A stretch of 64,000 bases of DNA from Actinomycetota bacterium. GTDB taxonomy: Bacteria > Actinomycetota > Thermoleophilia > Solirubrobacterales > Solirubrobacteraceae. The first letter of the stretch is position 1. Each line of letters opens with the position of its first letter. Of the stretch, positions 1-64,000 are shown one piece after another. The notes under the pieces were generated by a model, which was given only the letters and a program-made list of their open reading frames with translations, did not search any database and was not told the DNA's origin. The translations under genes were made by a program, and so were the position numbers. Location: NCBI GenBank assembly GCA_018268595.1, contig JAFDWH010000021.1, positions 248,001 to 312,000 of the forward strand, in the 5' to 3' direction.

Positions 1-2034
<2,034 letters not shown>

Positions 2035-2040
2035 GCAGCG

Positions 2041-2075
2041 AGCGTAGCAAATACCCTCAGGGGGTATGTTAGGAT
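2041..2075. promoter_or_regulatory. Divergent copA/csoR promoter with CsoR operator
   Basis: An interrupted palindrome, ATACCC-5 bases-GGGTAT at 2051-2067, matches the G/C-tract operator known for CsoR repressors. On the minus strand TACGCT (2046-2041) lies 6 bases before the copA start. On the plus strand TAGGAT (2070-2075) lies 7 bases before the csoR start. The operator sits just upstream of both -10 boxes, so one bound repressor could block both promoters. The sites are seen in the sequence; the binding is inferred. Confidence 0.8.
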
Positions 2076-2082
2076 CGCTGTC

Positions 2083-2382
2083 ATGAGCGACATCGAGACG
2101 ACGCCCACCCGCGGCTACACCGCCACGAAGGACCAGCTGCAGAAGCGCCTGCGGCGGATCGAGGGCCAGGTCCGCGGCGTGCAGGGGATGGTCGAGGAGG
2201 ACCGCTGGTGCATCGACGTGCTGACGCAGATCTCCGCCATCCAGGCGGCGCTCGACAAGGTCGCGCTCGGGCTGCTCGACGAGCACGCCCGCCACTGCGT
2301 GATGGGCGCGCCCGACGGCGAGCGCGCCGACCGCACCGACGAGCTGATGGCCGCCGTCGGGCGACTGATGCGGCGAGGGTGA
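2083..2382 (+). CDS. csoR: CsoR-family copper-sensing repressor
   Basis: Small all-helical repressor (99 aa) that releases DNA when it binds Cu(I). The Cys-His-Cys ligand set is visible as C43, H68 and C72, with the same spacing as the C36/H61/C65 set of the M. tuberculosis protein. The conserved [12 protein letters not shown] stretch is near residues 21-32. It is divergent from copA and 5 bases upstream of a DUF4396 gene, with which it probably forms an operon. The ATG at 2083 follows a TAGGAT box by 7 bases, so the mRNA is probably leaderless. The metal could be another soft metal, but the CPC-type ATPase next door supports copper. Confidence 0.92.
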
Positions 2383-2387
2383 GGGCG

Positions 2388-2882
2388 ATGGCGGAGCATC
2401 CGCACCCGCGCCACGCGGCGCACGCCGCCGCGGGCCCCGACGGCGCTGCGCTCAACGCGGTGGCGCTCAGCGCCACCGTCCACTGCCTCACCGGCTGCGC
2501 GATCGGCGAGGTGCTCGGGATGGTCCTCGGCACCGCGGCCGGCCTCTCGAACGGCGCGACGATCGCCGTCTCGATCGCGCTCGCATTCTTCTTCGGCTAC
2601 TCGCTCACGAGCCTGCCGCTGCTGCGCTCCGGCATGGCGCTGGGCGCGGTCGTCCCGCTCGCGCTCGCCTCCGACACGATCTCGATCGCGATCATGGAGC
2701 TGGTCGACAACACGCTGATGCTGGCGATTCCGGGCGCGATGGACGCCGGCCTCGGTCAGGCGCTGTTCTGGGGCAGCCTCGCGCTCTCGCTGCTGCTGGC
2801 CGGCGCCGCGGCGTATCCCGCGAACCGCTGGCTGATCGCACGGGGACGCGGCCACGCCGTCGTGCACGGGCACCACGGGTAG
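2388..2882 (+). CDS. DUF4396 family membrane protein, His-rich ends
   Basis: 164-residue integral membrane protein of unknown function. About four hydrophobic segments span residues 25-150. The family motif [10 protein letters not shown] (about 31-40) puts His and two Cys in the first membrane segment. Both termini are rich in histidine (HPHPRHAAH at the start, VVHGHHG at the end), as expected of a metal-handling protein. The gene follows csoR after 5 bases, so it is probably co-transcribed and copper-responsive. A role in copper handling is inferred only from operon position and the Cys/His residues. Confidence 0.75.
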
Positions 2883-2934
2883 CGCCCGCGCAGCGCGCCC
2901 GGGCGCGTAACCCGCTACCCTCGCGCGCCGACCC

Positions 2935-3123
2935 ATGGCCGCGAGAGACGACACGCGCGACGAGACGATCTGCCATCCCTGCAGAGGGGGCGGCACGGTG
3001 ACCTCCGGGCTCGACGGCGAGCAGAGACGCATCACGTGCCCGTGGTGCGGCGGCAGCGGCGTGCGCGACCCCGAGCGCGACGCGCAGGCGGCCGGCGAGG
3101 CCCTGCGCGCGTCGGCCGGCTGA
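2935..3123 (+). CDS. Small zinc-ribbon-like protein
   Basis: 62-residue soluble protein with two CxxC motifs (CHPCRGGG and CPWCGGSG) that resemble one zinc-binding half of a DnaJ-type cysteine-rich domain. It was probably kept for protein or RNA binding; no enzyme domain is visible. It stands alone between the copper operon and the pilin gene. A TACCCT box lies 13 bases before the ATG. Confidence 0.65.
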   Translation: MAARDDTRDETICHPCRGGGTVTSGLDGEQRRITCPWCGGSGVRDPERDAQAAGEALRASAG

Positions 3124-3309
3124 GCGGTCGACGCACCGGTTCGCGGCGCGCCGCTCTTGCAAGGCGTCCACCAAATGTCCATGGGGGCTCAACCCCACTC
3201 TCGCGTGTGCCGATGAGAGCCGTGCCAGAGCCGAGCGGCCCATGTGGCGGCCCGTCCAGGGATCTGGCGGAGAACGAACGAACGGACTCAACCGGTCCCA
3301 GGAGGACAC

Positions 3310-3750
3310 ATGCTGCTCAACGCCATTCGCAGGCGGGTCGGAGACGAGAGAGGCTTCACGCTGATCGAGCTCCTCGTCGTGATCCTGATCATCGGCATCC
3401 TCGCCGCGATCGCCATCCCGTCGTTCCTGTCCCAGAAGGACAAGGCCAACGACGCCAGCGCCAAGTCCTACGCGCGCAACCTGCAGACCGCGCAGGAGAC
3501 GTACTTCACCGACAACAACACGTACGCGACGGCGCTCAGCGCGCTCGTGACGATCGAGCCGGCGCTCAACGAGTACCCGAGCACGACGGCGCCGCCGAGA
3601 GTCGACGCGGCCGACAGCAGATCGTTCACGATCGAGGCCACCTCGAAGGCCGGCGTCACCTACACGATCACGCGCAACACCGACGGGACGCTCAGCCGCA
3701 CCTGCGGTCCCAGAAGCACCGGCGGCTGCAACGCCGACGGCACCTGGTAG
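3310..3750 (+). CDS. pilA: Major type IV pilin
   Basis: 146-residue prepilin. A basic leader ends in Gly just before FTLIELLVVILIIGILAAIA, the classic class III signal and N-methylation helix; cleavage after Gly15 and Phe at +1 follow from the motif, with Glu at +5. The C-terminal globular domain has two cysteines that could form the pilin disulfide loop. The start at 3310 is chosen over an upstream in-frame GTG (3244) because an AGGAGG ribosome site ends 4-5 bases before it and the leader then has normal length. A strong terminator follows at 3790. It is the likely shaft subunit for the minor pilins and prepilin peptidase encoded nearby. Confidence 0.93.
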   Translation: MLLNAIRRRVGDERGFTLIELLVVILIIGILAAIAIPSFLSQKDKANDASAKSYARNLQTAQETYFTDNNTYATALSALVTIEPALNEYPSTTAPPRVDAADSRSFTIEATSKAGVTYTITRNTDGTLSRTCGPRSTGGCNADGTW

Positions 3751-3789
3751 CACCAGCTTCACCGCAGCAAGCACACCAAAGACGCCAGG

Positions 3790-3817
3790 ACGGGGCGGGC
3801 CACATGGCCCGCCCCGT
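3790..3817 (+). terminator. Terminator hairpin after pilA
   Basis: Perfect 12-bp stem (ACGGGGCGGGCC with its complement) and a 4-base loop ACAT, 39 bases after the pilA stop. No long T run follows, as is common in GC-rich actinobacteria. Confidence 0.75.
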
Positions 3818-4175
3818 TCGCGTTCGTAGACACACACGACGCGCACGTCGGCCTGCGGCTCCGCCTGCGTGGGTCCGGGGGCCGGGCACGCTGCGGTCGC
3901 GGGGGCAACCGGAGAACGGCGCCGGCTCCTCGGCAGCGGGTCCCGCTACGCCGGCCGGCGACGGAAGGCTCGGTGGGGGATCACGAGCGAGCTGCCGTGC
4001 GCGGCGTCGAGCACGGCTCCCGAGCCCTCGGACGTCGGGGACCCCCGAGTAGCGGTGCGCGACCGCTGCTGACCGAGGACGACGCGATCGCTGCGGCCCG
4101 TCAGGGCGTCGCACGTCCGGCACTCGCGAGCTGACGCTCGCCCACCCGCCCGCGCGCCCGGTCGGCAGAGCGGAT

Positions 4176-4196
4176 GCCGCCGGCCTCGCCGGCGGC
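4176..4196 (-). terminator. Terminator hairpin after the minor-pilin operon
   Basis: 9-bp perfect stem GCCGCCGGC/GCCGGCGGC with loop CTC, 8 bases past the stop of the last minor-pilin gene. Confidence 0.55.
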
Positions 4197-4204
4197 TCGG
4201 CGCG

Positions 4205-5482
4205 TCAGCTGTTCGGGATGATCCGGAACGTGTTCTTCGCCAGGTTCGGCTGGGCGTAGGCCGTGGCGGCGTTGAACGCGTCGGAGTCGAAGATCAGGTT
4301 GTACGCGCTGCTGCCGGCGTCGATCGTGCCGCACTTGTCGACGAAGATCGAGCCGTAGATCGAGCCGGTGCCGTGCACCGAGAAGAGCGGGCCGTTCTGC
4401 TGCGCGCTGGTGCATGCGCCGCCGTTCGGCGGCGTGGTGCCCGACGCGTTCACCATGTAGATGACGCCGAAGTAGCTGATGTTCCCGTTGAACGTCAGCG
4501 TGCCGTCGCCCATGACGATCATGCCCGGGACGTCGGTCTTCGCCGGCGGCGAGCTGGTCATGTTCCACGTCCCACCGAGGTATGTGCAGCCGCCGCCGGG
4601 AGGGTTGTCGACGTAGACCAAGCCCGTGAGGCTGGTCGGACACGTGCCGTTGAAATACGAGCCGTTCGACTGGGCGGCCTGCTTGAGCGAGGCGAGGTCA
4701 CTTGCCGCGACCGCCGAGTAGCCGCCGTTCGGGTCGACGTAGCCCCCCTGGTAGTTGCCCGCCGGGTCGAGCTGTCCCTGTCTCGGGTCCCACCCCTCGC
4801 AGGCGTCGCCGTAGCTGGGGGTGTAGCTCGAGCTGCCGCAGCGCACGTTGACGGACCCGGTCAGCGACGATCCCGCGGCCGCGTCCGTCGTTCTGATGAT
4901 CACCTTGTTTCCGCGGTTGCTGGTGAACGCGCCGCCGGAGGTGATCGTGTTGTGCGGAAGCTGGACGATCGTGGTCTGCCGCACCATCTGCGCGACGACG
5001 ACCCGCGTCTGGCCGTTGATGACCGTCTGGGCGCGGAGCCACAGCTTGCCGTTTCTGTTGGCGTCGTAGGAGGGAGCGCCGGCGGCGGCCGAGTCGCTGT
5101 AGTAGCTCGAGCTCTGTCCGCCGCTGTCGTCGACGATCCGGAGCGTCCACTGCGGGCTGGCGTACAGGCGTCCGGCGTACGCGGTGTTGAAGCTGTTCGT
5201 CAGCGTGGTGCCGGGACAGAAGGTGCTCGCCGTCGAGCTCTGGTTGCAGGTCGAGGTGGCGGCGGTGGGCCAGGAGCGCTGCAGCAGGTTGGCCTGCGCG
5301 TCGAGCGCGGCCTCGGCGTTGTTGAACGTCGCCTCGCCCGACGCCTCGACGCCGGTCTGATGCGTCTGGACGTCCGCCTGCGACAGCACGGCCATCCCCA
5401 GGCCGAGGATCACGAACATGATGATGATCGCGGCGATGAGCGCCGAGCCGCGCTCGTCGCCGGGCAGCTGCTTGAGGCTCAT
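4205..5482 (-). CDS. PilX-like pilus assembly protein
   Basis: 425-residue protein with a PilX-type N-terminus: DERG, then one long hydrophobic helix (about residues 13-33), with no GFTLIE peptidase motif. The rest is exported and rich in Gly, Ser and Asn, with eight or more cysteines and strand-rich repeats such as GDGTLTFNGN and GTGSIYGS, suggesting a beta-solenoid or bactofilin-like surface. The ATG overlaps the upstream pilW stop (ATGA). It is the last gene of a pilV-pilW-pilX operon. It probably acts at the pilus tip or as an adhesin, inferred from family and position. Confidence 0.8.
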   Translation of the reverse strand: MSLKQLPGDERGSALIAAIIIMFVILGLGMAVLSQADVQTHQTGVEASGEATFNNAEAALDAQANLLQRSWPTAATSTCNQSSTASTFCPGTTLTNSFNTAYAGRLYASPQWTLRIVDDSGGQSSSYYSDSAAAGAPSYDANRNGKLWLRAQTVINGQTRVVVAQMVRQTTIVQLPHNTITSGGAFTSNRGNKVIIRTTDAAAGSSLTGSVNVRCGSSSYTPSYGDACEGWDPRQGQLDPAGNYQGGYVDPNGGYSAVAASDLASLKQAAQSNGSYFNGTCPTSLTGLVYVDNPPGGGCTYLGGTWNMTSSPPAKTDVPGMIVMGDGTLTFNGNISYFGVIYMVNASGTTPPNGGACTSAQQNGPLFSVHGTGSIYGSIFVDKCGTIDAGSSAYNLIFDSDAFNAATAYAQPNLAKNTFRIIPNS

Positions 5483-6450
5483 GTCACTGTCACCTGTTGC
5501 GTCGTCGTCGTTTGCACTCCGGTCTGGTCCGTGACGGTCAGCGCCACGGTGTAGGTGCCGGCGCCCGGTTGCCAGCTCACCAGGCCGTTCGACGCGATCG
5601 CCAGCGAGCTCGCCGAGGGGCATGGTGAGGAGGTGCAGGCCCAGGCATAGGAGAGCTGCTCGTTGTCGGGGCTGTACGACTGCCCCGCGTTCAGGATCAC
5701 ACCGCCGGACCCCGTCGCGGTATAGGTGAACTGCGCGACCGGGGCGTGCTGCTTGTTGCGCAGGTACGCGGCGCTCCGGATCTGGGTCGTCGCTCCGCTC
5801 AGCGTCGGCGTCGGGTTGACCCGCAGGTTGACCTGGATCGTCGAGATCTGGGGCAGGTCGGTCGCTGCGACGCCGTCGGCGTCGAGCCCGTTGTTGAAGC
5901 TGAACGCCGGATAGCTGGTCGTCTGCCGGTAGCGGTTCATGACCGCTTCGGCGAGGACGGTGTACACCGGCTGTCCGGCCGCCGGCGTGAACGTCAGGTC
6001 GGGGCACGCGATCGTCTGCGACGGATCGGACGTCCACGGGTTGGCGGCGGGCGTCGCGGTCGTCCACGTCTGCGTCTGGGCGATCAGCCGCTCCAGGCTG
6101 GCGCTCCCGCTGCTCGAGTCCTGCGGGACGCAGTACCGCACGCGCTGGATGCCGCTCACGTTCGCGCCGCTCGGCGTCCCGATCGTCTGGAACACGACGT
6201 CGTTCGGCGTCGCCCGCTCCAGCAGCTTCGGCGTCGTGAGCGGGCTCGAGACGTTGCGCAGGTCGCGCACGATACGGTCGACCGCGAGCCGCGCCCGGTC
6301 CTGCGCGTCGAGTCGCTTGCCGGCGGCGCTGGACTGGTGCAGGTAGGAGTCGAGGATGCTCAGCGTGGCGCAGAACACGACCAGCGACATCGTCATCGCG
6401 ACGAGCAGCTCGACCAACGTGAAGCCCTCTTGCCGGCGCAGCGGGCTCAT
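5479..6450 (-). CDS. PilW-like minor pilin with C-terminal PKD-like domain
   Basis: 323-residue prepilin. The leader ends QEG, followed by FTLVELLVAMTMSLVVFCATL, so it is a substrate of the prepilin peptidase; Glu is at +5. A pilin-like globular region follows. The last 85 residues or so have a PKD/Ig-type pattern (AGQSYSPDNEQLSYAW near 250, then GTYTVALTVTDQTG), as in adhesion modules. ATGA overlaps join it to pilV upstream and pilX downstream. It is probably a pilus-tip or priming subunit with a binding role. Confidence 0.85.
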   Translation of the reverse strand: MSPLRRQEGFTLVELLVAMTMSLVVFCATLSILDSYLHQSSAAGKRLDAQDRARLAVDRIVRDLRNVSSPLTTPKLLERATPNDVVFQTIGTPSGANVSGIQRVRYCVPQDSSSGSASLERLIAQTQTWTTATPAANPWTSDPSQTIACPDLTFTPAAGQPVYTVLAEAVMNRYRQTTSYPAFSFNNGLDADGVAATDLPQISTIQVNLRVNPTPTLSGATTQIRSAAYLRNKQHAPVAQFTYTATGSGGVILNAGQSYSPDNEQLSYAWACTSSPCPSASSLAIASNGLVSWQPGAGTYTVALTVTDQTGVQTTTTQQVTVT

Positions 6451-7991
6451 TGGGTCAGCACCGGGGAGCACGGCGACTCGTTGAGGTGGGTGTCGACGGC
6501 GGTGACGCAGTAGCTCTGCTGCACGCCGCCCGGATCGGGGGAGCCGTCGGTGTAGCTCGTGGCGGCGGGGGAGTTGCCGACGAGCTGGTAGCGGTCGCCG
6601 GGGATCTGCACCGCGCGGTTCGACGGCCAGCGGTAGACGCGCCACGCCTGGATCGAGTTCCAGCTGTCCGACGCGGCGGGCGAGGGCGCGTCCCAGCTCA
6701 GCGCGAGCTGCCCGTTGGCGAGCGTTCCCGAGAGCGTCGTCGGAGCGTACGGCTGATGGTCGCACAGGTTGGCGTCGACTTGCGGGGACTGGGCGGTGCT
6801 CTCCCGCGGCGCTCTCGTCGTCGGGTCGCTGTCGACGCCGACGACCCAGTAGTAGTCGGTCGTCGTGTAGCTCTGGGCGGAGCTCGTGCAGGGGTTGGGC
6901 CGGGCCGACGGATCCGGCGGCGCGAAGGCCGCCTCGGGCGCGTCCGCGCAGCTCGTGCCGGTGACGTTTCCGCACGTGGCGACGAGCTGCGACGCGTTGC
7001 TGCCGTACTTGCGATAGACGCGGTAGTAGAGGACGTCCTGGTCGACGCTCGGGATCCACTGGAGCTCGGCGCCGCCGGTGAGGTCGTTCCAGCCGGCGCT
7101 GAACGACGTCGGCGCGATCACCTGGTGGCGGTTCAGGTTGACGACGACGGTCGAGCGCGTTCCGCTGTTGCCGTCCGAGTCGTAGGCCACCGCGGCGATC
7201 GTGTAGGTGCCGTCCGCGGTCGGGAAGTTCCAGGTGAACGACGACGAGGTGCCGGACGGCGCATACGGATCCGTCGAAGCGGCCGGGATCTGCTCGCTCG
7301 GCGGCACGTTGCCGTTGACGAGCCACTGGATGCGGGTGGCGACCGCGGTCGTCGTGACGTTGAACGTCAGCGAGGAGCCGCTGGTGGCGGTGACGCTCGG
7401 GCCGGGGCAGGTGGCGGAGGTGCTGAGACAGGTGACCGCCGGCCCGTTCACCGGCCGGCCGTAGACGAGGATCGTCTGCTGAACCGTCGGCGTGCTGCGA
7501 CTGCTCGGCGTGACCGTCACCGAGACGCGCGTGTAGTCCGCCGGGTTCGAGTCCTGCGTGCCGCTCGACGCGACGTCGGGGCACCAGGTCCCGCCGCTCG
7601 CGGGCGCCGAGCTGTGGCTGCCGTACCCGTCGCTCGGGTTGTCGAGCTCGCAGACGGCGAAGGAGACGTTGAAGCTCGTCGGACTGCCGGACGACGACAC
7701 CGCCCGGCTGACCACGAGGTTCGAGCCCGAGACCGTGGCCTGCGGCACCGTCGACTGGAGCGCGGAGGCGATCGCGGCCGACGTCAGCTGCGTGGAGGAG
7801 AGGCCGCGCGCGTCCTCCAGCACCTCGCGCGCCAGGCTCGTCTCCGCCTGTCGCAGGCGGGTCGTCGAGATCGCGTGGTCGGCCGTGACGAGCATCTGGA
7901 GCAGGCCGCCCAGCCCGACGACGAGCACCACCGCTGCGACGAGGACCTCGACGATCGTGAAGCCGTCCTGCCCGGAGACGCGCGCGCGCAT
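6447..7991 (-). CDS. PilV-like minor pilin with Ig/FN3-like domains
   Basis: 514-residue prepilin, first gene of the minor-pilin operon. The leader ends QDG, followed by FTIVEVLVAAVVLVVGLGGLL, a class III signal with Glu at +5. After the pilin part come an Ig-like stretch (about residues 180-280, ending GTYTIAAVAYDSDG) and two fibronectin-III-like repeats to the end (ELQWIPSVDQDVLYYRVYRK, then LALSWDAPS and AWRVYRW). Normal PilV proteins are under 200 aa, so this is a much enlarged, probably adhesive, tip subunit. It is divergent from pilD across 81 bases. Confidence 0.85.
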   Translation of the reverse strand: MRARVSGQDGFTIVEVLVAAVVLVVGLGGLLQMLVTADHAISTTRLRQAETSLAREVLEDARGLSSTQLTSAAIASALQSTVPQATVSGSNLVVSRAVSSSGSPTSFNVSFAVCELDNPSDGYGSHSSAPASGGTWCPDVASSGTQDSNPADYTRVSVTVTPSSRSTPTVQQTILVYGRPVNGPAVTCLSTSATCPGPSVTATSGSSLTFNVTTTAVATRIQWLVNGNVPPSEQIPAASTDPYAPSGTSSSFTWNFPTADGTYTIAAVAYDSDGNSGTRSTVVVNLNRHQVIAPTSFSAGWNDLTGGAELQWIPSVDQDVLYYRVYRKYGSNASQLVATCGNVTGTSCADAPEAAFAPPDPSARPNPCTSSAQSYTTTDYYWVVGVDSDPTTRAPRESTAQSPQVDANLCDHQPYAPTTLSGTLANGQLALSWDAPSPAASDSWNSIQAWRVYRWPSNRAVQIPGDRYQLVGNSPAATSYTDGSPDPGGVQQSYCVTAVDTHLNESPCSPVLTQ

Positions 7992-8072
7992 GACGGCATC
8001 ATCGGCAGCAACGGCCGAAACCCGTAGCGACCGCCGGCAGGTCTCGGCGCACTGCTGGTCGAATCTGGGCTC

Positions 8073-8825
8073 GTGCTGCTCGTCCTGATCGCTGCCGCCG
8101 GCGGACTGCTCGTCGGCTCGTTCCTCAACGTCGTCGCGTGGCGGCTGCCGCGCGGCGAGTCGCTCGTCGCGCCCGGCTCCCGTTGTCCCGCCTGCGAGCA
8201 CCCCGTGCGCCCGTACGACAACGTGCCCGTGCTGTCGTGGCTCGCGTTGCGCGGGCGCTGCCGCGACTGCCGCGCGCCGATCTCCGCGCGCTACCCGCTC
8301 GTCGAGGCGCTCACGGCGGCGCTCGCGGCGGCGGTGGTGGCGACGAACGACGGCGCCCATGACGTGCTGCTCGGGCTCGCGCTCGTCGCGCTGCTCGTGC
8401 CGATCGCGCTGATCGACCTCGACCACCGCATCGTCCCCAACCGCCTGACCGCCCTGGGCGCGGTGGCGGCGCTCGCGATCGGCGCCGCGACCGACCTGCA
8501 CGGCGTGCCGCAGCAGCTGATCGCGGGCGCGGCGGCGGGCGGCTTCCTGCTGCTGGCGGCGCTCGCGCGGCCGGGCGGGATGGGCATGGGCGACGTCAAG
8601 CTGGCCGGGATGCTCGGGCTGTTCCTCGGCCGCGAGGTCGCGGTCGCGCTGCTGGTGGCGCTCGTCGCCGGGACGCTCGTCGGCGTCGTCGTGATGGCGC
8701 GGCGGGGGGTGGGGGAAGGGCGCAGGACGGCGATCCCGTTCGGCCCGTTCCTCGCGCTCGGCGGCGCGGTCGCGCTGCTCGCCGGCCCGGCGATCGTCGA
8801 CTGGTACCTGTCGACGTTCGCCTGA
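8073..8825 (+). CDS. pilD: Type IV prepilin peptidase / N-methyltransferase
   Basis: 250-residue A24-family aspartic protease of the inner membrane that cleaves prepilin leaders and methylates the new N-terminus. Two CxxC pairs (C38/C41 and C63/C66) form the cytoplasmic zinc site. The catalytic aspartates are D115 in DLDHR and D174 in GMGDVKL. About seven or eight membrane segments are visible. The GTG start puts the protein directly at its first membrane segment, and GAATCT six bases upstream resembles the -10 boxes seen elsewhere in the window. It is the likely processing enzyme for the pilins at 3310, 5479 and 6447. Confidence 0.93.
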   Translation: MLLVLIAAAGGLLVGSFLNVVAWRLPRGESLVAPGSRCPACEHPVRPYDNVPVLSWLALRGRCRDCRAPISARYPLVEALTAALAAAVVATNDGAHDVLLGLALVALLVPIALIDLDHRIVPNRLTALGAVAALAIGAATDLHGVPQQLIAGAAAGGFLLLAALARPGGMGMGDVKLAGMLGLFLGREVAVALLVALVAGTLVGVVVMARRGVGEGRRTAIPFGPFLALGGAVALLAGPAIVDWYLSTFA

Positions 8826-8844
8826 GCCGGCGAGGCGCGGCGCG

Positions 8845-10437
8845 CTACCGGCGGCCGTGCCGGTGCGGCAGCAGCAGCTCGAACGTGTGGTTCTCGCCGT
8901 GCTGCTGGGTGAAGAACGCCCGCACGCCGTGGAGCTTGGCGGGGTCCTCGGCGCCGAGCAGGCCGCCGATCGAGTCGTCGCCGTCGGAGACGAGCAGGCC
9001 GGTCGGCTCGTTGTCCTCGCTCGTCGGCCCGCTCGCGCCGCTCGCCTCGGGGTCACGCCCGAGCGCCACGAGCCGCTGCGCATCGGCGTTGATCGCCGCC
9101 TTCGGCTGCGTGATGTCGAACGACCAGATCGAGTCGAGCGTGTTGAGCTGGTCGTGCAGCGTGTCGCCGCGGTCCTCGGCCGTCAGCAGCGTGCGCTTGT
9201 CGAGGAACGTGACGTTGTCGAACGCGGCGTGCTGCGCGTCGCCCAGCTCGAGCGTGCGGATCGTGCCGCTGTCGGCGCCCGCGTGCGGCATGTCGAGGCG
9301 CAGGATCGCGCCCCACGCGCCGCGCTCGGCCGCGCCCGGGTACTCGCCGGCCGTCTTGTCGGTGTCGCCGGTCTCGACGAACACGAACGAGCGGAAGTCG
9401 CTCGCCGGCACGAACTTGCCGTTCTCGGGGCGCTTGAGCGGCGTCGCGCCGGCGCTCTTGGCGAGCGCGTTGGCGTCGAACGAGGCGGTCCCGTCAGTCG
9501 CCGTGTCGTGGACCGTGACCCAGCGCGCCTGCAGCGTCTCGCCGCTGTGCAGGCGGCGGATCGGCTCGCCGAGCGCGTCGTCGCGCGCGGCCGTCGCGCT
9601 GACGGCTCTGTCGTGGAACGCGATCGGCGTGCCGTCGACCGACACCTGCAGCGCCTGCAGCTTGCCGGCGGACAGGTTGCGTGGGTCGCTCGGGACGAAG
9701 CGGTAGACGAACGAGTTCGGCTGCTTGACCTTCGTGGTCGCGCCGTTGTCGGTGACGCCGGAGCCGCCGCTGTCCTCGACGAGGTAGACGTCGCCGCGCT
9801 TGTCGACCGCGGCGCCCTCGTAGCCCGCACGGCCGATCGAGCCGTTCTGGAAGGCGAGCGGCGGCGGGGTCGTGCCGCTCCAGCGCAGCTTCGTCGTGAC
9901 GACGGCGCCGCTGGAGCCGGCCTCGCTCGTGAACAGCACGTCGCCGCTGAACGGGTCGTACGCGTCGCCGTCCATGCTCGAGAGGCCGGTCGTGCCGTCC
10001 GGCGCGCCCGGCGAGAGCAGCGTGATGCGGTGGCTCGGCTCGGTCACGTCGAGGTTGATGCGCGTGAGGTACGCCTTGCCGGCGCCGTTCTCGTGGCCCT
10101 GGATCAGGAAGTGGCTGCCGTAGTCATAGCCGGCCGTCGGACCGCCGACGTGGCGCGCTCGCAGGTAGAGGTTCTCGTCCGGCTCGGTGCGCGTGCGCGC
10201 GAGCGGGTCCGCGTTGTCGTCGAGGTAGCCGTACAGCTTCGTGATCCCGCTCGGGTTCTCGAGCGGGTCGACGCCCTCGGCGACGACGCGCGTGCCGAAG
10301 CCGGAGGCGAAGAGGCTCGGCGTGCTGCCGACCGTCGGGTTGGTGCCGGGCACGCCGGACGCGATCTGACCGATCGCGACGCCCGTGACCGCGAGGCCGG
10401 CGACCGCTGCTGCGGCGCCGGCGGCGAGCTTGCGCAA
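8845..10437 (-). CDS. Secreted PhoX/DUF839-type protein
   Basis: 530-residue exported protein with an N-terminal Sec-like signal (RKLAAGAAAAVAGLAVTGVA). Family-like motifs include MDGDAYDP (about 155), a VEDSGG...FVYRF segment (about 220-240) and FVETGDTD (about 350). These are typical of the calcium-dependent PhoX/DUF839 group, some of which are alkaline phosphatases. No twin-arginine signal is seen, unlike classical PhoX. The TTG start is chosen because GGAGG lies 6 bases upstream. Phosphatase activity is uncertain. It sits inside the pilus locus without an obvious link. Confidence 0.7.
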   Translation of the reverse strand: MRKLAAGAAAAVAGLAVTGVAIGQIASGVPGTNPTVGSTPSLFASGFGTRVVAEGVDPLENPSGITKLYGYLDDNADPLARTRTEPDENLYLRARHVGGPTAGYDYGSHFLIQGHENGAGKAYLTRINLDVTEPSHRITLLSPGAPDGTTGLSSMDGDAYDPFSGDVLFTSEAGSSGAVVTTKLRWSGTTPPPLAFQNGSIGRAGYEGAAVDKRGDVYLVEDSGGSGVTDNGATTKVKQPNSFVYRFVPSDPRNLSAGKLQALQVSVDGTPIAFHDRAVSATAARDDALGEPIRRLHSGETLQARWVTVHDTATDGTASFDANALAKSAGATPLKRPENGKFVPASDFRSFVFVETGDTDKTAGEYPGAAERGAWGAILRLDMPHAGADSGTIRTLELGDAQHAAFDNVTFLDKRTLLTAEDRGDTLHDQLNTLDSIWSFDITQPKAAINADAQRLVALGRDPEASGASGPTSEDNEPTGLLVSDGDDSIGGLLGAEDPAKLHGVRAFFTQQHGENHTFELLLPHRHGRR

Positions 10438-10467
10438 GGTGTCCTCCGTGGGGTCGATCTGGCGGAT

Positions 10468-10488
10468 GCGTGCCCACGGTAGGCACGC
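10468..10488. promoter_or_regulatory. Inverted repeat over a possible -10 box of the PhoX-like gene
   Basis: GCGTGCC-7 bases-GGCACGC. On the minus strand the loop contains TACCGT, which fits the TANNNT boxes in this window and lies about 38 bases before the TTG start. It could be an operator or an mRNA hairpin. Confidence 0.35.
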
Positions 10489-10624
10489 GAATGCCGCGTT
10501 ATGTGACCGTCGCGTGGCGATGCCGTGTCCGATCGGTCACGCCGCGATCACGCGCCGTTGACATCGCGCGGGCGGCGCGCGCTCAGCGCTCAAGCGCCGG
10601 CGCGTCCGCGCCGATGCAGCGTCC

Positions 10625-12349
10625 GTGCTCGCCCGCCTGCGTCGTCCGTCCGCGCTGCTCGTCGCCGTGCTCGTGCTGCTCGCGAGCTGGGCGGCGCTGA
10701 GCGCGACGCGCTCGACGCCGCACCCGCTGCCGCACGCGACCGCGGTGCACGACGTCCTGGCGACGCCGGGCGCCGCGCGCCTGCTCGCGCGCGGCGAGCC
10801 GTGGACGCGCGCCAGCGTCGGCGCGGTCGACGAGACGACGACGCGCGTCAGCTTCTTCACCGGCCCGCGCATCGTCGCCGAGGCGGCCGTCTCCCCGCAC
10901 GGACACGTCGAGCGCTTCATCGACCTGCGCGAGGTCGGCGTGCCGTACGGCGTGCCGATGACGTACGGCCCGCTGCTGATCGCGGTCGCCGCGCTCGCGT
11001 TCCTGCTCGCGACCGCGGTCGTGCCGCTGCGACGGCTGCGCAACCTCGACGTGGCGGCGCTGCTGGCGCTCGTGGCGCCGGTGGTGCTGCTGCAAGAGCG
11101 TCTCGTCGCCGCCAGCACGTTCACAGCCGTCCCGCCGCTGCTGTGGCTCGCCGGCCGCTGCGCGTGGCGCGCGCTCGGCACGGACGGAGCTTCCGGCCTG
11201 CGGCCGACGCCACCCGCGCGCCCGCTGCTGAACGCGCTGACGCCCGCCTGGGGCGATGTCGAACGCGTGCGCGTGCTGCGCCTCGCGGTCGTCGTCGCCG
11301 CGCTCTGCACCGCGATGCTCACGATCAGCGCGCAGACGACGGTCGACGTCGGCCAGGCGCTGATGGAGGGCGCGACGCTGCTCGTCCACGGCACGCTGCC
11401 CTACGGGCACATGCCGGGCGACGTCTTCCACGGCGACGTCTACCCGCTGCTGAGCTACGCGGTCTACACGCCGCTCGCGCTCGTGATGCCGGTGCACGAC
11501 GACTGGGACGTCGCGAACGGCGCGCTGATCGTCGCCGCCGTCGCCGCGATCGCGGGCGCGTGGCTGCTGGCGCGCATCGGCCGCCGCCTCGCCGCGTGCC
11601 CCCAGCCGGCCGGCGAGCGCGAGGAGCTCGCCGCGCGCGCCGCCGGGCTGCGCGTCGCGCTCGCGTGGCTGACGCTGCCGCCGCTGCTGATCGCCGTCTC
11701 GACCGGCACGAGCGACGTGCTGCTCGGCGCGCTGCTGCTCGCGGCGATCGCGCTCGCGCGCCGCCCGCTCGCCTCGACCGCGACGCTGCTGCTGGCCGGC
11801 TGGTTCAAGGTCGTCCCGTTCGCGCTGCTGCCGATCTGGCTCGCGCGCCTGCGCGGCCGCCGGCTCGCCGCCGCGCTCGCGCTGACGGCGGCCTCCGCGG
11901 CCCTCACGCTGATCGCGCTCGTGGCGCTCGGCGGCGCCGGCGCCCCGCGCGCGATGCTGCACGCGGTCGCCTTCCAGGCCGAGCGCCGCACCCTGCACTC
12001 GCCGTGGACGCTGCTGCACGTCGAGTGGCTGCAGCCGCTCGGCCAGGCCGCCGTGCTCGCGCTGGTCGCCGGCGCGACGGTCCAGGCGTGGCGCGAGCCG
12101 GCGCTCGCGGCCGACCCGGCGCGGCTCTCCGCGCTCGCGGGCGCCGTGCTGCTCGGCCTGCAGCTGACCGGCAACTACTGGACCTTCCTCTACCTCGCAT
12201 GGGTCGTGCCGTGCGTGCTGGTCGGGCTCGTCGCCGACGCCCCGGCGCTCGCGCATGCCGTGGCGCCCGCGCGGACGCTCAACCGCCGGCGCGGAAACGC
12301 CGATAGGGGGACGGAAGGCGTTCCGGCCATGGCCCCGGCGCCCTCCTGA
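10625..12349 (+). CDS. GT-C type membrane glycosyltransferase (GT87-like)
   Basis: 574-residue polytopic membrane protein with about 11-12 hydrophobic segments and a large extracytoplasmic loop after the first one (residues 30-105). The layout, with tryptophan/proline-rich loops such as LTPAWGDVERV and a late LLAGWFKVVPFALLP segment, resembles polyprenol-phosphate-sugar-dependent transferases of the GT87 group. The substrate cannot be told. The GTG start is the first that keeps a normal signal-anchor. It ends 6 bases before pilM, so it may be co-transcribed with it and could modify pilins or envelope glycans (inference). Confidence 0.65.
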   Translation: MLARLRRPSALLVAVLVLLASWAALSATRSTPHPLPHATAVHDVLATPGAARLLARGEPWTRASVGAVDETTTRVSFFTGPRIVAEAAVSPHGHVERFIDLREVGVPYGVPMTYGPLLIAVAALAFLLATAVVPLRRLRNLDVAALLALVAPVVLLQERLVAASTFTAVPPLLWLAGRCAWRALGTDGASGLRPTPPARPLLNALTPAWGDVERVRVLRLAVVVAALCTAMLTISAQTTVDVGQALMEGATLLVHGTLPYGHMPGDVFHGDVYPLLSYAVYTPLALVMPVHDDWDVANGALIVAAVAAIAGAWLLARIGRRLAACPQPAGEREELAARAAGLRVALAWLTLPPLLIAVSTGTSDVLLGALLLAAIALARRPLASTATLLLAGWFKVVPFALLPIWLARLRGRRLAAALALTAASAALTLIALVALGGAGAPRAMLHAVAFQAERRTLHSPWTLLHVEWLQPLGQAAVLALVAGATVQAWREPALAADPARLSALAGAVLLGLQLTGNYWTFLYLAWVVPCVLVGLVADAPALAHAVAPARTLNRRRGNADRGTEGVPAMAPAPS

Positions 12350-12355
12350 TCCCTC

Positions 12356-13522
12356 ATGGCACCCGTGCGCACCTCTGCAAGGACCGTCGTCGGGCTCGAC
12401 ATCGAGCCCGGCTTCGTCACGGCCGCGCAGGTCCGCGTCGACGGCGCGGTGACGGTCGAGCGCGCCGCCGGCGCGACGCTGCCGCCCGGCGTCCTGCGCG
12501 ACGGCGAGGTCGCCGACGTCGAGGCGCTCGCCGACGCGCTGCGCGAGCTGTTCCGCACGCACAAGCTCGGCAAGCGCGTGCGGCTCGGCGTCGCGACGCA
12601 GCGGATCGTCGTGCGCACGATCGACCTGCCGCCGCTCGACGACGCCAAGCAGATCGACGCGGCCGTGCGCTTCCAGGCGCAGGACCACATCCCGATGCCG
12701 CTCGAGCAGGCGGTCCTCTCGCACCAGGCGCTGGGGAAGATCGACACGCCCGATGGTCCGCGCACGCGCGTCGTGCTCGTGGCCGCGCGGCGCGACGTCG
12801 TCGAGCGCTTCCACGCGGCCGCGCGGCAGGCCGGCCTGCGGCCGGTCGGGATCGACCTCTCCGCCTTCGCGATGATCCGCGCGCTGCACGACGGCACGCC
12901 CGGCGTGACGCTCTACGTCAGCGTCGGCGGGATGACGAACCTCGCGCTCGCCGACGGCACCACGTGCCTCTTCACGCGCGTCGTGCCCGGCGGCGTCGAG
13001 GCGCTCGCTGCCGCGCTCGCCGAGCGCCGCGGCCTGACGCTGGAGCACGCGCGCCAGTGGCTCGCGCACGTCGGCCTGACGACGCCGCTCGAGCAGCTCG
13101 ACGGCGACGCCGAGATCGTCGAGGAGGCGCGCAGCGTGCTGCTCGAGGGCGTGCGCCGGATCGCCGACGAGGTGCGCAACTCGCTCGACTTCCACCGCGC
13201 GCAGGCCGGTGCGCTCGCCGCTCAGCAGGCGATCGTGACCGGTCCCGCGATCGCGATCCCCGGCTTCTGCGAGCACCTCGGCGAGGCGACCGGCCTGCCG
13301 GTCCGCGCCGGCGACGTCGCGGAGGCGCGCGATGGCGGCCACGGCGGGATCCCCGCCAGCCGGCTGGCGATCGCCGCCGGCCTCGCCGTCGAGGACGCGC
13401 CGCGGCGCACGCCGGCCGCGCCGGCGCCCGCGCCCGAGTTCGAGCCCACGCCGGCGCCCGAGTTCGAGCCCACGCCCGCGCCGGAGCCCGAGACCGAGGT
13501 CCTGCCGGAGGCCGGCGCGTGA
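12356..13522 (+). CDS. pilM: Type IV pilus assembly ATPase-like protein PilM
   Basis: 388-residue cytoplasmic actin-like protein. Visible are the phosphate-1 type start VGLDIEPGFVTAAQV (about 12-26), VRTIDLPPLDD (82-92), a FQAQDHIPMPLEQ segment typical of PilM (about 101-113) and GIDLSAFAMIRAL (about 163-175). It binds the N-terminus of PilN at the inner membrane. An odd tail of repeated AP-EFEPTP units (about 358-388) is acidic and proline-rich. The stop overlaps the pilN start (GTGA). Confidence 0.9.
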   Translation: MAPVRTSARTVVGLDIEPGFVTAAQVRVDGAVTVERAAGATLPPGVLRDGEVADVEALADALRELFRTHKLGKRVRLGVATQRIVVRTIDLPPLDDAKQIDAAVRFQAQDHIPMPLEQAVLSHQALGKIDTPDGPRTRVVLVAARRDVVERFHAAARQAGLRPVGIDLSAFAMIRALHDGTPGVTLYVSVGGMTNLALADGTTCLFTRVVPGGVEALAAALAERRGLTLEHARQWLAHVGLTTPLEQLDGDAEIVEEARSVLLEGVRRIADEVRNSLDFHRAQAGALAAQQAIVTGPAIAIPGFCEHLGEATGLPVRAGDVAEARDGGHGGIPASRLAIAAGLAVEDAPRRTPAAPAPAPEFEPTPAPEFEPTPAPEPETEVLPEAGA

Positions 13523-14292
13523 GAGCCGTCAACCTGATCCCGGCCGACGTCGCCGGCGGCGCTCGCGCGACGACCGGCCCGCTGCTGCTGCTCGGCGGGC
13601 TGGCCGCGTTGCTCGCGGTCGTGACGCTGCACGTGCTGACCGGCAACACGATCAAGGACCGCAGAAGCGAGCTGGCGTCCGTCAACACGCAGCTCGCCGC
13701 CGCGCAGGCGCAGGCCGAGGCGACGAAGCCCTACCGCGACTTCGCGACGCTCGCGAGAGCCCGCGTCGAGACCGTGCGCCAGCTCGGCTCGGCCCGCTTC
13801 GACTGGCACCGCGCGTTCGCCGACCTCGCGACCGTGATCCCCGACGACGTGTGGCTCAGCTCGCTGACCGGCACCGTCACGACCGGCGTCAACGTGTCCG
13901 GCAGCGGCGCCGGCGCCGCCAGCAGCCTGCGCGCCGCGATCCCGAACCCGGCGATCACGATGAGCGGCTGCACGGTCGACCACGCTGGCGTCGTGCGGCT
14001 GATCTCGCACCTGCGCCTGATGCACGGCGTGCAGCGCGTCTCGCTCGCCGACTCGACGAAGGACGGCGGCGGCGACTGCCAGCACGGCCACACGAACCTG
14101 CCGCAGTTCGACCTCGTCGTCTTCTTCGCGCCGATCCCGGCCGTCCAGGCGCCCGCGAGCGCGCAGGCCGGCACCGCCGCGCCGGTCGCCGCCGCGAGCA
14201 CCGGGACGACCCCGCCGCCGACGACGACCGCGCCCGCGCCCGCAGGCGGCGCCGCGCCGGCCCAGCCGCAGCAGGGGGTCGGGGGCGGATGA
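13519..14292 (+). CDS. pilN: Pilus assembly protein PilN
   Basis: 257-residue bitopic inner-membrane protein. The N-terminus RAVNLIPADV matches the conserved PilM-binding INLLP-type motif. One membrane helix follows (about 18-37), then a coiled coil and a ferredoxin-like periplasmic domain, then a Pro/Thr/Ala-rich tail of about 50 residues. The GTG start overlaps the pilM stop, and the stop overlaps the pilO start. It forms the PilMNO alignment complex. Confidence 0.88.
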   Translation: MRAVNLIPADVAGGARATTGPLLLLGGLAALLAVVTLHVLTGNTIKDRRSELASVNTQLAAAQAQAEATKPYRDFATLARARVETVRQLGSARFDWHRAFADLATVIPDDVWLSSLTGTVTTGVNVSGSGAGAASSLRAAIPNPAITMSGCTVDHAGVVRLISHLRLMHGVQRVSLADSTKDGGGDCQHGHTNLPQFDLVVFFAPIPAVQAPASAQAGTAAPVAAASTGTTPPPTTTAPAPAGGAAPAQPQQGVGGG

Positions 14293-15074
14293 CGCAGCGC
14301 GACCGCACCCTGATCGCCGTCGTCGTCGCCGTGCTCGTCGCGGCCGCCGCCTGGTTCCTCGTGCTCGCGCCCCAGCGCAAGCAGGCCGCCCAGCTGTCCG
14401 GCGACGTCGCGACCCAGCGCCAGGCGCTCGCGCAGGCGCAGCAGGACGTCGCCGCCGGGCTCGCCGCCAAGCGCACCTACGACCACGACTACACGACCGT
14501 CGCGCGGCTCGGCGCGGCCGTGCCCGAGGACGACAACGTGCCCTCGCTGCTGCTGCAGGTGCAGCACGCCGCCGGCGTCTCCGGCATCGACTTCCGCGAG
14601 ATGAAGGTCGGCGGCGGCAGCGGCGCGGCCGCGCCGCCCCCGCCGGTGACGCCCGGCGCTCCCGCGACGCAGGCGACGACCGCGACGCTGCCGCCGGGCG
14701 CGGCCGTCGGGTCGGCCGGCTTCCCGACGATGCCGTTCAGCTTCACCTTCACGGGCGACTTCTTCCGCCTGTCGGACTTCGTCGGACGGCTCGAGGACTT
14801 CCTCGTCGTGCGCAACCGCAGCATGCTCGTGAGCGGACGCTTCATGACGATCGACGGCATCGCGCTCGCCGCGGGCCCGCACGGCTTCCCGCAGATCCAG
14901 GCGAACGTGAGCGCGACCGCGTACCTGCTGCCGCCCGACCAGGGCCTGACGAACGGCGCGACCGCGGCCGCCCCGGCCGCTGCCACCGGCGCCGCTCCGA
15001 GCGCCGGCGCGTCCGGCAGCTCGGCGCCGACCGGCCCGATGGGCGTGGCGACCGTGACCCCGGTGGTGAGATGA
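14289..15074 (+). CDS. pilO: Pilus assembly protein PilO
   Basis: 261-residue bitopic membrane protein: short cytoplasmic start, membrane helix at about 8-27, coiled coil at about 30-65, and a periplasmic domain holding the typical FSFTFTGDFFRLSDFVGRLE stretch (about 153-172). A proline-rich linker (about 115-145) splits the domain. Start and stop overlap the neighbours (ATGA). It is the partner of PilN. Confidence 0.88.
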   Translation: MTQRDRTLIAVVVAVLVAAAAWFLVLAPQRKQAAQLSGDVATQRQALAQAQQDVAAGLAAKRTYDHDYTTVARLGAAVPEDDNVPSLLLQVQHAAGVSGIDFREMKVGGGSGAAAPPPPVTPGAPATQATTATLPPGAAVGSAGFPTMPFSFTFTGDFFRLSDFVGRLEDFLVVRNRSMLVSGRFMTIDGIALAAGPHGFPQIQANVSATAYLLPPDQGLTNGATAAAPAAATGAAPSAGASGSSAPTGPMGVATVTPVVR

Positions 15075-16090
15075 GACCTCTGCGCAACCTCGCGAGCGAG
15101 CTGGTCGAGCGGCGGCTGTGGCCGGTCGCGCTGCTGCTGGTCGTCGCGCTCGTGGCCGTCCCGCTGCTGCTCGCCAAGCCGTCGTCGCCGGCCGACGAGG
15201 CCGCCGCTCCGGCAAGCGCGCCGGCCCCCGTCGCGCCGCCCGTGGCCTCCGCCGCCGCGACGCCGCCGCCCGGCGGCGGCCCGGTCGTCAGCGTCGCGCA
15301 GGCCGACGTGCCCGACGCGCCGCTGCGCGGGCGCGAGAAGAACCCGTTCCGCCAGCAGCACCTGGCGGCGCAGCCGCCGACGACCGTCACGTCGTCCGCG
15401 ACCACGTCGAGCAGCACCCCGGCGCCCGCGCCGACGACGGGCGCAGGCGGCGGCAGCGGGGGGTCCGGCGGTGGCACCGGCGGCGGGTCCCAGCCGCCCG
15501 CGAGCCCGACGCCGACGTACACGTACGCCTCGATCGACGTGCGCTTCGGCCACGCCGGCCGCCACCTGCGCCGGATCGACGACGTGCCGCGGCTCACGCC
15601 GCTGCCGAGCGCGCTGCACCCGGTCGTCGTCTTCCTCGGCATGCGCAGAGATCGCGCGACGGCCGTCTTCCTCGTCTCGACCGACGTGCACGTGCAGGGC
15701 CTCGGCCAGTGCGTGCCGTCACGCAAGGACTGCGAGGCGATCCAGCTGAGAGCGGGCGACACGGCCTTCCTCGACTTCGCGCAGCACGACGGCTCGGTCG
15801 TGCAGTACGAGCTGGACCTCGTCAGAGTGACGCTGCACCAGACGAGCTCGCAGGCGCTCGCGCAGCGCGCCTACGCGCGCGTCTCGCGCGCCGGCCGCCT
15901 GCTGCTCGCCGGCGACTCGGTGCACAGCTCGGCCGACGGCGTCATGCAGCCCCGGCGGCTGCCCTTCCGTTACGTGCTGCGCAACGGCGTGCTGCACATC
16001 GCCCCGTGGGCGTCGCGCAGCGCCCGCGCACGCGCGCACGGCGCGATCTCCGGCGGGCAGCTCGCCGACCTGCCGCAGTCGGGCCAATAG
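15071..16090 (+). CDS. Fourth gene of the pilMNO operon, unknown (PilP position)
   Basis: 339-residue protein with a single N-terminal membrane helix (about 17-35), then about 120 residues of low-complexity Pro/Ala/Thr/Gly linker. A REKNPFRQQ motif near residue 93 resembles the RNPF segment of PilP-type proteins. A folded domain follows (about 150-330) with one Cys pair (CVPSRKDC). It overlaps pilO by ATGA, so it belongs to the same transcript. It holds the place of PilP but similarity is limited to layout; a role linking PilNO to the envelope is inferred. Confidence 0.65.
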   Translation: MRPLRNLASELVERRLWPVALLLVVALVAVPLLLAKPSSPADEAAAPASAPAPVAPPVASAAATPPPGGGPVVSVAQADVPDAPLRGREKNPFRQQHLAAQPPTTVTSSATTSSSTPAPAPTTGAGGGSGGSGGGTGGGSQPPASPTPTYTYASIDVRFGHAGRHLRRIDDVPRLTPLPSALHPVVVFLGMRRDRATAVFLVSTDVHVQGLGQCVPSRKDCEAIQLRAGDTAFLDFAQHDGSVVQYELDLVRVTLHQTSSQALAQRAYARVSRAGRLLLAGDSVHSSADGVMQPRRLPFRYVLRNGVLHIAPWASRSARARAHGAISGGQLADLPQSGQ

Positions 16091-16131
16091 CCGCGGGCCC
16101 GGCCGGCGCGGCGTGCGCGCCGACGCGCACG

Positions 16132-16137
16132 TAACCT
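16132..16137 (+). promoter_or_regulatory. Possible -10 box of the shikimate operon
   Basis: TAACCT ten bases before the aroC ATG, in the 57-base gap after the pilus operon. Confidence 0.4.
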
Positions 16138-16147
16138 GTACGGCCCT

Positions 16148-17317
16148 ATGGCGCTCCGTCTCATCACTGCCGGCGAGTCGCACGGCCCCGGCCTCACCTG
16201 CATCGTCGAGGGCCTGCCCGCGGGGCTGGAGCTGGACCAGGACGCGATCAACGGCGACATGGCGCGCCGCCAGCTCGGCCACGGCCGCGGCGGGCGCATG
16301 AAGATCGAGCGGGACCGCGCCGACGTGACGGCTGGCGTGCGCCACGGCAAGACGCTCGGCGGCCCGGTCGCGCTCCAGATCCCCAACAGAGACTTCGCCA
16401 ACTGGGAGGAGCGCATGAACCCGTGGCCGGTCGAGGCGGAGGTGCCCGAGGTGCACCTCCCGCGGCCCGGTCACGCCGACCTCGTCGGCACGTGGAAGTA
16501 CCGCACGAACGACGTGCGCAACGTGCTGGAGCGCGCGAGCGCGCGCGAGACGGCGGCGCGCGTCGCCGGCGGCGCGCTCTGCAAGGCCTTCCTGCGCGCG
16601 CTCGGCGTCGAGGTGCGCTCGCACGTCACGCGCATCACCTCGGTGACGGCGCCGGCGCGCGAGCGCGCGCTGACGGTGGACGACTTCGCGCACGTGGACG
16701 AGTCGCCGGTGCGCTGCCTCGACGCGGAGGTGAGCGCGGCGATGGTGCAGGAGATCAACGTGCTGCGCAAGGCGAACGAGTCGCTCGGCGGCACGTTCGA
16801 GGTGATCGCGTTCGGGCTCGTGCCGGGACTCGGCTCGCACGTCTCGTGGGAGGAGCGGCTCGACGGCCGCATCGCGATGGCGATGATGTCGATCCAGGCG
16901 ATGAAGGGCGTCGGCATCGGCGACGGCTTCGCGCTGGCGGAGCGGCCCGGCTCGCAGGCGCACGACGAGATCTTCCACAGCGAGGAGCGCGGCTACTTCC
17001 GCGAGACGAACCGCGCCGGCGGGCTCGAGGGCGGCATGACGACCGGCGAGCCGCTCGTCGTGAAGGTCGCGATGAAGCCGATCCCGACGCTGACGAAGCC
17101 GCTGCGCTCGGTCGACATCGACACGAAGGCGCCGGCCGAGGCGCTGCGCGAGCGGACCGACTCGTGCACCGTGCCGGCGGCCGGCGTCGTCGGCGAGGCG
17201 ATGCTCGCCTACGTGCTGGCCGACGCGTACCGCCGCAAGTTCGGCGGCGACCACGTCGACGACGTCCGCGAGGCGGTCCGCGCCTACGAGGAGCGGATCG
17301 GATGGCGCCGCCGCTGA
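16148..17317 (+). CDS. aroC: Chorismate synthase
   Basis: 389 aa, normal length. It makes chorismate from 5-enolpyruvylshikimate 3-phosphate using reduced FMN. Family signatures are visible: GESHGPGL near the start (about 9-16), RRQLGHGRGGRMKIE (about 39-53), and RASARETAARVAGGA (about 126-140). It is the first gene of aroC-aroKB-aroQ-pepQ and overlaps aroKB by 16 bases. Confidence 0.97.
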   Translation: MALRLITAGESHGPGLTCIVEGLPAGLELDQDAINGDMARRQLGHGRGGRMKIERDRADVTAGVRHGKTLGGPVALQIPNRDFANWEERMNPWPVEAEVPEVHLPRPGHADLVGTWKYRTNDVRNVLERASARETAARVAGGALCKAFLRALGVEVRSHVTRITSVTAPARERALTVDDFAHVDESPVRCLDAEVSAAMVQEINVLRKANESLGGTFEVIAFGLVPGLGSHVSWEERLDGRIAMAMMSIQAMKGVGIGDGFALAERPGSQAHDEIFHSEERGYFRETNRAGGLEGGMTTGEPLVVKVAMKPIPTLTKPLRSVDIDTKAPAEALRERTDSCTVPAAGVVGEAMLAYVLADAYRRKFGGDHVDDVREAVRAYEERIGWRRR

Positions 17318-18870
17318 CGCAGGGCCGCCCGCTGCGGGCGCCGGCCGGCCGCGCGCTCGTGTTCGTCGGCTTCATGGGCGCCGGCAAGACGACGGCCGCG
17401 CGCCGGCTGGCGAGAACGTTCGGGCTCGACGTCACGGACGCCGACGCGGTGATCGCCGAGCACATCGGCATGCCGATCGACCGCTGCTTCGCCGAGCAGG
17501 GCGAGGCGGCGTTCCGCGCGATCGAGGCCGAGCTGGTGGGGGAGATGCTGGAGCGGGCCGACGGCGGCGTCTACTCGCTCGGCGGCGGGGCGCTGCACTC
17601 CGAGCGCATCCGCGCCGCGCTCAGACGCCACATCACGGTGCTGCTCGACGTCGACGTGAACGTCGCGTGGGAGCGCGCCGCCGGCCGCGGCCGTCCGCTC
17701 GCGCGCGACCCGCAGGAGTTCCGCGACCTCTACGTGCGGCGCCGCCCGCTCTACATGGGGGCTGCCGACGTCGTGCTGCCGGCCGACGAGCGCGGCCGCG
17801 TCGACGAGGCGCTGCCGTCGATCCTTGCGCTCGCGGAGGCGCCGCTCGGCACGCGTCTGCTGTGGGCGACGTCGGCCTCCGGCGACTACCCGGTGTTCGT
17901 CGGTCGCGGGCTGCTCGGCGCCGACCTCTCGCCGGTGCCGGGGCAGGGCTTCCTCGTGACCGACGACCAGGTCGGCCCGCGCTACGCCGAGCGGCTCGGC
18001 GAGCTGGCGGCCGACGTCCGCTTCCCCGCCGGCGAGCGGCACAAGTCGCTCGAGACGGCCGAGCGCGTGTGGATCGAGCTGGCCGACCGGGGCATGACGC
18101 AGAGCGACCACCTCGTCGCGCTGGGCGGCGGCGTCGTCGGCGACCTCGCCGGCTTCGTCGCGGCGACGTACCAGCGCGGCGTGCCGTTCGTGCAGCTGCC
18201 GACGACGCTCGTCGCGCAGGTCGACTCGGCCTACGGCGGCAAGACCGGCGTGGACCTGCCGAACGGCAAGAACTACGTCGGCGCCTACCACCAGCCGTCC
18301 TCCGTCGTGGCCGACGTCGACACGCTCGCGACGCTGCCCCCGGAGGAGGCCGCCGCCGGCTACGCGGAGGTGCTGAAGACCGCGCTGATCGCCGGCGGGG
18401 ACCTGTGGGAGCGCGTGCGCCGCGGCGACGACCCCGACGCCGACGTGATCTTCGCGTGCGCGCGCACGAAGCTCGCGGTCGTCGCGATGGACGAGCGCGA
18501 CGGCGGCCTGCGGCAGGTGCTGAACCTCGGCCACACGGTCGGCCACGCGATCGAGACCGTCACCGGCTACGCCCGCTACCGCCACGGCGAGGCGGTCGGG
18601 CTGGGGCTGCTGGCGGCGCTGCGGCTGTCGGGCCAGGACGCGCTGCGCAGCGAAGTCGCGACGCTGCTGGCGGCGCGCGGGCTGCCGACGCAGCTCGACG
18701 AGGGCGTCGACCCGGACGCGGTGCTCGTCGCGACCGCGCGCGACAAGAAGCGCCGCAGCGGCGAGGCAGTGCCGTTCGTGCTGCTCGACGCGCCCGGCGC
18801 CGCGCGACCCGGCTGCCAGGTCGAGGACGGCGAGCTGCGCGCCGCCGTGCGGGAGCTGAGCGCGTCATGA
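17302..18870 (+). CDS. aroKB: Fused shikimate kinase / 3-dehydroquinate synthase
   Basis: 522 aa, two pathway enzymes in one chain. Residues 1 to about 185 are shikimate kinase: Walker A GFMGAGKTT, the DxD shikimate-binding DADAV, and the lid arginine in RGRPLARDP. Residues about 186-522 are dehydroquinate synthase: the NAD-binding GGGVVGDLAGFVAATYQRG, GYAEVLKTALI with a metal Glu, and metal histidines in NLGHTVGHAIE and RHGEAVGLG. The ATG at 17302 lies inside the end of aroC. Fusion of the two steps, which are not consecutive in the pathway, is unusual but both halves look intact. Confidence 0.95.
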   Translation: MAPPLTQGRPLRAPAGRALVFVGFMGAGKTTAARRLARTFGLDVTDADAVIAEHIGMPIDRCFAEQGEAAFRAIEAELVGEMLERADGGVYSLGGGALHSERIRAALRRHITVLLDVDVNVAWERAAGRGRPLARDPQEFRDLYVRRRPLYMGAADVVLPADERGRVDEALPSILALAEAPLGTRLLWATSASGDYPVFVGRGLLGADLSPVPGQGFLVTDDQVGPRYAERLGELAADVRFPAGERHKSLETAERVWIELADRGMTQSDHLVALGGGVVGDLAGFVAATYQRGVPFVQLPTTLVAQVDSAYGGKTGVDLPNGKNYVGAYHQPSSVVADVDTLATLPPEEAAAGYAEVLKTALIAGGDLWERVRRGDDPDADVIFACARTKLAVVAMDERDGGLRQVLNLGHTVGHAIETVTGYARYRHGEAVGLGLLAALRLSGQDALRSEVATLLAARGLPTQLDEGVDPDAVLVATARDKKRRSGEAVPFVLLDAPGAARPGCQVEDGELRAAVRELSAS

Positions 18871-19334
18871 CGGCGGCCCACCCGTCCCGCAACCGCGTCG
18901 CCGTGATGCACGGCGTCAACCTCGACCAGCTCGGCCGCCGCCCGGCGGGCCACTACGGCACGCTCACGCTGATGCAGCTCGAGGGACGCATCGCGGGCTT
19001 CGCCGACGAGCTGGGCCTGACGGTGCAGTTCTTCCAGAGCAACCACGAGGGCGCGTTCGTCGAGGAGCTGCACCGGCTCGAGGACACGGTCGACGGTCTG
19101 CTGCTGAACCCGGGCGCGTGGACGCACTACTCGTGGGCGATCCGCGACGCGCTCGAGATCGCGGGGCTGCCCGCGGTCGAGGTGCACCTGTCCGACGTGG
19201 ACGGGCGCGAGGAGTGGCGTCGTGTCTCGGTGATCCGCGAGCTGTGCGTCGCGACCGTGTCGGGCAGAGGACCCGACGGCTACCGCGATGCGCTCGCGCG
19301 GCTGCGCGACGAGCTGAGCGGGAAGGCTGAATGA
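18867..19334 (+). CDS. aroQ: Type II 3-dehydroquinate dehydratase
   Basis: 155 aa, dodecameric type II enzyme that dehydrates 3-dehydroquinate. Retained active-site parts are the YG tyrosine (about 30), SNHEGAFVEEL (about 50-60), NPGAWTHYS (about 74-82, Asn and His) and VEVHLSDV with GREEWRR (about 100-115, His and Arg). The usual N-terminal NGPNLN loop reads HGVNLD, which is divergent. ATGA overlaps on both sides place it in the operon. Catalysis is likely because the key residues remain. Confidence 0.9.
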   Translation: MTAAHPSRNRVAVMHGVNLDQLGRRPAGHYGTLTLMQLEGRIAGFADELGLTVQFFQSNHEGAFVEELHRLEDTVDGLLLNPGAWTHYSWAIRDALEIAGLPAVEVHLSDVDGREEWRRVSVIRELCVATVSGRGPDGYRDALARLRDELSGKAE

Positions 19335-20428
19335 GCATGCCGCCGACGACGACCAGCCCGACCGTCCGCGCCGACCGCCTCGTCGCGCTGCTCGACGAGC
19401 GCGAGCTCGACGCGCTGCTCGTCACCGACCTCGTCAACGTCCGCTACCTGACGGGCTACACCGGCTCGAACGGCGTCGCGCTCGTCGGCGAGCACCTGCG
19501 CTGCTTCGTGACCGACTTCCGCTACGTCGTGCAGGCCGAGCAGCAGGTGCACGGCTTCGAGCGGCGCGTGGGCGAGCAGGACCTGCTCGACGACGCGGTC
19601 GCCGCGCTGCCCGACGGGGACCTGCGGCTCGGGATCGAGGACCAGCACATGTCGGTGCGCACGTACGAGCGCCTGCGCCGCGCACTGCCCGACAGCGTCG
19701 AGCCGGTGCCGGCCGGCGGCGCGGTCGAGCGCCTGCGCGAGGTCAAGGACGCCGACGAGGTCACGCGCATCCGCGCCGCGGCCGAGCTGGCCGACGCGGC
19801 GCTGGAGCGGACACTCGCGGGCGGCCTCGCCGGCCGCCGCGAGCGCGACGTCGCGCTCGCGCTCGAGCAGGAGATGCGGCGGCTGGGCGCCGAGCGCGCG
19901 AGCTTCGACACGATCGTCGCGTCCGGCGCGCACGGCGCGCTGCCGCACGCGGTCCCCCGCGACGCCGAGATCCCGCGCGACTGCCTCGTCACGATCGACT
20001 GGGGCGCCCAGCTCGACGGCTACTGCTCCGACTGCACGCGCACGTTCGCGGTCGGCGAGCCGGGCGAGCGCGCGCGCGAGGTCTACGCGCTGGTGCTGCG
20101 CGCGCAGCTCGCGGGGCTCGACGCCGTGCGGGCGGGCGTCAGCGGGCGCGACGCCGACGCCGCCGCGCGCGAGCTGATCGAGGCGGCCGGCTACGGCGAG
20201 CGCTTCGGCCACGGGCTCGGCCACGGCGTCGGGCTGGAGATCCACGAGGCGCCGCGCCTGTCGAGAACGTCCGACGCGACGCTCGCCGCCGGCCAGGTCG
20301 TGACGGTCGAGCCGGGCGTCTACCTGCCCGGCGAGCTGGGCGTGCGGATCGAGGATCTCGTGGTCGTGACCGACGGCGGCTGCGAGCGGCTCAACGGCCT
20401 GCCGAAGGACCTCACGCAGGTCGGCTGA
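19331..20428 (+). CDS. pepQ: M24 aminopeptidase (Xaa-Pro type)
   Basis: 365-residue cytoplasmic metallopeptidase that removes residues preceding proline. An N-terminal creatinase-like domain (1 to about 125) is followed by the pita-bread domain. All five metal ligands are visible: Asp in ITIDWGA-type context, Asp in CSDCTRTF, His in FGHGLGHGVG, Glu in VTVEPGVYLPG and Glu in VRIEDL. It is usually followed by efp in other bacteria; here 3.4 kb of accessory genes lie between. Confidence 0.93.
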   Translation: MSMPPTTTSPTVRADRLVALLDERELDALLVTDLVNVRYLTGYTGSNGVALVGEHLRCFVTDFRYVVQAEQQVHGFERRVGEQDLLDDAVAALPDGDLRLGIEDQHMSVRTYERLRRALPDSVEPVPAGGAVERLREVKDADEVTRIRAAAELADAALERTLAGGLAGRRERDVALALEQEMRRLGAERASFDTIVASGAHGALPHAVPRDAEIPRDCLVTIDWGAQLDGYCSDCTRTFAVGEPGERAREVYALVLRAQLAGLDAVRAGVSGRDADAAARELIEAAGYGERFGHGLGHGVGLEIHEAPRLSRTSDATLAAGQVVTVEPGVYLPGELGVRIEDLVVVTDGGCERLNGLPKDLTQVG

Positions 20429-20434
20429 CGCAGG

Positions 20435-21709
20435 TCAGGGGACGACGTCCCCGGAGGTGCCGTGCGTCACGCCGGAGCGCAGCAGGGGCTCCGCGCCGTC
20501 CTCGAGGCGGCGCAGCGTGCGCGTCTCGCGCGGCAGCAGCGCCAGCAGCACGATCAGCGAGGCGGCCGCGCCGGCGACGGCCATCACGGTCGTTGGGCCG
20601 ACGTCGTCGGCGATCACGCCGATCAGCACGAGCCCCGGCGGCAGCAGCGCGAACGAGCCCATCCAGTCGTAGGAGGCGACGCGCGAGAGCGCCTCGGGCG
20701 GGATCCGCTGCGCCAGCGCCGTCTCCCACCAGACGCCGAACAGCGCGAGGCCGACGCCGGCCGCGACCGCGCACGGCAGCACGAGCGCGAGCGGCGCGCC
20801 GAGCGCGAACGCCAGCAGCACGAGCCCGAACGGGAGCGTCAGCAGGATTCCGCTCAGCAGCGGGAAGGCGGGTCTCCAGCGCAGCGCGACGAGCGCGCCG
20901 CTGGCGGTCCCCAGCCCGACGCTCGCGGCGACCCAGCCCCACAGCGCCGGGTCGCCGTAGCGGTCGGCCGCGACGCTCGGTCCGAGCACCACGTAGGGCG
21001 CGAAGCCGAGCACGAGGTGGCAGCCGAAGACCGCGATCGTGACCCACACCCACGCGCGCGAGCGGACCTCGCGCCAGCCGTCGCGCAGCTCGGCCGGCAG
21101 CGACGTGCGCGTGCGGCGGGCGCCGCGCGGGCGCGGGCGCACGAGCGCGAGCAGCGCTGCGCTGAGCACGAACGTGCCGGCGTCGATCGCGAAGGCCGCG
21201 CCGGTGCCGAGCGTCAGCACGAGCACGGTCGCGAGCGCGGGGCCGGCGAACTCGGCGAGCGTCTGCGTGAAGCCGTTGGCCGCGTTCGCTTCCTGGATCA
21301 GCTCCTCGGGGACGGTCTGCGGCACGAGGCCGCTGTAGGCGGGGCGGAAGAACGCCTCGGCCGCGCCGAAGCAGACCTCGATCGCGACGAGCTGCCACAG
21401 CTCGAGCGTGTTCGCGAGGATCAGGATCGCGAGCAGCGCGTGCAGCGCGGCGCGGATCAGGTCGGTCGAGACCATGATGCGGTGGCGGGGGAGGCGGTCG
21501 GCCCACACGCCGCCGATCAGCAGGAAGGTCACGAGCGCCGCCGTCTGGGCGGCGACGACGATCCCGAGGTCGGTCGTCGAGCCCGTGCGCTCGGTCACGA
21601 GCAGCGCAAGCGCGACGAGGACGAGGCGGTCGCCCGTCGTCGAGATCGCTTGGCTGAGGAAGAGCCAGCGGAAGTCCGTTTCGCGCCAGAGCCGGGGGAG
21701 TGCGTGCAC
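20435..21709 (-). CDS. MFS exporter (MFS_3/EntS-like)
   Basis: 424 residues and about 12 membrane segments. The cytoplasmic GGVWADRLPRHRIM loop (MFS signature) follows helix 2. The N-terminus RLWRETDFRWLFLSQAIS is typical of the EntS/MFS_3 group that exports siderophores, macrolides or other small molecules; the substrate is unknown. The GTG at 21709 is preferred because TAGCCT lies exactly 10 bases upstream; a GTG at 21739 would add ten residues. It is convergent with pepQ, with 6 bases between the stops. Confidence 0.85.
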   Translation of the reverse strand: MHALPRLWRETDFRWLFLSQAISTTGDRLVLVALALLVTERTGSTTDLGIVVAAQTAALVTFLLIGGVWADRLPRHRIMVSTDLIRAALHALLAILILANTLELWQLVAIEVCFGAAEAFFRPAYSGLVPQTVPEELIQEANAANGFTQTLAEFAGPALATVLVLTLGTGAAFAIDAGTFVLSAALLALVRPRPRGARRTRTSLPAELRDGWREVRSRAWVWVTIAVFGCHLVLGFAPYVVLGPSVAADRYGDPALWGWVAASVGLGTASGALVALRWRPAFPLLSGILLTLPFGLVLLAFALGAPLALVLPCAVAAGVGLALFGVWWETALAQRIPPEALSRVASYDWMGSFALLPPGLVLIGVIADDVGPTTVMAVAGAAASLIVLLALLPRETRTLRRLEDGAEPLLRSGVTHGTSGDVVP

Positions 21710-21719
21710 GCCGCCGTGC

Positions 21720-21725
21720 AGGCTA
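21720..21725 (-). promoter_or_regulatory. -10-like box of the MFS gene
   Basis: TAGCCT on the minus strand, 10 bases before the GTG at 21709. It supports the shorter protein start. Confidence 0.4.
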
Positions 21726-21901
21726 CGGATCTTGACCACTCAACGGCGGCACCCCGGAATGTGGTCCGGTTCCCGGCGCGCGGATGTCCGGCCGCGGCGG
21801 CCCGGGGGAACTACGGCCGCGGTCGAGCAGCTTTCGCCGATTGCGCCTGCCCCGCCACCGGGCACCATGTCACTACGAGCTTGCTGTGAAAGCGCATCGG
21901 G

Positions 21902-21927
21902 GAAGGGCGGTCACCGGACCGCCCTTC
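21902..21927. terminator. Orphan terminator-like hairpin
   Basis: Perfect 11-bp stem (GAAGGGCGGTC with its complement) and loop ACCG. No annotated gene ends into it from either side. It may end a short untranslated transcript from 21740-21900 or be a relic of insertion of the accessory block. Confidence 0.5.
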
Positions 21928-21992
21928 GTCGTGCAGGAGCGTCTCCCGCTCACCGGAGCGGCGGCGCGCGCCAACGCGTCCTGGCGCCTGCC

Positions 21993-21998
21993 TACATT
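21993..21998 (+). promoter_or_regulatory. -10-like box of the acetyltransferase gene
   Basis: TACATT six bases before the ATG at 22005, consistent with leaderless transcription. Confidence 0.45.
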
Positions 21999-22004
21999 CG
22001 GGCG

Positions 22005-22580
22005 ATGCCACGCTTGCCGCAGCTCTCTCACTCCCTCGCGCAGCGTCGGACCGTGACGCATGCCGGAACGCCCGCGTCGCGCGCGATGTACGCCGACGTC
22101 CAGCGCGCTTGGGAGATCCTCGGGCGGCTCAACGCGCTGGCACCGGGTGACTTCGACGCCATGCGCCAGCTCCTCGGCGAGCTGACCGGTCAGGAGCTCG
22201 ACCCCTCGGTTCGCGTGCTTCCACCGTTCCACACCGACGGCGGCCGCAACCTCCGGTTCGGCCGCAACGTGTTCGTGAACCACGGCTGCACCGCGATGGA
22301 TCTCGGCGGCATCGAGATCGGCGACGACGTGATGATCGGGCCGAACGTGCACCTGATCAGCTCGGGCCATCCGCTCGACCCGGCGACCCGCCGCTCGCAG
22401 ATCACGACTGCCCCGATCCGCATCGGCCGCGGCGTGTGGATCGCCGCGGGCGCGATGGTCCTGCAGGGCGTCACGGTCGGCGACGACGCCGTGGTGGCCG
22501 CCGGCGCGGTGGTCACGAAGGACGTCCCGCCTCGCACGCTGGTCGCCGGCGTTCCCGCGCAGGTCGTCCGCGCGCTTTGA
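22005..22580 (+). CDS. Hexapeptide-repeat sugar O-acetyltransferase (Maa/LacA-like)
   Basis: 191-residue acetyl-CoA-dependent transferase. A helical Mac-type N-terminal part (about 25-70) precedes left-handed beta-helix repeats (about 80-190). The catalytic His lies in ISSGHPLD (about 121-128). The C-terminal VVAAGAVVTKDVPPRTLVAG is the family hallmark. Substrate could be maltose, glucose or another sugar; no partner gene is adjacent. It stands in the accessory block between MFS and toxin-antitoxin genes. Confidence 0.88.
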   Translation: MPRLPQLSHSLAQRRTVTHAGTPASRAMYADVQRAWEILGRLNALAPGDFDAMRQLLGELTGQELDPSVRVLPPFHTDGGRNLRFGRNVFVNHGCTAMDLGGIEIGDDVMIGPNVHLISSGHPLDPATRRSQITTAPIRIGRGVWIAAGAMVLQGVTVGDDAVVAAGAVVTKDVPPRTLVAGVPAQVVRAL

Positions 22581-22595
22581 GGCTGTGGATCGTGC

Positions 22596-23006
22596 CTATG
22601 AGGGCGCGAGCTCGAACGCGGAGACATGCCGCGGCCGCACCACGCTGAAGTGCCGCCGGTCCACCGTCGCGATCTCTGTTACGCCGAGGCGTTCCGCCGC
22701 CGCGACGACCGAGGCGTCGACTGAGCCGAGCGGCAGGTCGTGGTACTGCGCGACCAGCTCGACCATGCGCAGGGCGTCAGCAGGGTGGACGGGTTCGAGT
22801 GTGAAGGCGCCGTTGGCGAGGTCTCCGAGGAAACGGGCTTCGGCCTCCCAGCCGAGCCGTGTGCCGAGGAGGTAGACGACCTCGGTGACGACCAGCGTGG
22901 GCACGATGAGCGGGCCGGGGTGCGTCTCCAGCAGTGCGAGGCACGCGGCATGGTGCGCGTCGTCCGCGTCGACGTACGCGTAGAGCGGACCGGCGTCGAC
23001 GATCAG
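22596..23006 (-). CDS. vapC: VapC-type PIN-domain toxin, probable CTG start
   Basis: 136-residue PIN ribonuclease. All four acidic residues of the active site are visible counting from the CTG: D4 (IVDAGPL), E42 (VVTEVVY), D97 (GSVDAS) and D116 (ATVDRRHF). No ATG, GTG or TTG exists in frame near the expected N-terminus. CTG at 23006 overlaps the antitoxin stop as CTGA, copying the ATGA/GTGA coupling seen elsewhere, and gives the family-like start IVDAGPLYAY. ATC at 23012 is another option. Alternatively the gene is translationally dead. The antitoxin is vapB directly upstream. Confidence 0.8.
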   Translation of the reverse strand: MIVDAGPLYAYVDADDAHHAACLALLETHPGPLIVPTLVVTEVVYLLGTRLGWEAEARFLGDLANGAFTLEPVHPADALRMVELVAQYHDLPLGSVDASVVAAAERLGVTEIATVDRRHFSVVRPRHVSAFELAPS

Positions 23007-23233
23007 CGCGATGGTGACTCCGCGCGGATGATCTCCTCGACCCGCTCGGAGACGTCGCTGCGGCCGCTGCGCCCAGCCGCGGCGGCGCCCAGTCGGCGGC
23101 GTGAGCCGCCAGCTCCGAGATGCGCCTCCAGCGCCGTGCGTGTGACCTCGGCGATGGTGGTGCCTCGACGTTGCGCCTCGTGACGGAGACGGGCGTCGAG
23201 CTCGTCCGGGAGCTTCACGGTGGTGCGAACCAT
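23003..23233 (-). CDS. vapB: VapB-type ribbon-helix-helix antitoxin
   Basis: 76-residue protein. The N-terminal ribbon-helix-helix (VRTTVKLPDELDARLRHEA, then GTTIAEVTRTAL) binds DNA and represses its own operon. The C-terminal tail (SERVEEIIRAES) should wrap the toxin. A palindrome overlaps its start. It is upstream of and overlapping vapC, as usual for such pairs. Confidence 0.85.
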   Translation of the reverse strand: MVRTTVKLPDELDARLRHEAQRRGTTIAEVTRTALEAHLGAGGSRRRLGAAAAGRSGRSDVSERVEEIIRAESPSR

Positions 23234-23250
23234 GGTATGCCAGCATACCA
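23233..23250. promoter_or_regulatory. Palindromic operator of vapBC
   Basis: TGGTATGCCAGCATACCA: two 8-base arms around a 2-base centre, starting at the vapB start codon. This is the expected place and size for ribbon-helix-helix autoregulation. Confidence 0.65.
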
Positions 23251-23296
23251 GGCTGCCGCACGCCCGCTTTGGCGGACGACCGAGCCGCGTGGAGAG

Positions 23297-23506
23297 CTAT
23301 GCCGCTACGTAGCCCGGGAAGCTGGCCGGCTGCGGCACGGCCAGCCCTTCGGAGCGAAGCACGTCGACGTGTGCCTCGACGGCCTCCTGCATGAGCTGCT
23401 CGACCTCGTCGCGCGACGAGCCCACCGCGGTGCAGCCGGGAAGGTCTGGGGAGTAGGCGCCCCAGGAGTCCGGTCCCTGCTCGTAGATCACGAGGTACTG
23501 CGTCAT
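23297..23506 (-). CDS. hicB: HicB-type antitoxin
   Basis: 69 residues with the HicB fold: YLVIYEQGPDSWGAYSPDLPGCTAVG (strand, strand, helix), then DEVEQLMQEAVEAHVDVL. No DNA-binding C-terminal domain is visible, so this is the short form. It overlaps hicA by ATGA. It neutralises the HicA mRNA interferase. Confidence 0.88.
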   Translation of the reverse strand: MTQYLVIYEQGPDSWGAYSPDLPGCTAVGSSRDEVEQLMQEAVEAHVDVLRSEGLAVPQPASFPGYVAA

Positions 23507-23703
23507 CGGAGTTCCTCCAGCCCGCTCGTCCGGCGGATGCTCCCCAGGGTACCGGGCGGCACGGTGGTGTTCGGCTTGCCGGCGACGGTGACGACGAACG
23601 GCATGTCGGGATGCCGGAAGTGGCGGTGACTGCCGCGTTGACGAACGAGCTGCCAGGCGTTGCGCTCCAGCACGACGATCACCTCACGCACCTTCATTCC
23701 CAT
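23503..23703 (-). CDS. hicA: HicA-type mRNA interferase toxin
   Basis: 66 residues of dsRBD-like fold. The catalytic histidine region GSHRHFRHP is at about 24-32, and VREVIVVLERNAWQLVRQ precedes it. The start could also be the ATG two codons on (23697). It is first in the hicA-hicB operon. A perfect 12-base palindrome covers its start codon. Confidence 0.88.
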   Translation of the reverse strand: MGMKVREVIVVLERNAWQLVRQRGSHRHFRHPDMPFVVTVAGKPNTTVPPGTLGSIRRTSGLEELR

Positions 23704-23708
23704 GGGAA
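23697..23708. promoter_or_regulatory. Palindrome at the hicA start
   Basis: TTCCCATGGGAA, perfect 12-base palindrome including the hicA ATG. It could be an operator for the antitoxin or a partner regulator. Confidence 0.4.
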
Positions 23709-23775
23709 CGTATGTTCGCCTGCGGGTCGGACGGAAGTCACCGCAGCCGGGGCGTCAGCCGACCGCCCCGCGAAG

Positions 23776-23781
23776 TACACT
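23776..23781 (+). promoter_or_regulatory. Possible -10 box of efp
   Basis: TACACT about 59 bases before the efp start; no clear -35. It would give a leader of about 50 bases that includes the AAGAGGA ribosome site. Confidence 0.3.
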
Positions 23782-23840
23782 CCCGGGCCGGAGTTCCGCC
23801 GACCACATCGACGTTTTGCCTGCAAAGAGGACTGATTGAT

Positions 23841-24401
23841 CTGATTTCTACGAACCAGTTCAAGAACGGCAACCACATCGACGTCGAGGGGACGATCTTC
23901 AAGATCGTCGAGTTCCAGCACGTCAAGCCCGGCAAGGGTGGCGCGTTCGTGCGCACGAAGCTGCGCCGCGCGAGCGACGGCGCGGTGATCGACCGTACCT
24001 TCCGCGCCGGCGAGAAGTTCCGCCCGGTCCGCACCGAGGTCCGCAAGATGCAGTTCCTCTACAGCGACGGCAGCGACGCGCACTTCATGGACTCCGAGTC
24101 GTTCGAGCAGATCGCAATCCCGGAGGCGACGCTCGCCGACGCGCTCAAGTGGACGCGGCCGAACGACGAGGTCGAGCTGCTGTCGATCGACGGCCAGCCG
24201 GCCGACCTCCAACTGCCCAGCGCCGTCGACCTCGAGGTCACGCAGACGGAACCCGGTCTGCGCGGCGACACCGCCTCCGGCGGCGGCACGAAGCCCGCGA
24301 CGCTCGAGACCGGCGCCCAGGTCCAGGTCCCGCTGTTCGTCAACATCGGCGACAAGGTTCGCGTCGACACCCGCAGCGGCGACTACGTCTCGCGGGCGTA
24401 G
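23841..24401 (+). CDS. efp: Elongation factor P, probable CTG start
   Basis: 186 aa, standard length. It relieves ribosome stalling at polyproline. The three beta-barrel domains are intact; the tip-loop lysine is K32 in KPGKGGAF. The C-terminal hallmark is FVNIGDKVRVDTRSGDYVSRA. Family proteins begin MISTNxFK; here that position is CTG (then ISTNQFK). Ribosome site GAGGA ends 9 bases before it, and no ATG, GTG or TTG in frame fits. ATT at 23844 is the only other nearby rare start. It heads efp-nusB-xseB-ispA-dxs. Confidence 0.93.
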   Translation: MISTNQFKNGNHIDVEGTIFKIVEFQHVKPGKGGAFVRTKLRRASDGAVIDRTFRAGEKFRPVRTEVRKMQFLYSDGSDAHFMDSESFEQIAIPEATLADALKWTRPNDEVELLSIDGQPADLQLPSAVDLEVTQTEPGLRGDTASGGGTKPATLETGAQVQVPLFVNIGDKVRVDTRSGDYVSRA

Positions 24402-24424
24402 GGCACGGGCACGGCGACGACACG

Positions 24425-24832
24425 GTGGCCCGACGCAGCGACCAGCGCCGCGCAGCAGTGTTCGCGCTCTACCAGCACGACCTCACCGGACGGCCGCTCG
24501 AGCAGACGCTCCCGCGCGACGCCGCGTCGTTCACGCGCGCGCTCGCGCAGGCCGCGCTCGACCGCCAGCCGGAGTCGGACGCGCTGATCGCCGGCCACGC
24601 CGAGGGCTGGACGCTGGAGCGGATCGCCCCGCTGGAGCGCAGCATCCTGCGCGTCGCGCTGCTCGAGATGCTGCACCCCGACGCGGTCCCCGGACAGCAG
24701 CCGATCCCGCCGGAGGGTGCGATCGACGAGGCGGTCGAGACCGCCAAGTCCTACTGCGGCGCCGAGGCGCCCGGGTTCGTCAACGGGATCCTCGCCGCCG
24801 TCCTGCGCGAGCGTCAGGCGGCCGGAGCATGA
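24425..24832 (+). CDS. nusB: Transcription antitermination factor NusB
   Basis: 135-residue helical RNA-binding protein of rRNA antitermination. Features are RRSDQRRAAVFALYQHDLTG at the start, the central ERIAPLERSILRVALLEML and the IDEAVETAKSYCGAEAPGFVNGILAAV end. GTG start at 24425. It overlaps the next gene by ATGA. Confidence 0.93.
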   Translation: MARRSDQRRAAVFALYQHDLTGRPLEQTLPRDAASFTRALAQAALDRQPESDALIAGHAEGWTLERIAPLERSILRVALLEMLHPDAVPGQQPIPPEGAIDEAVETAKSYCGAEAPGFVNGILAAVLRERQAAGA

Positions 24833-25017
24833 GCGCGATCGACCCCCTCCAGCACCTGACCGAGCAGCTCGAGCAGACCGCCGCGAAGCTGCGCGACGGC
24901 GAGCTGGAGCCGCGCGAGGCGGCCCGCCTCGTCGAGGAGTGCGCGCGCCTCGCGGGCGACGCGGCCGCCGAGCTGGACCGCCGGACCCGCGCCGCGGCCG
25001 CCGCCGACGACGCGTGA
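24829..25017 (+). CDS. xseB: Exonuclease VII small subunit-like protein
   Basis: 62-residue two-helix protein. DPLQHLTEQLEQTAAKLRDG followed by ELEPREAARLVEECARLAG follows the XseB pattern (helix, GELxxEEAxxLxEEG, helix). XseB binds the catalytic large subunit XseA, which is not in the window. Position between nusB and ispA is the usual xseB place. Similarity is weak because the protein is so short. Confidence 0.7.
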   Translation: MSAIDPLQHLTEQLEQTAAKLRDGELEPREAARLVEECARLAGDAAAELDRRTRAAAAADDA

Positions 25018-25910
25018 TGAGCGCCGCCCCGGAGTACCCCGAGGACCTGCGCCGGCAGGTCGAGGCGTACCTCGCCGCGCTGCGCTTCGTCGGGCCCGAA
25101 GCGGACGGCGTCGCGGGGCTGGAGGAGGCGATGCGCTACTCGCTGCTGGCCGGCGGCAAGCGCATCCGGCCGGTGCTGACGCTCGCGACCGCGCGCGCCG
25201 CCGGCGCCGACCCGGCCGCGGTCCTGCCGCTCGCCGCGGCGCTCGAGTTGATCCACACCTACTCGCTGATCCACGACGACCTGCCGGCGATGGACGACGA
25301 CGACCTGCGCCGCGGCCGCCCGACGTGCCACAAGGCGTTCGGCGAGAACGTCGCGATCCTCGCCGGCGACGGCCTCTACGCCGAAGCCTTCCGCCACGTG
25401 CTGAGACACCAGCAGGGTGAGCCGGCGGCGATCCTCGCGGCCGTCGCCGAGCTGGCGGCCGCGACCGGCGTCAACGGGATGGTCGGCGGGCAGTACCTCG
25501 ACGTGACCGAGCGCGCGCCGGCCGGCGCCGAGGGACTGCGCACGATCCACACGCTCAAGACCGGAAAGCTGATCGCAGCCTCGATCGTGTGCCCGCTTCA
25601 CCTCGTGCTGAGCGACCGACCTGCGAGAATCGAGCTGTTCCGCAGCTTCGCGAGCGAGCTTGGCGTCTTGTTCCAGATCGTCGACGACATACTCGACGTC
25701 ACCGGCAGCGACGCTGCGCTCGGCAAGACGCGCGGCAGCGACGAACGGCTGGGCAAGCGCACCTACGTGAGCGCCTTCGGGCTCGAGCAGGCACGCACGC
25801 TGGCCGCCGCGTCGCACCGCAAGGCGCGCGCGGCGCTCGCGCAGGCGGCGCCGGACGGCGCGGCCGAGCTGGAACGGATCGCCGACTTCATCTTCACCCG
25901 CAGCTCATGA
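25017..25910 (+). CDS. ispA: Polyprenyl diphosphate synthase (farnesyl/geranylgeranyl)
   Basis: 297-residue class I isoprenyl chain elongase. The first Asp-rich motif is in LIHDDLPAMDDDDLRRGRP (about 83-101), the second in FQIVDDILDVTG (about 219-230), and GGKRIRP (about 45-51) binds the diphosphate. It overlaps both neighbours (TGATG, ATGA) and precedes dxs, so isoprenoid precursor and chain synthesis are co-transcribed. Product length cannot be read with certainty. Confidence 0.92.
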   Translation: MSAAPEYPEDLRRQVEAYLAALRFVGPEADGVAGLEEAMRYSLLAGGKRIRPVLTLATARAAGADPAAVLPLAAALELIHTYSLIHDDLPAMDDDDLRRGRPTCHKAFGENVAILAGDGLYAEAFRHVLRHQQGEPAAILAAVAELAAATGVNGMVGGQYLDVTERAPAGAEGLRTIHTLKTGKLIAASIVCPLHLVLSDRPARIELFRSFASELGVLFQIVDDILDVTGSDAALGKTRGSDERLGKRTYVSAFGLEQARTLAAASHRKARAALAQAAPDGAAELERIADFIFTRSS

Positions 25911-27868
25911 GCGACACCCCCGCCCGCATCCTCCCCGGCATCGACCGCCCGCAGGACCTGCACGGCCTCTCCGACGAGGAGCTGACGCAGCTCGCGCAGG
26001 AGGTGCGCGAGCACATCATCGACACGGTCGGGGAGATCGGCGGCCACTTCGGCGCGAACCTCGGCACGTGCGAGCTGGCGGTCGCGCTGCACTCGCTGCT
26101 CGACTCGCCGCGCGACAAGATCCTGTGGGACGTCGGCCACCAGGCCTACCCGCACAAGGTCCTCACCGGCCGCCGCGACCGCCTCGCGACGATCCGCAAA
26201 TATCAGGGGCTCACGCCGTTCTGCTGCGTCGAGGAGTCCGAGCACGACGTGATGGGCGCCGGCCACGCGTCCACCTCGATCGGCTACGCGGTCGGGCTCA
26301 AGGAGGCGATGCGCCACGGCAACGGTCCCGACGGCAAGGTCGTCGCGGTGATCGGCGACGGCGCGATGACCGGCGGCGTCGCGTTCGAGGCGGTCCACCA
26401 GGCGGGCGGGCTCGGCACGCCGATCGTCGTCGTGCTGAACGACAACGGCATGTCGATCTCACCGAACGTCGGGGCGCTGTCGCGCTACTTCAACCGCATC
26501 CGCCTGAACCCGAAGTGGTGGCACGCGCGCGAGGGCGTCGAGGGCGGCCTGACGAAGCTGCCGGGCGGCATCGGCGCGCGCTTCGAGCGGCTCGGCCCGC
26601 AGCTGAAGGAGTCGATCAAGGCGTTCTGGGCGCCGGGCCTCTTCTGGGAGGAGCTCGACTGGGCCTACATGGGCGTGGTCGACGGCCACGACGTGCCGAA
26701 CCTGCGCGAGGCGCTGCGCGAGGCGCTCGCCGCCGACCGGCCCGTCGTCGTGCACATCGCGACCGTGAAGGGGAAGGGCTTCGCCCCGGCCGAGGAGGGC
26801 GGCCTGGAGGGGATGGAGAAGTGGCACGCCGCGAAGCCCAAGTCGATCGCGAACGGCGCGCCCGCGCCGGCCGTCAAGCTCGCTCCCGGCGAAGCGCCCG
26901 CCCCGCCGAAGCCGCCGCAGTACACGAAGGTCTTCGGCGACGCGCTCGTGCGCGAGTGCGAGCGCGACGAGCGGATCGTCGGCATCACCGCCGCGATGAA
27001 CACCGGCACCGGGCTCGACATCCTGCAGAAGGCGCTGCCGGACCGCTACTTCGACGTCGGCATCGCCGAGCAGCAGGCACTGCTGTTCGCATGCGGCCTC
27101 GCGCTGCAGGGCGCCAAGCCGGTCGCCGCGATCTACTCGACCTTCCTGCAGCGCGCGTTCGACCAGATCGTCCACGACGTCTGCCTGCAGAGACTGAACG
27201 TCGTGCTGGCGATGGACCGCGCCGGGCTCGTCGGCGACGACGGGCCGACGCACCACGGCGCGTTCGACATCGCCTACCTGCGCCCGCTGCCGCACATCGT
27301 GCTGATGGCCCCGCGCGACGAGGCGATGCTCGTGCACATGCTGCACACCGCGCTGACGCACGACGGCCCGATCGCGCTGCGTTACCCGCGCGGCGAGGCG
27401 GTCGGCGTCGCGCTGCCGGACACGCCGGTCGCGCTGCCGATCGGCAGCGGGGAGATCCTCCGCACGGGCGCCGACGGCAAGGTCGCGCTGCTCGGCTACG
27501 GCTCCGGCGTCGGCAAGGCGCTGGAGGCGGCCGAGCTGCTGCGTGAGCACGGGATCGACGCGACCGTCGCCGACGCGCGCTTCGCCAAGCCGCTCGACGC
27601 CGGCCTCGTCGCCCAGCTGATGGCCGAGCACGAGCTGCTCGTGACGGTCGAGGAGGGCGTCCTGGCCGGCGGCTTCGGCTCGGCCGTGTGGGAGACGCTG
27701 TCCGACGCCGGCCTGCCGTCGCGCATCCTGCGCGTCGGCCTGCCCGACCGCTATGTCGCGCACGGCGCGCCGGCGCTGCTGCACGAGGAGGTCGGCTTCA
27801 CCGGCCCGGCGATCGCGCAGCGGATCCTCGCCGCCGTCGGCGCGCCCGACTCCGTCGGCGCCGCCTAG
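25907..27868 (+). CDS. dxs: 1-deoxy-D-xylulose-5-phosphate synthase
   Basis: 653 aa, thiamine-diphosphate enzyme, first step of the MEP pathway. The ThDP motif is GDGAMTGGVAFEA...NDNGMSIS (about 149-185). DVGHQAYPHK (about 75-84) and the catalytic Glu region VGIAEQQALLFACG (about 384-397) are present, with the C-terminal transketolase domain. A low-complexity Pro/Ala insert at about 320-340 links the domains. Its last 4 bases overlap the LuxR gene stop on the other strand. Confidence 0.97.
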   Translation: MSDTPARILPGIDRPQDLHGLSDEELTQLAQEVREHIIDTVGEIGGHFGANLGTCELAVALHSLLDSPRDKILWDVGHQAYPHKVLTGRRDRLATIRKYQGLTPFCCVEESEHDVMGAGHASTSIGYAVGLKEAMRHGNGPDGKVVAVIGDGAMTGGVAFEAVHQAGGLGTPIVVVLNDNGMSISPNVGALSRYFNRIRLNPKWWHAREGVEGGLTKLPGGIGARFERLGPQLKESIKAFWAPGLFWEELDWAYMGVVDGHDVPNLREALREALAADRPVVVHIATVKGKGFAPAEEGGLEGMEKWHAAKPKSIANGAPAPAVKLAPGEAPAPPKPPQYTKVFGDALVRECERDERIVGITAAMNTGTGLDILQKALPDRYFDVGIAEQQALLFACGLALQGAKPVAAIYSTFLQRAFDQIVHDVCLQRLNVVLAMDRAGLVGDDGPTHHGAFDIAYLRPLPHIVLMAPRDEAMLVHMLHTALTHDGPIALRYPRGEAVGVALPDTPVALPIGSGEILRTGADGKVALLGYGSGVGKALEAAELLREHGIDATVADARFAKPLDAGLVAQLMAEHELLVTVEEGVLAGGFGSAVWETLSDAGLPSRILRVGLPDRYVAHGAPALLHEEVGFTGPAIAQRILAAVGAPDSVGAA

Positions 27869-30003
27869 AACGACTCGACCAGCCCGATCTCGCGCGCGCG
27901 GGCGACCGCCTCCGAGCGCGAGCGGGCGTCGAGCTTGCGGTAGACCGCCTGCGCCTGCGTCTTGACCGTGTTGGCGGAGACGCCGAGCCGTGCGGCGATC
28001 TCGCGCAGCGAGAAGTGGCTCGGCAGCAGTCGCAGCACGCGCAGCTCCGCGAGCGTGAGCTGCGCCGAGCCGTCGGCGGCGCTTGCCGCGAACGCGTCGG
28101 CGCGCGCCCACGCGTCCTCGATCCAGCCGCGCAGCACGAGCGCGTCCGGCAGCCTGCGCCGCGCGCGCGACATCAGCGCCAGCTCGGCGCGCGCACCGGC
28201 GGCGTCGCTCAGCCGCAGCAGCGTGCGCGCGAGCGCGTAGCGCAGCTCCGCCTCGTGCCACGGCGGCAGCGCCGCGCCGGCCGGCAGCAGGCGGCGCGCC
28301 TGCGCGAGCGCCGCGCGCGCGTCGCCGAGCGCGCCGCGGCGCGCGTGGGCGAAGGCGGCGAGCGCGGGCACGAGCGCGAACAACGGCTCGGCCCCGACGC
28401 TGCCGCGCGACCCGCAGGCGAGCGCGCGCCGCACGAGCGGCTCGGCGCGCCGCGGCTCGTCGCGGTCGAGCGCGAGCAGCGCGAGCTGGCCGAGGCACAG
28501 CGCCTCCAGCAGCGGCGCGGAGGCGGCGTTCCAGGCGCCGTCCTCCAACCGCTCGCGCGCCGCCTCGAAGCCGCCGAGCAGCAGCTCGCCGGTGCCGGCC
28601 AGCAGCAGCGCGAGCGCGCGCCACGTGCGTTGGCGCGGGTCGGTCGCGAGCGCGGCGAGCGCGTCGGAGCGCATGCGCGCGGCGCCCGTGCGCGCGAGCG
28701 CGGCGTCGAGCAGCGCGACCGACGCGGGCGCCGGGCAGGCCGGCCCGGCGGGCAGCTCGTGGAAGCGCCGGCGAGCCGCCGCGGTGAGCCGCTCGGCCTC
28801 GTCGGCGCGCCCGCGCGCGAGCCGTCGCAGCGCGCCCGCGAGCGCCAGCGCGGGCAGCTCGGCGACCGCCTCCGCGCCCGCCGCCGCGAGCCACGCGTCG
28901 AGCCGCCCGGAGGCCGCGCCGAGCGCGTGCGCCGGCAGCGCGGGCCACAGCAGCACGGCTGCGCGCGCCGTCTCGCCGGCCGCGAGCGCGTGCTCGACGG
29001 CGCGCGCGAGATCCCCGCGGCTCTCGCACCACGCAGACGCGCGCCGGTGCGCCTCCGCCTCCCACGCCGGATCGGCCTGGCGCAGCTCGGCGAGCAGCGC
29101 GTCGGCGACGAGCGGGTGCAGGCGGAAGCGCCGCTCGGCGCGGTCGAGCGCGGTCAGCGGCATGTTCGCGTGCGCCAGCTCGCGCAGCAGCAGCCCACTG
29201 CCGGTGCGTCCCAGCACGGCGTCGCACAGCTCGCCCGCGAGCGGCGCGAGCGGCGCGCCGCGCAGCAGCAGCTCGCGCGCCGCCGGGTCGAGGCCGCCCA
29301 GCAGCTGCTCGCGCACGTAGCCGGCGAGCAGCCGGTCCGCGCCCGTGACCGGCGCACGCGCGTCCTCGCCATCGCGCTCGGCGAGCGCGCGCGCCGCCAG
29401 CACGAGCGCGGCCGGCCAGCCCTCCGCGGCGGCGATCGCGCGCCCTGCCTGCGCGTCGGACAGGTCCGGGGCGACGCCGCGCAGCAGTGCGAACGCCTCG
29501 TCGCGGTCGAGCGCGAGCTGCGGCGCGTCCAGCTCGAGCAGGCGGCGCTCGGCGCGCAGGCGCGCGAGCGGCAGCGGTGGGTCGCAGCGCGCCGCGAGCG
29601 CGAGCTGCGAGCGCTCGGCGAGCAGCCCGAGCAGCGCCGCCGCGTCGGCGCTCTGCAGCAGGTGCGCGTCGTCGAGCACGAGCAGCAGCGGCGGCTCGAC
29701 GTCCGCCAGCGCGCGGTCGATCGCCGCGGCCGCGTCCGCCGGCGCGAGCGCACTGCCCCCGCCCTCGCGCGCAAGCTCGCCGAGCGCCACCCACGCGCAC
29801 GGCCGCGGGTCGGCGGCGGCCCACTGCGTCAGCAGCGTCGTCTTGCCGTAGCCGGCCGGTGCGCGCAGCAGCACGATCGCGCCGTCGGCGGCCGCGAGCG
29901 CTGCCAGCAGCCGCTCCCGCCGCACGCCGCGCCGGCCTGCCCGCGGAGAGCGGGGCGGCGCCGGCCGCGGCGCGCGGGGGCGGGGGAGGGCGGTCGCGCT
30001 CAT
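27865..30003 (-). CDS. Large ATP-binding LuxR (LAL/MalT-type) regulator
   Basis: 712 aa. The N-terminal STAND-type NTPase has Walker A APAGYGKTTLL (about 48-58) and Walker B LLLVLDDAHLL (about 104-114), followed by a winged-helix part, a long helical repeat sensor region (about 330-620), and a C-terminal LuxR helix-turn-helix (LTLAELRVLRLL, SLREIAARLGVSANTVKTQAQAVYRKL, about 645-690). Such proteins oligomerise on sensing a ligand. It is divergent from the DUF1269 gene across 193 bases that hold the repeated control element (30091-30136), so it is the natural candidate to bind that element. The inducer is unknown. Confidence 0.92.
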   Translation of the reverse strand: MSATALPRPRAPRPAPPRSPRAGRRGVRRERLLAALAAADGAIVLLRAPAGYGKTTLLTQWAAADPRPCAWVALGELAREGGGSALAPADAAAAIDRALADVEPPLLLVLDDAHLLQSADAAALLGLLAERSQLALAARCDPPLPLARLRAERRLLELDAPQLALDRDEAFALLRGVAPDLSDAQAGRAIAAAEGWPAALVLAARALAERDGEDARAPVTGADRLLAGYVREQLLGGLDPAARELLLRGAPLAPLAGELCDAVLGRTGSGLLLRELAHANMPLTALDRAERRFRLHPLVADALLAELRQADPAWEAEAHRRASAWCESRGDLARAVEHALAAGETARAAVLLWPALPAHALGAASGRLDAWLAAAGAEAVAELPALALAGALRRLARGRADEAERLTAAARRRFHELPAGPACPAPASVALLDAALARTGAARMRSDALAALATDPRQRTWRALALLLAGTGELLLGGFEAARERLEDGAWNAASAPLLEALCLGQLALLALDRDEPRRAEPLVRRALACGSRGSVGAEPLFALVPALAAFAHARRGALGDARAALAQARRLLPAGAALPPWHEAELRYALARTLLRLSDAAGARAELALMSRARRRLPDALVLRGWIEDAWARADAFAASAADGSAQLTLAELRVLRLLPSHFSLREIAARLGVSANTVKTQAQAVYRKLDARSRSEAVARAREIGLVESF

Positions 30004-30090
30004 GAGCCGCTGGGACTACCGTCGCGCCGGCCGTGCGCGCCGGCAAGGGCGCCCGCACGCCGCCGCCGGGAGGCGTGCACGAAGGCGCGC

Positions 30091-30136
30091 GGGAGGCGGG
30101 CGCGCGTGTCGGCTCCATCACCCGCTCCGGGCGATG
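30091..30136. promoter_or_regulatory. Control element, copy 1
   Basis: GGGAGGCG at 30091-30098, then CATCACCCG-CTC-CGGGCGATG at 30116-30136, an inverted repeat with one mismatch. The same two blocks with the same 27-base offset recur at 35876. It lies 60 bases before the DUF1269 ATG and between it and the LAL regulator gene. Confidence 0.65.
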
Positions 30137-30196
30137 CCGCGCAGCTCGCGCGCGCGTAGCGTCGAGCGCCGATCGATCCACGACAGGAGGTGTGCG

Positions 30197-30694
30197 ATGG
30201 CAGACCTGATCGCCATCGGCTACGACGACGAGACGACCGCCGCGGAGGCGGCGGAGGAGGTCCGCCGGCTGGCGCAGGACCTCATCATCGAGCCCGACGC
30301 GGTCGCCGTGATCGTGCGCTCGAGCGACGGCCAGTACCACGTCAGAACGAGCCATCACCCGGTCGGCGCGGGCGCGTCGTGGGGGATGTTCTGGGGGCTG
30401 CTGTTTGGCCTGCTGTTCTTCGTGCCGGTGTTCGGCATGGCCGTCGGCGCCGGCCTCGGCGCGCTGATGGGCAAGGTCGAGAAGACCGGCATCGACCGCG
30501 AGTTCCAGCAGCAGGTGCGCGACATGCTGCAGCCGGGCACCTCGGCGCTGTTCCTCGTGGTCGAGAAGGTGACGCCCGACAAGGCGATCGAGGGCCTCAG
30601 CAGATACGGCGGCAGGGTGCTCGAGTCCTCGCTCTCGAACGAGCATCAGAGAGCGCTCCAGGACGCGCTCCACGGCACGCCCGTGGCGGCGTAG
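30197..30694 (+). CDS. DUF1269 family membrane protein
   Basis: 165 aa. The N-terminal cytoplasmic ferredoxin-like part (ADLIAIGYDDETTAAEAAEEV) contains GQYHVRT-type strands. One hydrophobic glycine-rich region spans about 56-90 (SWGMFWGLLFGLLFFVPVFG). A soluble C-terminal part (FQQQVRDMLQPGTSALFLVVE) is typical of DUF1269. Function is unknown; such proteins often cluster with stress genes. The ribosome site AGGAGG ends 6 bases before the ATG. Control element copy 1 lies upstream. Confidence 0.85.
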   Translation: MADLIAIGYDDETTAAEAAEEVRRLAQDLIIEPDAVAVIVRSSDGQYHVRTSHHPVGAGASWGMFWGLLFGLLFFVPVFGMAVGAGLGALMGKVEKTGIDREFQQQVRDMLQPGTSALFLVVEKVTPDKAIEGLSRYGGRVLESSLSNEHQRALQDALHGTPVAA

Positions 30695-30705
30695 GGGCCG
30701 CGGCC

Positions 30706-31083
30706 ATGGAGTGGCTCGCCCTCGCCGTGTGGGCGCTCGCGGCCGCGTTCGCGCTGCCCGCCGGCGCCGGCGCGTTCGCTGCGCCGGCGCTCGGGCTCGT
30801 CCCGCCGCTCGGGCTCGCCGGGCTCGCGCTGTCGGTGATCTTCGCGGCCGGCGGCGCGCACAGCGCCGGGCTGATGTGGGTCGCGTTCGGCCTCGGCCTC
30901 GCCGGCGCCGTCGTGACCGGCGCCGGCGCGGCGCAGCTGATCGCGGAGGAGCAGCCGGGCAGCCCGGAGATCGGCCGCGCCGAGGAGCACGGCTCGGTCT
31001 TCGCCGGGATCGCGTGGCCGCTGCTCGCGGTCGCCGCGGGCGTGTCGGTGCTGGCGGCGCTCGCCGCCGACGGCACGCTCTAG
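30706..31083 (+). CDS. Small membrane protein of unknown function
   Basis: 125 aa with four hydrophobic segments and an acidic loop (EEQPGSPEIGRAEEHGS, about 85-101). No family recognised. It follows the DUF1269 gene by 11 bases, so it is the same transcript. Its TAG stop is part of the CTAG target site of the insertion element, so the protein is unbroken. Confidence 0.65.
   Translation: MEWLALAVWALAAAFALPAGAGAFAAPALGLVPPLGLAGLALSVIFAAGGAHSAGLMWVAFGLGLAGAVVTGAGAAQLIAEEQPGSPEIGRAEEHGSVFAGIAWPLLAVAAGVSVLAALAADGTL
31080..31083. repeat. Target-site duplication, left copy (CTAG)
   Basis: CTAG directly before the left terminal repeat, identical to 33880-33883. It includes the stop of the gene at 30706. 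Confidence 0.7.
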
Positions 31084-31099
31084 GAGGGTTTGGCGAAAC
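31084..31099 (+). repeat. Left terminal inverted repeat
   Basis: GAGGGTTTGGCGAAAC; pairs with the right end at 33864-33879 with one mismatch. Confidence 0.85.
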
Positions 31100-31152
31100 T
31101 CCGTACGCCCGGTGGGGCGGGCGGTTTCGAGGCTGAGAAATCGGGCCGGACC

Positions 31153-31166
31153 CCACGAATTCGTGG
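31153..31166. promoter_or_regulatory. Perfect palindrome in the left end of the element
   Basis: CCACGAATTCGTGG, 14 bases, 118 bases before the transposase start. It could be a binding site for transposase or for the element's XRE protein. Confidence 0.4.
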
Positions 31167-31230
31167 CGGTTACCCCGCCCGATTCTGTCCGGTCCAACGG
31201 GTAGATTTCCCTGTAGATAAGGGAAAAAGT

Positions 31231-31261
31231 GACCCCCGCGCTGCGCAAACAGCCGGGGGTC
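31231..31261 (+). other. Hairpin just before the transposase start
   Basis: 8-bp stem GACCCCCG/CGGGGGTC around 15 bases, ending 22 bases before the TTG start. A hairpin here could block translation from transcripts reading in from outside, as known for several IS families. Confidence 0.4.
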
Positions 31262-31283
31262 TGGACCTTGGAGATAGCGCTCC

Positions 31284-32444
31284 TTGGCCATCGCGAGCCT
31301 ACCACCGAGATCGGCTGCGGCTGACCTCGGGAGGCTGCTGGACTCTCCGGAGATTCAGCGCCTCATCACCGACCTTCAAGAGACGCGCTGGACAGGCCGG
31401 CCGGGCTACCCGGTGCGCGTCATGGTCGGCATGGCGCTCGCCAAGTCGCTCTACGCGATCTCGACATGGACGCGCACGGTTCGGCTCGTCGCCGAGCATC
31501 ACGCGCTCCAGGCTGCGCTTGGCTGCGAGGACGGTGTTCCTTCGGAGTGGGCGTGTTACCGGTTCTCCAAGAAGCTGCGGGAGAACGGGGCGATGATCGA
31601 CGCCTGCATCGCAGCGGTCATCGTCGAGCTGCACCGTCGCCTGCCGGACTACGGCAGAGACGTTGCCATCGATGCGTCGGACATGCCGGCGTACGCGAAC
31701 GGGCAACGGCTGCTCTCGAAGAACGGGCCGGAGCGCGAGCGCTACTCGGACCCCGATGCGTCGTGGGGCCACCGGTCGGCAGTCTCGACGCGGCGTGGCG
31801 GCGGCTTCTACGGCTACCGCCTGCACGCCGCAGTCTGCACGGCGACGGGCCTCCCGGTCGCGTGGGAGGTCGCGACCGGGAGAGCCCACGAGTCGCTGTT
31901 CATCGCGCCACTGATCGACGCGGCGAAGGCGCGTGGGTTCGACGTAGCGACGCTCGCGGCCGACAAGGCCTACGACAACAACCGCGTCTACGCGGAGTGC
32001 GTCGAGCGCGACTGCCAGCCGATCATCCCGCTCCGCAGAACGACCGCCGTCAGACGCGGTGACCACCTGCCGCCGAGCTGCGAACACGGCCAATGGCGCT
32101 TCGCCGGCTCGGACTACAGACGCGGTGCCGCGAAGTGGCGCTGCCCGACCGGCGAGTGCGCCCCGGCTTCAACGTGGGTCAGAGCCGACCGCCTGCATCC
32201 GCTCATCCCGCACCGGACGCTTCGCTGGCGCGCGCTCTACCGCCGCCGCGCGGCTATCGAGCGCGAGTTCGGACGGCTCAAGCACGAATGGGCACTGCTG
32301 CCGTTGCGCGTGCGCGGCATCGACCGCGTGACGCTGCACACCGACCTGACCATCCTTGCGAAGCTCGCGACGACACTTGAGCGGGCACGGGCCGCGACCG
32401 CGGCCCGCATTGCTGCTCGTCAGCCGGTCGGGGGTGCGGCGTGA
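31284..32444 (+). CDS. DDE transposase (DDE_Tnp_1, IS4/IS5 superfamily)
   Basis: 386 aa. The catalytic triad is D130 (VAIDASDMPAY), D227 (AADKAYDNN) and E326. The YREK signature is complete (Y319, R322, E326, K333). A helical N-terminal DNA-binding part precedes (about 1-110). TTG start is chosen because GGAG lies 10 bases upstream and no better in-frame start covers the N-terminus. The intact reading frame with all catalytic residues suggests the element is recent or active. Its end overlaps the minus-strand cargo gene by 25 bases. Confidence 0.93.
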   Translation: MAIASLPPRSAAADLGRLLDSPEIQRLITDLQETRWTGRPGYPVRVMVGMALAKSLYAISTWTRTVRLVAEHHALQAALGCEDGVPSEWACYRFSKKLRENGAMIDACIAAVIVELHRRLPDYGRDVAIDASDMPAYANGQRLLSKNGPERERYSDPDASWGHRSAVSTRRGGGFYGYRLHAAVCTATGLPVAWEVATGRAHESLFIAPLIDAAKARGFDVATLAADKAYDNNRVYAECVERDCQPIIPLRRTTAVRRGDHLPPSCEHGQWRFAGSDYRRGAAKWRCPTGECAPASTWVRADRLHPLIPHRTLRWRALYRRRAAIEREFGRLKHEWALLPLRVRGIDRVTLHTDLTILAKLATTLERARAATAARIAARQPVGGAA

Positions 32445-33397
32445 CCTTCGACCAGTCTCCAACCGGAGGTCGATTTTCTCCGGCTCGTGAGCGGTCTGCT
32501 CTCTACCCAGCTTCCGCGTGGAAGGCCCCACAGTCTTCTCGCCTGTGGCGTCTCGAAGACGGGCTCGAAGCTCTGGATCACCGTCTCGACCCAGCCGGCT
32601 ATCTGAGCCAGTGCATAGCGCACCGGAAGTCCGTTGCCGAGGCATACCTGGCAGAGGATCTCAATCTGCACGTCCACTTTCGGGTTCGGCCCGGTGACCT
32701 CGACGGGGACGGTGAGGATCTCTGCGCCTACGTCCAGGCGTTGCCCGAGGTTCTCCAGGTGGATCGTCGGGTCGCCGCGCCGCGTGCAGTCGTGGAACAC
32801 GATGCGAGGCGCGATCTCGTATGGAGCGACCGCTACGAGCTGGATGATGCGGTGCTTGTCCTCGTTCCAGAGGTGCTGAAGGTCAGCGGCCGGATGGCGC
32901 CCACGTCGTCGCAGGGTCGCGGCGCTCGGGTTGTCCTTCCGTCGGTAGCACGGCTGCGCCCGGTAAAGCATTGCCCGGTGTTTCTGCATCACACCGTGCA
33001 ACATGAGCGTTTGGACCTCGGGTCTATGCCAGTTCTCCCGGGTGAGGCTCCCGGGGAACGCGGTTCGCTTTCTCGGGACTCTTCCGCCGAGGCCGAGGAA
33101 GGACAACTCGAACACGAGGTGATCGAGGGTCGACCGGAGGTTGTGGACGACGTCTCCGATGATCGTGGAAATTTCGAGCGGCGGCTCGTTGACGGTTTCC
33201 ACGACCGTCTGGAACGTGTCCTTCGCATGCGGCTTCTGCTCAGTGCGAAAGGTTGCCGGGTGGAACTCCCCGGACCCGAGGTCGCGGATCTCCTTCTTGA
33301 GCCGTTCAAAGTGCTCGTGAGCCCGCCAGATTTTTGCTTCGCAACCGGCGAGCGGGTGGTCGCGCGGGAGTCGCGGGCCTGACAACTCCTCATCCAT
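32420..33397 (-). CDS. Uncharacterised cargo protein with HNLRSTLDHL and DKHR motifs
   Basis: 325-residue soluble protein without signal peptide or membrane helices. It holds GDVVHNLRSTLDHLVFEL (about 82-99) and WNEDKHRIIQLV (about 174-185). This pair of motifs is known to me from widely scattered uncharacterised bacterial proteins; the charged R/H/K motifs resemble a nuclease-like site but that is a guess. It is cargo of the insertion element, on the opposite strand to the transposase and 82 bases downstream of the XRE gene. Codon use is less GC-biased than in the host genes. Confidence 0.75.
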   Translation of the reverse strand: MDEELSGPRLPRDHPLAGCEAKIWRAHEHFERLKKEIRDLGSGEFHPATFRTEQKPHAKDTFQTVVETVNEPPLEISTIIGDVVHNLRSTLDHLVFELSFLGLGGRVPRKRTAFPGSLTRENWHRPEVQTLMLHGVMQKHRAMLYRAQPCYRRKDNPSAATLRRRGRHPAADLQHLWNEDKHRIIQLVAVAPYEIAPRIVFHDCTRRGDPTIHLENLGQRLDVGAEILTVPVEVTGPNPKVDVQIEILCQVCLGNGLPVRYALAQIAGWVETVIQSFEPVFETPQARRLWGLPRGSWVESRPLTSRRKSTSGWRLVEGHAAPPTG

Positions 33398-33479
33398 GAC
33401 CGCGAACCCTTCTACAAACCGGCGTGCCGCAACGCCAGTCAGCCGGGCCGACGAACAGCCGGCCCGGCCCGGTGTCGGC

Positions 33480-33746
33480 TCAGTCGTCTTCGCCGATGTG
33501 GCGCTCGTAGATCTCCATCAGCTCCGAGAGCGGCAGGCGCAGGCCGTCTGCGAGCTGCATAAGCGTCTTGAAGGTGGGGTTGATCGTGCCGCGCTCGATG
33601 GCGCCCACGTAGTTGCGGTGCAGATCGGCGCGGAAGCCGAGCGCCTCCTGAGAGAGACCGCGACGGGCGCGCGCCTCACGAACGGCAGCGCCCAGCGCGT
33701 GCAGATCGGGCGCGTCAGCGCGCGCCCGGTTACCCTGGCCATGCAT
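33480..33746 (-). CDS. XRE-family transcriptional regulator
   Basis: 88 aa with one helix-turn-helix: VREARARRGLSQEALGFRADLHRNYVGAIERGTINPTFKTLMQLADGL spans about 22-69 in host-like XRE form. No second domain. It is cargo of the insertion element and lies just upstream of the unknown gene at 32420 on the same strand. It may control that gene and the transposase, or act as the antitoxin-like partner of its neighbour. Confidence 0.88.
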   Translation of the reverse strand: MHGQGNRARADAPDLHALGAAVREARARRGLSQEALGFRADLHRNYVGAIERGTINPTFKTLMQLADGLRLPLSELMEIYERHIGEDD

Positions 33747-33863
33747 CGGAAGGTCCGTCCTTTCGGTGCCAGGCCCCGGGGTGTTAGCGCACCGCCGGGG
33801 CCAACCTATGAGAGGGGCGAACCTAGATGACCGATGGACGACGGCTCAACCGTTTCGCCAATC

Positions 33864-33879
33864 GTTCCGCCAAACCCTC
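33864..33879 (-). repeat. Right terminal inverted repeat
   Basis: Reads GAGGGTTTGGCGGAAC on the minus strand, 15 of 16 identical to the left end. A second partial copy (TTGGCGAAAC) lies inward at about 33852-33861. Confidence 0.85.
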
Positions 33880-33883
33880 CTAG
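33880..33883. repeat. Target-site duplication, right copy (CTAG)
   Basis: CTAG directly after the right terminal repeat. It supplies the TAG stop of the minus-strand gene that ends at 33880. Confidence 0.7.
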
Positions 33884-35295
33884 GAGTGCAGCAGCGCGGC
33901 CTTCTGGGCGGCCAGCTCGTCGTCCGTCAGGAGGCCGCGCTCGTGCAGCGCCGCGAGGCGCTCGAGCAGCGCGATCCGCTCGGCCGAAGCCGGCCCGTCG
34001 CCGGGCGGCGCCGCGGCGGCGCCGTTGCCCGCGGCGCCGTCGGTCCGTGCGGGCGCGGGCGGCGTGCGGCGCCGGTGCAGCGCGTCGCCGAGCGCTCCGC
34101 GGACGCGGTCGTAGCGCGCGTGCCAGGCGAGCTGGGCGTCGGCGACCGTCGCGTTCGGGAACTCGCGCCCGGTCTGCCGCCGCAGCGCGGCGACGCCGAG
34201 CGCGACGAGCCCGATCATCACCAGCACCGGCACGACCATCCGCGTCGCCGGGATCGGCCCCCACGCGATCACGAGCAGCACCAGCACGCCCGCGACCGCG
34301 TAGGAGACGAGCGGGTCCTCGCGCAGCCACGGCGCGGCCCCGCGGCGCAGCGCGACGGCCGGGCGCGTCGCGCCGGCCAGCCACGCGGCTCCGATCACGG
34401 GGATCGCGCCGAGGATCAACGCCCACGAGATGTCCTTCAGCATGCTCGTGCCGATCGACCACGCGGCATGCGCCGCCGGCACGACCGCCTCGGTGCGCAC
34501 GAGGCTGTCGACGACGCGGTTGCCGGCGACCTCGCGCGCGACGAGCACGACGACGCCGGCGAGCACGAGGCACCAGCCGACGGCGCGCAGCGTCTCGCGC
34601 CGGCGCCCGCGCGCGGTCGCGACCGCGCCGGCGAGCAGCAGGAAGGCGGCCAGCGGCAGCACGATCGCGAGCCCGCGCAGCGCGCTCGCGACGTTCTGCA
34701 CGGCCGACACCTGGTTGCCGGACACGATCGCGACTCTGCCCGCTCCCGGCGGGATCTTGGCGGCCAGTCTGCCGGACAGGCCGAGCCGCTGGACGACGTC
34801 GAGCAGCAGCGCGCGCAGGTCCAGGTAGGCGGTGTTGCCGTGGAGCGTGACGTACTTCGAGTTGCCCTCCGCGATCGCGATGAAGCGCTCGGCCGCCAGC
34901 TTGTTGGCGTTGCGCCACGCCTGCTGCACGCGCGGGCGGCCGAGCGCGGTGTCGGTCACGCTCTGGGCGGCGTTGCGCAGGCCGCCGGCGGCCGGCCCGG
35001 CGAGCGGCTTCAGGCGCGCCGGCAGCGCGGACGCGAGCTCGCCGCTGACGTCGACGTTCGCGTAGACCGTGTCGACGAGGAAGCCGGAGACCTGCGTGCG
35101 GATCGCCTGGTTCTCCAGCAGGGCCGTGCTCGTGTTCGCCCAGTTGTCGGCGTTCAGCAGCTGGCGGTTGGCCCACACGGCGACGATCGAGACGATCGCC
35201 ACGACGGTCCCCAGCACGAGCAGCGTGCGGACGGCGTAGCGCCGCCCTCGCGGCAGGCGCTGCGAGGGCGGCGGGGGGACGGCGGCGGGCGCCAT
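33880..35295 (-). CDS. Membrane protein with C-terminal SHOCT domain
   Basis: 471 aa. A first membrane helix (about 24-43), a long extracytoplasmic region (about 45-210), about five further helices (210-370), and a C-terminal SHOCT motif (IALLERLAALHERGLLTDDELAAQKAALL, last 30 residues, given here only as its pattern of LxxLxxxGxLTxxEFxxxKxxLL). Function unknown. It is downstream of the DUF7144 gene on the same strand (31 bases). A second SHOCT protein is encoded divergently at 36341. Its stop codon lies in the right CTAG of the insertion. Confidence 0.8.
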   Translation of the reverse strand: MAPAAVPPPPSQRLPRGRRYAVRTLLVLGTVVAIVSIVAVWANRQLLNADNWANTSTALLENQAIRTQVSGFLVDTVYANVDVSGELASALPARLKPLAGPAAGGLRNAAQSVTDTALGRPRVQQAWRNANKLAAERFIAIAEGNSKYVTLHGNTAYLDLRALLLDVVQRLGLSGRLAAKIPPGAGRVAIVSGNQVSAVQNVASALRGLAIVLPLAAFLLLAGAVATARGRRRETLRAVGWCLVLAGVVVLVAREVAGNRVVDSLVRTEAVVPAAHAAWSIGTSMLKDISWALILGAIPVIGAAWLAGATRPAVALRRGAAPWLREDPLVSYAVAGVLVLLVIAWGPIPATRMVVPVLVMIGLVALGVAALRRQTGREFPNATVADAQLAWHARYDRVRGALGDALHRRRTPPAPARTDGAAGNGAAAAPPGDGPASAERIALLERLAALHERGLLTDDELAAQKAALLHS

Positions 35296-35326
35296 GGCGG
35301 TGGGCCGAGCCGCGCGCGGCGGTCCG

Positions 35327-35785
35327 TCAGGCCTCCTGGACCTTGCCGCCGTGGACGGCGAGGCCGTAGACGATCAGCACGTCGACGCCGAACAGCGCGA
35401 TCGACAGCAGCGGATACGCCGGCAGCATCAGCAGCTGGGCGATCCCGTTGAGGCACGCGAACGCGATGCCGAGCCACGTCGCGAGCGTGTTCCGCGCCCA
35501 GATCCCGAAGGCGGTCAGGATCTGCACCACGCCGGTGATCAGGACGACCCAGCCCCATGTGTTGAGGTCGCTGATGACGTACTTCGCGCCGTTGACGAAG
35601 AAGTTCGCGTTGTCGACCGCGGCGATCCCGTAGATCGTGTTGAGGACGCCGACGATCAGCAGCATCGACCCCGCGAAGATCACCCAGCCGTAGCCGGTGT
35701 CGGGGGTGGCGTAGCGGGCTGATGACGACGCACCGACGCCGTCGTCGGTCCGGTAGGTGGGGCTCGACCCCGATTGCACGGACAT
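35327..35785 (-). CDS. DUF7144-type four-helix membrane protein
   Basis: 152 aa. A cytoplasmic Ser/Gly-rich start is followed by four membrane helices (about 33-150) holding YGWVIFAGSMLLIVGVLNTI and DLNTWGWVVLITGVVQIL, the pattern of the DUF7144 group common in actinobacteria. Function unknown. It is probably the first gene of a two-gene minus-strand unit whose promoter region holds control element copy 2. Confidence 0.8.
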   Translation of the reverse strand: MSVQSGSSPTYRTDDGVGASSSARYATPDTGYGWVIFAGSMLLIVGVLNTIYGIAAVDNANFFVNGAKYVISDLNTWGWVVLITGVVQILTAFGIWARNTLATWLGIAFACLNGIAQLLMLPAYPLLSIALFGVDVLIVYGLAVHGGKVQEA

Positions 35786-35875
35786 GCAGACCCTCCTTGC
35801 GCTGGCTCTGAGCTGTGGCGACCCACCGTGGCAGCCGGCTCGCCGGGCTCCAAGGGTGCGACCACCACGACGGCG

Positions 35876-35921
35876 GGGAGGCGCGCACGTCGGTCGCGCG
35901 CGTCACCCGCTCCGGGTGATG
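35876..35921. promoter_or_regulatory. Control element, copy 2
   Basis: GGGAGGCG at 35876-35883, then the perfect inverted repeat TCACCCG-CTC-CGGGTGA at 35903-35919. Same order and offset as copy 1 (30091). It is 58 bases before the CMD-family ATG and 118 bases before the divergent DUF7144 start. Confidence 0.65.
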
Positions 35922-35979
35922 CCGGACGGGGCCGGGGCTCGCACACTGGGCGGGTCCAGCAACGAGGAAAGGACCACCC

Positions 35980-36339
35980 ATGGCGTCGGTTGCGCCGGAG
36001 ACGCAGCAGACACTCGCCGGCATCTCGGCGGGCGACATGACGATGCTCGACGAGGCGCTCGGCATGCGCGAGGCGGAGCTCGCGCGCAGCGGCCTCGACG
36101 CGCGCACCTTCTCGCTCGTGAAGATCGCCGCGCTGATCGCGCTCGACGCGCCGCCCGCGTCGTACGCGTGGCAGGTCGGCAACGCGCTCGACGAGGGCGC
36201 CAGCGCGGAGGACGTGCTCGGCGTGCTGCGCGCGATCGCCCCGCAGGTCGGCGGGCCGCGCGTGATCGCGGCGGCGCCGGAGATCATGCTCGCGCTCGGG
36301 CTCGCGCTGCCCGATGCGCAGGACGGCGGGGAGGGCTGA
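35980..36339 (+). CDS. Carboxymuconolactone decarboxylase-family protein without cysteines
   Basis: 119-residue helical protein. RTFSLVKIAALIALDAPPASYAWQVGNALDEGASAEDVLGVLRAIAP spans about 43-90 in the typical CMD/AhpD arrangement. There is no cysteine at all, so AhpD-type peroxidase chemistry is excluded. It is preceded by AGGAAAGGA and control element copy 2 and followed by a SHOCT gene one base after its stop. Role unknown. Confidence 0.82.
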   Translation: MASVAPETQQTLAGISAGDMTMLDEALGMREAELARSGLDARTFSLVKIAALIALDAPPASYAWQVGNALDEGASAEDVLGVLRAIAPQVGGPRVIAAAPEIMLALGLALPDAQDGGEG

Positions 36340-36340
36340 G

Positions 36341-36628
36341 ATGCCGCTCGTCCGCCGTCGCCCGCTGCTGCGCGCCGCCGCCGTCGGCGGCGGCGCGTAC
36401 GTGGCCGGCAAGCGTCGTGCGCAGTCGCAGGAGCGCGAGTACGACCAGGAGGCGCGCCTGCAGCAAGTCGAGCAGCAGCAGGCGGACGCGCCGCCGCCGG
36501 CGGCGGCCGCGCCGGCCGGCCCGAGCCCGGAGGCGATCGAGCAGTTGCGCCAGCTCGGCCAGTTGCGCGACCAGGGCGTGCTGACCGAGGAGGAGTTCGC
36601 GGAGCAGAAGCAGCGGCTGCTCGGATAG
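36341..36628 (+). CDS. Small SHOCT-domain protein
   Basis: 95 aa: a basic, weakly hydrophobic start (RRRPLLRAAAVGGGAYVAG), a Gln/Glu-rich coiled stretch (about 27-50), a Pro/Ala linker and a C-terminal SHOCT motif (EAIEQLRQLGQLRDQGVLTE and on, about 64-94). The SHOCT domain is thought to mediate oligomerisation. It overlaps no gene but follows the CMD gene directly, so it is co-transcribed. Confidence 0.8.
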   Translation: MPLVRRRPLLRAAAVGGGAYVAGKRRAQSQEREYDQEARLQQVEQQQADAPPPAAAAPAGPSPEAIEQLRQLGQLRDQGVLTEEEFAEQKQRLLG

Positions 36629-36644
36629 CGCGCCGGCCCGCCGC

Positions 36645-37667
36645 TCAGCGGATCCGGTAGTCGGCGCGGTCGATCAGCGCGAGCGCGTAGTCGACCCAGA
36701 AGGTGCCGCTCGGCGGCGCGCCCGGCGTCGCGCTGCACGCGCCCGCGGAGCGGCCCGGCTGGCCGACCCACGCGAACGCGTCGAGGTGCGCGTAGCGCGC
36801 CGGGACCGCCGTCGTCGGTCTCGGGCCGAGCCCGCGCCCGGGCGGGTTGCAGTGGATCGTGTTGCCGTGCGCGACGCGGTCGTGCGGGCGCAGCGGCCCG
36901 CGCCCGTTCGTCGCCGTGTTGACGACGTAGCGCAGGCCGGGAAGCCGCCGCGCGAGCTGCTCGCCGTAGCCGATCTCGCGCCGCGTCCAGTCCTGGTGGG
37001 TGCCGTTGAGGAAGACGCCGGCGATCCGCTGCACGCCGATCCGCCGCAGCACGCGCGCGAAGAAGCGGACGTTGCCGACGTCGGCGGCGGCCCCGTCGAC
37101 GTACACGATCGCGTTCGGCGCGCTCGCCAGCGAGCCGATCGCCGAGCGCAGCTCCGCGACGCGCACCGCGAGCCCGTGGCGCGAGAGGCAGCGGGCGGTC
37201 ATCAGCGCGTCGATCTCGAGGAACACGACGACGCGCCGGCTGCCGAGCGCCTGCGCGAAGCGCCGGTACCACGCGGCGTAGTCCGCGATCGCCTGCGGCG
37301 CGTCGCTCGTGCCGCCGCACGACTTGTGCTCGAGCCGGTAGGTCGAGACGAGCGGCACCGCGCCGGGCTGCAGCTGGGCGACGCGGTCGAGGTACGCGCG
37401 CACTCTGCGCACCGGGTCGCCGTCCCAGGCGCCGAAGCGCTTCGTCTCCGGCTGGTCGGCGATCACCTGCAGCCGCGCGGCCGCCTGCGGACGGCTGGAG
37501 CGGATCTGTCTGATGACGGTGCCGGCGAGGCTGCCGCCGGGGTCGGTGAAGAAGCGCACGCCCGCGAGCGGCCCGGGCGAGGCCGCGGCGGGGCCGGCCG
37601 CGAGCGCGCACAGCGCGAGCGCAGCGAGCAGCACGGGCACGGGACGGCGACGCATGGCCCCAGCCAT
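36645..37667 (-). CDS. Secreted GH6-like protein, first copy
   Basis: 340 aa with a Sec signal (VLLAALALCALAAGPAAA). GH6 fold landmarks are VIADQPETKRFG (68-79), FLEIDAL (149-155), NGTHQDWT (221-228) and CNPPGRGLGPRPT (about 273-285). The putative catalytic acid D153 is kept. The conserved RDC of the first GH6 signature reads KSC (115-117), and the DTSRNG aspartate is replaced by N250 (NTATNG). Cellulase activity is therefore doubtful. The start could also be the ATG four codons on. Paralogue next door. Confidence 0.85.
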   Translation of the reverse strand: MAGAMRRRPVPVLLAALALCALAAGPAAASPGPLAGVRFFTDPGGSLAGTVIRQIRSSRPQAAARLQVIADQPETKRFGAWDGDPVRRVRAYLDRVAQLQPGAVPLVSTYRLEHKSCGGTSDAPQAIADYAAWYRRFAQALGSRRVVVFLEIDALMTARCLSRHGLAVRVAELRSAIGSLASAPNAIVYVDGAAADVGNVRFFARVLRRIGVQRIAGVFLNGTHQDWTRREIGYGEQLARRLPGLRYVVNTATNGRGPLRPHDRVAHGNTIHCNPPGRGLGPRPTTAVPARYAHLDAFAWVGQPGRSAGACSATPGAPPSGTFWVDYALALIDRADYRIR

Positions 37668-37742
37668 ACCCGCCTCAACACACCCCCGGGTCGGATGGAG
37701 CTTTCGTCCCGACTTGGCGCGTGAAAGCGCTACGACTTCGCG

Positions 37743-39140
37743 CTACGTGATGCGAAAGTCCGCGTTGCGGATCAGCTCGAGCGCGTAGTCGACCCAGAAC
37801 GAGCCGGTCGGCGGCGCGCCCGCGATGCGGCTGCATCTCTGGCCGGCCGAGCGGCCGGGGTTGCCGATCCAGATCAGCGCGTCGAGGTTGCGGTATGTGC
37901 TCGGCACGTTCGCCGTCGGCTTGGGGCCGAGCCCGCGCCCGGGCGCGTTGCAGCGGAACGAGTTGCCGTACCTGACGCGGTTCTTCGGGATCAGCGGGCC
38001 GCGTCCGTTCGCGGCCGTGTTGATCACGTAGTGCGGCGTCCCGCCGAGCTTGCGCACGAGCCAGCGCGCGTAACGGATCTCCTTGCTGGTCCAGTCCTGG
38101 TGCGTCGAGTTCGTGAAGAAGCCCTGGATGCGCTGGACGCCGACCCATCTCAGCATGCGCGCCATGAAGCTCTTGTCGTGTGCGTCGCCGGCGCCGGCGT
38201 CGACGTAGACGACCGCGTGGGGGAGCGTCGAGAGCGTCGCGATCGCGGAGCGCAACTCGTCGATGCGCACCTTCAGACCGGTGTGCGACAGGCACGGCGC
38301 GGTGATCAGCGCGTCGATCTCGTAGAACAGCACGACCGGGTGGTTGCCGATCCCCTGCGCGAACTCCTGGTACCAGCGCTTGTAGGCGGCGACCTCGGCG
38401 GGCGAGTCGGACACGTGGCCGCACTGCAGGTGCTTGAGGCGGTACGTGGCGATCAGCGGGATCGCGCCGGGGTCGGTCGTGTGCGCGCGCTGCAGGAAGG
38501 TGGCGATCTCGTGCTGCGGGTTCGCGGTCCAGCTGCCGAAGCGCTTCGTCTCCGGCTGGTCGGCGATCACGCGCAGCTTGGCGGCGGTCGCCGGGTCGCG
38601 GTGCTTGAGCGAGTCGGCGACGCGGTTGGCGAGGCCCCACTGCTCGTCGACGAAGAAGCGCGCGCCCTGCAGCGGGTCGCCGTTCGTGGGCGCTGGGCTC
38701 AGCCCGAGCGGGTTGAGCGGGTCGCGCGTGCTCGAGATCGTGTCGTCGTCGACGATCGTCAGCCGCGCGCGCGTCGGCTCGGCGAGCTGCATCGGGTAGG
38801 CGCCGTAGATCCCGAGCTTGACCGTCTCGTCGCCCTCGACGTCGGTGTCGTCGTGGATCGGGATCTGGAAGCTGGCGGTGCGCTGGCCGTCGGCGAAGTC
38901 GACGCGGCCGGAGACCGGCTGGTAGTCGACGTACGGCTGCGCGGACTGGTCGTACCAGACGCCGTAGCGCACCTCGCCGTGCCCGCTCGCGCTGCTGCGC
39001 ACGACCGTGATCGTGGCCGCGCCGGCGTTCTCGCGCACCGAGTAGGCGGTGGAGGTGAGGCTGACGGTCGCGGCCTGCGCGGCGGCGGGCGCTGCGACGG
39101 CGAGCAGCAGCGCGGCGATGGCGGCGAGTGCGAGGCGCAC
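37743..39140 (-). CDS. Secreted Calx-beta plus GH6-like protein, second copy
   Basis: 465 aa from a GTG start that gives a clean Sec signal (LALAAIAALLLAVAAPAAAQA). Residues about 26-133 form a Calx-beta domain (TAYSVRENAGAATITV, DYQPVSGRVDF, DDTDVEGDETVKLGIYG), usually calcium-binding and adhesive. Residues about 158-465 are GH6-like, closely related to the neighbour. D276 (YEIDAL) is kept, but the RDC site reads LQC (238-240) and the later aspartate is N374. Probably a surface glycan-binding or altered-specificity enzyme. Confidence 0.85.
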   Translation of the reverse strand: MRLALAAIAALLLAVAAPAAAQAATVSLTSTAYSVRENAGAATITVVRSSASGHGEVRYGVWYDQSAQPYVDYQPVSGRVDFADGQRTASFQIPIHDDTDVEGDETVKLGIYGAYPMQLAEPTRARLTIVDDDTISSTRDPLNPLGLSPAPTNGDPLQGARFFVDEQWGLANRVADSLKHRDPATAAKLRVIADQPETKRFGSWTANPQHEIATFLQRAHTTDPGAIPLIATYRLKHLQCGHVSDSPAEVAAYKRWYQEFAQGIGNHPVVLFYEIDALITAPCLSHTGLKVRIDELRSAIATLSTLPHAVVYVDAGAGDAHDKSFMARMLRWVGVQRIQGFFTNSTHQDWTSKEIRYARWLVRKLGGTPHYVINTAANGRGPLIPKNRVRYGNSFRCNAPGRGLGPKPTANVPSTYRNLDALIWIGNPGRSAGQRCSRIAGAPPTGSFWVDYALELIRNADFRIT

Positions 39141-39226
39141 GACGCCTGCATCGGCGCCGCACGGGACGCGCGTGAGCAGGCGCGTCCGCGCGCCGACCGA
39201 TCGTCCAGCCGGGTGGTCGGTTAAAA

Positions 39227-39256
39227 GGAAACGGCCCGCCGAGGCGGACCGTTTCC
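39227..39256 (-). terminator. Intrinsic terminator of the gene at 39308
   Basis: Long hairpin (GGAAACGG outer arm with its complement, plus a 5-bp inner stem) followed on the minus strand by TTTTAACC. It is one of the few T-tailed terminators in the window. Confidence 0.75.
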
Positions 39257-39307
39257 AGGGAGGAGAGATGTGTCTATGTGGTGTTGCTGTGATCGGTGGG
39301 GGAAGTC

Positions 39308-39655
39308 TTATGCGGCCCGGGTGGACCAGCGGGTGGCGGCGTCGAGCGCGCCCTGCGCGACTCCGACGGCGCCGAGGAACAGCGCCGCGGCGGCGTCGCC
39401 GGTCAGCGCGAGCGGGATGGCGGCGAGCACGGCCGCGAACGCGATCCCGTAGTCGAACGCCTGGTGGGCGGAGACCTGAGCGGGCTGCTGGGCGGCGTCG
39501 AGCGCGAGGCCGACGACGCAGACGCCGATCAGGATCGAGACGACCGCGCCGGCCAGGCTGAACCCGAGCGCCAGCGGGGCGACCATCGCGAGCAGGCCGA
39601 GCGGCAGCTCGAGGGCGCCGTGCGTCGGGAGGGAGATGGTCGGGCGTGCGGTCAT
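39308..39655 (-). CDS. Small four-helix membrane protein (SPW-like)
   Basis: 115 aa with four hydrophobic stretches. LELPLGLLAMVAPLALGFSL (about 15-34) recalls the SPW repeat of small bacterial membrane proteins, without the W. Function unknown. The ATG at 39655 lies 4 bases after a GCGCAA context without a good ribosome site. A T-tailed terminator follows. Confidence 0.65.
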   Translation of the reverse strand: MTARPTISLPTHGALELPLGLLAMVAPLALGFSLAGAVVSILIGVCVVGLALDAAQQPAQVSAHQAFDYGIAFAAVLAAIPLALTGDAAAALFLGAVGVAQGALDAATRWSTRAA

Positions 39656-39750
39656 TGCGCAAACCATGGTGCGGGCTCGTGGCAGCTTTGTGTGTGAGCT
39701 GGCGCACAGAGCGTGACCGCCGTCGTGCACAGGGAGTCGTTGCCGGCCGG

Positions 39751-39756
39751 TAGCGT
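39751..39756 (+). promoter_or_regulatory. -10-like box of tlyA
   Basis: TAGCGT ten bases before the tlyA ATG. Confidence 0.4.
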
Positions 39757-39766
39757 TCCCCGCGCG

Positions 39767-40561
39767 ATGGCGACCAAGGTCCGACTCGACACGCTGCTCG
39801 CCGAGCGGGGCGTCTTCGACTCGCGCTCGCGCGCGGCGGCGTCGGTGCTGGCGGGCGAGGTGCTGCTGGGCGACGAGCGCCGCCGCGCCGACAAGCCGGG
39901 CCAGCTCGTCGCCGACGACGTCGTCGTCGCGGTCGCGTCCGAGGACGCGTTCGTCTCGCGCGGCGGGCGCAAGCTCGCGAACGCGCTCGACGCCTTCGCG
40001 CTCGACGTCGCCGGCCGCCGCGCGCTCGACGTCGGCGCCTCGACCGGCGGCTTCACCGACTGCCTGCTGCAGCGCGGCGCGGCGCACGTGGTCGCGCTCG
40101 ACGTCGCCTACGGCGAGCTGCACTGGCGGATCCGCACCGACCCGCGCGTGACCGTGCTGGAGCGCGCGAACGCGCGCGCGCTCGAGCCGGCGAAGCTGCC
40201 GTACCGGCCCGACCTCGTCGTGGTCGACGTCTCCTTCATCGCGCTCGCGAAGGTGCTGCCGGCGGTGCTGGCGGCGACCGCGGAGGAGTTCGACTGCCTC
40301 GCGCTCGTCAAGCCGCAGTTCGAGGTCGGGCGCGAGAAGGTCGGCAAGGGCGGCGTCGTGCGCGATCCGGACGACCGGCGCGCCGCGCTCGTCGCCGCCG
40401 GCGCGGCCGCGCGCGAGCTGGGCGCGAGCGTGCTGGGCTACGCCTCCTCGGGCCTGCCGGGCCCGAAGGGCAACCGCGAGAGCTTCGTCTGGCTGGCGGA
40501 GGCCGGTCGGTCCGGCGCGCGGAGCGACCTGGAGGCCGCGGCGCGCGAGGTCGAGCCGTGA
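39767..40561 (+). CDS. tlyA: TlyA family rRNA 2'-O-methyltransferase
   Basis: 264 aa. An N-terminal S4 RNA-binding domain (RLDTLLAERGVFDSRSRAAASVLAGEV, about 6-32) is joined to an FtsJ-like SAM methyltransferase: FVSRGGRKL (about 65-73), SAM motif DVGASTGGFTDCLL (about 90-103), VVDVSFIAL and LVKPQFE (K, D, K, E tetrad). It modifies 16S and 23S rRNA in relatives, which makes ribosomes capreomycin-sensitive. First gene of the tlyA-nadK-recN-steAB cluster; it overlaps nadK (GTGA). Confidence 0.93.
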   Translation: MATKVRLDTLLAERGVFDSRSRAAASVLAGEVLLGDERRRADKPGQLVADDVVVAVASEDAFVSRGGRKLANALDAFALDVAGRRALDVGASTGGFTDCLLQRGAAHVVALDVAYGELHWRIRTDPRVTVLERANARALEPAKLPYRPDLVVVDVSFIALAKVLPAVLAATAEEFDCLALVKPQFEVGREKVGKGGVVRDPDDRRAALVAAGAAARELGASVLGYASSGLPGPKGNRESFVWLAEAGRSGARSDLEAAAREVEP

Positions 40562-41415
40562 CGAGGCTCGCGACCGTCTTCACGCACCGTCGACCCGACG
40601 AGACGCGCGCGGCGCTCCAGCAGCTCGTCGAGCGCGCGCGCAAGGACGGCTGGACGCTCTGCTTCACGCCGGAGGAGACGCGCAAGCACGCGCTCGCGCC
40701 GGCCGACGGGCTCGTCCTCGACACGCCGGTCCCGCGCGAGGCGGACCTCTGCATCGCGCTCGGCGGCGACGGCACGATCCTGCACGGCCTGCGCGCCTAC
40801 GCGGGCACCGGCGTGCCGGTCTTCGGCATCAACTTCGGCGAGGTCGGGTTCCTCGCGACGGTCGACCCCGACGGCGTCAGCTCCGGCGTCGAGCGCGCGC
40901 TGCGCGGCGAGTTCGAGCTGCTGAGCCTGCCGGGGATCGAGGCGAGCGCCGGCGAGGCGACGTGGCTCGCGATGAACGACGTCTCGTTCCACCGCAAGCA
41001 GGGGCTGCGCGTCGCCGACCTCGCGTTCGACGTCGCCGACGAGGAGGTCGGGCGCGTGCGCTGCGACGGGCTGGTGATCGCCACGCCGGCCGGCTCGACC
41101 GGCTACAACCTCGCGAACGGCGGTCCGGTGATGGCGTGGGGCGTGGAAGGGCTGGCCGTCTCGTTCATAGCGCCGCACTCGCTGACGGCGCGCGCGCTCG
41201 TGGTCGCGCCGCAGGACGCGATCGCGGTGCGCAGCCGCTCGCTCGAGGAGCCGGTCGACGTGAGCGTCGACGGGCGCCCGATCTGCGAGCTGCTGCCGGG
41301 CGGTCGCGTGACGGCGCGCTTCCGCGACGGCGTCGGCACGCTCGCGCAGACGCCGGGTGCGAGCTTCTACCACCGCCTGCGCGAGAAGTTCGGGCGGCTG
41401 GCGAACACCGCGTAG
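40558..41415 (+). CDS. nadK: NAD kinase
   Basis: 285 aa; makes NADP from NAD with ATP or polyphosphate. GGDGTIL (about 64-70), GINFGEVGFLATVDP (about 86-100) and TPAGSTGYNLANGGP (about 178-192) are the three family motifs. The GTG start overlaps the tlyA stop. Confidence 0.96.
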   Translation: MTRLATVFTHRRPDETRAALQQLVERARKDGWTLCFTPEETRKHALAPADGLVLDTPVPREADLCIALGGDGTILHGLRAYAGTGVPVFGINFGEVGFLATVDPDGVSSGVERALRGEFELLSLPGIEASAGEATWLAMNDVSFHRKQGLRVADLAFDVADEEVGRVRCDGLVIATPAGSTGYNLANGGPVMAWGVEGLAVSFIAPHSLTARALVVAPQDAIAVRSRSLEEPVDVSVDGRPICELLPGGRVTARFRDGVGTLAQTPGASFYHRLREKFGRLANTA

Positions 41416-41437
41416 CAGGATCCGTCCGGCGCAGGGG

Positions 41438-41450
41438 GAACACTTGTTCG
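41438..41450. promoter_or_regulatory. LexA (SOS) box at recN
   Basis: GAACACTTGTTCG, matching the Gram-positive/actinobacterial LexA core GAAC-N4-GTTC. It ends 2 bases before the recN ATG and covers its ribosome-site region, so LexA would block transcription start. recN is a classical SOS gene, which supports the call. Confidence 0.75.
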
Positions 41451-41451
41451 C

Positions 41452-43182
41452 ATGCTCCACGAGCTGCGAGTCGAGAACCTCCTGTTGATCGAGCGGTCCG
41501 AGCTGCGGCTCGGGTCGGGCCTGAACGTGCTGACGGGCGAGACGGGCGCCGGCAAGACGATGCTCGCGCACGCGCTCGACCTGCTGCTCGGCGGCAGAGC
41601 GCGCAGCGGAATCGTGCGCCCGGGCGCGGAGGAGGCGTACGTCGAGGGCGTCTTCGCGCTCGACGCGCGCACGCGCGAGCTGCTCGGGGAGCGGCTGCCG
41701 GCCGACGCCGACGAGCTGGTGCTGGCGCGGCGCGTGTGGCCGGACGGGCGCACGCGCGCCTACCTCGGCGGGCGCGCCGCGACGGTCGCGGACCTGCGCG
41801 AGGTCGGCGGCGAGCTGCTCGCCTTCTACGGCCAGCACGAGCATCGCCGGCTGATGCTCGCCTCCGCGCAGCTCGAGGTGCTGGACGGCTTCTGCGGGCC
41901 GCAGCAGCGCGCGCGGCGCGCGGCGGCCGCCGCGGCGCACGCCGAGCTGCGCGCGTGCCTGCGGCGCGCGGATGAGCTGGGCGCGCTCGACGGCGCGCGC
42001 GAGCGCGAGCTGGACCTGCTCGAGTTCGAACTGCGCGAGATCGACGAGGCCGACCCGAGCGAGGCCGAGCAGGCCGAGCTGCTGGCCGAGCGCGAGCGGC
42101 TGCGCCACCTCGAGGCGCTGCGGACGGCGGCGCTCGCGGGCGCCGAGGCGATCGCGCCGGCGGCGGACCAATCCCACCCGCCCGGCGGCGCGGGCGAGCT
42201 GCTCGGCGCCGCCGCGCGCCAGTTCGACGCGGTCGCCGGCGTCGACCCGGCGCTCGACGCGCTCGCGGAGCGGCTGCGCGCGCTCGCGATCGAGGCCGGC
42301 GACGTGGCCGCCGAGCTGCACCGCTACCTCGACGGGACCGCCGACGGCGAGGTCGATCCGGGCGCGCGGCTGGAGGCGGTCGAGCGGCGGCTGGAGGCGT
42401 TCGCGCGGCTGGAGCGCAAGCACGGCGGCACGATCGCCGCGGTGCTGGCGCACGCGCAGGAGTGCCGCGCGCGGCGCGCGGAGCTGACGGGCGCGGAGGC
42501 CGCGCTGGCCGAGACGACGGCCGCGCTCGCCGAGGCGCGCGAGCGGCTGGCGGCGCTGGCGGCCGAGCTGCACGAGGCGCGCGCGGCGGCCGCGCCCGCG
42601 CTCGCGGAGGCGGTGCGCGCGCGGCTCGCGGAGTTGGCGATGCCCGACGCGCGCTTCGAGGTCGAGATCGCGCCGCGCGACGAGCCCGGTCCGACGGGCG
42701 CCGACGCGGTCGAGCTGCGGATCGCCGTCAACCCCGGCATGCCGGCCGGGCCGCTGCGCGAGGTCGCCTCCGGCGGCGAGCTCTCGCGCGTGATGCTCGC
42801 GCTGCTGGGCGTGGCGAACGCGCCCGCTCCGGCCGCCGGCGACGACGACGCCGCCGCCGCGGAGGGGCGCGCCGCGCGACTGCTCGTGTTCGACGAGGTC
42901 GACGCCGGCATCGGCGGGCGCACCGCCAACGCGGTCGGCGCGCAGCTGCACGCGCTCGCCGCCGAGCGGCAGGTGCTGTGCATCACGCACCTGCCGCAGG
43001 TCGCCGCGCACGCCGACCGCCACTTCCGCATCGCAAAGGACGGCAGCGGCGCGAGGGCGGTCACGACCGTCACGCAGCTGCGCAGAGACGCGGTCGTGGA
43101 GGAGCTGGTGCGGATGCTCGGCGCCGACGAGGCCGACAGAGCCGCCCGCCGCCACGCGCGCGAGCTGCTGAAGGCGACCTGA
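41452..43182 (+). CDS. recN: DNA repair ATPase RecN
   Basis: 576-residue SMC-like protein for double-strand-break repair. Walker A GETGAGKTM is at about 27-35, long coiled-coil regions span about 150-375, the ABC signature SGGELSRVMLA is at about 441-451, and Walker B LLVFDEVDAGIGG at about 477-489. AFYGQHEHRRLM (about 124-135) is a RecN-specific Q-loop. An SOS box lies directly upstream. Confidence 0.96.
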   Translation: MLHELRVENLLLIERSELRLGSGLNVLTGETGAGKTMLAHALDLLLGGRARSGIVRPGAEEAYVEGVFALDARTRELLGERLPADADELVLARRVWPDGRTRAYLGGRAATVADLREVGGELLAFYGQHEHRRLMLASAQLEVLDGFCGPQQRARRAAAAAAHAELRACLRRADELGALDGARERELDLLEFELREIDEADPSEAEQAELLAERERLRHLEALRTAALAGAEAIAPAADQSHPPGGAGELLGAAARQFDAVAGVDPALDALAERLRALAIEAGDVAAELHRYLDGTADGEVDPGARLEAVERRLEAFARLERKHGGTIAAVLAHAQECRARRAELTGAEAALAETTAALAEARERLAALAAELHEARAAAAPALAEAVRARLAELAMPDARFEVEIAPRDEPGPTGADAVELRIAVNPGMPAGPLREVASGGELSRVMLALLGVANAPAPAAGDDDAAAAEGRAARLLVFDEVDAGIGGRTANAVGAQLHALAAERQVLCITHLPQVAAHADRHFRIAKDGSGARAVTTVTQLRRDAVVEELVRMLGADEADRAARRHARELLKAT

Positions 43183-43224
43183 CGGCCCACCGCACCCGCT
43201 TCCGGGGCCAGCCGTGCGGCCCCG

Positions 43225-43230
43225 TACAAT
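43225..43230 (+). promoter_or_regulatory. -10 box of steA
   Basis: TACAAT ten bases before the GTG at 43241. It argues against the upstream GTG at 43214 as start. Confidence 0.5.
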
Positions 43231-43240
43231 CCGCTGTTCC

Positions 43241-44419
43241 GTGGCGACCACATCGCACCTGCAAGCCACGTCGACCCCCCGAGCGCCGGTGCGCGAGGTG
43301 GCGGGCATCGCGCGGCTCGGGAAGCGCACGAAGCACCTCGTCAAGCGGCTGCGGCCGGGGGATGTCGCCGTGATCGATCATCGCGACCTCGATCGCGTCT
43401 CCGGTGAAGATCTCGTTGCGTGCGGGGTCGCCGGCGTCGTCAACTGCTCGCCGTCGACCAGCGGCAGCTACCCGAACATGGGGCCGCTGCTCGTCGCGCA
43501 GGCCGGCATCGCGCTCGTCGACGTGGCCGGCGACGAGCTGTTCGAACGGCTGCAGGACGGCGACCCGGTCGTCCTCAGAGGCGGCGAGGTGTGGTCGCGC
43601 GGCGAGCGCGTCGCGGTCGGGACGCTGCTCGAAACCGAGCGCGTGCAGGCGGAGACCGACCGTCGCCGCGCCGAGATCGGCGAGGCGCTGGAGGCGTTCG
43701 CGCACAACACGGTCCAGTACATGCTGGAGGAGCGCGACCTGCTCGCCGGGCGCATCGAGCTGCCGAGATTCGACACCGACTTCCGCGACCGGCCGACGCT
43801 GATCGTCGTGCGCGGCGTCGACCACAAGCGCGACATCAAGGCGCTGCGCCCCTACATCCGCGACGTGCGGCCGGTCCTCGTCGGGGTCGACGGCGGCGCC
43901 GACGCGCTGCTGCAGGAAGGCTTCAAGCCGGACATGATCGTCGGCGACATGGACTCGGCGGCCGAGGCGACGCTCAGATGCGGCGCCGAGCTGGTCGTGC
44001 ACGCCTACCCCGACGGCCGCGCGCCCGGCCGCGACTACCTGGAGCAGCTCGGACTCGGCCACAAGGTCGTCCCCGCGCCCGGCACGAGCCAGGACATCGC
44101 GATGCTGATCGCCGCCGAGAAGGGCGCCGAGCTGCTCGTCTCCGTCGGCTCGCACTTCAACCTCGTCGAGTTCCTCGACAAGAACCGGCGCGGGATGGCC
44201 TCGACGTTCCTCACGCGCCTGCGCGTGGGCGAGATCCTCGTCGACGCGAAGGGCGTCAGCCGGCTCTACCGGCCGCGGCCCGGCGTCGCGCCGATCGGGA
44301 TGCTCGCGCTCGCGGGGCTGGTCGTGCTCGTCGCGGTGATCCTCGCGACGCCCGGTCTGCACGACGTCGCGGACCTGCTGTGGCTCAAGCTGCAGGTGCT
44401 GCTCGGCATCGGCGCCTGA
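43241..44419 (+). CDS. steA: SteA-like septal protein with thiamine-pyrophosphokinase-like domain
   Basis: 392 aa. The central thiamine-pyrophosphokinase-like region (VLVGVDGGADALLQEGFKPD, then IVGDMDSAAEATL, about 215-255) is kept as a fold, and a single C-terminal membrane helix lies at about 351-370. In Corynebacterium SteA with SteB acts at the cell-division ring. It is followed 17 bases later by steB, the conserved pair. Start at GTG 43241 from the TACAAT box; an earlier GTG would add nine residues. Confidence 0.85.
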   Translation: MATTSHLQATSTPRAPVREVAGIARLGKRTKHLVKRLRPGDVAVIDHRDLDRVSGEDLVACGVAGVVNCSPSTSGSYPNMGPLLVAQAGIALVDVAGDELFERLQDGDPVVLRGGEVWSRGERVAVGTLLETERVQAETDRRRAEIGEALEAFAHNTVQYMLEERDLLAGRIELPRFDTDFRDRPTLIVVRGVDHKRDIKALRPYIRDVRPVLVGVDGGADALLQEGFKPDMIVGDMDSAAEATLRCGAELVVHAYPDGRAPGRDYLEQLGLGHKVVPAPGTSQDIAMLIAAEKGAELLVSVGSHFNLVEFLDKNRRGMASTFLTRLRVGEILVDAKGVSRLYRPRPGVAPIGMLALAGLVVLVAVILATPGLHDVADLLWLKLQVLLGIGA

Positions 44420-44420
44420 C

Positions 44421-44426
44421 TACTCT
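44421..44426 (+). promoter_or_regulatory. Possible internal -10 box of steB
   Basis: TACTCT ten bases before the steB GTG, directly after the steA stop. Confidence 0.35.
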
Positions 44427-44436
44427 TCGCCGCCCC

Positions 44437-45294
44437 GTGCTGAACTTCCGCTACCACGCCCTGTCGCTCGTCGCCGTCTTCCTGTCGCTCGCGATCGGGC
44501 TGCTGCTCGGCGTCGCGATCGGCGACAAGGGGCTCGTCTCGAGCGCGGAGCAGGACGTGCGCAAGTCGCTGCGCGCGGACGTGCGCGAGGCGCAGGCGGA
44601 GCGCGACGACGCGCGCGCGAGACTGCAGCAGCGCCAGCAGTTCGAGCAGGAGGCCTACCCGGGGCTCGTCGGCGGGCGGCTGACCGGCCGCCGCATTGCG
44701 CTGATCGAGCTGGGCGGCCCGTCGGACCGCATGTGGAACCTGACGAAGGACGCGCTGCAGAACTCGGGCGCGCGGCTCACGTCCGTCTCCGTCGTGCGCG
44801 AGCCGCTGCAGCTCGAGGAGCTGGCGGCGGCGGCGCGCGGGACCCGCTACGAACGGCTGGCGCAGGAAGCAAGCCTGCTGCACCCGTTCGCGACGCGCCT
44901 CGGCCTGCAGTTCACGCACGGCGGGCGCCTGCTGCGGCTCGTGCGGCGCGACCTGCTGCGGCAGGGCAGCGGCGCGCTGACCGGCGCCGACGGGGTCGTG
45001 CTGGTGCGCAACACGCCGCAGCTCGACGGCACCGCCGCCGACGCGGTCGACACGTTCGAGGACGGGCTCGTGCGCGGCCTGCGCGCGAACGACCTGCCGG
45101 TCGTCGGGGTCGAGACGACCGACGCGGAGAGCTCGCAGGTCGCATGGTTCAAGGACCACGAGCTGTCGAGCGTCGACGACCTCGACGACCCGATCGGCAG
45201 AGCGGCGCTCGTGTTCGCGCTCGCCGGCCAGCGCGGCAGCTTCGGCGTGAAGGCGACCGCCGACGGCGGCCGGCTGCCGCCGCTGCTGCAGTAG
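44437..45294 (+). CDS. steB: SteB / MctB-type envelope protein
   Basis: 285 aa. N-terminal membrane helix (ALSLVAVFLSLAIGLLLGVAIG, about 8-29), a coiled coil (about 40-75) that includes QDVRKSLRADVREAQAE, then a periplasmic domain. The mycobacterial homologue Rv1698 was called MctB (copper export channel), while the corynebacterial one is SteB, partner of SteA in division. The steA neighbour favours the division role here. GTG start. Confidence 0.85.
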   Translation: MLNFRYHALSLVAVFLSLAIGLLLGVAIGDKGLVSSAEQDVRKSLRADVREAQAERDDARARLQQRQQFEQEAYPGLVGGRLTGRRIALIELGGPSDRMWNLTKDALQNSGARLTSVSVVREPLQLEELAAAARGTRYERLAQEASLLHPFATRLGLQFTHGGRLLRLVRRDLLRQGSGALTGADGVVLVRNTPQLDGTAADAVDTFEDGLVRGLRANDLPVVGVETTDAESSQVAWFKDHELSSVDDLDDPIGRAALVFALAGQRGSFGVKATADGGRLPPLLQ

Positions 45295-45349
45295 CCGGTT
45301 CGCGCATGGCGCGCCCGCGGCCAGCCCGCCGGCCATCCGGCGCGGCGGC

Positions 45350-45355
45350 TACGGT
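45350..45355 (+). promoter_or_regulatory. -10-like box of the transferase gene
   Basis: TACGGT six bases before the GTG at 45362. Confidence 0.4.
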
Positions 45356-45361
45356 GCCGGG

Positions 45362-46190
45362 GTGCACGCCCTTCCGACGCTCGTCGCGCTCGTCGCGGCG
45401 CTCCTGCTGACGCCGCCGATCCTGCGGCACCTGCAGGCGGAGGGCTTCACGCGCGAGAACTACCGCGGCGCGCGGCTCCCGTTCCCCGGCGGGGTCGCGA
45501 TCGCGGCGGCGGCGGTGCTGGCGCTCGGCGCCTGCGTCGGCGTGGCCGAGCTGACCGGCCTGCACCTGTTCGGTATCGGGACGCCGATCGACCTCACGTA
45601 CCCGCTCGGCGTCGCGCTGCTCGGCCTCGTCGATGACCTGCTCGCCGGCCCCGATCGCGGCTGGCGCGGCCACGGCCGGGCGGTGCTGCGCGGCGCCTTC
45701 AGCACGGGCGCGCTGAAAGCGGTCGGCGCGCTCGCGCTCGCGCTCTACGCGCTCGCGCCGGAGCACTACGACAAGCACGAGTACCTGCTCGCGGTCGCGC
45801 TGCTCGTGCTGACGACGAACCTCTTCAACCTGCTCGACCTGCGGCCGGGCCGCTCGGCGAAGGCGTTCGCGCTGCTCGGCGCCGGGCTCGCGCTCGGCGC
45901 ATGGCACGGCCCGTACGGCGTCGTGCCGCTGTGGATCGTCGGCCCGCTCGCCGCCCCGATCCTCGTCGTCGGCTTCCACGACCTGCGCGAGCGCACGATG
46001 CTCGGCGACGTCGGCGCCAACCTGATCGGCGCCGTCGCCGGCCTGTGGCTGCTCTACGCCTTCGACACGACCGGCCGGCTGATCGCGCTCGCGGTCGTCC
46101 TCGCGATCACGGTCTACGCCGAGTTCCGCTCGCTCAACGCGCTCATCGAACGTACGCCGCTGCTGCGGCAGATAGACTCGATCGGAAGGA

Positions 46191-46207
<17 letters not shown>
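45362..46207 (+). CDS. MraY/WecA-like polyprenyl-phosphate sugar-phosphate transferase
   Basis: 281 aa, about ten membrane segments. The family aspartates appear in [10 protein letters not shown] (about 82-91), and [17 protein letters not shown] (about 156-172) matches the N-x-x-N-x-x-D active site. [11 protein letters not shown] loop is at about 217-226. It loads a sugar phosphate on undecaprenyl phosphate. A role in a wall glycopolymer is likely; mraY itself would sit in the mur cluster. It overlaps the pyrG start by 17 bases. Confidence 0.85.
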
Positions 46208-47869
<1,662 letters not shown>

Positions 47870-47873
<4 letters not shown>

Positions 47874-49006
47874 GACGCGCCGACGCGGCCGAGCGCGCCG
47901 CCCTCAACGAGCTGTTCGCCGAGCTGTGCGCGATCGCGTCGCCGTACGGCCGCGAGCGCGCGATCGCCGACCGCGTCGCCGCCGAGCTGCGCGCGCTCGG
48001 GCTGACGGTCGAGGAGGACGACGCCGGCCCGCTCGCCGGCTCCGACGCCGGCAACCTGCTGGCGCGCGTGCCGTCCGCCGACGGCCGCACCGACGGCGGG
48101 CTGTTGCTGTGCGCGCACCTCGACACGGTCCGACTCACGGGCCCGGTCGAGCCGGTCTGCGAGGACGGCGTCTGGCGCAACCGCCACGAGGCGATCCTCG
48201 GCGCCGACAACAAGGCGGCGCTCGCGGTCATGCTGCAGGCGGCGCGGCGGTGGGCGGTCGAGCCGCCGCCGGTGCCCGTCGAGCTGCTGCTGACCGTCTG
48301 CGAGGAGCACGCGCTCGCGGGCGCGAAGGCGTTCGACGCCGCAAAGCTGCGCAGCCGCTGCGGTTACGTCTTCGACCACGCCTCGCCGATCGGCGAGGTC
48401 GTGCTCGCCTCGCCGCACTACCACCGCGTCGTCGCCGAGCTGCACGGCGTCGCCGCGCACGCCGGCATCCGCCCTGAGCACGGTCGCAGCGCGATCGTCG
48501 CGGCCGCGCGCGCGATCGCCGCGATGCCGCTCGGGCGGCTCGACGAGGAGACGACCGCCAACGTTGGCACGATCGCCGGCGGCTCCGGGATCAACGTCGT
48601 GCCGGAGCGCTGCCTGGTGGAGGCGGAGGTGCGCTCGCTCGACGAGCAGAAGGTCGAGGCGGTCGTCAGCGAGCTCGTCGACCACCTCACCGACGGCGCC
48701 AACGCCGCCGAGTGCGACCTCGACGTGACCGTCTCGCGCCTCTTCCACGGCTACCGCCTCAAGCCCTCCGCGCCGGAGGTGCAGGCGGCTGAGGCGGCGC
48801 TGCGCGTCTGCGGCCACACCCCGGTCCACATCGTCACCGGCGGCGGCGCGGACGCGAACGCGCTGATCGCCGCGGGCTTCCCGTGCGTCAACCTCGCGAA
48901 CGGGACCGAGCATCCGCACCAGCCGAACGAGTGCGTCACCGTCGCCGCCCTGGAGCAGATGCTCGACGTCGCGCTCGCCCTGCCCGACCACGCACCGGAC
49001 GGATGA
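47870..49006 (+). CDS. M20 metallopeptidase (PepT-like)
   Basis: 378 aa. Zinc ligands are seen in CAHLDTV (about 79-85), GADNKAAL (about 110-117), and CEEHAL (about 144-149), with a C-terminal EHPHQPNE region (about 345-352) supplying the last His. A dimerisation lid sits at about 185-295. Family members cleave di- or tripeptides. The GTG start overlaps the pyrG stop. Confidence 0.88.
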
Positions 49007-49013
49007 CGCTGCC

Positions 49014-50054
49014 ATGTTGAGCCTGCGCCGCGGGGTGGTCGTCAGCGCCGAGCCGGTCGAGCCGTGGCAGCGGCTGGAAGTGGAGCTGGAGGGGCAGCGG
49101 CGCACGGCATGCGCCGACATTGCGCTCGTCGGTCCGTGCCACGAAGGCGACGAAGTCGTCGTCAACACCTCGGCCCTCGACCTCGGGCTCGGCTCCGGCG
49201 GCTTCGACGTCGTGCACGTCAACCTCACGCGCGGACTGGGCGGCAGGGGCATGCCGGGCGCGCACGTGATGAAGCTGAACTACAGCTCGCTCCAGCACGC
49301 GGTGCTGCCGGCCGAAGGCCGCGAGCTGCGGATCCCGCTGGGGCGCCCGGTCGGCGTCTTCCAGCTCCACGGCCAGCTCGCGCCGCTCGCGTGGGCGCTC
49401 GCGCAGGCGCGCGCCGGCCTCGAGGTCGGCTACGTGCAGACGGCCGGCGGGGCGCTGCCGGGCGGCATGTCGGACACGGTCCGCCAGCTGCTGCACCGCG
49501 GCCTGCTCGCCGGCCACACGACCGCCGGACCCGCCTACGGCGGCGCGCAGGAGGCGATCACGACGGCGGGCGCGTTGCACGACGGGCTCGCCGCGGAGAG
49601 CTGGGACGTCGCGCTCGTCGGCCCCGGCCCGGGGATACTCGGCTCCGGCTCGGCGCTCGGCCACGGCGGGCTCGTCGCGCTCGACTCGGCGCACGCCGCG
49701 CTCGCGCTCGGCTGCCCGACCGTGCTGGCCGCGCGCATGTCCTCCGGCGACCCGCGCGAGCGCCACCGCGGCCTCTCCCACCACACGCGCACCGTGCTGG
49801 AGCTGCTGCTGCGCCCCGTCACGCTCGCCGTCCCGCCGGGCGCGCGCGTGTTCGCCGAGCTGGACGGGATCGGCGCGGCGCTCGACGCCGCCCGCGCGCG
49901 CGGGCATGCGGTCGTCGAGGCGCACGCCGACGTCGAGGGCTACCGCGCGAGCGGGCTGCCGACGCGCACGATGGGCCGCACGCTCGACGAGGACCGCCTC
50001 TTCTTCGCCGCCGCGCTCGCGGCCGGCGGCGCGCTCGCGGAGCTGATCCCATGA
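49014..50054 (+). CDS. DUF3866 family protein
   Basis: 346 aa, soluble. Conserved features of the family are GRGMPGAHVMKLNYSSLQHA (about 77-96), ALPGGMSDT (about 146-154), GPGPGILGSGSALGHGG (about 203-219) and SSGDPRERHRGLSHHTRTVL (about 243-262). Function is unknown. It is often found with the Nudix gene next to pyrG, as here (ATGA overlap). Confidence 0.88.
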   Translation: MLSLRRGVVVSAEPVEPWQRLEVELEGQRRTACADIALVGPCHEGDEVVVNTSALDLGLGSGGFDVVHVNLTRGLGGRGMPGAHVMKLNYSSLQHAVLPAEGRELRIPLGRPVGVFQLHGQLAPLAWALAQARAGLEVGYVQTAGGALPGGMSDTVRQLLHRGLLAGHTTAGPAYGGAQEAITTAGALHDGLAAESWDVALVGPGPGILGSGSALGHGGLVALDSAHAALALGCPTVLAARMSSGDPRERHRGLSHHTRTVLELLLRPVTLAVPPGARVFAELDGIGAALDAARARGHAVVEAHADVEGYRASGLPTRTMGRTLDEDRLFFAAALAAGGALAELIP

Positions 50055-50581
50055 GCGGCGCGTTCGAGCGGATCGGCTGCGAGGAGATCTGGTCCGGCCA
50101 CATCGGCACGGTGCGGATCGAGCGCTACCGCCACGCCGACGGCGCGGTCGTCACGCGCGAGAACGTCGCGCACCCCGGCGCGGTCGCGATCGTGCCGGTC
50201 GACGACGCGCACGTGTGGCTGATCCGCCAGCCGCGCGAGATCTGCGGCGAGCGCGCGCTGCTCGAGGTCCCGGCCGGCAAGCTCGACAAGCCGGGGGAGG
50301 ACCAGCGCACAGCCGCCGCGCGCGAGCTGGCCGAGGAGATCGGCAAGGCGGCGGGCACGTGGGAGCACCTGAAGGGGATCTACACGAGCCCCGGCTTCAC
50401 CGACGAGCGGATCGACGTGTGGCTCGCGACCGACCTGCGCGACGTCCCGCGCCCGGAGGTCGAGGAGGACGAGCGGATCGAGATCGTCCCGTGGCCGCTG
50501 GAGCGGCTCGACGACGCGATCGCGGCGTGCGAGGACGCGAAGTCGCTGATCGGGCTGACGCTGCTGCGCGCGCGGCTGTGA
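50051..50581 (+). CDS. Nudix hydrolase (ADP-ribose pyrophosphatase type)
   Basis: 176 aa. The Nudix box is complete: it begins GKLDKPGED and includes AARELAEEIG (about 77-98). LIRQPREICGERALLEVPAG precedes it as in ADP-ribose pyrophosphatases. Substrate is inferred from family. It follows DUF3866 by ATGA. Confidence 0.92.
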   Translation: MSGAFERIGCEEIWSGHIGTVRIERYRHADGAVVTRENVAHPGAVAIVPVDDAHVWLIRQPREICGERALLEVPAGKLDKPGEDQRTAAARELAEEIGKAAGTWEHLKGIYTSPGFTDERIDVWLATDLRDVPRPEVEEDERIEIVPWPLERLDDAIAACEDAKSLIGLTLLRARL

Positions 50582-50727
50582 ATCTGGCTTCACGCCGTTC
50601 CGACCGTCCGGTAGCTTAAGCGGCGCTCGGTGTCGCGCGTGTTCGTGCACACGGGGGAAAGGGGGCATCGCTGGCGCCGCGCGCCACCGCGCTCGGTTCA
50701 TAACATCGTCCGAGCCAGGGGGACCAT

Positions 50728-51342
50728 ATGAGCAGGCGCATCGGCCGCTGGGCGGCCGTGGCACTCGCATGTGCTGTGGCGGTCGGATCGTTCATCGCCA
50801 CGGCGCATGCCGGCAGGCTCTCAGTCAATGAACAGGGGTGGAGAGCGACCGGAACCGTCGAATCGGAAAACGGAGAAGGCGGCGAAAGAATGAGCTGTCC
50901 GGTGACGCTGACCGGCAGCTTCTACGCCAGGACGATAGTCAAGAGAGCGGCCGCGATCGGCGACCTCGCGTCCGAAGTCGTGAACGAAGAAAGATGCACC
51001 GGCGCCGGCATGATGAGAGTCGCGACGGAAGGCTTCCCGTTCAGGATGGAATACGAATCGTTCACCGGCACGCTACCGAACATAAGTGAAATAAGAACGC
51101 AGATAGCGAACCTGCCGCAGAAGTCGAACTTCGTCCTGCGGCTGTTCGCATGGTGCACGTACCGCTACACACCCGGCGACCCGCACTGGCTGCGCTACAA
51201 CCGCGGCGCGCGCCTGGTGATAGCGATGGCACTGCTGCGCTACATAGCCGGGCCGGCGGGGTGCGACCCGGTCCTAATCACCAGCATCGGGGGCGGCTAC
51301 ACCACGAGAGGCGGTGGGAACCTCGACTTCACCCTAATATGA
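50728..51342 (+). CDS. Secreted protein of unknown function with atypical codons
   Basis: 204 aa with a clear Sec signal (AAVALACAVAVGSFIATAHA, cleavage after about residue 28). The mature protein has five cysteines and no known domain; a WLRYNRGARLVIAMALLRYI stretch at about 151-170 is helical. It uses AGA, ATA and GAA often (several ATA codons in 200), which the surrounding genes nearly avoid, so it may have come by transfer or be weakly expressed. Long 5' gap without neighbour; a strong terminator follows. Confidence 0.8.
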   Translation: MSRRIGRWAAVALACAVAVGSFIATAHAGRLSVNEQGWRATGTVESENGEGGERMSCPVTLTGSFYARTIVKRAAAIGDLASEVVNEERCTGAGMMRVATEGFPFRMEYESFTGTLPNISEIRTQIANLPQKSNFVLRLFAWCTYRYTPGDPHWLRYNRGARLVIAMALLRYIAGPAGCDPVLITSIGGGYTTRGGGNLDFTLI

Positions 51343-51348
51343 GTCCGA

Positions 51349-51376
51349 CGGGGTCGCCCGCCGGCGGGCGACCCCG
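51349..51376. terminator. Terminator hairpin after the secreted orphan
   Basis: Perfect 14-bp arms (CGGGGTCGCCCGCC and its complement) with no spacer bases, so the innermost pairs form the loop. It begins 7 bases after the stop. Confidence 0.75.
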
Positions 51377-51432
51377 CGACGGTCGCGCCGCGAGCAGGAG
51401 GCGCTCGCTCCGGCTCGAATGAGTCGGCCGAC

Positions 51433-52374
51433 ATGTCGATCGCGATCGGACCGCTGCGCAAGGAAGGCTCCCACGAGGACCTCGTGCTCGACTTCGTCGC
51501 CTACCTGGAGCTGGAGCGCGGACTCTCGCGCAACACGCTCGAGGCGTACCGCTCCGACCTGCTGCAGTTCGGCGCCTGGCTCGACGCCACCGGCAAGGAC
51601 GCGCTGACGGTCCAGCACACCGACCTCGCCGCCTTCGTCTCCACGCTCGCGGACGCCGGCGCCGCCTCCACGACGATCCAGCGCAAGGTCGCCTGCCTGC
51701 GCTCGTTCTACCGCCACCTGCGCCGCGAGGAGATCCTCGAGCGCGACCCGACCGCCGAGCTGAAGGGCCCGCCGCGCGGCAAGAAGCTTCCGCAGGTGCT
51801 CACGCGCGACGAGGTCGCGCTGCTGCTCTCCCAACCGAGAGGCGGCTCGCCGGCGGCGCTGCGCGACCGCGCGCTGCTGGAGCTGATGTACGCGTGCGGC
51901 CTGCGCGCGTCCGAGGCGGTCGGCATCCGGCTGGAGGAGCTGGACCTCGACGAGGGCGTGCTGCGCGCGAACGGCAAGGGCTCGAAGGAGCGGCTCGTCC
52001 CGATCGGCAGCAAGGCCGTCGCCGCGCTGATCGCCTACCTCACGGTCGGCCGACCGCAGCTCGTCGGGATCCGCGACGAGACGCACGTGTTCGTCAACCA
52101 GCGCGGGCAGGGCCTCACGCGCCAGGGCCTCTACAAGATCGTCCAGCGCCACGCGCGCAGCGCCGGGCTCGCCGACAAGATGAGCCCCCACACGCTGCGC
52201 CACACGTTCGCGACGCACCTGCTCGCCGGCGGCTGCGACCTGCGCTCGCTGCAGGAGATGCTCGGCCACGCCGACATCGCGACGACGCAGATCTACACGC
52301 ACCTGTCCGCCGACCGCCTGCGCGACGTCTACTTCGCCGCCCACCCGCGCGCGTCGGCCGAGCGGCCGGCGTAG
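51433..52374 (+). CDS. xerD: Tyrosine recombinase XerD
   Basis: 313 aa; resolves chromosome dimers at dif together with XerC. SAM-like N-terminal domain (about 12-100) and catalytic domain with R in CGLRASEAV (about 156-164), K in NGKGSKERLVP, H-x-x-R in SPHTLRHTFATHLL (about 249-262), H/W position in LGHADIATTQIYTH and nucleophile Tyr in that motif (about 284). The place after pyrG-nudix is the actinobacterial xerD position. Confidence 0.93.
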   Translation: MSIAIGPLRKEGSHEDLVLDFVAYLELERGLSRNTLEAYRSDLLQFGAWLDATGKDALTVQHTDLAAFVSTLADAGAASTTIQRKVACLRSFYRHLRREEILERDPTAELKGPPRGKKLPQVLTRDEVALLLSQPRGGSPAALRDRALLELMYACGLRASEAVGIRLEELDLDEGVLRANGKGSKERLVPIGSKAVAALIAYLTVGRPQLVGIRDETHVFVNQRGQGLTRQGLYKIVQRHARSAGLADKMSPHTLRHTFATHLLAGGCDLRSLQEMLGHADIATTQIYTHLSADRLRDVYFAAHPRASAERPA

Positions 52375-52384
52375 CCCGACGCCG

Positions 52385-53542
52385 ATGGGCCGGCGCGCGG
52401 TCGTCGTCGTGCTCGACGCGTGCGGCGCCGGCGCGCTGCCGGACGCGGCCGACTACGGCGACGCCGGCACGAACACGCTCGCGCACCTCGCGCAGGCCAC
52501 CGGCGGGCTGGAGCTGCCGGCGCTGCAGGCGCTCGGGCTCGGCTCGATCCTGCCGCTCGAGGGCGTGCCGCCAGCGCCCGCGCCGGTGCTGCACGGCCGC
52601 CTGCACCCGCTCGGCCCCGGCAAGGACTCGACGACCGGCCACTGGGAGCTGATGGGCGTCGTCGCGCCGGCGCCGGCGCCGACCTACCCCGGCGGCTTCC
52701 CGCCGGAGATCGTGCGGGCGATCGAGCGGCTCGCCGGCCGCGCCGTGCTGGGCAACCGGCCGAGCGACGGGCTCGCGGCGATCGAGGGCCTCGGCGAGCA
52801 GGCGCTGGCCGACGGCGCGCTGATCGTCTACACCTCGCAGGACTCGGTGCTGCAGATCGCCGCGCACGAGGACGCGGTCCCGCTCGCCGAGCTGTACGAC
52901 GTCTGCGCGCGCGTGCGTGAGCTGATGCGCGGGGAGCACGCGGTCGGCCGCGTGATCGCCCGCCCGTTCGCGGGCGACCCGGCCGGCGGCTTCGCGCGCA
53001 CCCCGCACCGGCGCGATTTCGCGCTCGCGCCGCCGAGCGCGAGCCACCTCGACGCGCTGCAGGCCGCGCACGTGCCGGTCCACGCGGTCGGCAAGGTCGC
53101 GCAGCTGTTCGCGGGGCGCGGGATCGACGCGACGCACCCGGGCGCGACGAACGCGGAGGCGCTCGCGCAGACGGGCGAGCTGCTGGAGCGGATCGACACC
53201 GGCTTCGTCTTCACGAACCTGATCGAGACCGACCAGGTCTATGGCCACCGCAAGGACGTCGCCGGCTTTCACGCGGCGTTGCGCGAGATCGACGCGGCGG
53301 TGGGAACGTGGCTCGCGCGCCTGCGCGACGACGACCTGCTCGTCCTGACGGCCGACCACGGCTGCGACCCGCTGCACCCGGGCACCGACCACACGCGCGA
53401 GCACGCGCCGCTGCTCGCGCGCTTCGCCGGCCACGGCGGCCGCCGCCACGACGGCCCGCTCGCCGACGTCGGCGCGAGCGTCGTGCGCTGGCTGACGGGG
53501 CGCGAGGCGCCCGGCCTGCCGGGCACGCCGTTCGTGCCGTAG
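52385..53542 (+). CDS. deoB: Phosphopentomutase
   Basis: 385 aa of the alkaline-phosphatase superfamily; interconverts ribose 1- and 5-phosphate in nucleoside salvage. Metal and nucleophile motifs are VVVLDACGAGALPDA (about 7-21), KDSTTGHWELMG (about 80-91, Thr nucleophile), TNLIETDQVYGHRKD (about 279-293) and LTADHGCDP (about 320-328). It follows xerD by 10 bases. Confidence 0.95.
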   Translation: MGRRAVVVVLDACGAGALPDAADYGDAGTNTLAHLAQATGGLELPALQALGLGSILPLEGVPPAPAPVLHGRLHPLGPGKDSTTGHWELMGVVAPAPAPTYPGGFPPEIVRAIERLAGRAVLGNRPSDGLAAIEGLGEQALADGALIVYTSQDSVLQIAAHEDAVPLAELYDVCARVRELMRGEHAVGRVIARPFAGDPAGGFARTPHRRDFALAPPSASHLDALQAAHVPVHAVGKVAQLFAGRGIDATHPGATNAEALAQTGELLERIDTGFVFTNLIETDQVYGHRKDVAGFHAALREIDAAVGTWLARLRDDDLLVLTADHGCDPLHPGTDHTREHAPLLARFAGHGGRRHDGPLADVGASVVRWLTGREAPGLPGTPFVP

Positions 53543-53566
53543 CGCGCCGCGGAAGCCGCGTCCGAC

Positions 53567-53572
53567 TACGCT
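53567..53572 (+). promoter_or_regulatory. -10-like box of mutM
   Basis: TACGCT seven bases before the mutM ATG, consistent with leaderless transcription. Confidence 0.45.
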
Positions 53573-53579
53573 CCCGGCG

Positions 53580-54434
53580 ATGCCCGAGCTGCCCGAGGTC
53601 GAGACGGTCCGCCGCCAGCTCGCGCCGCGGCTGGAGGGGCGGATGCTCGTCGTCTACCGCGTCTCCGATCCGCGCTGGACGGCGCCGCGCGCGCCGAACG
53701 AGGTGCTGGGCCCGCTCGTCGGGCGCCGCGTCGAGCGGCTCCAGCGCCGCGGCAAGTACCTGATCGCCGCGTTCGAGGACGAGCTGTTCCTGCTGATGCA
53801 CCTGCGCATGACCGGCAACCTGCTCTACGACGCCGAGCCGGGCGCGCCCTACACGCGCGCGATCCTCGGCTTCGACGACGAGCACACGCTGAGCTTCGTC
53901 GACCCGCGCCGCTTCGGCACCGGCTGGCTGCTCGCGGGCGAGCCGGAGCTGGACGCCTACCTCGACGCGCGGCTCGGCGTCGAGCCGTTCTCCGACGACT
54001 TCACCGGCGAGCACCTGCGCGCGCTCGCGCGCGGCTCGCGCGCGCCCGTCAAGGCGTTCCTGCTCGACCAGCGGCGGATCGCGGGGGTGGGGAACATCTA
54101 CGCCGACGAGGCGCTGTTCCGCGCGCGCGTCCACCCGCTGCGCGAGGCCGGCAGACTCACGCGCGCGCAATGGGAGCTGCTGCGCGACACGGTGCGCGAG
54201 GCGCTGAGCGAGGGGATCGACGCCAACGGCGCGAGCATCGACGACTTCCGCGACCTCGACGGCGCGCGCGGCTCGTTCCAGGACCGCTTCCTCGTGCACC
54301 GCCGCGCCGGCGAGGCGTGCCCGGTGTGCGGCGGGCCGGTGCGCAAGCTGCTCGCCGCGGGCCGCGGCACGTACGTGTGCGAGCGCTGCCAACCGCGCCC
54401 GCGCGGCGCGCGGATCGTGCCGATGACGCGCTAG
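53580..54434 (+). CDS. mutM: Formamidopyrimidine-DNA glycosylase
   Basis: 284 aa; removes 8-oxoguanine and cuts the abasic site. The start PELPEVETVRRQL carries the catalytic Pro2 and Glu3. The helix-two-turn-helix region has IAGVGNIYADEALFRA (about 167-182). The zinc finger is CPVCGGPVRKL...TYVCERCQ (about 247-271). Complete. Confidence 0.96.
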   Translation: MPELPEVETVRRQLAPRLEGRMLVVYRVSDPRWTAPRAPNEVLGPLVGRRVERLQRRGKYLIAAFEDELFLLMHLRMTGNLLYDAEPGAPYTRAILGFDDEHTLSFVDPRRFGTGWLLAGEPELDAYLDARLGVEPFSDDFTGEHLRALARGSRAPVKAFLLDQRRIAGVGNIYADEALFRARVHPLREAGRLTRAQWELLRDTVREALSEGIDANGASIDDFRDLDGARGSFQDRFLVHRRAGEACPVCGGPVRKLLAAGRGTYVCERCQPRPRGARIVPMTR

Positions 54435-54453
54435 GGGTGCCGGAGCCGGGGCG

Positions 54454-55446
54454 CTACGCGCGCGCCCCGCTGCGCTCCTCCGCCAGCTCGATCGCCTGCT
54501 GGAGCGCGTCGGCCCACAGCGGCGCGTTGCGCTCGAGCGTCTGGTCCTTCGCCCACTTCTGGCCCCTCTTGGACAGCTTGCGCTGCGCCTTGCCGTCGCA
54601 CAGCAGGCCGTGGAGCGCGTCGAACCAGCCGTCGTCCTGCACGAGCCGGCCGCCCTGGTCCTCGCCGTAGTCGACGTAGGGGCCGTAGTCGGAGGCGAGC
54701 CACGGGACGCCGGCGATCGCGTACTCCTTCAGCTTGATGTCGGAGCGGGTCGCGTTGCCGGGCTTGTCGATCAGCGGCGCGAGCGCGACGTCGAAGCCGG
54801 CGATCGCCTGCGGCAGCTGGTCGAACTGGAGGATGCCGTAGGAGTGGTAGCGCTCGGCCGGCAGCCTCAGGTCGATCGGACCGACGCTCTCGACGCGCAG
54901 GTCGGGATGAATCTCGAGCAGTTCCTCCGTGATCTGCTGCAACCCGAGGCCGTCCCAGTCGTCCTGGTGGTCGACCCAGCCTATGTAGCCGACGACGGTG
55001 CCGTCGTGCTTGCGGCGCGGCGCCATCAGCGACGGGCGCGTGACGAAGTTCGGGATCGTCAGGACGGTGCGCGCGCCGTACTCGCGGTAGCGCTCGGCGA
55101 GCTGGTCGTTGGTTGTGGTGATCACGTCCACGACCTCGGCCATGCCGTCGAAGCCGGCCCGCCGTTCGGGCCTCACGACGTCGTCATCGTAGTCCCACAG
55201 GACGCCCATCCCGGCCGCGGTGAGGCGCCGCACGAGCGCGACCGCCTCTGGCTCTATGTAGCGGCCGACGAACGCGACATCGAAGTCTTCGAGGATCACG
55301 TCGAGGTCCTCGTCGCTCAGGTTGAGCTGTTCGGGCTCCGTGTACGTCGCCACGAGATGCCCGCGACGGGTCAGTTCGGTCAGCGGATGGATGGCGCGGT
55401 AGTTCGAGCTGGGATGCGCGCCCCAGAAGAATGCGGCGATGTTCAT
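54454..55446 (-). CDS. GT4-like glycosyltransferase
   Basis: 330 aa, cytoplasmic, GT-B-like. The N-terminal half starts NIAAFFWGAHPSSNYRAIHPLTELTRRGH and includes WDYDDDVVRP (about 95-104). The C-terminal half has GYIGWVDHQDDW (about 158-169) and the nucleotide-sugar region LAPLIDKPGNATRSDIKLKEYAIAGVPWLAS (about 228-258), where the usual E-x7-E is relaxed. Substrate unknown. GGGGGA lies 5 bases upstream of the ATG. Single gene between convergent mutM and the grx gene. Confidence 0.8.
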   Translation of the reverse strand: MNIAAFFWGAHPSSNYRAIHPLTELTRRGHLVATYTEPEQLNLSDEDLDVILEDFDVAFVGRYIEPEAVALVRRLTAAGMGVLWDYDDDVVRPERRAGFDGMAEVVDVITTTNDQLAERYREYGARTVLTIPNFVTRPSLMAPRRKHDGTVVGYIGWVDHQDDWDGLGLQQITEELLEIHPDLRVESVGPIDLRLPAERYHSYGILQFDQLPQAIAGFDVALAPLIDKPGNATRSDIKLKEYAIAGVPWLASDYGPYVDYGEDQGGRLVQDDGWFDALHGLLCDGKAQRKLSKRGQKWAKDQTLERNAPLWADALQQAIELAEERSGARA

Positions 55447-55511
55447 GGCTCCCCCTGTTTCCCCCAGGAAGGGACCTACGCTAGCCGACCCCTCCGGCGC
55501 GGCGCAAGCGG

Positions 55512-55772
55512 CTATCGGCCGGCCAGCAGCGCCGCGAGGCGGCCGTCGCGGTCGGCGGCGGCGAGCGCCTCGAAGCCGCCGAGCGGCTCGTCCCCGACAA
55601 GGACCTGGGGGAAGGTCATCATGCCGGTACGCTGGACGAGCGCCGCGCGTCCGTCGTGATCGCGTGAGAGATTGACCTCCTCGAACGGCACGGCGCGCTG
55701 CGTCAGCAGCGCCTTCGCGCGCAGGCACGAGGAGCACTTGTCGGTCGTGTAGAGCGTGATCTTCTTGGCCAT
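55512..55772 (-). CDS. Glutaredoxin-like protein
   Basis: 86 aa, thioredoxin fold. Redox motif CSSC at about 13-16, cis-proline in TFPQVLVGD (about 57-65) and a GGF turn (about 69-71). It probably reduces disulfides with mycothiol or glutathione-like thiols (mycoredoxin type by lineage, inferred). ATG chosen from the TATACT promoter ten bases upstream. Confidence 0.88.
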   Translation of the reverse strand: MAKKITLYTTDKCSSCLRAKALLTQRAVPFEEVNLSRDHDGRAALVQRTGMMTFPQVLVGDEPLGGFEALAAADRDGRLAALLAGR

Positions 55773-55782
55773 TACTTCATTT

Positions 55783-55788
55783 AGTATA
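55783..55788 (-). promoter_or_regulatory. -10 box of the glutaredoxin gene
   Basis: TATACT on the minus strand, ten bases before the ATG in an AT-rich patch. One of the best -10 matches in the window. Confidence 0.55.
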
Positions 55789-55826
55789 GCGCCTGTCTCG
55801 GGTGCACCCGGCGCGGCGGCGGCCTG

Positions 55827-56552
55827 ATGCCCGGCTCGCTGCGCACCGAGACGATCGTGCTGCGCTCGATCCGCTACGGGGAGGCTGACCGGATCCTGCA
55901 TCTCTACACGCCGGATCGCGGGCGCATGTCAGCGATCGCGAAGGGCGCGCGGCGCACCAAGAGCCGCTTCGGCGCACGGCTCGAGCCGTTCTTCCACCTG
56001 CGCGCGATCCTCTACCAAGGCAGGTCGGACCTCCTCACCGTGACCTCCGCCGAGACGCTCGACGCGCACGGGCCGCTGCGCGAGCGCGCCGCCTCGCTCG
56101 ACGCCGCCGCGCGCGCGTGCGACGCGGTCTCCCGCCTGTTCGAGACGGACGATCCCTCGCCGCCGGTCTTCCACCTGCTCGCGAACGAGCTGCGGCTGCT
56201 CGACGACGACCCGGCCGCGGCACGCCCCGCGCACCAGCTCGCCTTCCGGCTGAAGCTGCTCGTCGCCGGCGGCTTTGCGCCGCAGCTCGCGAGCTGCGCC
56301 TCCTGCGGCGACGCCGACCATCTCGCCGGCTTCTCCGGCGCGGCCGGCGGGGTCGTGTGCAGCGCCTGCGAGGCGTCGGCGTTCCCGCTCAGCGAGGAGG
56401 CCCACGCCTTCCTCGTGGCGGCGCTCGGCCGGCCGCTCGCGGAGGCGCCGGACGCCGCCCCGCGCGCGCTCAGACAAGCCGAGCGGGCGATCGCGGAGAC
56501 AGCCGCGCACCACGCGCACGTGCAGTTGCGCCCGCTGCCGCGCGCCGCCTGA
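55827..56552 (+). CDS. recO: DNA repair protein RecO
   Basis: 241 aa. An OB-fold N-terminal domain (TETIVLRSIRYGEADRILHLYTPDRGRMSAIAKGARR, about 7-43 in pattern) is followed by a helical domain with a four-Cys zinc site (CASCGD at about 154-159, CSACEA at about 172-177). It loads RecA with RecR. It is divergent from the glutaredoxin gene. Confidence 0.94.
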   Translation: MPGSLRTETIVLRSIRYGEADRILHLYTPDRGRMSAIAKGARRTKSRFGARLEPFFHLRAILYQGRSDLLTVTSAETLDAHGPLRERAASLDAAARACDAVSRLFETDDPSPPVFHLLANELRLLDDDPAAARPAHQLAFRLKLLVAGGFAPQLASCASCGDADHLAGFSGAAGGVVCSACEASAFPLSEEAHAFLVAALGRPLAEAPDAAPRALRQAERAIAETAAHHAHVQLRPLPRAA

Positions 56553-56556
56553 TTTC

Positions 56557-56570
56557 GGAACAGGTGTTCC
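56557..56570. promoter_or_regulatory. LexA-like box before ppdK
   Basis: GGAACAGGTGTTCC, containing GAAC-N4-GTTC as at recN. It lies 4 bases after the recO stop and 27 bases before the ppdK ATG, upstream of the TAGACT box. The match is good but SOS control of this enzyme would be unusual; another regulator may use the site. Confidence 0.5.
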
Positions 56571-56584
56571 AGGGAAGGGCGTCC

Positions 56585-56590
56585 TAGACT
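56585..56590 (+). promoter_or_regulatory. -10-like box of ppdK
   Basis: TAGACT six bases before the ppdK ATG. Confidence 0.45.
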
Positions 56591-56596
56591 CCGCCG

Positions 56597-59263
56597 ATGA
56601 TCGGAAGAACCTCCGCCGCACCGACCACGAGATACGTCTACGACTTCGCCGAGGGCTCGCGTGAGCTGCGCGACCTGCTCGGCGGCAAGGGCGCCAACGT
56701 CGCCGAGATGACCCGCATCCTCGGCCCCGAGCGCGTCCCCGCCGGCTTCACGATCACGACCGAGGCGTGCGTCGCCTACATGGACGCCGACCGCACCGAG
56801 CCCGACGGGCTCGACGCGCAGGTCGCCGAGGCGCTCGCGCGCCTCGAGGAGGCCGCCGGCAAGCGCCTGGGGGACGCGCAAGATCCGCTGCTCGTGTCGG
56901 TCCGCTCGGGTGCGCGCGAGTCGATGCCGGGCATGATGGACACGGTCCTCAACCTCGGCCTCAACGACGCCTCCGTCGACGGCCTCGCGGCGAAGACCGG
57001 CAACCCGCGCTTCGCGTGGGACTCCTACCGCCGCTTCGTGCAGATGTTCGGCAACGTCGTGCGCGGCGTGCCGGGCGACAAGCTGGAGGACGCGATCAAG
57101 GCGCTGAAGGCCGAGCAGGGCGTGAAGCTCGACACCGAGCTCGACGTCGACGCGCTGCGCACGCTCACCGACCGCTTCAAGGCGCTCTTCCGCGAGCAGA
57201 CCGGCGAGGACTTTCCGCAGGACCCGCAGGAGCAGCTCCGCCAGGCGATCCGCGCCGTGTTCGACTCGTGGATGGGCGAGCGCGCGATCCACTACCGCCG
57301 CATCAACCGCATCCCCGACGACTGGGGCACGGCCGTCAACGTCCAGCAGATGGTGTTCGGCAACAAGGGCGAGACGTCCGGATCGGGTGTCGCGTTCAGC
57401 CGCGACGAGGTCACGGGCGCACCCGAGCCCTCCGGCGACTTCCTGCAGAACGCGCAAGGCGAGGACGTCGTCAGCGGCGTGCGCAACACGCGCGACATCG
57501 CCGAGCTGGCCGACGTGATGCCCGAGGCGCACGCCGAGCTGATGGACATCCTGAGAACGCTCGAGTCGCACTACGGCGACATGCAGGACACCGAGTTCAC
57601 GATCGAGGAGGGGCGTCTGTACATGCTGCAGACGCGCAACGCGAAGCGCCCGGCGCAGGCGGCCGTGCGCTTCGCCGCCGACGCGGTCGCGGAGGGGCTG
57701 CTCTCCCGCGAGCAGGCGCTGATGACGATCGACGCCGGCAAGCTCGACGCGCTCCTGCACCCGACGTTCGACCCGCATGCCGACATCGACGTGCTCGCGC
57801 ACGGGGTGCCGGCCTCGCCGGGCGCCGCCAAGGGGGAGATCGTCTTCACCGCGCCCGAGGCGGTCGAGGCGGCGGCGGCCGGAAGGGACGTGATCCTCGT
57901 GCGGCCGTTCACGGAGGCCGACGACGTCGCCGGCTTCCACGCCGCGCGCGGGATCCTCACGAGCGAGGGCGGCAAGGCCTCGCACGCTGCGCTCGTCGCG
58001 CGCGGGATGGGGCGGCCGTGCGTGTGCGGCGCGAGCGCGCTGGAGATCGACTTGCAAGCCGAGACCGTCCGCGTCGGCGAGACGACGCTCAAGCGCGGCG
58101 ACCGCATCGCGATCGACGGCTCGGAGGGGATCGTCACGCTCGACGACGTGCCGCTCGTCGAGGCGCGCTGGAGCGAGCAGTTCGAGACCGTCCTCGACTG
58201 GTGCGACGAGCTGCGCACGCTGGGCGTGCGCGCGAACGCCGACACGCCCGAGGACGCGAGACGCGCGCGCGAGTACGGCGCCGAGGGGATCGGCCTGTGC
58301 CGCACCGAGCACATGTTCATGGCGGCCGACCGTCAGCCGAAGATGCGCGCGATGATCATGGCCTCCGACGAGCCGGCGCGCCGCGCGGCGCTCGCCGAGC
58401 TGCTGCCGCTCCAGCAGCAGGACTTCGAGGGCTTGTTCGAGGCGATGGAAGGCGAGCCGGTCACGATCCGCCTGCTCGACCCGCCGCTGCACGAGTTCCT
58501 GCCGCACCGCTTCGAGGTCGAGCGCCAGTTGGAGCATGCGCGGACGACCGGCGAGGGGGACACCGACGAGCTGGAGCGCACGCTCGAGCGCGTTCAGTCG
58601 CTGGAGGAGGTCAACCCGATGCTCGGCACGCGCGGCTGCCGGCTCGGGATCCTCTACCCGGAGGTCTACGAGATGCAGGCGGTCGCGATCGCGCAGGCGG
58701 CGATCGCCGTGCGCGAGCGGACCGGCAAGGCGCCGCTGCTCGAGGTGATGATCCCGCTCGTCGACTACGAAAGCGAGCTGGAGCTGATGCGCACGCTCGT
58801 GATCGACGCGGCCCACGAGCGCGGACTGGAGGTTGGGCGCGACTTCCTCGTCGGGACGATGATCGAGCTGCCGCGCGCCTGCTTCCTGGCGGACTCGATC
58901 GCGAACCACGCCGACTTCTTCTCGTTCGGCACGAACGACCTCACGCAGACGGCGCTCGGCTTCTCGCGCGACGACGTCGAGAGCAAGTTCCTCGCGACCT
59001 ATCTGGAGCGCAAGATCGTCGACCGCTCGCCGTTCGAGACGATCGACGCACCGGGCGTCGGGCAGATGGTGCGGATGGGCGCGTGGCTGGGGCGCAAGAC
59101 GAAGGAGCAGCTCAAGCTCGGCGTCTGCGGCGAGCACGGCGGCGACCCCGACTCGATCGACTTCTTCCACCACTCCGGCATCGACTACGTCTCCTGCTCG
59201 CCCTTCCGCGTCCCGATCGCGCGCGTCGCGGCGGCGCAGGCGGCGGTGCGGACGGCGGACTGA
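56597..59263 (+). CDS. ppdK: Pyruvate, phosphate dikinase
   Basis: 888 aa; interconverts PEP and pyruvate with ATP/AMP and phosphate. N-terminal ATP-grasp (GGKGANVAEM at about 29-38), phosphohistidine domain with the catalytic His in TSEGGKASHAALVARGMGRP (about 454-473), and C-terminal TIM barrel with ARxxxE-like GLCRTEHMF (about 564-572) and the catalytic Cys in KLGVCGEHGGDP (about 837-848). Complete and of normal length. A LexA-like site and a close -10 box precede it. Confidence 0.97.
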   Translation: MIGRTSAAPTTRYVYDFAEGSRELRDLLGGKGANVAEMTRILGPERVPAGFTITTEACVAYMDADRTEPDGLDAQVAEALARLEEAAGKRLGDAQDPLLVSVRSGARESMPGMMDTVLNLGLNDASVDGLAAKTGNPRFAWDSYRRFVQMFGNVVRGVPGDKLEDAIKALKAEQGVKLDTELDVDALRTLTDRFKALFREQTGEDFPQDPQEQLRQAIRAVFDSWMGERAIHYRRINRIPDDWGTAVNVQQMVFGNKGETSGSGVAFSRDEVTGAPEPSGDFLQNAQGEDVVSGVRNTRDIAELADVMPEAHAELMDILRTLESHYGDMQDTEFTIEEGRLYMLQTRNAKRPAQAAVRFAADAVAEGLLSREQALMTIDAGKLDALLHPTFDPHADIDVLAHGVPASPGAAKGEIVFTAPEAVEAAAAGRDVILVRPFTEADDVAGFHAARGILTSEGGKASHAALVARGMGRPCVCGASALEIDLQAETVRVGETTLKRGDRIAIDGSEGIVTLDDVPLVEARWSEQFETVLDWCDELRTLGVRANADTPEDARRAREYGAEGIGLCRTEHMFMAADRQPKMRAMIMASDEPARRAALAELLPLQQQDFEGLFEAMEGEPVTIRLLDPPLHEFLPHRFEVERQLEHARTTGEGDTDELERTLERVQSLEEVNPMLGTRGCRLGILYPEVYEMQAVAIAQAAIAVRERTGKAPLLEVMIPLVDYESELELMRTLVIDAAHERGLEVGRDFLVGTMIELPRACFLADSIANHADFFSFGTNDLTQTALGFSRDDVESKFLATYLERKIVDRSPFETIDAPGVGQMVRMGAWLGRKTKEQLKLGVCGEHGGDPDSIDFFHHSGIDYVSCSPFRVPIARVAAAQAAVRTAD

Positions 59264-59301
59264 CTGCGGCCGGCGGGCCGCGTGCGCGAGACTGTGGCGC
59301 G

Positions 59302-60209
<908 letters not shown>

Positions 60210-60213
<4 letters not shown>

Positions 60214-60944
60214 GCGCCGCCTACCTGCGCTACGAGCTGCTGCGGACGCTGCGCAACCGCCGCTTCCTGTTCCTGTCGCTCGGCTTTCCGCTCGTCTTCT
60301 ACCTGCTCGTCGCCGGCTCCTCGCGGGGCGTGAGAGACCTCGGCGACAGCGGCCTGTCGGCCCCGCTCTACTACATGGTCGGGCTCGTCTCGTTCGGCGC
60401 GATGTCGGCGATGCTGTCGAGCGGCGCGCGCATCGCGGCCGAGCGGCAGGCCGGCTGGCACCGCCAGATCCGCGTCACGCCGCTGCCGCCGCGCGCCTAC
60501 CTGCGCGCGAAGGTGCTGACCGGGTACCTGATGGCGCTGCTGACGATGGCGGTGCTGTTCGCCGCCGGCGCGGCGATGGGCGTCTCGCTGCCGGCCGGGC
60601 GCTGGCTGGAGATGACGGGGCTGCTGCTCGTCGGGCTGGTGCCGTTCGCGGCGCTGGGGATCCTGCTCGGGCACCTGCTCAGCGTCGAGGCGGTCGGCCC
60701 CGCGCTGGGCGGCGGCGTCGCGCTGCTCGCGTTCCTCGGCGGGACGTGGTTCCCGATCTCCGACCACGGCCTCCTGCACGTGGTCGGCCAGTTGCTGCCG
60801 TCCTACTGGCTCGTGCAGGCCGGCCACGTCGCGCTCGGCGGCGCGGCGTGGGGCGCGCACGGCTGGCTCGTGATGGCCGTGTGGTCGGTCGTGCTGGGGC
60901 GGCTGGCGATGGCCGCGTTCCGCCGCGACACAGCGCGCGTGTAG
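60210..60944 (+). CDS. ABC-2 type permease
   Basis: 244 aa and six membrane segments. ERQAGWHRQIRVTPLPPRAYLRAKVLTGY (about 74-102 in pattern) is the conserved ABC-2 loop, and the last third holds FLGGTWFPISDHGLL (about 174-188). It forms the exporter with the preceding ATPase. Confidence 0.93.
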
Positions 60945-60960
60945 GCGCCCCTCGCGGTGC

Positions 60961-60966
60961 GACAAT
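60961..60966 (+). promoter_or_regulatory. -10-like box of the dGTPase gene
   Basis: GACAAT seven bases before the ATG at 60974. Confidence 0.35.
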
Positions 60967-60973
60967 CGACGGC

Positions 60974-62023
60974 ATGGCCGTGCGATCCCCCACGCACCCG
61001 TCCGGACCCGTCGCCGAGGCGTTCGCGGCGCGCGTGCGCGCGCAGGAGGCCGCGGCGCTGTCGCCGCTCGCGACGCCGTCGTATCCGTCCCTGCGTGAGC
61101 GGCCTGAGGAGGAGTGCGGGCTGCGCACGCCGTTCCAGCGCGACCGCGACCGGATCGTCCACAGCAAGGCGTTCCGGCGGCTGAAGCACAAGACGCAGGT
61201 GTTCGTCGCGCCCGAGGGCGACCACTACCGCACGCGCCTCACGCACACGCTCGAGGTGACGCAGGTGTCCCGCACCGTCGCCCGCGCGCTGCGGCTCAAC
61301 GAGGACCTGACCGAGGCGATCGGGCTCGGGCACGACCTCGGCCACCCGCCGTTCGGGCACATCGGCGAGGCGGCGCTCGACGACTGCCTGAAGGAGCGCT
61401 TCGGCCGCCGCTTCAAGCACCACGAGCACTCGCTGCGCGTGGTCGAGCGGCTGGAGCGCGACGGCGAGGGCCTCAACCTGACCGCGCCGGTGCGCGACGG
61501 GATCCTCGGCCACTCCGGCCGCGCGCCGCTGCCGCGCACGCTGGAGGGGCGGATCGTGCGCCTGCTCGACCGCGTCGCCTACGTCAACCACGACATCGAC
61601 GACGCGCTGCGCGCCGGCGTGCTGGACGAGGCCGAGCTGCCGCGCGAGCCGATCGCGGTCCTCGGCGACACCGGCGCGCAGCGGATCGACGCGCTCGTGC
61701 ACGACGTGGTCGAGTCCTCCGAACGCGCCGGCGACATCGTGCAGTCGCCGCAGGCCGGCACCGCGATGGGCGCGCTGCGCGACTTCATGTTCGCCAACGT
61801 CTACCTCGCCGACGCCGCCCGCGCCGAGCACGCGAAGATCGAGCGGGTCGTGCGCGCGCTGTTCGACCATTACTGCGAGCATCCGCACGAGATCCCGCCG
61901 CTCGACCCCCGCACGGACGACCTCGCCATGCGCGTGACCGACTACCTCGCCGGCATGACCGACCGCTTCTGCATCCGCCGCTTCGAGGCGCTGACCGTGC
62001 CGCGCGCGTTTCCCTCCTCCTGA
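60974..62023 (+). CDS. dgt: Deoxyguanosinetriphosphate triphosphohydrolase-like protein
   Basis: 349 aa HD-domain enzyme. FQRDRDRIVHSKAFRRLKHKTQVF (about 53-76 in pattern) and metal residues in RTRLTHTLEV (His), GLGHDLGHPPFGHIGE (His-Asp) and YVNHDIDDAL (Asp, about 196-205). It hydrolyses dNTPs to nucleoside and triphosphate. It precedes dnaG by one base, the standard actinobacterial pairing. Confidence 0.93.
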   Translation: MAVRSPTHPSGPVAEAFAARVRAQEAAALSPLATPSYPSLRERPEEECGLRTPFQRDRDRIVHSKAFRRLKHKTQVFVAPEGDHYRTRLTHTLEVTQVSRTVARALRLNEDLTEAIGLGHDLGHPPFGHIGEAALDDCLKERFGRRFKHHEHSLRVVERLERDGEGLNLTAPVRDGILGHSGRAPLPRTLEGRIVRLLDRVAYVNHDIDDALRAGVLDEAELPREPIAVLGDTGAQRIDALVHDVVESSERAGDIVQSPQAGTAMGALRDFMFANVYLADAARAEHAKIERVVRALFDHYCEHPHEIPPLDPRTDDLAMRVTDYLAGMTDRFCIRRFEALTVPRAFPSS

Positions 62024-62024
62024 C

Positions 62025-63896
62025 GTGCCCCGCTACACCGACGACTCGAAGGAGAAGGTCCGCGACGCGGTCGACATGATCGCGCTCGTCTCCACGCGCA
62101 CCGAGCTGCGCCGCGCGGGCGTCAACTCGTACTTCGGCCGCTGCCCGTTCCACGACGAGCGCACCGGCTCCTTTCACGTGCGACCGGAGGAGAAGCACTA
62201 CCACTGCTTCGGCTGCCAGGCGTCTGGCGACCCGTTCGACTTCGTGATGGAGAGCGAGGGGCTCGACTTCGTCGGCGCGATGGAGTCGCTCGCCGGGCGC
62301 TTCGGCGTGACGCTGGAGGTCGCCGACGAGGACCCGCAGGCGCGCGCGCGCCGCGAGCGCCGCGAGCGGCTGCACACGCTGCTCGACCGCGCCGCCGCCT
62401 ACTACGCACGCTACCTGTGGGAGGCGGCGGAGGCGGGGGAGGCGCGCGAGTATCTGGCGGGTCGCGGGCTGGAGGAGGCGACCTTGAAGACGTACCGCGT
62501 CGGCTACGCGCCGAGCGCGTGGGACAAGCTGCTGCTGGTCGCGCGGCAGGCCGGCTTCAGCGAGGACGAGCTGCTCGCGACCGGGCTCGCGCAGCGCTCC
62601 AAGCAGCAGCGCGGCCAGATCTACGACCGCTTTCGCGGGCGGATCATGTTCCCGCTGGCGGACGCGCGCGGGCGCGTCGTCGGCTTCGGCGCCCGCGCGA
62701 TGCGCGAGAACCAGCCGCCGAAGTACCTCAACACGAGCGAGGGGGAGGTCTTCCACAAGGGCAGCCAGCTGTTCGGGATCGACCTCGCGCGCCGCGCCGC
62801 CGCGCGCGCCGGATCGGTCGTGCTGGCGGAGGGCTACACGGACGTGCTGGCGCTGCACCAGACGGGGATCGAGAACGCGGTCGGGATCATGGGCACGTCG
62901 TTCACGGACGAGCAGGCGGCCGAGCTGGAGCGCACGGCGCGCACGCTCGTGCTGGCCCTGGACGCCGACGGCGCGGGGCAGGAGGCGATGCTGCGCGCCG
63001 CGCGCGTGGCGGAGGGGCGCAAGCTGGAGCTGCGCGTGGTCGCCCTGCCGGCGGGCCTCGACCCGGCGGACCTCGTGCAGCGAGAGGGGGTGGAGGCGAT
63101 GCGCGAGCGGATCGCCAGATCGGTCCCGTTCGTCGAGTTCCACGTCGAGCGGGTGCTGGCGCGCGCCGAGGTCGGCAGCGCGGAGGGGAAGGATCGCGCG
63201 CTGGAGGAGCTGCGGCCGCTGCTCGGCCCGCTGCCCGCGAGCGTGCTGCGCGACGAGCTGGTGCGGCGGATCGCGGGGCGGCTCGACCTGAGCGATCAGC
63301 TCGCGGCGTCGCTGCTCGGCGAGGGCGCCGCCGTCGCGCTGCCGGGCGCCAGCACCGGCCACGCCCACGCGAGCGCGCTCGCCGCCGCGCCGTCCGGCCC
63401 GTCGGGCGGCTTCGGCAGCGGCCGCCACGCGAGCGTCGCGCCGCCGCCCGTGCCGGTCGCGCTCGACCGCCGCGAGCGCGGCGAGCGCACGTTCCTCGCG
63501 CTGTGCGTCGCGTTCCCGCGCGAGGGCAGAGCGCTGCTGGAGGAGGCCGACCTCGCGCAGCACTTCAGCTCGGACCTCGCCCGCCGCGCCGCCGCGCACC
63601 TGCTCGCGCACGCCGCGGCGCCGCTCGACGGGCTGCCGGACGACGACCCCGAGCTGGCGACCTACGTCTCCGAGCTTGACGCCCGCGCCGCCCGCGGCGG
63701 GAGCGCACGGCCGGGGAACCTCGAGCACGCCTGGCTCACGCTGGAGCTGGCACGGCTCGAACGCGCGATCGAGCGCGCCCGCCACGCCGCCGGCGCCGGC
63801 ACGGAGGGCGCGCCGAGCATCAGCTCGCTGAGCGCCGAGCGCGAGCAGGTCCGCACACGGCTGCGGCACCTCAGCGGGCGACTGCAGAGCGCGTGA
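62025..63896 (+). CDS. dnaG: DNA primase
   Basis: 623 aa. The zinc finger is C-P-F-H and C-F-G-C (about 42-66). The RNA polymerase core follows, with TOPRIM motifs EGYTDVLALHQTG (about 269-281) and LALDADGAGQEA (about 310-321). A helicase-binding C-terminal region follows a Pro/Ala/Ser linker (about 435-480). GTG start one base after the dgt stop. Complete. Confidence 0.96.
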   Translation: MPRYTDDSKEKVRDAVDMIALVSTRTELRRAGVNSYFGRCPFHDERTGSFHVRPEEKHYHCFGCQASGDPFDFVMESEGLDFVGAMESLAGRFGVTLEVADEDPQARARRERRERLHTLLDRAAAYYARYLWEAAEAGEAREYLAGRGLEEATLKTYRVGYAPSAWDKLLLVARQAGFSEDELLATGLAQRSKQQRGQIYDRFRGRIMFPLADARGRVVGFGARAMRENQPPKYLNTSEGEVFHKGSQLFGIDLARRAAARAGSVVLAEGYTDVLALHQTGIENAVGIMGTSFTDEQAAELERTARTLVLALDADGAGQEAMLRAARVAEGRKLELRVVALPAGLDPADLVQREGVEAMRERIARSVPFVEFHVERVLARAEVGSAEGKDRALEELRPLLGPLPASVLRDELVRRIAGRLDLSDQLAASLLGEGAAVALPGASTGHAHASALAAAPSGPSGGFGSGRHASVAPPPVPVALDRRERGERTFLALCVAFPREGRALLEEADLAQHFSSDLARRAAAHLLAHAAAPLDGLPDDDPELATYVSELDARAARGGSARPGNLEHAWLTLELARLERAIERARHAAGAGTEGAPSISSLSAEREQVRTRLRHLSGRLQSA

Positions 63897-63897
63897 G

Positions 63898-64000
63898 TCA
63901 GGGCTGCGTGCGCCCGCGCACGTCGAGCACGACGACCCGATCCGGCGCTGCCAGCGCCGAGCGCGCGGCCGCCTCGATCGCCTCGGCGTCGAGGCCGTAG
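63898..64000 (-). CDS. C-terminal fragment of an unidentified protein
   Basis: A minus-strand frame open from the window edge to a TGA at 63898 encodes about 34 residues ending DRVVVLDVRGRTQP. It is convergent with dnaG with one base between the stops. Composition is normal for this genome. Too short to identify. Confidence 0.5.
   Translation of the reverse strand, partial: YGLDAEAIEAAARSALAAPDRVVVLDVRGRTQP

Follow-up and report, generated by a model that had tools for sequence, protein, structure and literature searches.

A small passenger-carrying transposon with an IS1182/IS5-like transposase lies at a duplicated CTAG between two convergent genes whose stop codons are preserved

We describe a small transposon with passenger genes that separates two convergent genes in a stretch of 64,000 nucleotides from a genome of the family Solirubrobacteraceae (the whole stretch is referred to as the window, and positions are those of the window unless a locus is named). 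Very probably, the element is moved by a DDE transposase of IS1182/IS5-like type which makes a 4-bp staggered cut in the palindromic tetramer CTAG, and its position on stop codons follows from the way CTAG is distributed in the host genome. Specifically, the transposase itself would recognise CTAG and cut it with a 4-bp stagger, which would duplicate the tetramer. Because CTAG is kept out of coding regions and most remaining copies lie in spacers and stop codons, an element that seeks CTAG would often hit stops, i.e., landing on stops would presumably be a by-product of the target sequence. Where two convergent genes share a CTAG, the duplication would supply one copy to each gene and both proteins would stay unchanged.

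The element is 2796 bp long (31084–33879) and is located between two copies of CTAG (31080–31083 on the plus strand and 33880–33883 on the minus strand). Its left terminal inverted repeat, GAGGGTTTGGCGAAAC (31084–31099, plus strand), can be read directly and fits the weight matrix of related ends; the right one, GTTCCGCCAAACCCTC (33864–33879, minus strand; GAGGGTTTGGCGGAAC on the opposite strand), is identical to the left repeat at 15 of the 16 positions. Direct reading confirms in this respect the original prediction, made from the sequence of the window, of 16-bp terminal repeats with 15 identical positions and CTAG on both sides. The weight matrix of ends also shows that the right end contains the repeat core twice, the additional copy lying further inside (33852–33867, minus strand). 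Such a doubled core is seen at one end of the elements, usually the right one (33852–33879 here) and the left one in L029 and L127, and is a possible basis for unequal transposase binding. The element is present as a single copy in the 3.57-Mb genome.

The left CTAG contains the TAG stop of a host gene on the plus strand (30706–31083), which is recognised by its coding score and a homologue and encodes a membrane-like protein of 125 aa, and the right CTAG is the stop of a minus-strand host gene (33880–35295), which is recognised by homologue alignments and encodes a protein of 471 aa with a weak SHOCT C-terminus. Reading of the open reading frames confirms the two CTAGs as the stops of flanking convergent genes. 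Over the last 80 codons of each gene, the assigned frame scores as coding when compared with the five alternatives (+39.6 bits for the left gene and +21.7 bits for the right one), alignments of the right protein with homologues from the family reach residues 468–471 of 471, and the left protein has one homologue at 38% identity. Because of these coding scores and homologue alignments we regard both genes as real and their ends as native. When the flanks are rejoined in silico with one CTAG, both genes end in that same CTAG, just as had been predicted for removal of the element and one CTAG. The shared CTAG has been duplicated with one copy for each gene and consequently neither protein is changed; the earlier claim to this effect is supported, each gene keeping its stop and its native end. 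A second convergent pair sharing one CTAG stop is found in the window at 27865–27868, 3.2 kb from the insertion, and is unoccupied.

The same ends occur beside CTAG in more than 20 relatives. A scan of the genome collection yielded 29 loci, mostly in Thermoleophilia and other Actinomycetota, and a weight matrix derived from right ends, together with a class-wide genome search, brought the number of complete elements flanked by matching 4-bp duplications to 24, mostly in Thermoleophilia, compared to two complete elements recovered by a generic inverted-repeat search. The search for complete elements required that the flanking 4-mers be equal and left their letters free. The duplication is CTAG in 21 of the 24 complete elements, with CTAT, CTAC and TTAG found once each, and nearly all remaining high-scoring single ends abut CTAG. 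The matched repeats bear out the predicted insertion into a palindromic CTAG with duplication of the site, and the consensus bears out specific target choice. The check that had been proposed for this purpose, i.e., listing the duplications of other copies, thus turned out mostly in favour of CTAG, with three copies that differ but are each matched on both sides. Judging from these sequences, CTAG targeting is real, and it is of a known kind, as for IS5. The complete elements are 1573–4782 bp long, 23 of them exceeding 2.3 kb. The transposase is present in 21 of 399 genomes of the class and 4 of 396 genomes of the phylum, and searches at the order and phylum levels added few copies. No relative was found in phages, and the plasmids contributed one copy, which abuts CTAG at one end and is located on an Iamia plasmid close to a DNA methyltransferase gene. 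At L116 (about 5843–9261) two copies of the family's transposase are found side by side on one contig.

CTAG is found 7 times in the 64-kb window compared to 67 times expected from dinucleotide shuffles, in line with its earlier description as a rare tetramer, and 78 times in 400 kb of the element's own genome compared to 340 expected, an approximately 4-fold depletion. The original prediction had suggested in addition that the element may favour convergent stops. We counted insertion sites with at least 300 bp of host DNA on both sides (n = 18), took the background CTAGs from the element's own genome (461 kb) and from relatives (145 kb), and called genes with a home-made codon model seeded on the transposase genes, which assigns 68–76% of the sequence to coding regions. 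Ten of the 18 insertions are at a stop (3 of them at a stop shared by convergent genes), 6 are inside called genes and 2 are between genes; the 144 unoccupied CTAGs comprise 57 at a stop (40%; 5 shared convergent), 37 within genes (26%) and 50 between genes. The proportions at stops, 10/18 versus 57/144, do not differ significantly (Fisher p = 0.21), and the same applies when sites are counted per flank with single ends and miniature elements included (19/64 versus 62/288, p = 0.19). With CTAG depleted about 4-fold and the surviving copies concentrated at stops and between genes, the coincidence with stops probably arises mostly from CTAG itself, and with 6 of the 18 insertions inside called genes the element does not avoid genes. 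Comparison with relatives shows the element directed to CTAG itself, with no detectable bias towards gene ends.

Two other explanations of the position at stops have to be weighed against these counts. Insertion could be random among CTAGs and be followed by selection that removes gene-breaking insertions, leaving stops and spacers over-represented. We consider this unlikely: the slight, non-significant excess at stops speaks for it, but insertions within genes are not rarer than in the background (6/18 versus 37/144) and no filtering is visible at n = 18. It is more improbable still that the element seeks gene ends by reading features beyond CTAG (convergent transcription or terminator structure, for example) and prefers convergent stops for that reason. 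Shared convergent stops are indeed more frequent among the insertions (3/18 versus 5/144, Fisher p = 0.046), and a weak extended site preference exists for C at position −3 and G at position +3 of CTAG (60% C). The three shared stops are those of the window, L109 and L110; inspection shows the last to be clearly real, with one CTAG ending both a cupin gene and a gene for a DinB-type polymerase, and the plus-strand gene at L109 is weakly supported. However, the p-value varies with the coding threshold (0.01–0.18), and the window copy must be excluded because it is this copy that prompted the test, which leaves 2/17 and p = 0.16. Together with the absence of a significant excess at stops overall or per flank and with the sites inside called genes, these values leave a preference for stops, convergent or otherwise, not established, although the nominal enrichment of shared convergent stops may reflect a weak additional one, and we retain the reading in which CTAG alone is the target.

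That the two CTAGs and the stops coincide by chance, with no insertion unit between them, is hardly credible, since the same ends and matched duplications recur in 24 elements from various hosts and surroundings and the CTAG count of the window falls about 10-fold short of expectation, even though searches with the right gene, the left gene and the cupin gene of L110 found no uninterrupted exact empty site. The closest approach is a genome of the same genus (G338), where the right gene has kept its neighbourhood and a LuxR-like gene (27865–30003 in the window) follows directly, without the element and without either of the two small plus-strand genes, the left gene included. Homologues of the left gene are weak and rare in the family. 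G338 presents this locus free of the element, but not the exact junction before insertion. The counter-evidence named in the original prediction, flanking genes that were never adjacent in related genomes, did not emerge from the comparison with G338, in which the right gene adjoins the LuxR-like gene and both the element and the left gene are absent.

The transposase gene (31284–32444, plus strand) encodes a protein of 386 aa that matches Pfam DDE_Tnp_1 (5.7e-23) as well as DUF772. The best NCBIfam model is IS1182 (NF033551; 4e-42), with 144.7 bits below the equivalog cut-off of 270, followed by IS5_4 with 69.4 bits versus a cut-off of 140; every IS5 cut-off of NCBIfam is missed. IS1182 is the best NCBIfam match for all 8 transposases tested (best E-value among relatives 1.1e-46). 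The DDE-type signature Y-x2-R-x3-E-x6-K is conserved at residues 319–333 (Y319, R322, E326 and K333). Because the NF033551 cut-off is missed we do not claim membership in IS1182; the element is likely an outlying, passenger-carrying relative of it.

Two passenger genes follow on the minus strand. One (33480–33746) encodes an XRE/Cro-type HTH regulator of 88 aa (Pfam HTH_3, 9e-14). The other (32420–33397) encodes a protein of 325 aa with no known domain, whose family is also cargo in 3 other complete elements (L029, L031 and L107); no sequence relative with known structure was found for it, and its predicted fold has a pLDDT of 51, too low to interpret. Its assignment as a HEPN toxin, considered on the basis of an RxxxxH-like stretch, was dropped because the H is not conserved. 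The set of passengers differs in nearly every one of the 24 complete elements, the 59 called cargo ORFs (some small calls may be spurious) falling into 51 clusters. Passengers include a SocA/Panacea protein (L019), DUF3800 proteins (L036 and L111), an N6/N4 methylase with an Mrr domain (L037, with a similar one in L113), PIN proteins (L110 and L129) and an SspD-like protein (L114), and by their sequences many resemble toxin-antitoxin, restriction or defence functions. Judged only by the look of its sequence, a transposase ORF nested in L127 is IS66-like.

Elements of 160 bp with ends TAGGG[A/C]TTGGCGRAAC are likewise present in the genome. Miniature elements were located at L141 (5906–6066, CTAG on both sides), L140 (5865–6025), L142 (6168–6357), L137 (4473–4632) and, in a genome of another family, L119 (7477–7636, flanked by CTAG and CTAA). 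They are 160–190 bp long with related ends and an interior conserved across genera, and several are found at contig ends; the CTAGs that flank some copies look decayed. They may have been moved by a relative of the element's transposase.

The transposase gene is preceded by a leader RNA of two hairpins (31231–31295, plus strand). The same two hairpins fold in nearly all of 30 copies of the 65 nt around the transposase start. In hairpin 1, 95.3% of cells are paired, 7 of the 12 pairs have changes on both sides, and the covariation amounts to 0.345, whereas shuffles give 0.086 and slid controls do not exceed 0.080. In hairpin 2 the paired bases include the Shine-Dalgarno-like GGAG, or the co-varying CGAG/CTCG, GGG/CCC or GAGG/CCTC, and its stem includes the UG of the start codon, from which we infer that the leader would hold transposase translation down. 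Within the coding region, about 17 nt in, a motif containing GTA looks conserved. A second two-hairpin leader precedes the HTH gene (33736–33802, minus strand; covariance model, E = 2.8e-6). A search with a covariance model of hairpin 1 and flanking sequence, whose E-values are rough, found the leader in 70 of 379 genomes of the class; elsewhere it precedes integrase-like ORFs (L200 and L207) and small HTH-like ORFs, and L186–L199 are also among the loci. Rfam 15 gave no match to the leader in 31080–33883, the two sub-threshold chance matches being located away from it.

Upstream of the leader is a promoter-like motif, TGTCCGGT-N8-TAGATT (31186–31207, plus strand), with fixed spacing across copies. 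In 21 of 30 copies, compared to 0.5 in shuffles, the pattern GTC-N4-N8-TAnnnT occurs at essentially one spacing and precedes the leader by 41–48 nt. The RecA-independent (PafBC-type) DNA-damage promoter of actinobacteria is tTGTCRgtg-8 nt-TannnT (PMC5656591). The spacing of the two is equal, but only GTC and TAnnnT are matched, the commonest left half in the element family being CGTCCGAY. Tentatively, and with some doubt, we suggest that the leader, together with the PafBC-like promoter spacing in the transposase copies, could be an undescribed regulatory RNA module that transposases, integrases and small HTH regulators, mobile genes of Thermoleophilia that are otherwise unrelated, have in common. 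It would prevent their translation by keeping the ribosome site and the start codon buried, and a signal common to them, DNA damage for instance, would open it.

The proposed mechanism would offer a transposon a simple route to being harmless, by way of a target palindrome that, in GC-rich genomes, is retained chiefly where genes end and in the spacers, and it requires nothing except CTAG targeting, which is already known from IS5. The larger value lies in a family that combines a single transposase with varying cargo and in a covarying leader that precedes several kinds of mobile genes. The leader, apparently unlisted, is the newest part of these findings.

Several known systems share features with the element. 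MITEPsy1 is a short element that duplicates CTAG or YTAA (PMC3189936); it is similar to the 160-bp family in its related ends and CTAG duplication and differs in sequence and host. IS5 duplicates mostly CTAG (15 of 24 listed) and less often CTAA and TTAG (PMC5493358), and likewise has a DDE_Tnp_1 transposase. The YTAR consensus of the IS5 group accommodates the 21 CTAG duplications and the one TTAG, with CTAT and CTAC outside it. The element differs from IS5 in that it adds passenger genes and a structured leader, and its transposase scores below the IS5 cut-offs. Within IS1182, ISPse1 has 16-bp ends and a 4-bp duplication (PMC3281130), as does the element approximately, and ISPsy36 also has a 4-bp palindromic target (PMC8027508), which is GGCC and not CTAG. 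The IS1182 model has 488 positions compared to the 386 aa of the element's transposase, and ISPse1 and ISPsy36 measure 1653 and 1666 bp, whereas 23 of the 24 copies of the element family are about 2.4–4.8 kb long and carry passenger genes.
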